IMG/VR virus record: IMGVR_UViG_3300045241_000135
Coordinates: 1 to 26,586 of that record
Direction: 5' to 3' (one strand)
Length of the DNA stretch: 26,586 nucleotides
Source of the DNA: a virus
The notes under the pieces are model-generated. The model was not told where the DNA came from, did no database searches, and was given only the letters and a program-made list of their open reading frames with translations. Position 1 is the stretch's first letter; each line of letters opens with the position of its first letter. Below are positions 1-26,586 of this stretch, piece after piece. The position numbers were made by a program, and so were the translations under genes.

Positions 1-1
1 C

Positions 2-595
2 AAAGCGCAGAAGGGACCATGGGCCGACCCGGTATTTTATCCCGAGATGGCGCGAAAGACCGTGGCGCGGCTGCACTCAAAACAGCTGCCGATGTCGACC
101 GACCTCGACCGCCTCATGCACCGCGACGACGCCTTGTACGATTTCGACCGCGCGCGCGAGGAAGGCCGTAAGGTCGAGCGGCCTGGCTCGGCAGCTGCGG
201 CGCTTGATTGGTTTGCGGAAGGCGGCGCGCCGCAAGAGGCAGCGGCACCCGCAGCACGAACGCCCCGAACTCCCCGAGCTTCCCCAGCGTCCAAAACCGA
301 TGACCAACCGCATCGCACGATCGTAGGTGCGGACGCTGGCGAGGCACCGGCGGCGGCGCCTGCTTCTGGTCACGAGTCGCAGGTGCCGTCGTCGGCTGTT
401 TCCAAGAGCGAAGATGAATACCGCGCCTATGCGCGCGTGATTGTCGACGAGGCGACGTCTGCCGATGAATTGGAACGCTGGTTTCGCTCGGACGTGCAAC
501 GCAAGTTGCGCAACTCGGCCGGCGTGAGGCGCGATGCCTTCGAAGAGATCAACGGATGGATAGCCGAGAAATGCAAGGCTTTGGACGTAGGCTGA
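2..595 (+). CDS. recT: RecT-family ssDNA-annealing recombinase, C-terminal part (cut by window start)
   Basis: The frame is open from base 2, so the gene enters from outside the window and the first ATG at 47 is an internal methionine. The first residues read KAQKGPWADPVFYPEMARKT, followed by VARLHSKQLPMSTDLD and RDDALYDF. This is the typical C-terminal part of RecT-type proteins, where a GPW motif precedes M(A/K)RKTVxRxxxKxLP. RecT proteins bind single-stranded DNA and promote annealing during phage recombination. The family core ends near residue 50 of this fragment; the rest is an Ala/Pro/Arg-rich linker and a C-terminal segment (DEATSADELERWFRSD...) that I do not recognise, possibly a protein-interaction tail. 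The next gene follows 12 bases later, so the two are probably co-transcribed. Family assignment rests on motif memory only. Confidence 0.8.
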   Translation, partial: KAQKGPWADPVFYPEMARKTVARLHSKQLPMSTDLDRLMHRDDALYDFDRAREEGRKVERPGSAAAALDWFAEGGAPQEAAAPAARTPRTPRASPASKTDDQPHRTIVGADAGEAPAAAPASGHESQVPSSAVSKSEDEYRAYARVIVDEATSADELERWFRSDVQRKLRNSAGVRRDAFEEINGWIAEKCKALDVG

Positions 596-607
596 AGGGA
601 GACTGAA

Positions 608-976
608 ATGCAACAGTGGAACGACAACACCACCGATCCGGACGAGCTGATTAAGAGGCTCAACGAAATCACGAGCAAGAGCAACGACGGCGCCGAACCA
701 GCGCAGCCCGCGCAGACGGCCTCAACCGCGAAGGTTCTCGCGCATCTCGAAGAGGTCGCCGAGAAAGCGATCGGGATGCAATGCGCGGTCATCCGTGAGC
801 TGATCGCCGAGGCACAACTCCTAGACAATGTGCTCGTCGCAGACCTGGCGCGCATTCGCGAGACGCTGCGCGTAGGCATCAACACCGGCGCTCGTGCCGC
901 GGCGCTCGCGCAGCAGATTCGGGATGCGATGTCCGAGATGAAAGCCGCGCATGGCGACCTGCAAGTACAGACATGA
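608..976 (+). CDS. Small coiled-coil protein of unknown function, downstream of recT
   Basis: A 122-residue protein. The start is supported by AAGGGAG about 6 bases upstream and by its position 12 bases after the recT stop. The N-terminus is acidic and polar, followed by an Ala/Pro/Gln linker (residues about 36-47). From about residue 48 to the end the sequence is helical and heptad-like (LAHLEEVAEKAIG, LIAEAQLLDNVL, ALAQQIRDAMSEM), consistent with a coiled coil. No signal peptide or membrane segment is visible. Position next to recT suggests a role in the recombination or replication module, for example an accessory or single-strand-binding partner, but nothing in the sequence shows this. 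I do not recognise the family. The GGCNN array begins 9 bases after its stop codon. Confidence 0.75.
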   Translation: MQQWNDNTTDPDELIKRLNEITSKSNDGAEPAQPAQTASTAKVLAHLEEVAEKAIGMQCAVIRELIAEAQLLDNVLVADLARIRETLRVGINTGARAAALAQQIRDAMSEMKAAHGDLQVQT

Positions 977-984
977 ATTTTCTT

Positions 985-1076
985 GGCACGGCGCGGCGAG
1001 GCACGGCTCGGCAGGGCGGGGCCCGGCGCGGCGAGGCACGGCACGGCACGGCTGGGCAAGGCGAGGCAAGGCAAGG
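985..1076 (+). repeat. GGCNN degenerate pentanucleotide array 1 (18 units)
   Basis: Eighteen consecutive 5-base units run without a phase break from 985 to 1074, followed by a final GG. Each unit has GGC fixed and two variable bases; the dinucleotides in order are AC GC GA AC TC AG GG CC GC GA AC AC AC TG AA GA AA AA. The GG in fixed phase every five bases gives a (GG-N3)n pattern that could form two-tier G-quadruplexes. The unit is not a multiple of three, so it is unlikely to be coding; frames stay open through it only because GGCNN rarely creates stops. It lies between the coiled-coil gene and the secreted-protein gene. Confidence 0.9.
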
Positions 1077-1200
1077 ATTGTTTTTATCAGTTTTCAAAAG
1101 TTGCGATGCGCAGTTGAAACCGGAAGAGAGGCCGAAGGCATGTAAGACGGAATGCCCACCTAAACTAAACTTCAACCTTCATGATGATGAGGAACAGCAA
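1077..1200 (+). promoter_or_regulatory. AT-richer leader of the secreted-protein gene; probable promoter region
   Basis: Directly after array 1 the composition changes to an AT-richer stretch (TTGTTTTTATCAGTTTTCAA) with no convincing gene. It leads to a good ribosome binding site, GAGGA at 1189-1193, seven bases before the ATG at 1201. A separately transcribed moron would need its own promoter here, and the gene has its own terminator downstream, but I cannot pick a clear -35/-10 pair. The promoter call is therefore inference from gene organisation. Confidence 0.3.
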
Positions 1201-1896
1201 ATGAGAAAGCTTTTGCTACTAGCAAGCGCCTTCGCGGCCCTGGCCACTCCTGCCTTGGCCGACACGTTCCGGGCCGATTCGTTCACTCAGCCGAACGGGT
1301 TTCAGGACGTCACCATCACGCTCGGTGCGCTGACTGAAACCGTGCGGGCGGGTGAGATCAACCTGCACCAGAACAATCCCACCGCCGATCTGTTGGTCTG
1401 GTGCCTGGACGTGAATGATTTGTTGACTGTACCCTACACGTTCCAACTGCATCAACTCGGCGCTGGGCAGACTTTCCCAGGGCTTCCTCCCGGCGGCTTT
1501 GATGGTGGGCAGCTGCGGCAGATTGCAAGCCTGATGCTGCGTGGCCTGACGCTGGGCGGTCTCGACGCCAACCAGGACGACGCGGCAACGCAGCTCGCCA
1601 TCTGGCGCGTGGAGTATGGCGCGGCGATCGTGTTCGCTAATCTGCCCACCGCGCTGCTCAACCGCATGAACCTCGAGCTCGCCGACAGCGCACCTGGCGG
1701 ATCAATCGATTGCCCGACCTGCACGCTCACTGTCCTGACCGACGCTGTGAATGCGCCAAACCAGGCGCTTGGGTTCGCTGTCAACGCAGTACCAGGACCC
1801 ATCGCAGGCGCCGGACTGCCCGGACTGATCGCGGCCTGCTTTGGCCTGCTCGGCCTTGGCTGGCGGCGCCGGCGGCGCAACACGACAACCGCCTAA
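1201..1896 (+). CDS. Secreted protein with thioester-domain motifs and a PEP-CTERM-like anchor (likely moron)
   Basis: 231 residues. The start at 1201 is chosen for its ribosome binding site and because it gives a clean signal peptide (residues 1-20, cleavage after ALA); the longer open frame from 973 only reads through the repeat array. The C-terminus carries a sorting-type tripartite signal: VPGP (197-200), a hydrophobic stretch (about 201-220) and an Arg cluster (222-226), like PEP-CTERM proteins handled by exosortase systems. The middle has the three motifs of thioester adhesin domains: a Cys in a hydrophobic strand (C68, WCLD), TQLAIW (130-135, the TQxA signature) and a late Gln near the end of the domain (NQALGF, Q188). 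In that family the Cys and late Gln form an internal thioester that couples covalently to surfaces. Two further Cys lie at 171 and 174. The domain call is by motif only. It has its own terminator and sits between two repeat arrays, as expected of a lysogenic-conversion gene. Confidence 0.7.
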   Translation: MRKLLLLASAFAALATPALADTFRADSFTQPNGFQDVTITLGALTETVRAGEINLHQNNPTADLLVWCLDVNDLLTVPYTFQLHQLGAGQTFPGLPPGGFDGGQLRQIASLMLRGLTLGGLDANQDDAATQLAIWRVEYGAAIVFANLPTALLNRMNLELADSAPGGSIDCPTCTLTVLTDAVNAPNQALGFAVNAVPGPIAGAGLPGLIAACFGLLGLGWRRRRRNTTTA

Positions 1897-1939
1897 CGAA
1901 GTGAGCCGGTAGGCACCTGCCCCGCCTGCCGGCAAACAG

Positions 1940-1976
1940 CCCGCCGAGTTCATAGCCGCATCGCTCGGCGGGTTTT
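1940..1976 (+). terminator. Rho-independent terminator after the secreted-protein gene
   Basis: A perfect 9-base-pair stem, CCCGCCGAG (1940-1948) with CTCGGCGGG (1964-1972), has a 15-base loop and is followed by TTTTCTTC. It starts 43 bases after the stop of the secreted-protein gene and precedes the second GGCNN array, so the arrays and the gene form a transcriptionally separable block. Confidence 0.85.
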
Positions 1977-1982
1977 CTTCAC

Positions 1983-2110
1983 GGCGCGGCGCGGCCGGGC
2001 GCGGCGGGGCAAGGCAAGGCGTGGCGCGGCGCGGCAGGGCGTGGCTAAGGCCCGGCAAGGCAAGGCAAGGCTGGGCATGGCGTGGCTTGGCGAGGCGAGG
2101 CAAGGCGAGG
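1983..2110 (+). repeat. GGCNN degenerate pentanucleotide array 2 (about 25 units)
   Basis: About 25 units of GGC plus two variable bases run from 1983 to 2108, followed by a final GG, with a single phase break (one extra A at 2048 after a GGCTA unit). Dinucleotides include GC, CG, GG, AA, GT, AG, CC, TG, AT, TT and GA. The orientation is the same as array 1. It starts six bases after the T-run of the terminator and ends 12 bases before the DnaA-like gene, whose only purine-rich upstream stretch (GGCGAGG) is the last unit of the array. No such array occurs elsewhere in the window. Confidence 0.9.
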
Positions 2111-2122
2111 GTTAGATTATCC

Positions 2123-2650
2123 ATGACCTACGATCATTGGAAGACGACCGATCCTACCGACACCGAGTATTGCCGCTGCGGCCTATGGCGCGGCGATTGC
2201 GTCGCGGACGCCGATGGGCAATGCCCGAAGCGGTGCGCCCCGATTGGTGGGCTCTTTGCGCACAACAACAAAAAGCGCCGTCCACGCATCTATGAAATCC
2301 AACAATTGGTCGCAGCGCGGTTCGGGATCAGCGTCGATGAGCTGATCAGCCCGGTGCGGGGAACACGGCTCACGATTGCGCGCTGGATCAGTATGAAATT
2401 ATGCGCCCGGTATGTCTGGATGTCGTGTGCCGGCATCGCGCGCGCACATCACCGCGACCACTCGACGATGTTCACTGGCATGCGGAAACTCGAGGCGATG
2501 CTTGACGCCGGCCGCTCGCCGTTCTGCGGGCACTTAGCCGCCATCGAGGCGCAATTGCGCGATCAGGGCTTCCGGCTGCATGCGGTGGCGCGAGTCAACA
2601 ATTTGCCCGTATCGGAGAAATTGGACGTGTCCAAGTTTGCGTCATATTAG
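2123..2650 (+). CDS. DnaA domain IV-like DNA-binding protein
   Basis: 175 residues from the ATG at 2123; the longer open frame from 2021 is array read-through. Residues about 55-128 resemble DnaA domain IV, the helix-turn-helix that binds DnaA boxes: IYEIQQLVAARFGISVDEL, a basic helix (TIARWISMKLCARYV), then RDHSTMFTGMRKL (111-123), which matches the DnaA signature (R/K)DH(T/S)T with following Arg-Lys. No AAA+ ATPase domain is present. The N-terminus is Cys-rich (C17, C19, C26, C34, C38), a possible metal-binding knuckle. Such proteins in phages are expected to bind origin or operator DNA; here it could act in phage replication or compete with host DnaA. That role is inference. The small gene at 2664 follows after 13 bases. 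Confidence 0.7.
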   Translation: MTYDHWKTTDPTDTEYCRCGLWRGDCVADADGQCPKRCAPIGGLFAHNNKKRRPRIYEIQQLVAARFGISVDELISPVRGTRLTIARWISMKLCARYVWMSCAGIARAHHRDHSTMFTGMRKLEAMLDAGRSPFCGHLAAIEAQLRDQGFRLHAVARVNNLPVSEKLDVSKFASY

Positions 2651-2663
2651 GAAATTGTGACTA

Positions 2664-2846
2664 ATGGCCCGCGGCGAATGCACATTTCGTCAACGTGATG
2701 TAACGGCGGCACTCAAAGCCGCCCGTGACGCCGGTGCCGAGGTGGTGCGCGTCGAGATCGACAAGACCGGCAAGATCATCATCGTCATGCGCAACGGAGC
2801 CGAACCGGGCGAAACGGAAAGGACCAATGAGTGGGACGAAAAGTGA
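2664..2846 (+). CDS. 60-residue protein of unknown function, upstream of the integrase
   Basis: A small basic-acidic protein with an N-terminal helix (VTAALKAARDAG) and a two-strand segment (EVVRVEIDK, KIIIVM), ending in a polar acidic tail. Its end overlaps the integrase start by 16 bases, implying translational coupling. I recall similar short proteins next to integrases in Hyphomicrobiales prophages, but no function is known to me. An excisionase or integrase-partner role would fit the position, yet it lacks an obvious winged-helix signature. The upstream ribosome binding site is weak (GGAAA). Confidence 0.65.
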   Translation: MARGECTFRQRDVTAALKAARDAGAEVVRVEIDKTGKIIIVMRNGAEPGETERTNEWDEK

Positions 2847-3895
2847 AGTGGCCGAAATACGTTGATGGATTCGCCGATCGGTTCGGCAAGCCGCGGTTCT
2901 ATTTGCGGCGGCCTGGCCTGCCGCGAGTGCCATTGCCAAACATGCCATGGTCGCCGGAATTCATGGCCGCCTATGAAGCCGCGTTAGGCGGCGCCGCCTC
3001 TGCTGCGAAGATCGAGATCGGGGCGCAGCACACCGTGCCAGGCACTATTAACGCCGCCGTCGTCGCATTCTACAAGAGTTACACTTTCACGAAAAACAAG
3101 CCCATCACACGCCAGACTGATCGCAACATCTTAGAGACCTTCCGCATTCGGCATGGCGATAAGCGCTTGGCCACTATGGAGCGGCGCCACGTCGTGTCGA
3201 TGCTGGCAGAGAAGGCGGACCGGCCCGCCGCTCAACGCAACCTGCTGCGGGTGCTCCGCGTGCTGCTGGGCTTCGCGGTCGAGGAAGGGCTTCGCCCCGA
3301 CAACCCGGCGCTCGGCATCAAGCTGAAAACCACCACGACGGCCGGGTTCCATTCGTGGTCCGAGGACGAGCTGCGCCAGTACGAGGCGCGCCACCCGATC
3401 GGCAGCAAGGCTCGGCTCGCCCTCGCCCTTCTGCTCTACACGGCACAACGGCGGTCGGACGTCGTCAATCTTGGTCCGCCAATGCTGCGTGGTGGACGGC
3501 TCCTTTTCACGCAATCGAAGACCAGGACCGAAATGGATATTCCGATCGCCATGCCCCTTGCCGATATCCTGGCCGCGACTCCCATGATCGGGGTTAAGAC
3601 TTTTCTCGTCACGGACTATGGCCGCCCGTTCACTGCGGCGGGCTTCGGTGGGTGGTTTCGCGAGCGGTGCGACGAGGCGGGCCTTCCCCATTGCAGCGCC
3701 CACGGGCTGCGCAAGGCGTTCCTGCGGCGCATGGCCGAGGCCGGATGCTCCGAGGACTTCATCGCTTCGGTCAGCGGCCACAAGGACATGCGCGAGATCA
3801 GGATCTATGTTGCGGCCGCCAATAAGGCGCGCATGGCAACCGAGGGCATGGCACGCACGCTCGCCGCCTTCCCCGAAAAGGGCAGGAATAAGTGA
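2831..3895 (+). CDS. int: Tyrosine recombinase (phage integrase)
   Basis: 354 residues, with a GTG start at 2831 preceded by AAAGGA seven bases upstream; the ATG at 2827 is in another frame and soon stops. The catalytic set is visible: R207 (QRRSD), K230 (TQSKTR, beta-hairpin Lys), H291 and R294 (HGLR), H317 (SGHK) and nucleophile Y326 (RIYVAAA). The N-terminal part (FYLRRPGLPRVPLPNMPWSP) is the arm-binding-like region common in integrases of Bradyrhizobium-type prophages, followed by a SAM-like core-binding domain at about 72-150. It catalyses site-specific integration between attP and attB; the candidate attP lies about 330 bases downstream. All catalytic residues appear intact, so it is probably active. 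Confidence 0.95.
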   Translation: MGRKVKWPKYVDGFADRFGKPRFYLRRPGLPRVPLPNMPWSPEFMAAYEAALGGAASAAKIEIGAQHTVPGTINAAVVAFYKSYTFTKNKPITRQTDRNILETFRIRHGDKRLATMERRHVVSMLAEKADRPAAQRNLLRVLRVLLGFAVEEGLRPDNPALGIKLKTTTTAGFHSWSEDELRQYEARHPIGSKARLALALLLYTAQRRSDVVNLGPPMLRGGRLLFTQSKTRTEMDIPIAMPLADILAATPMIGVKTFLVTDYGRPFTAAGFGGWFRERCDEAGLPHCSAHGLRKAFLRRMAEAGCSEDFIASVSGHKDMREIRIYVAAANKARMATEGMARTLAAFPEKGRNK

Positions 3896-4305
3896 GCGAT
3901 CCCTATCACCACATGAGACAAACTTATGGAGCTTTCGGGTCTGGCGAGTGGCGACGCAATCGCCCGAAAATACAAGAGGCCTCGACGATGCATCCGAGCC
4001 AGATAGGCTGCGTCCCGTGACTGCGACGGTAGCATATGGGGCGCCTAGCCGAGCGTCCGATGAGGATACGCAGGAAGGCGGGGAAGCGGAATGTGTTTCT
4101 GCAACCTTTGCTCAATTCGGCAACCAACATGCAGCGCAAGTGAACAGATGGATTGCCAAACCCCAGGAAAAAAAATTGCCAAACTTTGGTTAAGTCATTG
4201 AAGATAAGGGGATTTTTTAGGGGGGGTGGCAGGAGTGGAGGGACTACGATAAGTGCGAAAGATCAATGGCTTAGACTGCCAAACCGGCGTAACGGCGCGC
4301 ATAGA
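3896..4305. other. 410-base intergenic region between integrase and membrane-protein genes
   Basis: No convincing gene is present. The first part (3896-4150) contains one imperfectly terminator-like hairpin (TTTCGGG at 3933-3939 with CCCGAAA at 3963-3969, no T-run). The second part (about 4150-4305) is AT-richer, with A8 and T6 runs and a G7 run, and holds the candidate attP described separately. Open frames crossing the region are not supported by a ribosome binding site or by sensible protein composition. Confidence 0.6.
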
Positions 4306-4336
4306 ATGCAAAAGAGAATTTGGCGAATTGCCAAAC
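4153..4336 (+). repeat. Four direct repeats of TGCCAAAC (candidate integrase arm sites)
   Basis: The octamer TGCCAAAC occurs at 4154-4161, 4177-4184, 4277-4284 and 4329-4336, all in the same orientation; three copies are TTGCCAAAC and the third is CTGCCAAAC. Start-to-start spacings are 23, 100 and 52 bases, so two copies lie on each side of the tRNA-like core at 4227-4249. The second copy is part of a palindrome, CCAAACTTTGG. Single copies also occur at 2934-2941 (inside the integrase gene) and, reversed, at 23953-23960, as expected by chance; only this cluster is dense. Phage attP sites typically carry short direct repeats bound by the integrase N-terminal domain. Confidence 0.55.
4227..4249 (-). 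other. attP: Candidate attP core: tRNA 3'-end identity segment
   Basis: Read on the minus strand, the segment contains AGTCCCTCCACTCCTGCCA. This has the layout of a tRNA 3' end: the last three T-loop bases, T-stem CCCTC, a seven-base acceptor strand CACTCCT, discriminator G and encoded CCA. The T-loop bases beyond it (TCGT instead of TTCG) diverge and no complete tRNA folds here, as expected for a phage-borne identity segment rather than a gene. The G73 and acceptor sequence resemble tRNA-Trp, but I cannot confirm which tRNA. It lies downstream of int and between pairs of TGCCAAAC repeats. Confidence 0.55.
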
Positions 4337-4908
4337 TAGCCGCGACCCTCTCTTTGCTCGCCGGTGCCGAACCCGCCCGCGCCGCTACCGCGATCGAGTG
4401 CGCAGCGCACAAGAATGGATCCGGATACTATTCGTGGCGTGATGTGGACGGGCGGCGCTGCTGGTACCCAGGCCGCCGACGCCTGGCCAAGACCGATCTC
4501 TACTGGCCCGCAGAGGCGCGCCAGGCTGCGGCGGATCGAGCGCAGGCTACAACCCGCCCCACTCGGCCGCCGGCCGCACCAGTGCCCGCCCAGGCCGAAG
4601 CTGGTGCGGTGCTGGTCACGATCGGCGAACGCTGGCCCGATAACGACTGGACGGAACTGTACCGAGGACTAGTATCGGACGCGGCGGTGGTCGCACCAAC
4701 CGGCCCTGTGCCTCGCGATGTCCCCATCGACGACGGCCAGATCGGGCCGGCCGCCATGGACCGCCGCCACCCACCGTCACTGCTGCCGACGCTTGTCGCG
4801 CTCGTGCTCGGCATTGCCATGATGGGCGCCGGCGCGATGATCGTTACTTCTGGCCGCAGGGTTCGGGTACAGGCGAAAGTCGGTAAGCCCCTCTCTAATA
4901 TTTTGTAA
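4306..4908 (+). CDS. Exported, membrane-anchored protein of unknown function
   Basis: 200 residues from the ATG at 4306. A longer frame reaches back to a TTG at 4153, but only this ATG gives a good signal peptide (KRIWRIAKLAATLSLLAGAEPARAA). The mature N-terminus has a short Cys/Trp-rich module (IECAAHKNGSGYYSWRDVDG, then RRCWYPG) of a kind I recall in many Bradyrhizobium exported proteins. A Pro/Ala-rich linker follows, then a C-terminal transmembrane helix (about residues 160-182: TLVALVLGIAMMGAGAMIVTS) and a basic tail. The upstream ribosome binding site is weak. The gene lies just beyond the candidate attP, and its first codons include the fourth TGCCAAAC copy. A role in surface modification or exclusion of other phages is possible but not shown. 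Confidence 0.6.
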   Translation: MQKRIWRIAKLAATLSLLAGAEPARAATAIECAAHKNGSGYYSWRDVDGRRCWYPGRRRLAKTDLYWPAEARQAAADRAQATTRPTRPPAAPVPAQAEAGAVLVTIGERWPDNDWTELYRGLVSDAAVVAPTGPVPRDVPIDDGQIGPAAMDRRHPPSLLPTLVALVLGIAMMGAGAMIVTSGRRVRVQAKVGKPLSNIL

Positions 4909-4920
4909 GGCAACAAAGCT

Positions 4921-5103
4921 ATGACCGCCCCTATGTCCGATCTACTGAAATCAGTCCTCGCTGATATAGACAACGCTCTGGCCGACCACGATCGCAAGCG
5001 ACAGGAAATCAAGTTTGCCCCATGGCAGATGGCGCTAACGTTCATGACTGCGGGCGCGGCTCTGTTCGGTGCCGCCATCGCCTTCGTCAAAGTGTTCGGA
5101 TAA
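4921..5103 (+). CDS. Small single-span membrane protein of unknown function
   Basis: 60 residues. The N-terminal half is charged and helical (LLKSVLADIDNALADHDRKR) and the C-terminal half is one hydrophobic span (WQMALTFMTAGAALFGAAIAF). The start follows the preceding gene by 12 bases with AAGG upstream, suggesting a two-gene operon of membrane proteins. It is the last plus-strand gene before the convergent late operon, whose final stop codon is 30 bases away. No family recognised. Confidence 0.6.
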   Translation: MTAPMSDLLKSVLADIDNALADHDRKRQEIKFAPWQMALTFMTAGAALFGAAIAFVKVFG

Positions 5104-5133
5104 GCCCACGGCCGCCCGACTTCGGCCCCGGCC

Positions 5134-6129
5134 TTACTTCCCGCTCTTGTGCGGATAGATAATCTCGACCTCGTCGTCGGTCGTAATACCGAGATCGGCC
5201 ATGAGGCTCGGGGAGAGGTCGGCCACCCGGCCGGTGTCCTCGTGCGGTCCCCAGTCGGCCGGAAACGCCGTCAGTGCAATCTCAGTGTCCGGCGAGCGCA
5301 CCAACGCGACCTGCCCGGATGTTCGCAGCATTTCTTTCGGCGTCGCCGCATAGTCCCACCGGCAGGCAATATAATGCACGTGTTCATTGAGCCGGCGCGC
5401 GAGCCCGGTCGTTCCCGCAGGCTGCATCGGCAGGAAAAGATGTTGGCTGTGCTGGTCAATGTCATGGATAAAAGCCAGCCCCTCGCTCGCCGACACGCCA
5501 GTGTCGTCCGGCCCGCCGAAATGCGAGACCTTGCCGGTAACGTGCAGCAAGGCCTCGCCGTCACCGGGCGATTCCGGTCGTGGCGGGCGATCAATACCCG
5601 CATCATCCTCACCGCCGAGCACGTCGGCAATCGCACTGCAGATTGCATCGAATTGATCCGCATAGATATCGCAGTCGGCCTCGCTATCGACGAAACAGAC
5701 CTCGAGCAGGATCGCCGGCATCTCCGTGTTGTTGAGGAAAAACAGGTCAGTACGTTTTTTCGCACCGCGGTTGACGAAGCCGGACGACGCGATCGCCGCC
5801 GACACTTGCCCGGCAAGCGCGCTCTGCGTCACATAAAGTACCTCGGTCCCCATCGGTTTTGACACCTGCTCATAGGCATTGAAATGCACGCTGATGTCTA
5901 GGTCGCGGGTCTGTTTGTTGTGATAATCAACGATGGTGTGGAGGTTTTCGTTTTGCGAATGGCTGGTGTCGTCGTGAAACGCCTTCACGTCGATGCCCCT
6001 GGCTTGCAGCTCGTCGGCCAACTGTTCGACCACGCGCCTCGCCTCGTCGACCTCGTCGATGATGCCGGAAGCACCGCGCACATGCTTGCCGTGACCGGAC
6101 GAGATAACGATGCGGCTATATGCAGTCAT
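5134..6129 (-). CDS. Endolysin: N-acetylmuramoyl-L-alanine amidase with RlpA-like C-terminal domain
   Basis: 331 residues. The N-terminal domain (about 1-175) is an Amidase_3-type zinc amidase that cuts the amide bond between MurNAc and L-Ala in peptidoglycan. Visible ligands are H13 (SSGHG), E29 (DEARR) and H82 (SVHFNA), with catalytic E143 (LLEVCF). After a Pro-rich linker, residues about 190-328 resemble a double-psi beta-barrel of the RlpA kind: GKVSHFGGPDDTGV at its start and DWGPHEDTGRVADLS, then LG, near its end, aligning with the RlpA motif around its catalytic Asp. RlpA-type domains act on or bind glycan strands. No signal peptide is seen, so a holin is needed for export. The start has GGAG seven bases upstream. 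The fold of the second domain is inferred from motifs. Confidence 0.85.
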   Translation of the reverse strand: MTAYSRIVISSGHGKHVRGASGIIDEVDEARRVVEQLADELQARGIDVKAFHDDTSHSQNENLHTIVDYHNKQTRDLDISVHFNAYEQVSKPMGTEVLYVTQSALAGQVSAAIASSGFVNRGAKKRTDLFFLNNTEMPAILLEVCFVDSEADCDIYADQFDAICSAIADVLGGEDDAGIDRPPRPESPGDGEALLHVTGKVSHFGGPDDTGVSASEGLAFIHDIDQHSQHLFLPMQPAGTTGLARRLNEHVHYIACRWDYAATPKEMLRTSGQVALVRSPDTEIALTAFPADWGPHEDTGRVADLSPSLMADLGITTDDEVEIIYPHKSGK

Positions 6130-6132
6130 GGT

Positions 6133-6222
6133 TCAAACTCCAAACAAGATCACCAGAATGATCACGACCGCGCCAATCGCGAGCATGCCGAACAGGACAG
6201 CGCGCCAGTCGAGCGAACTCAT
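6133..6222 (-). CDS. 29-residue membrane peptide in the lysis cassette
   Basis: A very short gene reading MSSLDWRAVLFGMLAIGAVV followed by IILVILFGV. Its ATG overlaps the stop of the upstream gene as ATGA, and AGGGA lies eight bases upstream. Nearly the whole product is one hydrophobic helix after a short polar N-terminus. The endolysin ATG starts three bases after its stop, and the endolysin ribosome binding site lies within its last codons. The overlap, the ribosome binding site and the hydrophobic content support translation. It could be an antiholin or a lysis regulator; that is inference from position. Confidence 0.6.
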   Translation of the reverse strand: MSSLDWRAVLFGMLAIGAVVIILVILFGV

Positions 6223-6446
6223 GTCGGCGGTCCTTGCCGACAGTCGCGAATGTCTCTGACAAGATTGCTGATCAGCTCAAGCTGCGACTTGTTGCGCTCG
6301 CTGGCGTTGGCGGCGACCTCGCCCAGCACATAGGCGGCGAAGCTGAGAAAGCCGACGTTGACGACCAGCAGCGCGATCGCGAGCGGCGTCGACTTCATCG
6401 CCTCCAAAGTTGACGTCGCGACCTTGGCGACTTCCTCCGCGACCAT
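6219..6446 (-). CDS. Single-span holin-like membrane protein
   Basis: 75 residues with a short amphipathic N-terminus, one transmembrane helix (about 23-45: LAIALLVVNVGFLSFAAYVL) and a C-terminal charged helical segment (ASERNKSQLELISNLVRDIR). AAGG lies seven bases before the ATG. It sits between a two-span holin candidate and the tiny membrane peptide, directly upstream of the endolysin. It may be a holin, antiholin or inner-membrane spanin-like protein; I cannot tell which. Confidence 0.65.
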   Translation of the reverse strand: MVAEEVAKVATSTLEAMKSTPLAIALLVVNVGFLSFAAYVLGEVAANASERNKSQLELISNLVRDIRDCRQGPPT

Positions 6447-6450
6447 TTGG

Positions 6451-6678
6451 CTACCTTACAGCCCCGATGAGGTGGACCGACGGGATGCCGAGCAATAGGG
6501 CGACCAGCATGTAGAGCCCGACGAGGGCGACCACGATCATATACCCTTTCTGCACGTTCGGAGGCACGCTTTGCCCCATCCACGACATGAACCATATGAT
6601 GACCGCGCCCACCAACAAAAGGATCGCGACGACGATCGCGATGTCGATGATTCCCAACAAGATGCCACCAAGGGACAT
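6451..6678 (-). CDS. Two-span membrane protein, probable holin
   Basis: 75 residues with two hydrophobic helices (about 8-32 and 46-64) separated by a short polar loop (MGQSVPPNVQKG), the layout of class II-type holins that permeabilise the inner membrane to let the endolysin out. The ribosome binding site is excellent (AAGGAGG, then five bases to the ATG). It is the first of three small membrane-protein genes upstream of the amidase. Assignment rests on size, topology and position rather than on a recognised family. Confidence 0.65.
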   Translation of the reverse strand: MSLGGILLGIIDIAIVVAILLLVGAVIIWFMSWMGQSVPPNVQKGYMIVVALVGLYMLVALLLGIPSVHLIGAVR

Positions 6679-6691
6679 GATCGCCTCCTTA

Positions 6692-7279
6692 TCAAAGGCT
6701 CGTCGAGTAATTTACATTGAGAGTGTCCCCATTCACGACCGACTTATCGCCGGTCGAGAACGTGCCCGCCGACCACAACACACCGTTGGTGTCGTCCTTG
6801 GTGGCGACCGCGCCTGAGCCGAAGCAAAGGAACGCGCCCTTGACGGTGCCCGTGCTCGTAATCGCAAACGACAGCGCCGCCGATAACGCCTTCGATCCCG
6901 ATGCTGCCGCCGACCAAACTGCGGTTTTGCGGTTGCCGGAATAAGTCGGCGCGTTGGTGCCGCCGGCCTCAAGCCATCCCGAATGCGACGCCATCGTGTC
7001 GCCGGCCGCCGGACCCGTCGTGTAGGACACCGACGAGATCAGGCCCATGTAGGGCCCGACCACGGTGTATGCCGATCCGGCCAGGAAAGTATCGAGCGCC
7101 AAATTCTTACCGACCGTCTGCACGACGTTTTCGATCGTGTCACGCCATTTGAGTTTGCCGTCCGCACTGATGCATTCGACCTCATAACGGCCATGCGCCT
7201 CGGCCTGCTCGCCGAGGCCACTGCCGCGGACAACAGACGCGTCGTTATGCTCGCGCGCGTTGGCGCGTTCCTCAGTCAT
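6692..7279 (-). CDS. Virion or tail-fibre-associated protein
   Basis: 195 residues. Two in-frame ATGs exist (7291 and 7279); GGAG lies between them seven bases before 7279, which I prefer. The N-terminus is polar; the body is rich in Gly, Ser, Thr and Ala (GNRKTAVWSAAASGSKALSA, SFAITSTGTVKGAFLCFGSG) and looks beta-structured, with the repeated small-residue pattern common in phage fibre and decoration proteins. It lies directly after the large beta-helix-like protein and before the lysis genes. I recognise the style from Hyphomicrobiales phage tail regions but not a named family. It is probably part of the host-recognition apparatus. Confidence 0.6.
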   Translation of the reverse strand: MTEERANAREHNDASVVRGSGLGEQAEAHGRYEVECISADGKLKWRDTIENVVQTVGKNLALDTFLAGSAYTVVGPYMGLISSVSYTTGPAAGDTMASHSGWLEAGGTNAPTYSGNRKTAVWSAAASGSKALSAALSFAITSTGTVKGAFLCFGSGAVATKDDTNGVLWSAGTFSTGDKSVVNGDTLNVNYSTSL

Positions 7280-7298
7280 GGGTTTCTCCATTTGATGG

Positions 7299-9095
7299 TC
7301 AGGTCAGGACGATCTGGGGATCGAGGTAGTACGTCGTGCTCGGCTTCGCCGCTCGCACCCGCGCGTGCAGGTAGCCGGCGAGACCGGGCTGCGGTGAAGA
7401 CAACGTGGCGACGAGCTTGAAGGGCGTCCAGCCGGCGCCGCTGCCGCCGCCGTTCCAGGTTGAGCTATCGGATGCCACCGCAGCGTTGGCAGCGAGCACG
7501 CTGGCCTTGGTCGTCGTGACTATCGTACCCAGCGGCGACCCGGACGCACTGAGGTATTCCACCTCCAACCAGATGTCGTCATTGAAAGGCAACGCACCCG
7601 CGTTGATGGTGCCGTAGACCGTGACCGTGACATTGGCGCCTGTAACCGCGTTCCAAATCGCGTAAGGCTCGGCCTTGAACGGCCGCAGCCATTGTGAGTT
7701 CGCTGTGGTGACGATCTTGCGCGACTGCGCCTGCCCGGTGGGATCGGCTGCGCCGCCGACACGGGTGATCGAAGTCTCGGTGGTCTCGGTACCTTCGTAG
7801 AGGTAGCGTGCGGATTTGTAAGCAGTGGCGCCGCTGTCGCAACGAACGAGTTGAATGGTTTGCCCGAAAGCCAACGGTGTCGGGATCGTCATCGACGCAT
7901 TGAGCTTGCAATCCTTGAGCAGCCAATTACCCATCTGATAACTAGATGCTTGTTTATCGATAGCACCCGTAAATTGGCTAAGATCAATGGCCTCCAACGT
8001 GATGTTGCCCAACTGATTGTTGCTACCTTGTCCAAATAGCCCAGTAGGCACCGACGACCCGCTGGCGAGAATTGCTCCGGTATTTTGCCAGGTGAAGAGG
8101 GCAACACCTAGATTGATGTATTGTCCTGCATGCCCGAAATAGGCAGTGCAATTATTCCATATGACGACGCCTGCGGTGTTGGTGTTGATTTGCATACCTG
8201 CAAATTGGTAAGTAGTGGCGACTTTAAAAAGACAATTGTCAAAGTAGTAAAAAGCACCGGTTGGCCCCAAAAGCACAGACGCGCTGGTTGATTGTCCGGC
8301 ACCGGCTATGAGCCCGATGCCGCGAACATAGATTCCGCCCCCCGAAGGACTGAAATTAATACTGGCCGCAGCCGTCGTTGAAACCGTCGCCCCCGCAGTC
8401 AAATCCGAACTGGCAGGCGGGTAGCTACCGGAATGATTGTGACAGAGTATCCGGCCCATAGTCGTATTGGATAGTGTGGGTGAAATGTTGATCGTCGTCG
8501 TCTGTGACTCGGCGTGGTTGTCGCCGACGTAGACCGTGTTGCCCGCCGCGAACCAGTTCGATCCGAACACGCTTGCAAGCCTGGCGAATGGAGCCTGCCC
8601 GCCGGTGAAACCGGAAACCGGGCCGAGCGAAGTCCATGTGGTCGTGCCTTCAGTCGTCGTCGTGCCAGCAGTGTCACTGAATGCCGGCTCGGACGCGCCC
8701 AGCGTGCCGGCCGTCGAGCAAATCTGATAGCTGGCGCCGTTGTTCCTTTTGATTATGGCGCCGAGCGTCGGATTGCCTGCCGCCTTCTGCGCAGTCCAGT
8801 TCGGCGTGTTGGTGGCATCTCCATTTAAAGACGCCGCGCCAGTGCATTCCTGAAAGGTCACGCCGCCGGATGTGTTCTTCGCGCCGCGCGTTACTGTCCA
8901 CGACGGCTCGGTGCTGCTCGTGCCAGCAATAATGACGACGAACACACGCTCGTTGCCAACCGTCGGAGCGGTGAGTTGGCGAACTAATTGACCGGCCGAG
9001 TAAGCAGTCGAGGCGGCAAATTGCGGCACTGCGTAGTAACCAGTCGAAGACTGATTTCCAGCATTTACGTACCAAGTGGTGTCAGCGAAGGCCAA
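7299..9095 (-). CDS. Large beta-helix-like receptor-binding (tail spike or fibre) protein
   Basis: 598 residues. It begins at a TTG (9095), supported by GAGGGG seven bases upstream; no nearby ATG exists. The N-terminal part (about 1-170) is Thr/Ser/Gly-rich with repeated short strands and Trp-containing turns (STAYSAGQLVRQ, NTPNWTAQKAAG, GTTTWTSLG), like small modular repeats that decorate tail spikes. The middle (about 185-430) has the hydrophobic-polar alternation of a right-handed parallel beta-helix (GGGIYVRGIGLIAGAGQ, YYFDNCLFK, VVIWNNCTAYFG). The C-terminal 150 residues look like a beta-sandwich. Such proteins bind or degrade surface polysaccharide. No catalytic residues can be picked from sequence alone. 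Confidence 0.65.
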   Translation of the reverse strand: MAFADTTWYVNAGNQSSTGYYAVPQFAASTAYSAGQLVRQLTAPTVGNERVFVVIIAGTSSTEPSWTVTRGAKNTSGGVTFQECTGAASLNGDATNTPNWTAQKAAGNPTLGAIIKRNNGASYQICSTAGTLGASEPAFSDTAGTTTTEGTTTWTSLGPVSGFTGGQAPFARLASVFGSNWFAAGNTVYVGDNHAESQTTTINISPTLSNTTMGRILCHNHSGSYPPASSDLTAGATVSTTAAASINFSPSGGGIYVRGIGLIAGAGQSTSASVLLGPTGAFYYFDNCLFKVATTYQFAGMQINTNTAGVVIWNNCTAYFGHAGQYINLGVALFTWQNTGAILASGSSVPTGLFGQGSNNQLGNITLEAIDLSQFTGAIDKQASSYQMGNWLLKDCKLNASMTIPTPLAFGQTIQLVRCDSGATAYKSARYLYEGTETTETSITRVGGAADPTGQAQSRKIVTTANSQWLRPFKAEPYAIWNAVTGANVTVTVYGTINAGALPFNDDIWLEVEYLSASGSPLGTIVTTTKASVLAANAAVASDSSTWNGGGSGAGWTPFKLVATLSSPQPGLAGYLHARVRAAKPSTTYYLDPQIVLT

Positions 9096-9099
9096 GGTC

Positions 9100-9600
9100 T
9101 TACCCCTCGATATAAATTACAGCCGGCGCCGTCGCGCCTGGCATGATCGGCCCGTCGAGCGCGAGCATGCCGCCAAAGATCAGGCCAGCAGTCACAGAAG
9201 CATTCACCAAGTCAGCCGCGCTCGCCGCCTCGGTCACCGTTCCGCTCACAATGGGTGCGGACACCACCGTGGCGTCTTGCGCGGAATCGGCGGCAACCGT
9301 TTCTGCCACCGCGTCACTCGTCTGGCGAGAAGCGGAAGCCGCATCGATCGCGGTTGCCGCCTCTACGATCGCGGCCGCGTAAGCGAGTCCAGCGGTGACG
9401 GTCGAACTGGCGCTCGCCGCCTCCAGCATGATCTGCCCGAGGAATGCATCGACGTGGTCGCCCACCGACGCCGGGTCGTCGACGAGCGTGGCGAAGACGA
9501 CGTTGCCGGTGCCTGGCGTGTCCAGCGCCGCAGCAGCCTCGGCGAGATCGACCGCGATTGCCGCCCGCCGTTGCAGCAGGCTAACGTTACAGACGAGCAT
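9100..9600 (-). CDS. Ala-rich repetitive tail-region protein
   Basis: 166 residues made of degenerate repeats of EAASA or EAATA followed by about ten residues rich in Thr, Val, Asp and Ser (LEAASASSTVTAG, VEAATAIDAASAS, VTEAASAADLVNASVTAG). It overlaps the end of the upstream lectin-like gene by 14 bases and ends five bases before the next start codon. Related Ala-rich repeat proteins occur between tail-fibre genes of alphaproteobacterial phages, in my memory without a defined function. It probably forms an extended connector or fibre segment. Confidence 0.55.
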   Translation of the reverse strand: MLVCNVSLLQRRAAIAVDLAEAAAALDTPGTGNVVFATLVDDPASVGDHVDAFLGQIMLEAASASSTVTAGLAYAAAIVEAATAIDAASASRQTSDAVAETVAADSAQDATVVSAPIVSGTVTEAASAADLVNASVTAGLIFGGMLALDGPIMPGATAPAVIYIEG

Positions 9601-11164
9601 CCGCAGGCTTCTTGGTCAGCGCCGGCCGAGCCTTGCGACTGCTGCCAGGTGGAGGCGGATTTTGTTTTAGGCTTGGGTCAGGGGTATATTTTTTGATCCC
9701 ACCAGTCCGATTGAATTGCCCGATTGGCTTTACTGTCGGAGGATCGGTGCTGTAGTCGAAACCTGTGGTCCCCGTATTCTTGCCATCGATCCAATTGTTG
9801 CTGCCGTGCAGCAGGATTTCCGGTTTCTTTCCCAACAACTTCTCTGCCGGCGCCGGCTGCACTGGCCGGTCATCTGTCGCAGGTTGTCCTTCCGGCTTGA
9901 CCGGCATCAATGTGAAATTTCCATCGTTGTCCCTGACCGGGTGGCCATTGCCGTCGCGCTCGTAATCGATGAAGGCACGGCGGTTGATCTCGACAGCGGT
10001 GTCGAGCGTGACGTCAGTCCACATCTGGAACTCGGCCATCTCGCTACGAAGGATCGAACCCGGCAGTTCATCGATCCCCCACTCCTTGGTCGATGGAATA
10101 CCGATAGGTTTCCCGTCTGTCTCAAGCCGAGCGCCGCTTAAGCTGTAACTCGGTAATATGTCATTTCCTTTGTAAGCTTCTTCCCAGAACCCAAAACCGG
10201 AATGACCCTCCGTGATGGATTGTGCAAAGCTGTGCGTGGTGTAATTATTTGTATTACCGGCGTGCCAAGCATTAAGCGTCTGCCGCGATACTAGATCATT
10301 TTTGTCGAGCCCCATTTCAGGAAATGCCCCAGTAAGACTTTGTCCGAAGACGTTTTCGTCGTCGATGGCAAGCCACACTTTACAAATAGATGAGATTGCT
10401 GGAGGTGTATCCACGACCCGCTCATAAGGGGGATCGGCTCCTTGAGTAACTATCGTAGAAAACAAAGTACCGTTCGCCTGCATCTTTCCGCCCATGTCGA
10501 TGGAGAACAACACATGATGCCATTCGTCTGGCGTTACCAAGCATGAACGACTTCCTTCGAGGCCAACCATCGATCCTCCGATGAGGAAACTATCGTTGCT
10601 CGCATCTAATATTTGTTCGGTAACGTCGGTGCTTTGGTGATCGACATGAAACGGCGGCGGTTGGTACCCCAAAGTGGTGCCGTAATCGTCGGTGATGGTC
10701 GGGATACCGTTGGGAGGAGTCACTGCGTTCAGGGTAGTCGTAGCGTCGATCGTCGATGTGAACGCGATTCCTGCGCCAGTCCCCGACTTACTCAGTTGCA
10801 GATCGATATGAAAAATGAGGACGTCACCATTCGTATCCAGGTAGAACAAACACGGCGGAACTTTAATTGGCTCAGCAGCTTCAGTAAGAATTGAATCGTT
10901 ACCAAGAAACTGTTGCATAACCGGAGACACCGAAAAATACGGTGTACTCGGACCCGAGTTCTTCCAATACTGAACGTTCATCGTTTTTTCCAAAGTCGTG
11001 CCAACTAGACGTTGATTTGTTTGCCGACCACCGAATGCCAACAAGTCTATGGACGTGCTATTGTCATAGGCTTTTGCCATGGTCTCTTTCGGGCATCGAA
11101 ACCAGAACGAGATCACAGCCTTGGAAAAATTCGGGATGCCGCTGATGATTTGCAGATAGCTCAT
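9587..11164 (-). CDS. Concanavalin A/LamG-like tail protein
   Basis: 525 residues. Features of a lectin-like jelly roll are visible: EWHHVLFSIDMGGKM (about 214-228, the strand with the WHHV signature of LamG-type modules), SICKVWLAIDDENVF, and AEFQMWTDVTLDTAVEINRR ahead of the conserved-looking end (EKLLGKKPEILLHGSNNWID). The C-terminal 60 residues are Pro/Lys-rich and polar. These modules bind carbohydrate, so a receptor-recognition or virion-surface role is likely. The start overlaps the stop of the preceding 59-residue gene as ATGA. Composition is noticeably less GC-rich than in neighbouring structural genes, which is common in exchangeable host-range genes. Confidence 0.6.
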   Translation of the reverse strand: MSYLQIISGIPNFSKAVISFWFRCPKETMAKAYDNSTSIDLLAFGGRQTNQRLVGTTLEKTMNVQYWKNSGPSTPYFSVSPVMQQFLGNDSILTEAAEPIKVPPCLFYLDTNGDVLIFHIDLQLSKSGTGAGIAFTSTIDATTTLNAVTPPNGIPTITDDYGTTLGYQPPPFHVDHQSTDVTEQILDASNDSFLIGGSMVGLEGSRSCLVTPDEWHHVLFSIDMGGKMQANGTLFSTIVTQGADPPYERVVDTPPAISSICKVWLAIDDENVFGQSLTGAFPEMGLDKNDLVSRQTLNAWHAGNTNNYTTHSFAQSITEGHSGFGFWEEAYKGNDILPSYSLSGARLETDGKPIGIPSTKEWGIDELPGSILRSEMAEFQMWTDVTLDTAVEINRRAFIDYERDGNGHPVRDNDGNFTLMPVKPEGQPATDDRPVQPAPAEKLLGKKPEILLHGSNNWIDGKNTGTTGFDYSTDPPTVKPIGQFNRTGGIKKYTPDPSLKQNPPPPGSSRKARPALTKKPADARL

Positions 11165-11340
11165 GCCTTCTCCCGATTGCGGGGAGCCTCCACCCCAACT
11201 GACCTTGATGCCACCGATCCCATCCCAGGCGCGTCCTGATCTTTATCGCCGAATTCAACGGCAAGCCCGCCCGTCGCCCAATGCACATTGATGATGCGGG
11301 TTAAAATGTCCTGAGCGAAGCCGCTTCCGGCGGACGCCAT
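11161..11340 (-). CDS. 59-residue tail-operon protein of unknown function
   Basis: A small gene filling the otherwise empty gap between two tail genes. The ATG (11340-11338) shares its A with the upstream stop in a TAATG overlap, and its TGA overlaps the downstream ATG as ATGA, so it is tiled exactly between neighbours. The product reads MASAGSGFAQDILTRIINVH at its start, then WATGGLAVEFGDKDQD and a basic polar end. There is no signal peptide or membrane segment. The tiling is the main evidence that it is translated. Function is unknown; a structural or chaperone role is possible. Confidence 0.65.
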   Translation of the reverse strand: MASAGSGFAQDILTRIINVHWATGGLAVEFGDKDQDAPGMGSVASRSVGVEAPRNREKA

Positions 11341-12134
11341 TAAATATCCGTCCGCAGGAACGGCAGCGTCACCGACAGACCGGACGGCGCGGCGTTGTTC
11401 GAGGCCGTCACCCGCAGAGCATAGCGGTCGCCTTCGGCAAAGTCGGTCGCCGTTGCCACATAGACCGCCCCAACTTGCCCGCCCGCGGTGTCGATCCCAC
11501 TGCCCACCGTAAATGTGACGGTGCCGATCTCGGTGCGGTTCTTCTGTATCGAGATAACGATGTTGGTGCCGGTGGCGACGCCGACATCGAGATAGGCGTA
11601 GGCGTTCGCGTTGCCGTTGGCGAGATGCATGGTCCGGTTGGCAATGCCGACAAACAACAACTCACCGGCCGAGCGCTGGACCGTGCCAGGTACAAAAATC
11701 GCCGCGTCGTAATTGGTATCGCCGATCGGAACCCAAAGCGCATATAGCGGATTGCCGCTGCCGTCCACCGCGCCCGGGTCGAACACGGCCGGCAGTGCTG
11801 GCGTGGTGTGATCTTGCAGGACCTGGAAAATGCCCTGGCCTTTGACGCTCACAATGTTGGCGCGAGTATAGGGTGTCGAGTTCGACCATTCGCCGACGAA
11901 CGTCAACGTCGCCACCGGCAGCAGAATGACCTGCGACGTTCCATCGGTGAAGTGGAACGTGAACGAGCTTTCGGTATAGGTGACGCTCTCGATCATCTTG
12001 CCGGCGGCAAGATCGGCGTTCAGCGCGACGACGCGCTGGTCGAGATCCCAGAAACTGCCGTCGACTTGCGCGGCACTATTGGGCGTGCCGGTGCCGCCAC
12101 CCCAGGCGCCATCGGTGACATATACAATTGTCAT
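11340..12134 (-). CDS. Tail-tip or fibre-base protein, unknown family
   Basis: 264 residues from the ATG at 12134, one base after the stop of the upstream gene; an open frame runs further upstream but inside that gene. The N-terminus (MTIVYVTDGAWGGGTGTPNS) and the segment GSFWDLDQRVVALNADLA, followed by SVTYTESSFTFHFTDGTSQVILLPVATLTFVGEW, resemble the start of phage proteins that attach fibres, where a carbohydrate-binding-module-like repeat (YTRANIVSVKGQGIFQVLQD) follows. The C-terminal half (about 175-264) is a beta-rich domain with alternating Val, Thr and Ala, ending in a short basic tail. Position after the tail hub fits a fibre adaptor. Confidence 0.6.
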   Translation of the reverse strand: MTIVYVTDGAWGGGTGTPNSAAQVDGSFWDLDQRVVALNADLAAGKMIESVTYTESSFTFHFTDGTSQVILLPVATLTFVGEWSNSTPYTRANIVSVKGQGIFQVLQDHTTPALPAVFDPGAVDGSGNPLYALWVPIGDTNYDAAIFVPGTVQRSAGELLFVGIANRTMHLANGNANAYAYLDVGVATGTNIVISIQKNRTEIGTVTFTVGSGIDTAGGQVGAVYVATATDFAEGDRYALRVTASNNAAPSGLSVTLPFLRTDI

Positions 12135-12135
12135 T

Positions 12136-12549
12136 TTATGGTGACTGCCCGTCCGATTTGCGCACGAGGTTTGTCTGCAAGGTCTTGACGTTGTCCGCCG
12201 TTGGCGGGTCCGCATAATGATACGTTGTAGCAGACCCGTCTGGGTCTTTCATGATGGCCTTTTTGATGCGCTCGACATCGACATAGCTCCCTGAGTCCTC
12301 GTCGATAACGCCGCCATCGTCCTTTTTATAAATCCGGTCCACATCGTAAGTGCGCTCGGTTTCAGTCTGTGCGACCGTATGCGACGATGACACTTGCCAC
12401 GAGTGCGGCAGATCGATCACGCGCCCGCCGCTACCGCCAATCGTCGCGATGCCTTGGGTGGGATCGCTCGCAGGCGCGAGAACGCGCGGCGCCTGCGGCC
12501 GGATATTGGGAAAGACAACCGGCCGGACGACAACTTCAAAGCCGCTCAT
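12136..12549 (-). CDS. 137-residue tail-region protein of unknown function
   Basis: The ATG overlaps the upstream stop as ATGA, with GAGG five bases before it. The first 50 residues are Pro- and Val-rich, followed by IDLPHSWQVSSSHTVAQTET and a polar region with a conserved-looking pattern (ERTYDVDRIYKKDDGGVIDE, VDVERIKKAIMKD). I recall similar proteins next to tail hub genes in Bradyrhizobium-type prophages but know no function. No membrane segment or signal peptide is visible. Position suggests a minor tail or assembly component. Confidence 0.65.
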   Translation of the reverse strand: MSGFEVVVRPVVFPNIRPQAPRVLAPASDPTQGIATIGGSGGRVIDLPHSWQVSSSHTVAQTETERTYDVDRIYKKDDGGVIDEDSGSYVDVERIKKAIMKDPDGSATTYHYADPPTADNVKTLQTNLVRKSDGQSP

Positions 12550-14540
12550 GCTGCCTCAAGATCATAGCCGACTGGCACTTTCACATCAGTGACCTGCACC
12601 ACATACTCGGTGGTGAAATCGCCAGTCATGCTTTTGAGCTTGAATGTGATCTTGGTCTCGACTTCGGCCAGCGCGTTGTTGACCGCTTCAGCACGCGCCG
12701 CGACCATAGCTTGCCGAGCGTCGTCACTGCTCGACGGCTTCGGCGAACTTGGCACCAAATTGCTCATGATGTGGGCCCGCTGGACGTCCGGCGGGTTCTC
12801 GATGCCAACCGGCGTCGCAAGCAAATGAGGCCCTGCAGTCAGCCCACCACCAGTCAATTCGAGACCATCATCATTTGGGTCCGATGCCGGCGGCGCATAG
12901 CCGACCGAGCTGTCGAACAAGACGATGCGCCCGGTAAAGACCTGATAATCGGCGCCGCAATAGTCGACGTCGCAATAGGTCGGTTCCCCGCCGGATGCCA
13001 CCGCCGAGCCGCCGCGACCGATGGTGCAACCAATGCGTATTTCGCATTTGATCTGACCGTCATTGCCATCAAGCGCCAGCGAATACCCGATGATCTTGCC
13101 GAGTGCCTCGCCGACGCGCGGCTCGACGAGGAACCCGTTCTTGCGCAGGGTGATTTCAGGCATGCGCTCGAGCTTGGGTGCAAACGCGATTTCGACCACC
13201 CGCGCGCGTTTGAATATGTTGGCTCGGGCAACCGCGATCAAGTGTTCGAGGCTGCGATTGCCGCGCTCGGTCGCGATGTAGGACCGGCGCGCCGTGTTGC
13301 CGATCGGCACATAAGCATCGGCGCCCTCACCGATCGCTTCGCTCAAGTTGACAGATTTGATATCGGTGATGCTCAACGCCTCGCCATCCTCGGGATCGGT
13401 GAGGATGGACTGCACGTCGGCATAGAGGGAAAACAAAACCTGTTCGGTGCATTGCCGATTGGCCGTGTATGCAGCACTCAGCGTGGCTCTGGTGTAATTG
13501 AGCGGCAGGAACGAGCTGACGTCTGAATAGGAACGGCTGTAAGACGTCGCTCTGATCGCCTCCTCGCCGCCGCCGCCATAGGTGACCTTGATGTCGTCCT
13601 TAAGTAGGACTGTGCCGAGATTGATCGAGCCAGCCGGAGGGCCTGGAGTCAAAAAAGATTTCGTCTCGGTGAACGTCGTGTTGAAACTCGAATCGCCGAA
13701 ATCTACCTTAAGCGTCGAGCCATCGGTCTTGGTGTGAACGGTGAGATCGTAAAGCGCCGTCGCGCTTGAATCGGTGACGACCCATCCATCGCCAATGCCT
13801 GCTCCCGCCTTCGGCCAATTGTCGGCGGTGAAAGAATATGAGGTGATGACGCCGTTCGGCCAGCCGGCAAGAATGATTGGAGTGAGATCGGTCGTCCCGC
13901 GTGCTTGTTGGGTCCAGGTGTATTCGGCAGTAACATCGACCCGCGACAGCGGCCCGCTGGTCAACGTAAGCCCGAGCCCGTCATAGAGCACCTTGCCGCC
14001 ATCGCTGGCGCCGTCGAACTCGACGAGTCCGTCTTCGCCGTCGATTTCGTCCGAGATGCTGAGGACGTGGGTCTCGCGATCGTAGTGCCAGATCGCGCTA
14101 TAGCCCTCGAGCACGACCTCCGGATCGGTGCGCCGCGCCTCGTCGATGACCACCTCGTCGTAATACGGCAGCACCCGCAACGTGTCGGCCAAATCTGCTT
14201 TCTGCGCCACGAGATCAATCGGCCGGGCCACGAATTCGAGTGTCACCAGTTCCTCGAATAAGCTCGTGGGCACGCCGACCAGGCGGCCACGAAAGCGGAT
14301 AAGGTCCGGCCCGCAGTCTAAAGCAAACCAGCACCAAATCTTGCGGCCCGGCCCGAGCAGACCGATCGGATCGCCATCCACGTTGCGCGGTCGGCGGACA
14401 ACCGCAGTCAGGCTCGCCGGGTCGCCCTCGTCCTGCTTCAACGTGAATGAAAAGATGTTCTCATCCCAACGCATGTGCCCTGGCCCGAAGACGTCCTCGC
14501 CAGGATCGATCCAGGCAAAGTACGGCATGCCGGCGGGCAT
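12546..14540 (-). CDS. Tail hub/baseplate-like protein
   Basis: 664 residues, third gene after the tape measure, where siphoviruses encode the tail-associated hub. The N-terminal region (about 1-115) has the pattern seen in such hubs: an element with ENIFSFTLKQDEGDPASLTA followed by a beta-barrel (GPGRKIWCWFALDCG, FRGRLVGVP, LVTLEFVARP). A later part is beta-rich with many Thr and Ser; residues about 440-480 include LIAVARANIFKRARVVEIAF. The C-terminus is a helical and beta segment (AVNNALAEVETKITFKLKSM). It probably forms the distal tail channel. The start shares a TAATG overlap with the upstream gene, with AAGGG ten bases upstream. The family is inferred from position and N-terminal style. 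Confidence 0.6.
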   Translation of the reverse strand: MPAGMPYFAWIDPGEDVFGPGHMRWDENIFSFTLKQDEGDPASLTAVVRRPRNVDGDPIGLLGPGRKIWCWFALDCGPDLIRFRGRLVGVPTSLFEELVTLEFVARPIDLVAQKADLADTLRVLPYYDEVVIDEARRTDPEVVLEGYSAIWHYDRETHVLSISDEIDGEDGLVEFDGASDGGKVLYDGLGLTLTSGPLSRVDVTAEYTWTQQARGTTDLTPIILAGWPNGVITSYSFTADNWPKAGAGIGDGWVVTDSSATALYDLTVHTKTDGSTLKVDFGDSSFNTTFTETKSFLTPGPPAGSINLGTVLLKDDIKVTYGGGGEEAIRATSYSRSYSDVSSFLPLNYTRATLSAAYTANRQCTEQVLFSLYADVQSILTDPEDGEALSITDIKSVNLSEAIGEGADAYVPIGNTARRSYIATERGNRSLEHLIAVARANIFKRARVVEIAFAPKLERMPEITLRKNGFLVEPRVGEALGKIIGYSLALDGNDGQIKCEIRIGCTIGRGGSAVASGGEPTYCDVDYCGADYQVFTGRIVLFDSSVGYAPPASDPNDDGLELTGGGLTAGPHLLATPVGIENPPDVQRAHIMSNLVPSSPKPSSSDDARQAMVAARAEAVNNALAEVETKITFKLKSMTGDFTTEYVVQVTDVKVPVGYDLEAA

Positions 14541-14923
14541 TAGGCGATAACCCTTTGCTGTGCCTCAAGCGTCCACGCAACCTCGGCCGCCCACTCGTCG
14601 CGCGATGTATTCCAAGCCGTCACCTTGGCGAGAATGGTCAACACGTCGCCGGTCGTGTTGGCAGCACCGAGGCCAGGAATACAGGTAATAGTGATGTCCG
14701 TGCCTGGCCACGCATCGGTCAGCTCGGGGGCTTCATGGTCGGTGCAGGTGATGCTGACCTTGTATTGTCGGAACTGTGCAAGCGAGATATCAGCGAGTTC
14801 GCCGCGGCAATCGCGCGCCAAAGCCGCTGCTTGGTCGATCGGCGCGAGCGTCATGGTGATCCCGCGCACGGCGTACTGAGAAAAGTCGATGCCGTCGATC
14901 GCGAGCAACGTATAGGCAGGCAT
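14540..14923 (-). CDS. Tail-tip (distal tail-like) protein
   Basis: 127 residues from the ATG at 14923, one base after the tape-measure stop; the upstream extension of the frame lies inside the tape measure gene. It begins PAYTLLAIDGIDFSQYAVRG and continues with ITMTLAPIDQAAALARDCRG, and alternates strands with polar turns to the end (VLTILAKVTAWNTSRDEWAA). The size, the beta-rich composition and the position between tape measure and hub fit a small distal-tail or minor tail component, but I recognise no specific family. Confidence 0.6.
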   Translation of the reverse strand: MPAYTLLAIDGIDFSQYAVRGITMTLAPIDQAAALARDCRGELADISLAQFRQYKVSITCTDHEAPELTDAWPGTDITITCIPGLGAANTTGDVLTILAKVTAWNTSRDEWAAEVAWTLEAQQRVIA

Positions 14924-14924
14924 T

Positions 14925-17816
14925 TCAGCTATACCGACTTGGTTTTCTTCCGCCGCTTCGGACCTGTGACAGTGCAGCGGCCCTGCGCAATTCATCGACC
15001 ACTCCCGATGAGGCGCGCAGGCCGGTGATCTCGGGCAACCCTGGGAAGTTGATGGTGACATGGTTCATGCCGCCACCGGCAAAAGCGGGAATCGAGATTG
15101 GCGCGCGCACCATGCCACCGAGCGCGAAGCGGCCCATGCCGTCGAGCACAGCGCGCAGGTTGCCGCCCGAGTGTCGCAGCGATTCCAGAAACGCCAACAC
15201 GCCCGGCTGCGCCACCGCATGCGCCGGCATGATGTGTTCCCCGCGCGATACCCAGGACAGGTTCGAGTCGGATGTCCCGGTGCCCCGCCCGCCGATCAGA
15301 CCGCCGCGGGCATTGCCAGAAATGTTGCCGTCCGCAGGCGCGGGTGTGCCGCCGCCGAAGCCCAACGAGGCCAGCATTTCATTCCATTTTTGTTTGATCC
15401 AGCCCCAGGCGTTCGCGACGGGCGTCGTAACCCAGTCACGAACCAACTGCTTGCCCTGCTCGACCTTGGTGCCGATGTAGCCGATAATCTCATCCCATTT
15501 TTGATTGATCCAGCCCCAGGCATTCTCGACGGGCGTCGTGACCCACTCATTAATGAAGGCCTTCCCCTCGGCGACCTTTTGGTTGACCCACGCAATGAGA
15601 CCGTTCCATGTGTCCTTGATCCAGCCCCAGGCGTTCGCAACCGGCGTCGTGACCCACTCATCAATGAAGGCCTTGAGTGCCCTGTACTTTGCTTCAATGG
15701 CGTTGCTTGCATCTATCGCAGCCTGTTTTATTTCCGGCCAATAGATGATGAGCGCAGCCAATGCCGCAGCAATCGCCGCAAGTGCTGCCACAATCACCAA
15801 GGCCCATGGGCCGCCGACGATTGTGGCCAAGATACCGAAGGAAACTCCGAAGGCAGTGAATGCCGACGCCACGACCGTAGCCACCGACGCCAACGCCTGC
15901 AGTGCTCCCGTCATCGATCCGATGAGTGTCAACAGGATCGCTCCCGTACCAGAGATCTCCGTCCCGAATATGCGAGACATGATCGGCGCGAGAGCTACAC
16001 CGGCACGGCGCAGGGCGAGAAAAGCAATAATGATCACGCCAATCGCCGCCGGCAATTCCTTGGCAATCTCCTTGATGGAGTCAACAAACTCTTTCACCCA
16101 AGGAGTCTGTACCGCGCCCTCTCCGGTGATCGCCCGCATGAAGTCGCCAAGTACTCCTTCAGACTGCAAAATAGACTGCTTGATAGTGCGGAACGCGACA
16201 TCGGCCGAAGCCGCGAACAGCCCCCAGAATGATTGAAAGTCGCCCGCAAACAGCGCCGCAAACGCCTGCTTGAATCCCAATATTGCATTTGGGATCAAGT
16301 CCATCGCCTTGGTGGCGCCCTCCTTGATCTGATCCCAGAACAGCGCCACCAGAGCGATGAGCGGAATCAAGATGGGCCCGAACCCGGAGAACAACGAAAT
16401 CAACAGCGAGAATGGTGTCAGCACCACTTGGATGCCCTTGAGCGCGATCGCCAACCCGGTGGCGGCAATCGCCGCAGTTATGAAAAATGCCGCTATGTCG
16501 GTTGATTTTACTCCCTCAAGATTGTCGGCGATCTGCCCGATAATTCCCGCAATCATTTCACCAGCCGGGACCAGGACGTCGCGCCAAATCCCGGCCAACT
16601 GGTTGCCGAGCGCGACCAAAACCTTGAACGCGGTTTCCGCCGGACCGCTGGCAAGGTTTTCGAGGAATCCCCCTTTCTCTACCTCGGACAACCCGAGCCA
16701 GTTTTTCAGCAACTCCCGTGTGCCGTCGACCAGGTTTGTCAGCCATTCAGCTCGACCCAATGCACCACCCAGAAACAGCGCGCCGATCTGATCTCTGGTG
16801 GCGCGGACGGCCTTGCCAAGATCATCCCACGCTTCCTTGACTTTTTTTGCCGTGTCTACCTGCTCTGCCGTCAACTCGCGCGAGGCCTTGAGCGGGTCGG
16901 TAATCGCACCCGGCGCAGTAGCCAGGACTTTGATCACTTCCTTCCAGTTCTCGCCAAATAATTTCACGCCTGCTGCGGCCTGCTTCGTGGCATCCGGCAT
17001 CCGGCTAATGGCCGTCGCAAGCTCGCGCAGTACGGCGGCGTTATCACCAGTTCGGAGTGAATTGATGTTGAGGCCGAGGTCACGAAACAGCTTCGCCAAG
17101 TCGCCGGTTGCCTTCGATAGTGAACCGCTGACGACAGTGACTTTGTTCCCACCGAAATCGAATTCCTGGAATACTCCCTTGAGCTCATCCCGCATCTTGT
17201 CGAGTTGCTTATTGGCCGTGTCTGCTGATTTTACAAAATCTTCGTTGGATACACCCGAGCCAGCAATGGCTTTGCGCAGCTCTACCCACTGCTCAGTGGG
17301 TATCTTCAATTTCTCGGCTTGGTCGGCGATAGTGGACCCGGTTTCTACCGCGCCCTTGGTTAGAGCGTTGGTGATGGCAGCGATGGCGCCAACAATGCCG
17401 GCGGCAGCAATCTTGAACGCGGTGGCGGTTGAAATAAGTCGCTGACTGGCCGACTGGCCGGAAACCGCGATCTGTTGCGAGGCCTGCCCGATTGCACTCC
17501 CGACCTGTTCCGCTGCGGCCGCGGTTTGCTGCAATCCGGACGCGACATCGAGGGCCGACTTTACACCGCGGCTTCCGAACGAGACGACGCTTTCGGCCAG
17601 CCCCTTGAATTGATCTCCCAGTTGCGCGCCTGCGGCACCGAGGCGATCGAATGCCTGCTTGGTTTGGTCTACTCGTGCCGGATCAACCTTAACATTCGAA
17701 GCGGCGTCGCTGATCTGCTTGAACGACTTCTCGCCGGCCTTGCCGAGATCTTCCAGCTTCTTGCGGATGTCCTCCGAGCCCTCAAGGCTGATGCGCTGGC
17801 TTATCGTGTTGGCCAT
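14925..17816 (-). CDS. Tail tape measure protein
   Basis: 963 residues, the longest gene, placed after the chaperone and before the tail-tip genes as in siphoviruses. The N-terminal third is helical and Ala/Gln-rich (EDIRKKLEDLGKAGEKSFKQ). Hydrophobic stretches occur at about 134-152, 440-495 and 600-705, typical of tape measures that enter the host membrane. Residues about 720-822 contain tandem 37-residue repeats centred on WVTTPVxNAWGWI. A Gly-rich segment and a conserved-looking end (GGLIGGRGTGTSDSN, SRGEHIMPAHAV) follow; this latter motif is common near the C-terminus of alphaproteobacterial tape measures. The protein sets tail length and helps DNA pass the cell wall. AGGGG lies nine bases before the ATG. 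Confidence 0.9.
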   Translation of the reverse strand: MANTISQRISLEGSEDIRKKLEDLGKAGEKSFKQISDAASNVKVDPARVDQTKQAFDRLGAAGAQLGDQFKGLAESVVSFGSRGVKSALDVASGLQQTAAAAEQVGSAIGQASQQIAVSGQSASQRLISTATAFKIAAAGIVGAIAAITNALTKGAVETGSTIADQAEKLKIPTEQWVELRKAIAGSGVSNEDFVKSADTANKQLDKMRDELKGVFQEFDFGGNKVTVVSGSLSKATGDLAKLFRDLGLNINSLRTGDNAAVLRELATAISRMPDATKQAAAGVKLFGENWKEVIKVLATAPGAITDPLKASRELTAEQVDTAKKVKEAWDDLGKAVRATRDQIGALFLGGALGRAEWLTNLVDGTRELLKNWLGLSEVEKGGFLENLASGPAETAFKVLVALGNQLAGIWRDVLVPAGEMIAGIIGQIADNLEGVKSTDIAAFFITAAIAATGLAIALKGIQVVLTPFSLLISLFSGFGPILIPLIALVALFWDQIKEGATKAMDLIPNAILGFKQAFAALFAGDFQSFWGLFAASADVAFRTIKQSILQSEGVLGDFMRAITGEGAVQTPWVKEFVDSIKEIAKELPAAIGVIIIAFLALRRAGVALAPIMSRIFGTEISGTGAILLTLIGSMTGALQALASVATVVASAFTAFGVSFGILATIVGGPWALVIVAALAAIAAALAALIIYWPEIKQAAIDASNAIEAKYRALKAFIDEWVTTPVANAWGWIKDTWNGLIAWVNQKVAEGKAFINEWVTTPVENAWGWINQKWDEIIGYIGTKVEQGKQLVRDWVTTPVANAWGWIKQKWNEMLASLGFGGGTPAPADGNISGNARGGLIGGRGTGTSDSNLSWVSRGEHIMPAHAVAQPGVLAFLESLRHSGGNLRAVLDGMGRFALGGMVRAPISIPAFAGGGMNHVTINFPGLPEITGLRASSGVVDELRRAAALSQVRSGGRKPSRYS
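15351..15659 (-). repeat. Tandem 111-base repeats inside the tape measure gene
   Basis: Two full units (15549-15659 and 15438-15548) and a partial third (about 15351-15437) repeat at exactly 111 bases, or 37 codons. The plus-strand landmark CCAGCCCCAGGC recurs at 15399, 15510 and 15621. Each protein unit begins (E/D)WVTTPV(A/E)NAWGWI, and later positions diverge. Because the units are in frame, gain or loss would change protein length without a frameshift. Confidence 0.9.
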
Positions 17817-17822
17817 CGACGG

Positions 17823-18365
17823 TCAGCCCCTGCCCTTGATCCGCTGTTCATAGAACTCAGTCATGCGCCCTGCAGCCAGTGCGAAGATAGAATACAAATC
17901 CAATCGCTTGCGGATGGTGACTTGCGGCACACCGACGAACAGCGGCCCGAGACTTCGGTTGCCGGCATCGAACAACAGCGGCGGCTTCCCAGCGACATTT
18001 ACCGAAACCAGCTTGCGGCCGTATTGGCGCGGTGAGCGGATGACTGCGGGCAGATTCCGCTCCAGCGGCAACCACAACAGCGGCCGACCCCGGATCGTGA
18101 CCCCGCGCTCGAACACGCCCGCGAACGGGATGGTATCAAAGATCAGCGCCGCCGGATCGCCGCCCTTATTTGGGAAAAATCTCGACTGCAGCGCTGTTCG
18201 CCAACGTGCCGGGAACCCGGCCGCCGCGATATTGGCCCGGCCCTGCGCCACCGCAAATGCAGCAGCGTCCTTTACCGCGCCCGCCCTGGCCTCGTCGATG
18301 TCCCGCGCGATCTCCTTCATGAGCCGGTCGAGGACCGCTTCCTGCGCCGAGAAAATGAGCTTCAT
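17823..18365 (-). CDS. DUF6441-like minor tail protein
   Basis: 180 residues from the ATG at 18365 (MKLIFSAQEAVLDRLMKEIA); the frame extends upstream but with poor protein character. The pattern of a helical N-terminus, then a region with AAAGFPARWRTALQSRFFPN, IPFAGVFERGVTIRGRPLLW and LPLERNLP, matches my memory of DUF6441 proteins, which lie just before the tape measure in many alphaproteobacterial prophages. Function of the family is not known; a minor tail or tape-measure-loading role is possible. No good ribosome binding site is seen: an inverted repeat occupies the upstream DNA. It is the first tail gene after the inverted insertion of the secreted-protein gene, so it may have lost its original upstream neighbour. 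Confidence 0.65.
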   Translation of the reverse strand: MKLIFSAQEAVLDRLMKEIARDIDEARAGAVKDAAAFAVAQGRANIAAAGFPARWRTALQSRFFPNKGGDPAALIFDTIPFAGVFERGVTIRGRPLLWLPLERNLPAVIRSPRQYGRKLVSVNVAGKPPLLFDAGNRSLGPLFVGVPQVTIRKRLDLYSIFALAAGRMTEFYEQRIKGRG

Positions 18366-18371
18366 GTCAGA

Positions 18372-18397
18372 TTGGCGCCAAAAAACAACTTTTGGCG
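18372..18397. promoter_or_regulatory. Inverted repeat between divergent tail and moron genes
   Basis: CGCCAAAA (18376-18383) and TTTTGGCG (18390-18397) form an 8-base-pair inverted repeat with a 6-base loop, overlapping a second palindrome TTGGCGCCAA (18372-18381). It lies in the roughly 120-base region between the start of the minus-strand tail gene and the start of the plus-strand secreted-protein gene, where a promoter for the latter is expected. It could be an operator or a hairpin. Which of these is not clear from the sequence. Confidence 0.4.
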
Positions 18398-18484
18398 GGA
18401 AATGCCAACTCTTTCCCTTTGCGCCGGCCCCGGGCACCTGCGCAAATCTGCTGAAAGACAAAACCAATTAGAGGCAGGAGCACA

Positions 18485-19009
18485 ATGAGAAAGATGCTCG
18501 CAGTTAGCATTGTCGTCGGCGGAATATTCGCGCCGCTTGTCGCAGCCGCACAGCAAAAGATGCCGTCTCCGGATGCGGCCTTCACGGCCGAGGTCCGCCA
18601 GCGCCTCCTGCAAAGCAAGAAAACGAACGTCGATTCCACGCAACCACCACAGCCACCACAACTGCCGCCAACCCCTAAGATCGGCGAGGATGTCGGCCAA
18701 GAATATTTCCGCTACATCGAAAGAAAGATGAGCTATGAGTGCGGCAAAGAACTCTATCGGCTCATAAAATATGAAATTCGGGCGCCCGGTATTTTTTGGG
18801 GCAAGAACTCTGGTCAAAATGCTGCATTCCTCTTGAGTTATACGCGATTTAGTTCTCGTGTTGCCGAAGACGGAACCATCCGTCTACTCGGCGACGAGGC
18901 CGAGGCCAAAAACGGTCTCGGTAATTGGATGCCCATCAAATATAGCTGCACAGTCGATGTTGCGTCCCAAAGCGTTCGCAATGCAACAATTGAAGCGGGG
19001 AAACTTTGA
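18485..19009 (+). CDS. Secreted protein of unknown function, inserted against the tail operon (moron)
   Basis: 174 residues, the only plus-strand gene inside the late operon. A strong ribosome binding site (AGGCAGGAG) lies just before the ATG. The signal peptide (RKMLAVSIVVGGIFAPLVAA, cleavage after AAA or AQ) is clear. A Pro/Gln linker (about 52-65) precedes a compact C-terminal domain with two Cys (C86 and C154 by my count), ending NWMPIKYSCTVDVASQSVRN. This end resembles small exported proteins of Hyphomicrobiales, but I cannot name a family. It separates the tail chaperone from the DUF6441-like gene and runs convergent with the chaperone end. The orientation, export signal and lower G+C suggest an independently expressed lysogenic-conversion gene. 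I see no clear terminator after it. Confidence 0.7.
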   Translation: MRKMLAVSIVVGGIFAPLVAAAQQKMPSPDAAFTAEVRQRLLQSKKTNVDSTQPPQPPQLPPTPKIGEDVGQEYFRYIERKMSYECGKELYRLIKYEIRAPGIFWGKNSGQNAAFLLSYTRFSSRVAEDGTIRLLGDEAEAKNGLGNWMPIKYSCTVDVASQSVRNATIEAGKL

Positions 19010-19016
19010 TGGAAGC

Positions 19017-19250
19017 TCACCCGCCCAACTCCTTAAGCCTCTTCTCGATTGCTTCCTTGTTGCCCTGCGCGCCGATGGCGATGATCTGCAGATTATTTGC
19101 CCGCTCAATGCGGTCGAGCTTATCGCTGAACTCAAGGTAAGCATCGATCTGACGAGGGGTCAGCATCATTGCAAAGTCTGGCGGGAATCCTCGGCGGATG
19201 AGGGCTGTGATGTTAATGGCGATTTCCTCAAGCGCATTTTGACTGTCTTT
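19017..19250 (-). CDS. Tail assembly chaperone -1 frameshift extension (gpT-like part)
   Basis: The -1 frame relative to the upstream chaperone gene is open and protein-like from well before that gene's stop: SQNALEEIAINITALIRRGF, then PPDFAMMLTPRQIDAYLEFS and DKLDRIERANNLQIIAIGAQ to the end. No ATG, GTG or TTG occurs in this frame upstream of ATG 19169, so residues before MMLTPRQ can only be made by a ribosomal frameshift. An A-AAG tetramer at 19250-19247 lets tRNA-Lys re-pair in the -1 frame and is a candidate slip site; a fused product would be about 206 residues. Siphovirus tail chaperones are commonly made as a short form and a -1 extended form that binds the tape measure. A stand-alone 50-residue product from ATG 19169 (ATGA overlap) is the alternative. 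Confidence 0.6.
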   Translation of the reverse strand, partial: KDSQNALEEIAINITALIRRGFPPDFAMMLTPRQIDAYLEFSDKLDRIERANNLQIIAIGAQGNKEAIEKRLKELGG

Positions 19251-19636
19251 GCTCTTTCGCCCGCCCCGCCGCCCATGAGCGTGGTCACCTTCTCCACGAA
19301 AGAGCCGACTCCGTTTGGGAACATGAGTCCCAGAATTGCCGTCAACAACTCCACCTGTTCTTCCAACAGCAGCCCGCTGGCTTGCTGTTCGTATTTTTCA
19401 TCACCGAGATGACCGCAGCCGGCGGCGATGATCGGGCCGATAGACGATCCGCATAACTCGATCAGCAGTCCGACGATGTCATTGGAGCCACCGCTGAACA
19501 CCTTTCTCAGCTCTGGAAATCGCGATGCCAGCAGCGCCGTTGCCGACGCATTCAATCCGCGCACAACCAGCCGCTGGCCTTGAATCCTGACAACCGCACT
19601 TGCGGTCGATGGCGCAATATCCAACAAGTCGGCCAT
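19166..19636 (-). CDS. Tail assembly chaperone (gpG-like short form)
   Basis: 156 residues with a perfect AGGAG ribosome binding site. The N-terminus (MADLLDIAPSTASAVVRIQG, then RLVVRGLNASATALLASRFP) and the central IGPIIAAGCGHLGDEKYEQQ, followed by LLTAILGLMFPNGVGSFVEK, are typical of alphaproteobacterial pre-tape-measure chaperones, which coat the tape measure during tail assembly. The last 20 or so residues (RLRKSPLTSQPSSAEDSRQT) are low-complexity and look like the tail that remains when ribosomes do not shift frame. It lies between the tail tube gene and, after the moron insertion, the tape-measure region. Confidence 0.75.
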   Translation of the reverse strand: MADLLDIAPSTASAVVRIQGQRLVVRGLNASATALLASRFPELRKVFSGGSNDIVGLLIELCGSSIGPIIAAGCGHLGDEKYEQQASGLLLEEQVELLTAILGLMFPNGVGSFVEKVTTLMGGGAGERAKTVKMRLRKSPLTSQPSSAEDSRQTLQ

Positions 19637-19648
19637 ATATCAGCTCCT

Positions 19649-20209
19649 TCAAGCAGGCGCCCGCACCTTATGGGTGGTTAGGCCGCCCGCCGGCTCGTGG
19701 ACGGTGAACACGCCGAAGTCTCCGGTGGTGTCATCCTTCTGCACCTCGGCCTCGATCTCCAATGTCGTGAAGTCGTCGCTGTCGGTGATGAGCTTGAAAT
19801 CGCCGCTCGGATTAACCGAGATGCGGCCGGTGAAGTCGACGTGCTGGCCGACATCGTTGGTGCCCTCGACTTTGATGATCCCGGCGATCTCGGTCTTTTT
19901 GAAAGCAGATACAGCAACGCTACCGTCAACGTCGGGAGCCCCGACTTCGCCCAGAGTAAATATGCCCAAATTCGGCGCGTTGATTTCGTCGAGCGTCATC
20001 TTGATTGTCGCGCCGACTTGAGTGATTGCGGTGAAGTCTTTGACTTTGATCCCTTCTCTGCTCGAAAAGTGCTCTTTCTTTGCGATCGTCGGCGTCCATA
20101 TGAACGACGGTGCGTTGCCGAGATCGAGGAAGGCGGTGGCGCCATCCTCCTTGAACGATACGATACCTTTGCCGATGTGATAGTTTTGAATACTCGGTGA
20201 CACGGGCAT
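19649..20209 (-). CDS. Major tail tube protein
   Basis: 186 residues. The sequence starts MPVSPSIQNYHIGKGIVSFK and has the alternating strand pattern of tail tube proteins: ATAFLDLGNAPSFIWTPTIA, EHFSSREGIKVKDFTAITQV, then ATIKMTLDEIN. The H(F/Y)SS(R)xGxKxKD element with a following strand is a familiar tube-protein feature. It forms the hexameric rings of the tail shaft. Position between the terminator-like protein and the chaperone is canonical. The upstream region has AAGG and, slightly further, GGAG. Confidence 0.85.
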   Translation of the reverse strand: MPVSPSIQNYHIGKGIVSFKEDGATAFLDLGNAPSFIWTPTIAKKEHFSSREGIKVKDFTAITQVGATIKMTLDEINAPNLGIFTLGEVGAPDVDGSVAVSAFKKTEIAGIIKVEGTNDVGQHVDFTGRISVNPSGDFKLITDSDDFTTLEIEAEVQKDDTTGDFGVFTVHEPAGGLTTHKVRAPA

Positions 20210-20214
20210 GGCCT

Positions 20215-20658
20215 TTATAGCTCCTCTATCTTGAGTGAATATTTGAAGACGAAGTCAACGACCAGCGCACCTTGCAGCGACCGGCCCCAGCCGAAGTCAG
20301 TCTGATCACCGAGATAGCGGACGGCCCCATTCGTCCCGACGAGCGCTGTAATCGTGGCGTCGTTCACCACGCGCTTGATCACCTCTCGTCGGAATACGGA
20401 TAGTTCTGTCCCTGCTGCGTTTGCCTGCTCAATGATGACGATGTGCGGCGTCATCTGCGTAATGTACGACCGCTTTGCCGGCCGCCCCGACGTTATGTCG
20501 TCCGCGCCGTTACTTTGCTCGTCAGCATCGAAGACAATGCCGGCCGGAAACTGGTCGGGCGGAACGTCGGTATTGTTGCGTTGCGCCCAGCGAATATTCG
20601 GAATGCCTGCGACCACCTCGAGCAGGCGATCGAGGATAGCCTCGCGGACGTCGGTCAT
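20215..20658 (-). CDS. Tail terminator-like minor tail protein
   Basis: 147 residues from ATG 20658 (MTDVREAILDRLLEVVAGIP); a TTG at 20679 would add seven residues. It starts with an amphipathic helix, followed by the segment PPDQFPAGIVFDADEQSN and a strand (SYITQMTPHIVIIEQANAAG), then a helix (VFRREVIKRVVND) and a final strand ending in KYSLKIEEL. The size, the layout and its place directly upstream of the tail tube gene fit a gpU-like or related tail completion protein that caps the tube. The HNH endonuclease gene lies just upstream. Confidence 0.7.
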   Translation of the reverse strand: MTDVREAILDRLLEVVAGIPNIRWAQRNNTDVPPDQFPAGIVFDADEQSNGADDITSGRPAKRSYITQMTPHIVIIEQANAAGTELSVFRREVIKRVVNDATITALVGTNGAVRYLGDQTDFGWGRSLQGALVVDFVFKYSLKIEEL

Positions 20659-20688
20659 ATCATCGGACTCGGCGAGCAAGGATGTTCA

Positions 20689-21213
20689 TTACAAGAGCCC
20701 CAAGGATTCATTGGTCAAAGCAAATGGTCCGAAGTATTTAAGAGCAGCAATGTCATATGCCTTTGCAGCCTCGACCGCGGTGGTAAATCCGCCAAGACGA
20801 ACGGTCTCTCCTTGAAACTTGATCCGTGCCACGTATTTGCTTCTGTCCTTGTACCAACTGACTCCCTTCAATCCAGTCATTGAGCCTTTGCGCAGATTTG
20901 AATTTGCAACATTCTCGGACTGGGTAGCTGGCCTGAGATTAATCAACTGTGCATTTCGCACATTGGTGTCGATATGATCCAATCGCTTCACCGGAAGTAA
21001 CCCCTCCAGTCTCCACACTTCGTGATGAAGATAGATTGACCGATCTCTTTCTCGCCTGCGCGGATAGCCCTCGCCAATGAATGTCCAACAAAACTGGCTC
21101 AAGTACCCGAAGTGCTTATCGTCCACCTGGGCATGAGCAACGGTTCTAAAAACAAGAGTTCCGGGATGCCAGTTGTTCCCGCTTACCCGCTTTACAATTG
21201 GCAGCAATTGCAT
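20689..21213 (-). CDS. HNH homing endonuclease with AP2 DNA-binding domain
   Basis: 174 residues. The HNH motif is visible: IYLHHEVWR (His 63-64), LDHIDTNVRNAQLINLR (D79-H80 and N91-L93) and the typical QSENVANS tail. Residues about 115-163 form an AP2-type module (GVSWYKDRSKYVARIKFQGE, then LGGFTTAVEAAKAYDIAALK and YFG). This combination is characteristic of free-standing homing endonucleases that cut DNA lacking the gene and spread by repair. GAGG lies six bases upstream. Here it sits between a collagen-like gene and the tail terminator-like gene without disrupting either. No intron or intein is visible around it. Confidence 0.9.
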   Translation of the reverse strand: MQLLPIVKRVSGNNWHPGTLVFRTVAHAQVDDKHFGYLSQFCWTFIGEGYPRRRERDRSIYLHHEVWRLEGLLPVKRLDHIDTNVRNAQLINLRPATQSENVANSNLRKGSMTGLKGVSWYKDRSKYVARIKFQGETVRLGGFTTAVEAAKAYDIAALKYFGPFALTNESLGLL

Positions 21214-21221
21214 GGCCTACC

Positions 21222-22520
21222 TCATCGTACTCTTCTAGCAGATATATAGCCGGTCACGCTCACCGTTCCGCCGCCGAAGGTCGCGAACGCCACCAGATAC
21301 ACTGGCTTCGGCGTGCTGGTGTTGACGCGAATGAGGCTCGTTGGCGTTGTCTGGGTCTTGTTCGAAGGCATCGAACTCGCCCAAATCTGCTGCATGATGG
21401 CCTTGCCTGTGGCCACGTCGTTGTCTGACGGCAACGTCGCCGCCGTCTGGCTCAGCGCCGCAATGACGGAATTGGGCCCGGTGTTGGCCGGCGAAAAGAT
21501 AACCACCCCGCCCACGTTCCAGTCGCCAGGTGACAGGGTTATGTAGGTGACGTTAATCGACACGTTCGTGGTCAAGGCGATTCCGCCAAAATTAGTAGAC
21601 GAGATAACCTCGCCCACCATGCCCGCAGCAGCATCGCTTCCGTCGGTCACGCCTTTGATCGGACCAGTGTTCGGAACGTAGATGAGGCTGTCGGTCCCGA
21701 GCTTGGCTAGGTTTCCAGCGTTGGCGCTGACGGAAGTCGGCCCTGCCGGTCCAACCGGGCCTTGCGGGCCCGTTGTGCCAGCGCTGCCAGCATCGCCCTT
21801 GTCGCCCTTTGGCCCCTGCGGGCCCGTCGCCCCTGGGGCTCCGGTGGCTCCTGGTGCGCCAGTTGCCCCTGCCGGCCCCTGAGGACCAGGAACGGTGGAA
21901 TCCGCACCAGCGGGCCCCGTAGGCCCGGGCGGACCCTGTGGACCGGGAACGGTGGATGCCGCCCCCGGCACGCCTTGCGGTCCGGCTACACCTGGCTGAC
22001 CCTGGGCGCCCTGCGGTCCTTGCAACCCTTGCGGGCCTTGCGGGCCAACCTGACCCTGCGGCCCCGGGTCGCCTTGCGGCCCTTGCGGCCCAGGAGGTCC
22101 GGCCGGGAGATTCGGTCCCGTGAGCGTGCCGCTGATCGAGAGATCGCCGTTGAGGATGATGTTGCCGTCGATCGTGCCACCGCGATGCACGTTGAGATCG
22201 GCAGCGCCGGCAACGACAGAGACTTGCGCCGCGCCCTTCAAGCTCAGCTTGGCTTGACTGACCACCCCGCCGATCGAAGAGTATCGCACCGCATTGCGCG
22301 CGAACGTGCAACTCTGTGCTGTGCAATTACTGGCCGTGGCTTCTGATAGTTCAAAATCACTGCCTTCCTCGAGCAGCAGCGTGACCGGATCGCCATCGCG
22401 CACGCCGGCATCGTAGGGGCGCATGTACCGCGGCTCGGGGTCGGTGACTACGACATTGCCGGTACCGAGCGTGGCCGTAGGGCACACAACGCGGTCGAAC
22501 GGCGTTCCCATCACGGTCAT
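21222..22520 (-). CDS. Collagen-like structural protein
   Basis: 432 residues. Residues about 141-260 are Gly-X-Y triplets rich in Pro and Gln ([16 protein letters not shown]) with two short interruptions (ASTV and DSTV). The N-terminus (about 1-130) is beta-rich, with a glycine-capped segment [20 protein letters not shown] before the collagen part. The C-terminal domain (about 270-432) is beta-rich and probably trimerises ([20 protein letters not shown], then [15 protein letters not shown]), resembling phage tail-fibre heads. Such proteins form trimeric fibres. The start shares TAATG with the upstream gene. Because it lies in the connector-to-tail interval, a head or neck fibre is as likely as a tail fibre. 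Confidence 0.8.
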
Positions 22521-22945
22521 TAGATCGCCCCTCCCGCAATCGAGCGGCTCGACACGGAGCTCGACACAAAGCCGCCGCCGCCGCCGCCGTTGCCGGCGTT
22601 GTACTCTTTCAGCAAAAACCGCACCTCGCCCAGGTCTTCGCCGTTGGGACTGCCACGCAACTCCCAGGAACGCACCGTCCAGGTTCTGCCGTTGAAAGCG
22701 AGCGGCGCATCAAGCCAAACATCGCGAGTGATACCTTTAGCATCGAGTTCATAAACACGCGCGAAAGCCGCAGGCCCGACGCTGCTCACCTCCGCTGTCT
22801 GGCCTCCCCCTGAGACCGGGAGCGCCTTCGCCCGGGTAGCGTCAATGACCGTGATTTCCGTAGTGCCGATGACGGCCGGCACGCCGATTACCGCGTAGAC
22901 GGGATCATACAGCAGCGCGCTATAGTCGACGCTCACGCCATCCAC
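22520..22945 (-). CDS. Head-tail adaptor-like protein
   Basis: 141 residues. It starts at ATG 22945 ([20 protein letters not shown]); an internal GTG at 22936 would give a start at VSVDYS. The pattern [20 protein letters not shown], then [13 protein letters not shown], is common in small proteins encoded after the gp6-like connector of alphaproteobacterial phages and probably forms part of the neck. The strand-rich middle ([12 protein letters not shown]) and a Gly/Ser-rich C-terminus (about 116-141) follow. It ends in the TAATG overlap with the collagen-like gene. Confidence 0.6.
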
Positions 22946-22954
22946 CGTTCGTGC

Positions 22955-23605
22955 TCACACATGAAGGCGCATGTAAGCGTTGAGCAAGGCGTTGACGGTG
23001 TCGGTTGCCGCCTGCAGCGGCCCAGTGCTGCCAGACTTGCCACCGAACATCTGCACCGGATCGAAATACTGTATGCGGGTGTCTTGATGCGAGATCAATC
23101 GGACGCCTTTGGAGGCATTGATCTGCGCCTGCAGCCGCGCGGCCTGGATCAAGAGCCCGGTCGCTGCCTTGAGTGCCTGCGGCGCCTCGTCCGGCAGGTG
23201 GTAGCCGCCGCTGTAGGTTACCATGACCGGCTCGGTCCAACGCCCTTCGATGCGCAGCTTGCCGGAGCTGTTTTCGATCTCGTAGCTCGCCGGGTCGAGC
23301 GTTGAACCTCGCGGCGATTCCACCGCCGTCAGGTCGGCGTCGGCGACCGGGTAGCGCGTCAAGAACAAACGCGGAGCGTCGAACGGCAGCAAGTCGCCGC
23401 GCCAGGTCTCTTCGACTGTCTCATAAGCAAACACGCGATTGCACATGGTCGCGACCACGTCGCTGTACTGATCGATCCACAACTGCAGCTGCGTGTCCTC
23501 GCCGGTGTTCGTCGACGGCACGTTGAGCATGGCCTTCAGCTCGTCCAGCGTCAGTAGCGCATAGCTATTGGCCGGCGTCAGCACCTTGACCCAGACATCC
23601 GCCAT
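22955..23605 (-). CDS. gp6-like head-tail connector protein
   Basis: 216 residues. The N-terminus has the familiar connector motif PANSYALLTLDELKAMLNVP followed by EDTQLQLWIDQYSDVVATMC, the helical segment of the HK97 gp6 family. The central strand region (DAPRLFLTRYPVADADLTAV, then LDPASYEIENSSGKLRI) and the motif VMVTYSGGYHLPDEAPQALK are also typical. It forms a ring below the portal that joins head and tail. GAGG lies eight bases upstream and the start overlaps the previous stop as TGATG. Confidence 0.85.
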   Translation of the reverse strand: MADVWVKVLTPANSYALLTLDELKAMLNVPSTNTGEDTQLQLWIDQYSDVVATMCNRVFAYETVEETWRGDLLPFDAPRLFLTRYPVADADLTAVESPRGSTLDPASYEIENSSGKLRIEGRWTEPVMVTYSGGYHLPDEAPQALKAATGLLIQAARLQAQINASKGVRLISHQDTRIQYFDPVQMFGGKSGSTGPLQAATDTVNALLNAYMRLHV

Positions 23606-24627
23606 CAGCGCGCCTCGTCGTGGAACTGCTCGAACAGTGCGCGCAGTTCAAGCGGTGGTGCCGGGCTTTGGTCCGAGAGGATCGGCGTGGCCGCATAAGC
23701 CTTACGGTCGATCGTCCAACCGATGATCAACGGCGCCGCCGCACCCGGCAACCCGCGCACACCAGGCTCGCCGCGTTCGCCGGTGTCGCCCTTCGGCCCC
23801 TTGATGCCAGGCTTGCCGGCCGAGGCGATCAACTGCCAGCCCTCGCCCGGACAACGGCCGGGCTGGTCGCGCCGGGCAATGAAGCTCGAACCGCCGAGCG
23901 CGACGATATCGAGCGCCGCATAGGTTTCGCCCTCGCTCCAGGTGCCACGCACGTTTGGCATCGCTGCGTCGCGCCCCTTGGCGGCGATGCAAAGCCAATC
24001 CTCGTGCGGTGGCGCGCGGGCGGTATCGCAACGTGCCTGCCAGGTACTGCCCGAGGCAAGCACAACGTCGCCCTCATAATGGACCGCGCCCTCGACGAAT
24101 GCTTTCGCCACGCTCAAACGCCCCGGCGCACCTTGCTCGCCGCGCTCGCCTTTCTCTCCGCGCTCGCCTTTCTCTCCGCGCTCGCCTGCCGCACCAACTT
24201 CGCCTTGCTCACCCCGAGCACCTGCTGCGCCAACTTCGCCTTGTTCTCCGCGTTCGCCTTGTTCTCCGCGTTCGCCTGCCGCCCCGGCTTCGCCCTGCTC
24301 TCCGCGCTCGCCTGCCGCGCCAACTTCGCCGCAATTGCCTTTCTCGCCCTGCTCACCACGTTCGCCCTTCTCTCCGTCCTTGAGCTCGCCAAGCCGCGCC
24401 ATGACCTGCGCCATAACGTCAGCACGTAGCTCTGTAACTTCAGCCCGCAGCGTTGCGATGACTTCGGCCGCCTGCGCCTCGATCAGAGCGCGCTCGCGCT
24501 GCCATTGCCGGCGCTCGGTGTCGAGCACCTCGCCGAGCGCCTCGCTCCACGCATCAAGCAGCGGGTCGGCGTCGTCCGAATCGGTCGGCACTGGCATGAA
24601 TGCTTCGGACCTTTCGTGCAGTGTCAT
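23605..24627 (-). CDS. Collagen-like protein with ChiC-type carbohydrate-binding modules
   Basis: 340 residues from ATG 24627, with AAGG eight bases upstream; this start lies inside the portal gene (74-base overlap). The order is: acidic N-terminus; coiled coil (about 33-82: RERALIEAQAAEVIATLRAE); Gly-X-Y with charged X and Y (about 85-169: GEKGERGEQGEKGNCGE); two Trp-containing modules (HYEGDVVLASGSTWQARCDT and YAALDIVALGGSSFIARRDQ) of the small chitin-binding-like type; a second short Gly-X-Y stretch (about 268-292); and a C-terminal tail. This layout is a trimeric fibre that could bind glycans. It is encoded between portal and connector, so a head- or neck-attached fibre is plausible. The charged triplets suggest salt-bridge stabilisation instead of hydroxyproline. 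Confidence 0.8.
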   Translation of the reverse strand: MTLHERSEAFMPVPTDSDDADPLLDAWSEALGEVLDTERRQWQRERALIEAQAAEVIATLRAEVTELRADVMAQVMARLGELKDGEKGERGEQGEKGNCGEVGAAGERGEQGEAGAAGERGEQGERGEQGEVGAAGARGEQGEVGAAGERGEKGERGEKGERGEQGAPGRLSVAKAFVEGAVHYEGDVVLASGSTWQARCDTARAPPHEDWLCIAAKGRDAAMPNVRGTWSEGETYAALDIVALGGSSFIARRDQPGRCPGEGWQLIASAGKPGIKGPKGDTGERGEPGVRGLPGAAAPLIIGWTIDRKAYAATPILSDQSPAPPLELRALFEQFHDEAR

Positions 24628-26014
24628 CGCGGTTGCCTTTTTGCGGCGGTGCCGGTGTTGGCGGCTTTGACTGCTCGTTCGGCGCTGGCGGCGCCGCGAT
24701 CGGCGCTGATGGCGCGACCGGCGCGGGAATCTTGCCGACTTGGCTGAGCGGTACGACCTGCTGCTGCACGCGCGGCTCGTCGCCGTAGGGCACTGCTTCA
24801 TAGCCTTCGAGCGCCCGCGCTTCATTCGGCGCGAAGATGCCGCCTTGCACACCGCGCGCAAGGCTTTCGATGCGGTCTTTCATCGCCGAGCGCAGTAGCG
24901 CTTCGGTGTCGAACTCCACGTACTCGTCGGGCTGTCCCTGGAGGTCGAACAACAGCCCGAGCGATTCTTCAATGTGATTGAGCGCGAACCCCAAACCGCT
25001 GGCGATCCAGCTCTGCATCAGCAACTCGGTTGAACTGTAGGTCGTGCCGCCGATGCCGAGGATTTGCAATGGGATGCGAAAGGCGAGCGCAATGTGCTCG
25101 TTCGATAGCTTCAGCATCTCCGCGGTGGCGGCATCCTTGCCGCTTTGCGACCAGGGCAGGACCTTCAGGCCAGAAGTAAGGATCGGTGTGCCGCCCTGGT
25201 GCAGGCCTTTTGCCTGCTCGTTCCATCGGTCGCGCAGGGCCTGTACCTGGTCCTTGTCGAGCGTCAGATCGGTCGAGATCACGGCCGATGGCCGCGCCTG
25301 GTTGAGATAGTAGCGCAGCTGCTGCTGCCCGATCGCGCTGTTGATGCCGATATCGCTATAGGCCGCGACGATCGGGCTCTCGCCGACCAGCGGCGACGGG
25401 TAGCGATGCTGCACCGTATGCAAGCGGATGTGCAGCACGTCGCGTTGCGGCACGAGAATCGGCTCGGGTCCGAACCGCTTCTCGACAACCTGGTTGCCGT
25501 GCAACTGATAGAAAATCTCACCGTTGCTGGCGAGGCGCGGATAGGACAACTGCGGGTCCATCAGGTGCAACTCGTCGATCTCGAACCGCGCGTTGCGCAG
25601 CCCGAGCGCATAGGTGTTGCCGTAAAGGTAGAGCGAGCGTGTTGCGTTGAGCAGAAAATCACTGATGGATTGATAGTCGTTAGGATGACGAAGCAGGCGC
25701 GAGAGCGACGACGTCTTGATGCGCTCGCGCCCGCCTTTGTCGTTGAGCCGCCAATGATCGCCGGGACACATGGCGACGGTTTGCGAATAGGCGGACACGC
25801 AAGCCTCGACCATCGCCGATTGCGTCGATAGCCCGACGATGTTGTGCCCGTTCTGCCACCAGTTCCAGCTGTCGCCGACGTCGGCCGGAAGCCAGCCGCC
25901 GCTGACCGGCAGCAGCCATGGGCCGGCGTGCGGTTCGCCCTCGGCCTTGCTAAGCGTCGGAACGCTCCCGGCCTTGACGCGAAACCGCGGCTTGGCGACA
26001 GCCGTCTCAGTCAT
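24554..26014 (-). CDS. HK97-type portal protein
   Basis: 486 residues. Portal features include the helical segment VEACVSAYSQTVAMCPGDHW, LLRHPNDYQSISDFLLNATR (the typical HPN motif region), LYLYGNTYALGLRN, the strand DVLHIRLHTV with GESPIVAAYSDIGINSAIGQ, and the stem and crown helices (FRIPLQILGIGG, then TYSSTELLMQSWIASGLGFA). The Pro-rich C-terminal tail (about 425-470) overlaps the start of the collagen-like gene. The portal forms the dodecameric DNA entry ring. Its ATG overlaps the upstream gene stop as ATGA. Confidence 0.95.
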   Translation of the reverse strand: MTETAVAKPRFRVKAGSVPTLSKAEGEPHAGPWLLPVSGGWLPADVGDSWNWWQNGHNIVGLSTQSAMVEACVSAYSQTVAMCPGDHWRLNDKGGRERIKTSSLSRLLRHPNDYQSISDFLLNATRSLYLYGNTYALGLRNARFEIDELHLMDPQLSYPRLASNGEIFYQLHGNQVVEKRFGPEPILVPQRDVLHIRLHTVQHRYPSPLVGESPIVAAYSDIGINSAIGQQQLRYYLNQARPSAVISTDLTLDKDQVQALRDRWNEQAKGLHQGGTPILTSGLKVLPWSQSGKDAATAEMLKLSNEHIALAFRIPLQILGIGGTTYSSTELLMQSWIASGLGFALNHIEESLGLLFDLQGQPDEYVEFDTEALLRSAMKDRIESLARGVQGGIFAPNEARALEGYEAVPYGDEPRVQQQVVPLSQVGKIPAPVAPSAPIAAPPAPNEQSKPPTPAPPQKGNRDDTARKVRSIHASADRFGRRRPAA

Positions 26015-26376
26015 ACTTTTTCTGGCGTCACGCTGCGGGTCGGATAGGCGCCACGGCTCGCCGGCTTGCCCGGCTCGACCTGCCGCGTGATGTGGCCGGC
26101 GGTACTGCCCAGCGGCGCCGGCTGGTTGATACCCGGATCTGGCGGCGAGCCGTCCGGCTCGTGCTCGATGATATGGACGCCCGATGCCGCGAGATCATTC
26201 TCCTCCTGCGTCGGCGTCGGCTTTACGTTGCCGCCGCCGAGCGCATCGCGGTGTTCGGCGTGCGCCTTTTCACGCGCTTGCCGCTCCTCGGCGAGGCGCT
26301 TTTTGACGGCTTCATTTTGCGCTTCAGTGGCGCGAGCTCGTTCTTGCGCCTGTGCTTGATGATCGGTGTCGGTCAC
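26011..26376 (-). CDS. 121-residue charged protein between capsid and portal genes
   Basis: The start is a GTG at 26376 with a perfect AGGAGG six bases upstream. The N-terminal half (about 1-46) is a highly charged helix (QAQERARATEAQNEAVKKRL, then AEERQAREKAHAEHRDAL), likely a coiled coil; the rest is Gly/Pro-rich and polar with no predicted structure. No signal peptide is visible. Location after the capsid gene suggests a head-accessory or decoration role, which is inference. I do not recognise the family. Confidence 0.65.
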   Translation of the reverse strand: MTDTDHQAQAQERARATEAQNEAVKKRLAEERQAREKAHAEHRDALGGGNVKPTPTQEENDLAASGVHIIEHEPDGSPPDPGINQPAPLGSTAGHITRQVEPGKPASRGAYPTRSVTPEKV

Positions 26377-26421
26377 GATGGACCTCCTTCTGTTATGGGA
26401 AAGTTCAGGATGAACCCCAGG

Positions 26422-26586
26422 CTACCATGTGACCCCGGCAACCCAGGCGACGACGCCCGCGCGGCGGATCGTCCAGTTGGTCGGCAGGATCAACCGCAGG
26501 GCAAGCGAATCCGTCTGCCACATCGATTTGACCGGCGCCGCTACCGTGGCCGGCGAGCCCGGCGTGCCGATGTCGAGCGGCGTGGT
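26422..26586 (-). CDS. Major capsid protein, C-terminal 54 residues (cut by window end)
   Basis: The minus-strand frame entering at the right edge reads TTPLDIGTPGSPATVAAPVK, then SMWQTDSLALRLILPTNWTI and RRAGVVAWVAGVTW before a TAG. The segment with (W/F)QTDSxALR, followed by NWxxRRxGxVAWV near the C-terminus, is a well-known ending of HK97-fold major capsid proteins of alphaproteobacterial phages. The gene is open to the edge, so most of the protein lies outside. Its stop is 46 bases before the GTG of the next gene. Confidence 0.8.
   Translation of the reverse strand, partial: TTPLDIGTPGSPATVAAPVKSMWQTDSLALRLILPTNWTIRRAGVVAWVAGVTW

Follow-up and report, generated by a model that had tools for sequence, protein, structure and literature searches.

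VIPR is a CRISPR-like phage system that combines Vipr, a small RAMP protein, with guide RNAs termed vrRNAs (PMC13142463, bioRxiv, April 2026). A vrRNA is built of 9-16 repeats with a constant GGY and a hypervariable NN. Successive NN pairs read the DNA with a single skipped base between them, mostly the wobble position of a codon, and transcription in competing phages is repressed by the complex (PMC13142463). This RNA-guided system was proposed very recently, may predate CRISPR and is known in detail from a few gammaproteobacterial phages. No other literature description of such arrays was found besides PMC13142463, which supersedes the remark in an earlier note on the DNA studied here that no published description was known.

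The window, i.e. the whole stretch of DNA analysed (26,586 nt, IMG/VR virus record IMGVR_UViG_3300045241_000135), carries two tandem arrays of GGCNN units. The closest described counterpart is the VIPR system of Escherichia phage SUSP1 (Vipr ALH47069.1, KT454805 28474-29061; structure PDB 36pp). Taken together with a near-identical phage, the locus has in common with SUSP1 the tandem GGY/NN arrays beside a RAMP-fold Vipr of ~20 kDa, the phage genome, the hypervariable NN, and a Vipr that falls in PHROG 4652 with detectable sequence homology. The SUSP1 array is mostly GGT (10/11 units), whereas the window arrays are GGC only. The SUSP1 arrays adjoin vipr/vap1, whereas the two arrays here lie 1.7-2.8 kb downstream of vipr (as placed by the near-identical phage) among other genes. 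Array 1, with its 18 units, is also unlike SUSP1.

Among longer known systems, the predicted fold of Vipr matches Csm, Cmr and type VII subunits and thus resembles the class 1 CRISPR-Cas backbone (Csm3/Cas7). By analogy with PMC13142463, it would likewise form a protein polymer on a guide RNA. Unlike class 1 CRISPR-Cas, no direct-repeat/spacer array and no other cas genes were seen here, and specificity would sit in each NN pair instead of in a contiguous spacer.

Anatomy of the arrays and their surroundings

The features of the array region are listed in Table 1. Both arrays, recT, the 122-aa ORF, the secreted-protein gene and the DnaA-like gene share one strand. The earlier note had described two GGCNN arrays with an invariant GGC and a one-base slip, and recounting bears this out: GGC is present in 43/43 units and GGT in none, with 18 units in array 1 and 13 + 12 in array 2. 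Array 1 is unbroken (985-1074) and directly followed by GG at 1075-1076. No further GGCNN runs of ≥ 4 units were found on either strand of the whole window. Runs reached no more than 4 units in 100 dinucleotide-preserving shuffles of the window. In the proposed comparison of GG phase with shuffled sequence, array 1 had 18/18 in-phase GGC, whereas 5000 shuffles of its bases gave 6 at the most. Since shuffled runs never exceeded four units, the arrays are real and not a product of chance.

Table 1. Features of the array region (window coordinates)
Feature	Position	Strand	Remark
recT, 3' part	2-595	+	cut by contig end; 100% identical to L149
122-aa ORF	608-976	+	no family; adjoins array 1
Array 1, 18 GGCNN units and terminal GG	985-1076	+	candidate vrRNA repeat tract; identical in L149
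Secreted-protein gene	1201-1896	+	signal peptide; VPGPIAGAGLPGL...RRRR C-terminus (sorting-signal-like)
Stable GC hairpin, then TTTTCTT	1938-1978	+	directly 5' of array 2; z -2.5
Array 2 block a, 13 GGCNN units	1983-2047	+	candidate vrRNA
Array 2 phase slip, one extra base (A)	2048	+	between blocks a and b
Array 2 block b, 12 GGCNN units (2049-2108) and terminal GG	2049-2110	+	candidate vrRNA
DnaA domain IV-like DNA-binding protein gene	2123-2650	+	adjoins array 2

The tandem five-base period is shared with bacterial microsatellites. Unlike these, the arrays use all 16 NN pairs (entropy 3.85 of 4 bits, 311 arrays), which slippage would not give. Slippage was therefore rejected, in line with the earlier argument that free NN exclude it. 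A CRISPR array was also rejected, as the five-base units with three fixed bases are not identical direct repeats with unique spacers. A coding repeat was considered and rejected as well.

The two blocks of array 2 fall inside the published range of 9-16 units and array 1 lies above it; 275 of 311 arrays (those with ≥ 9 units) count 9-16. Multi-guide arrays at three other loci (L042, L120 and L137) show slips of the five-base phase about every 9-13 units, which suggests that slips mark guide boundaries, and the slip at 2048 is probably such a boundary between two guides. Across the 311 arrays, the final two or three units show a drift of NN towards AA or GA. Both window arrays do likewise, array 1 ending in AA GA AA AA in agreement with the purine-A 3' bias of the subtype. 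Apart from this bias, no conserved structured 3' tail was recognised, and Rfam returned zero RNA families in the window or in five related loci. Folding of the array RNAs is no stronger than that of shuffled sequence (z -1.06 and -0.02), as expected of a single-stranded guide.

The secreted-protein gene is a passenger between the arrays and not a VIPR component. Secreted proteins with the same signal peptide, the same VPGPIAGAG(L/I)PGL...RRRR C-terminus and different middles are encoded at window 1201-1896, L150 9944-10753 and L185 4180-5119. They adjoin GGCNN arrays in related phages and look like swapped cargo with a sorting signal. The hairpin upstream of array 2 is a candidate terminator-like element or processing site. 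It was missed by the consensus scan, which had a loop limit of 8 and which found no consensus promoter. Integrase, RecT and endolysin families in the window, together with its IMG/VR record, fit the mainly phage or prophage coding of VIPR. Further along, two ORFs of the structural region (21222-22520 and 23605-24861, both minus strand) contain collagen-like Gly-X-Y runs (GPQGPQG, GERGEQGEKG). A 111-base tandem repeat of 2.7 copies (15379-15674) inside a 963-aa ORF on the minus strand corresponds to repeated tryptophan-rich segments of a probable tape-measure protein.

The vipr locus of a near-identical phage and the linkage of arrays to Vipr

The window begins inside recT, and no Vipr gene was found in it. 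IMG/VR contig 3300047409_000384 (L144/L149/L180, hereafter L149) is 98.4% identical to window 1-4500 and shows zero differences over window 1-984. Its gene order is yqaJ exonuclease, arrays (8 and 38 units), vipr (6665-7294), an array of 20 units and recT, followed by the 122-aa gene, array 1, the secreted protein, array 2 and the DnaA-like gene. By comparison with this phage, the phage of the window very probably carries vipr ~700 bases outside the window on its left side, where the contig end has cut it off. The earlier note had also held that the two arrays bracket exactly one cassette. An ORF for a secreted protein does lie between them, while 'exactly one' is an effect of the window edge, as more arrays lie upstream around vipr in the near-identical phage.

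The L149 protein matches PHROG 4652 at 1e-6, a family in which SUSP1 Vipr scores 1.4e-96. A profile restricted to the subtype (23 close relatives) retrieved SUSP1 Vipr (PDB 36pp) at 1.1e-5, and a wider Vipr profile did so at 1.1e-13. The AlphaFold model of the L149 protein (pLDDT 92.8) has its best PDB fold matches in the CRISPR Csm/Cmr/type VII backbone subunits (Csm3/Cas7 proteins), and the third match in a fold search against viral models is a viral protein annotated as RAMP. A glycine-rich C-terminal motif, GLGTFRGVFGKF, is conserved in Vipr of the L149 type. Homology and the predicted structure identify the protein as Vipr, a homologue of the SUSP1 protein with what appears to be a single-domain RAMP fold with a glycine-rich loop. 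Vipr is not represented in PADLOC or NCBIfam. Two PHROG families listed as of unknown function can now be named: Vipr belongs to 4652, and 5926 includes the gene next to vipr in SUSP1, which is probably vap1. Neither the window nor the L149 locus has a homologue of the two gene families that most often neighbour vipr elsewhere.

A scan of viral contigs for ten GGCNN units in phase yielded at least 120 stretches. Clustering of the ORFs near these arrays gave one dominant family, which includes SUSP1 Vipr. Among the 120 contigs listed, selected by their arrays alone, 85 encode Vipr within 900 bases of the array; several of the other 35 stretches are short or end near the array. The Vipr subtype of L149 comprises 79 contigs, and arrays of ≥ 7 units occur in the fetched DNA of 65 of them. 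These arrays lie in the intergenic DNA adjoining vipr and are on the vipr strand in 167/172 cases. Within 1 kb of vipr they occur upstream in 47/79 contigs and downstream in 49/79, and at least six contigs have distal arrays. Named carriers of the subtype are Paraburkholderia phenoliruptrix and Candidimonas nitroreducens, next to two metagenome-assembled genomes. In P. phenoliruptrix LMG 22037 (L160), the subtype Vipr is 61% identical and a GGYNN run of eight units occurs nowhere in the genome; the guides of this Vipr would thus be very short, of another kind or lost.

Exchange of candidate guides and search for targets

The window and L149 form a natural pair of phages whose differences are almost confined to one guide array and the adjoining gene. 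Array 1 is identical in both. The cassette between the arrays, which the earlier note had supposed to be variable, is conserved: the leader and secreted-protein gene differ at 0.66 positions per 100 bases. The change lies in array 2, with 18.75 differences per 100. In block a, the NN differ in 10 of 13 units and agree in 3; in block b, they agree in 9 of 11; every GGC is kept in both blocks. The proposal that the GGC core is under selection is supported; NN are replaced between relatives with each GGC retained. Block b has nine consecutive NN in common with L180. A related locus, L145, holds a third version of array 2 within the same flanks, and its next array has seven consecutive NN in common with block b (shuffled arrays reach at most 6, usually 4). 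The DnaA-like gene shows 5 differences per 100 bases relative to L149. Since the differences cluster at 1952-2410, the change of array 2 and the DnaA-like gene probably occurred by recombination over that tract. Such NN exchange around an unchanged GGC is the pattern one would expect of guides exposed to changing selection.

Targets were searched under the one-base-skip rule, by which array 1 decodes to ACxGCxGAxACxTCxAGxGGxCCxGCxGAxACxACxACxTG. NN 5-14 and NN 1-9 of array 1 gave 0 exact matches in viral contigs, and its first 14 NN had no match with ≤ 3 mismatches in 385 genomes, which may not be of the class of the host. Nine NN of block b matched twice, in one gene of two large contigs, and nine NN of block a matched three times, in one gene family on contigs of ~4.5 kb. 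The block a matches keep the reading frame, the skipped base falling on the wobble position (RAGKKVAAS). The matches of both blocks were rejected because the next NN pairs fail and about one chance match is expected in such a collection by our estimate. Comparison of 523 arrays with 2.3 Mb of loci, which is too little sequence to bear on the skip rule, gave 82 seven-NN matches with a skip of 1 and 81, 67 and 82 with skips of 0, 2 and 3. No targets of the Candidimonas guides were found within its family. Integrase matches point weakly to an alphaproteobacterial host; searches via the portal protein or the VPGPI-GAGLPG motif gave no host identification.

Interpretation of the arrays and significance

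We conclude with high confidence that both arrays encode guide RNAs (vrRNAs) and belong to a phage VIPR system with its vipr beyond the left end of the window. This reading is founded on the array anatomy, on vipr with its family and fold in the 98.4%-identical phage, on the linkage of arrays to Vipr and on the exchange of NN. Counting against it are the lack of Vipr in the window, the L150 locus described below, the target searches, the length of array 1, and the structured 3' tail and consensus promoter that were looked for and not found. Co-directional transcription would yield RNAs of repeating GGC-NN. Vipr subunits, as single-domain relatives of Csm3/Cas7, would assemble into a polymer along the GGC steps and expose each NN pair, and the earlier suggestion that the fixed bases serve recognition by a protein is supported. 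Together, the NN pairs would read DNA as NNxNNxNNx, and transcription of a rival phage or prophage would be blocked. Array 1 would provide one guide and array 2 two guides (13 and 12 units) joined at the one-base slip. For this exact genome, we infer vipr as well as transcription, loading, target and repression. The earlier note had also offered an RNA-level leader, which pointed in the right direction as to RNA, although a guide RNA fits in place of a leader.

Loss of vipr from this phage would leave orphan or decaying arrays, as remnants or served by the Vipr of another element. The window is without Vipr, and precedent is given by L150 (IMGVR_UViG_3300005439_000021), whose RecT is 88% identical. 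Its yqaJ-recT interval holds an HNH-like gene and not the array-vipr-array module, one AA-rich array of 12 units is left downstream, and no Vipr was found in its 53-kb record; L150 is possibly a loss or empty state of VIPR. However, L149 has the same sequence over window 1-984, with the end of its vipr ~700 bases before the point that corresponds to the window start, and GGC is kept in all 43 units with varied NN, unlike in a decaying array. We thus regard orphan arrays as improbable in the phage of the window. The earlier note preferred recombination patches that allow cassettes to be swapped with the phage RecT annealing protein. The arrays do flank a gene in the window, the array 2/DnaA-like stretch appears exchanged as a tract, and the L150 secreted protein has the same ends around a different middle. 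Yet the gene between the arrays is the conserved part and array 2 the changing one, vipr is surrounded by arrays without any other cassette at many loci, and the arrays go with Vipr, whereas RecT exceeds the cut-off in only 9/50 Vipr-bearing contigs. This explanation is very unlikely.

We give just as little credence to a DNA-level structural element, either a G-quadruplex or iterons of an origin linked to the DnaA-like gene, as the earlier note had also considered. The regular GG steps and the DnaA domain IV protein next to array 2 would suit it, but the DnaA C-terminal domain occurs in only 2/50 Vipr-bearing contigs, the NN vary freely between near-identical phages, and the preference for one strand relative to vipr fits RNA. 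The DnaA-like protein is possibly an accessory protein, but its domain is this rare among Vipr contigs.

With VIPR itself already known, what is special under the guide-RNA reading is the dispersal of the arrays and the block-wise replacement of guides. The window locus and 78 related contigs define a subtype from metagenomic phages and a few named bacteria (Paraburkholderia, Candidimonas), and plain GGCNN runs in raw DNA are a practical marker for VIPR loci. Because the two phages are near-identical, the way in which vrRNA guides change becomes directly testable. It is possible, if rather doubtful, that the guides of this subtype form a dispersed, independently evolving repertoire, with vrRNA genes placed along the early recombination operon away from vipr and replaced as whole blocks while the scaffold is kept. 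If true, this would imply that some mechanism allows guides to be acquired or exchanged, possibly recombination of arrays from phage to phage, and that there is a way for orphan guides to arise and be used in trans, as in L150.
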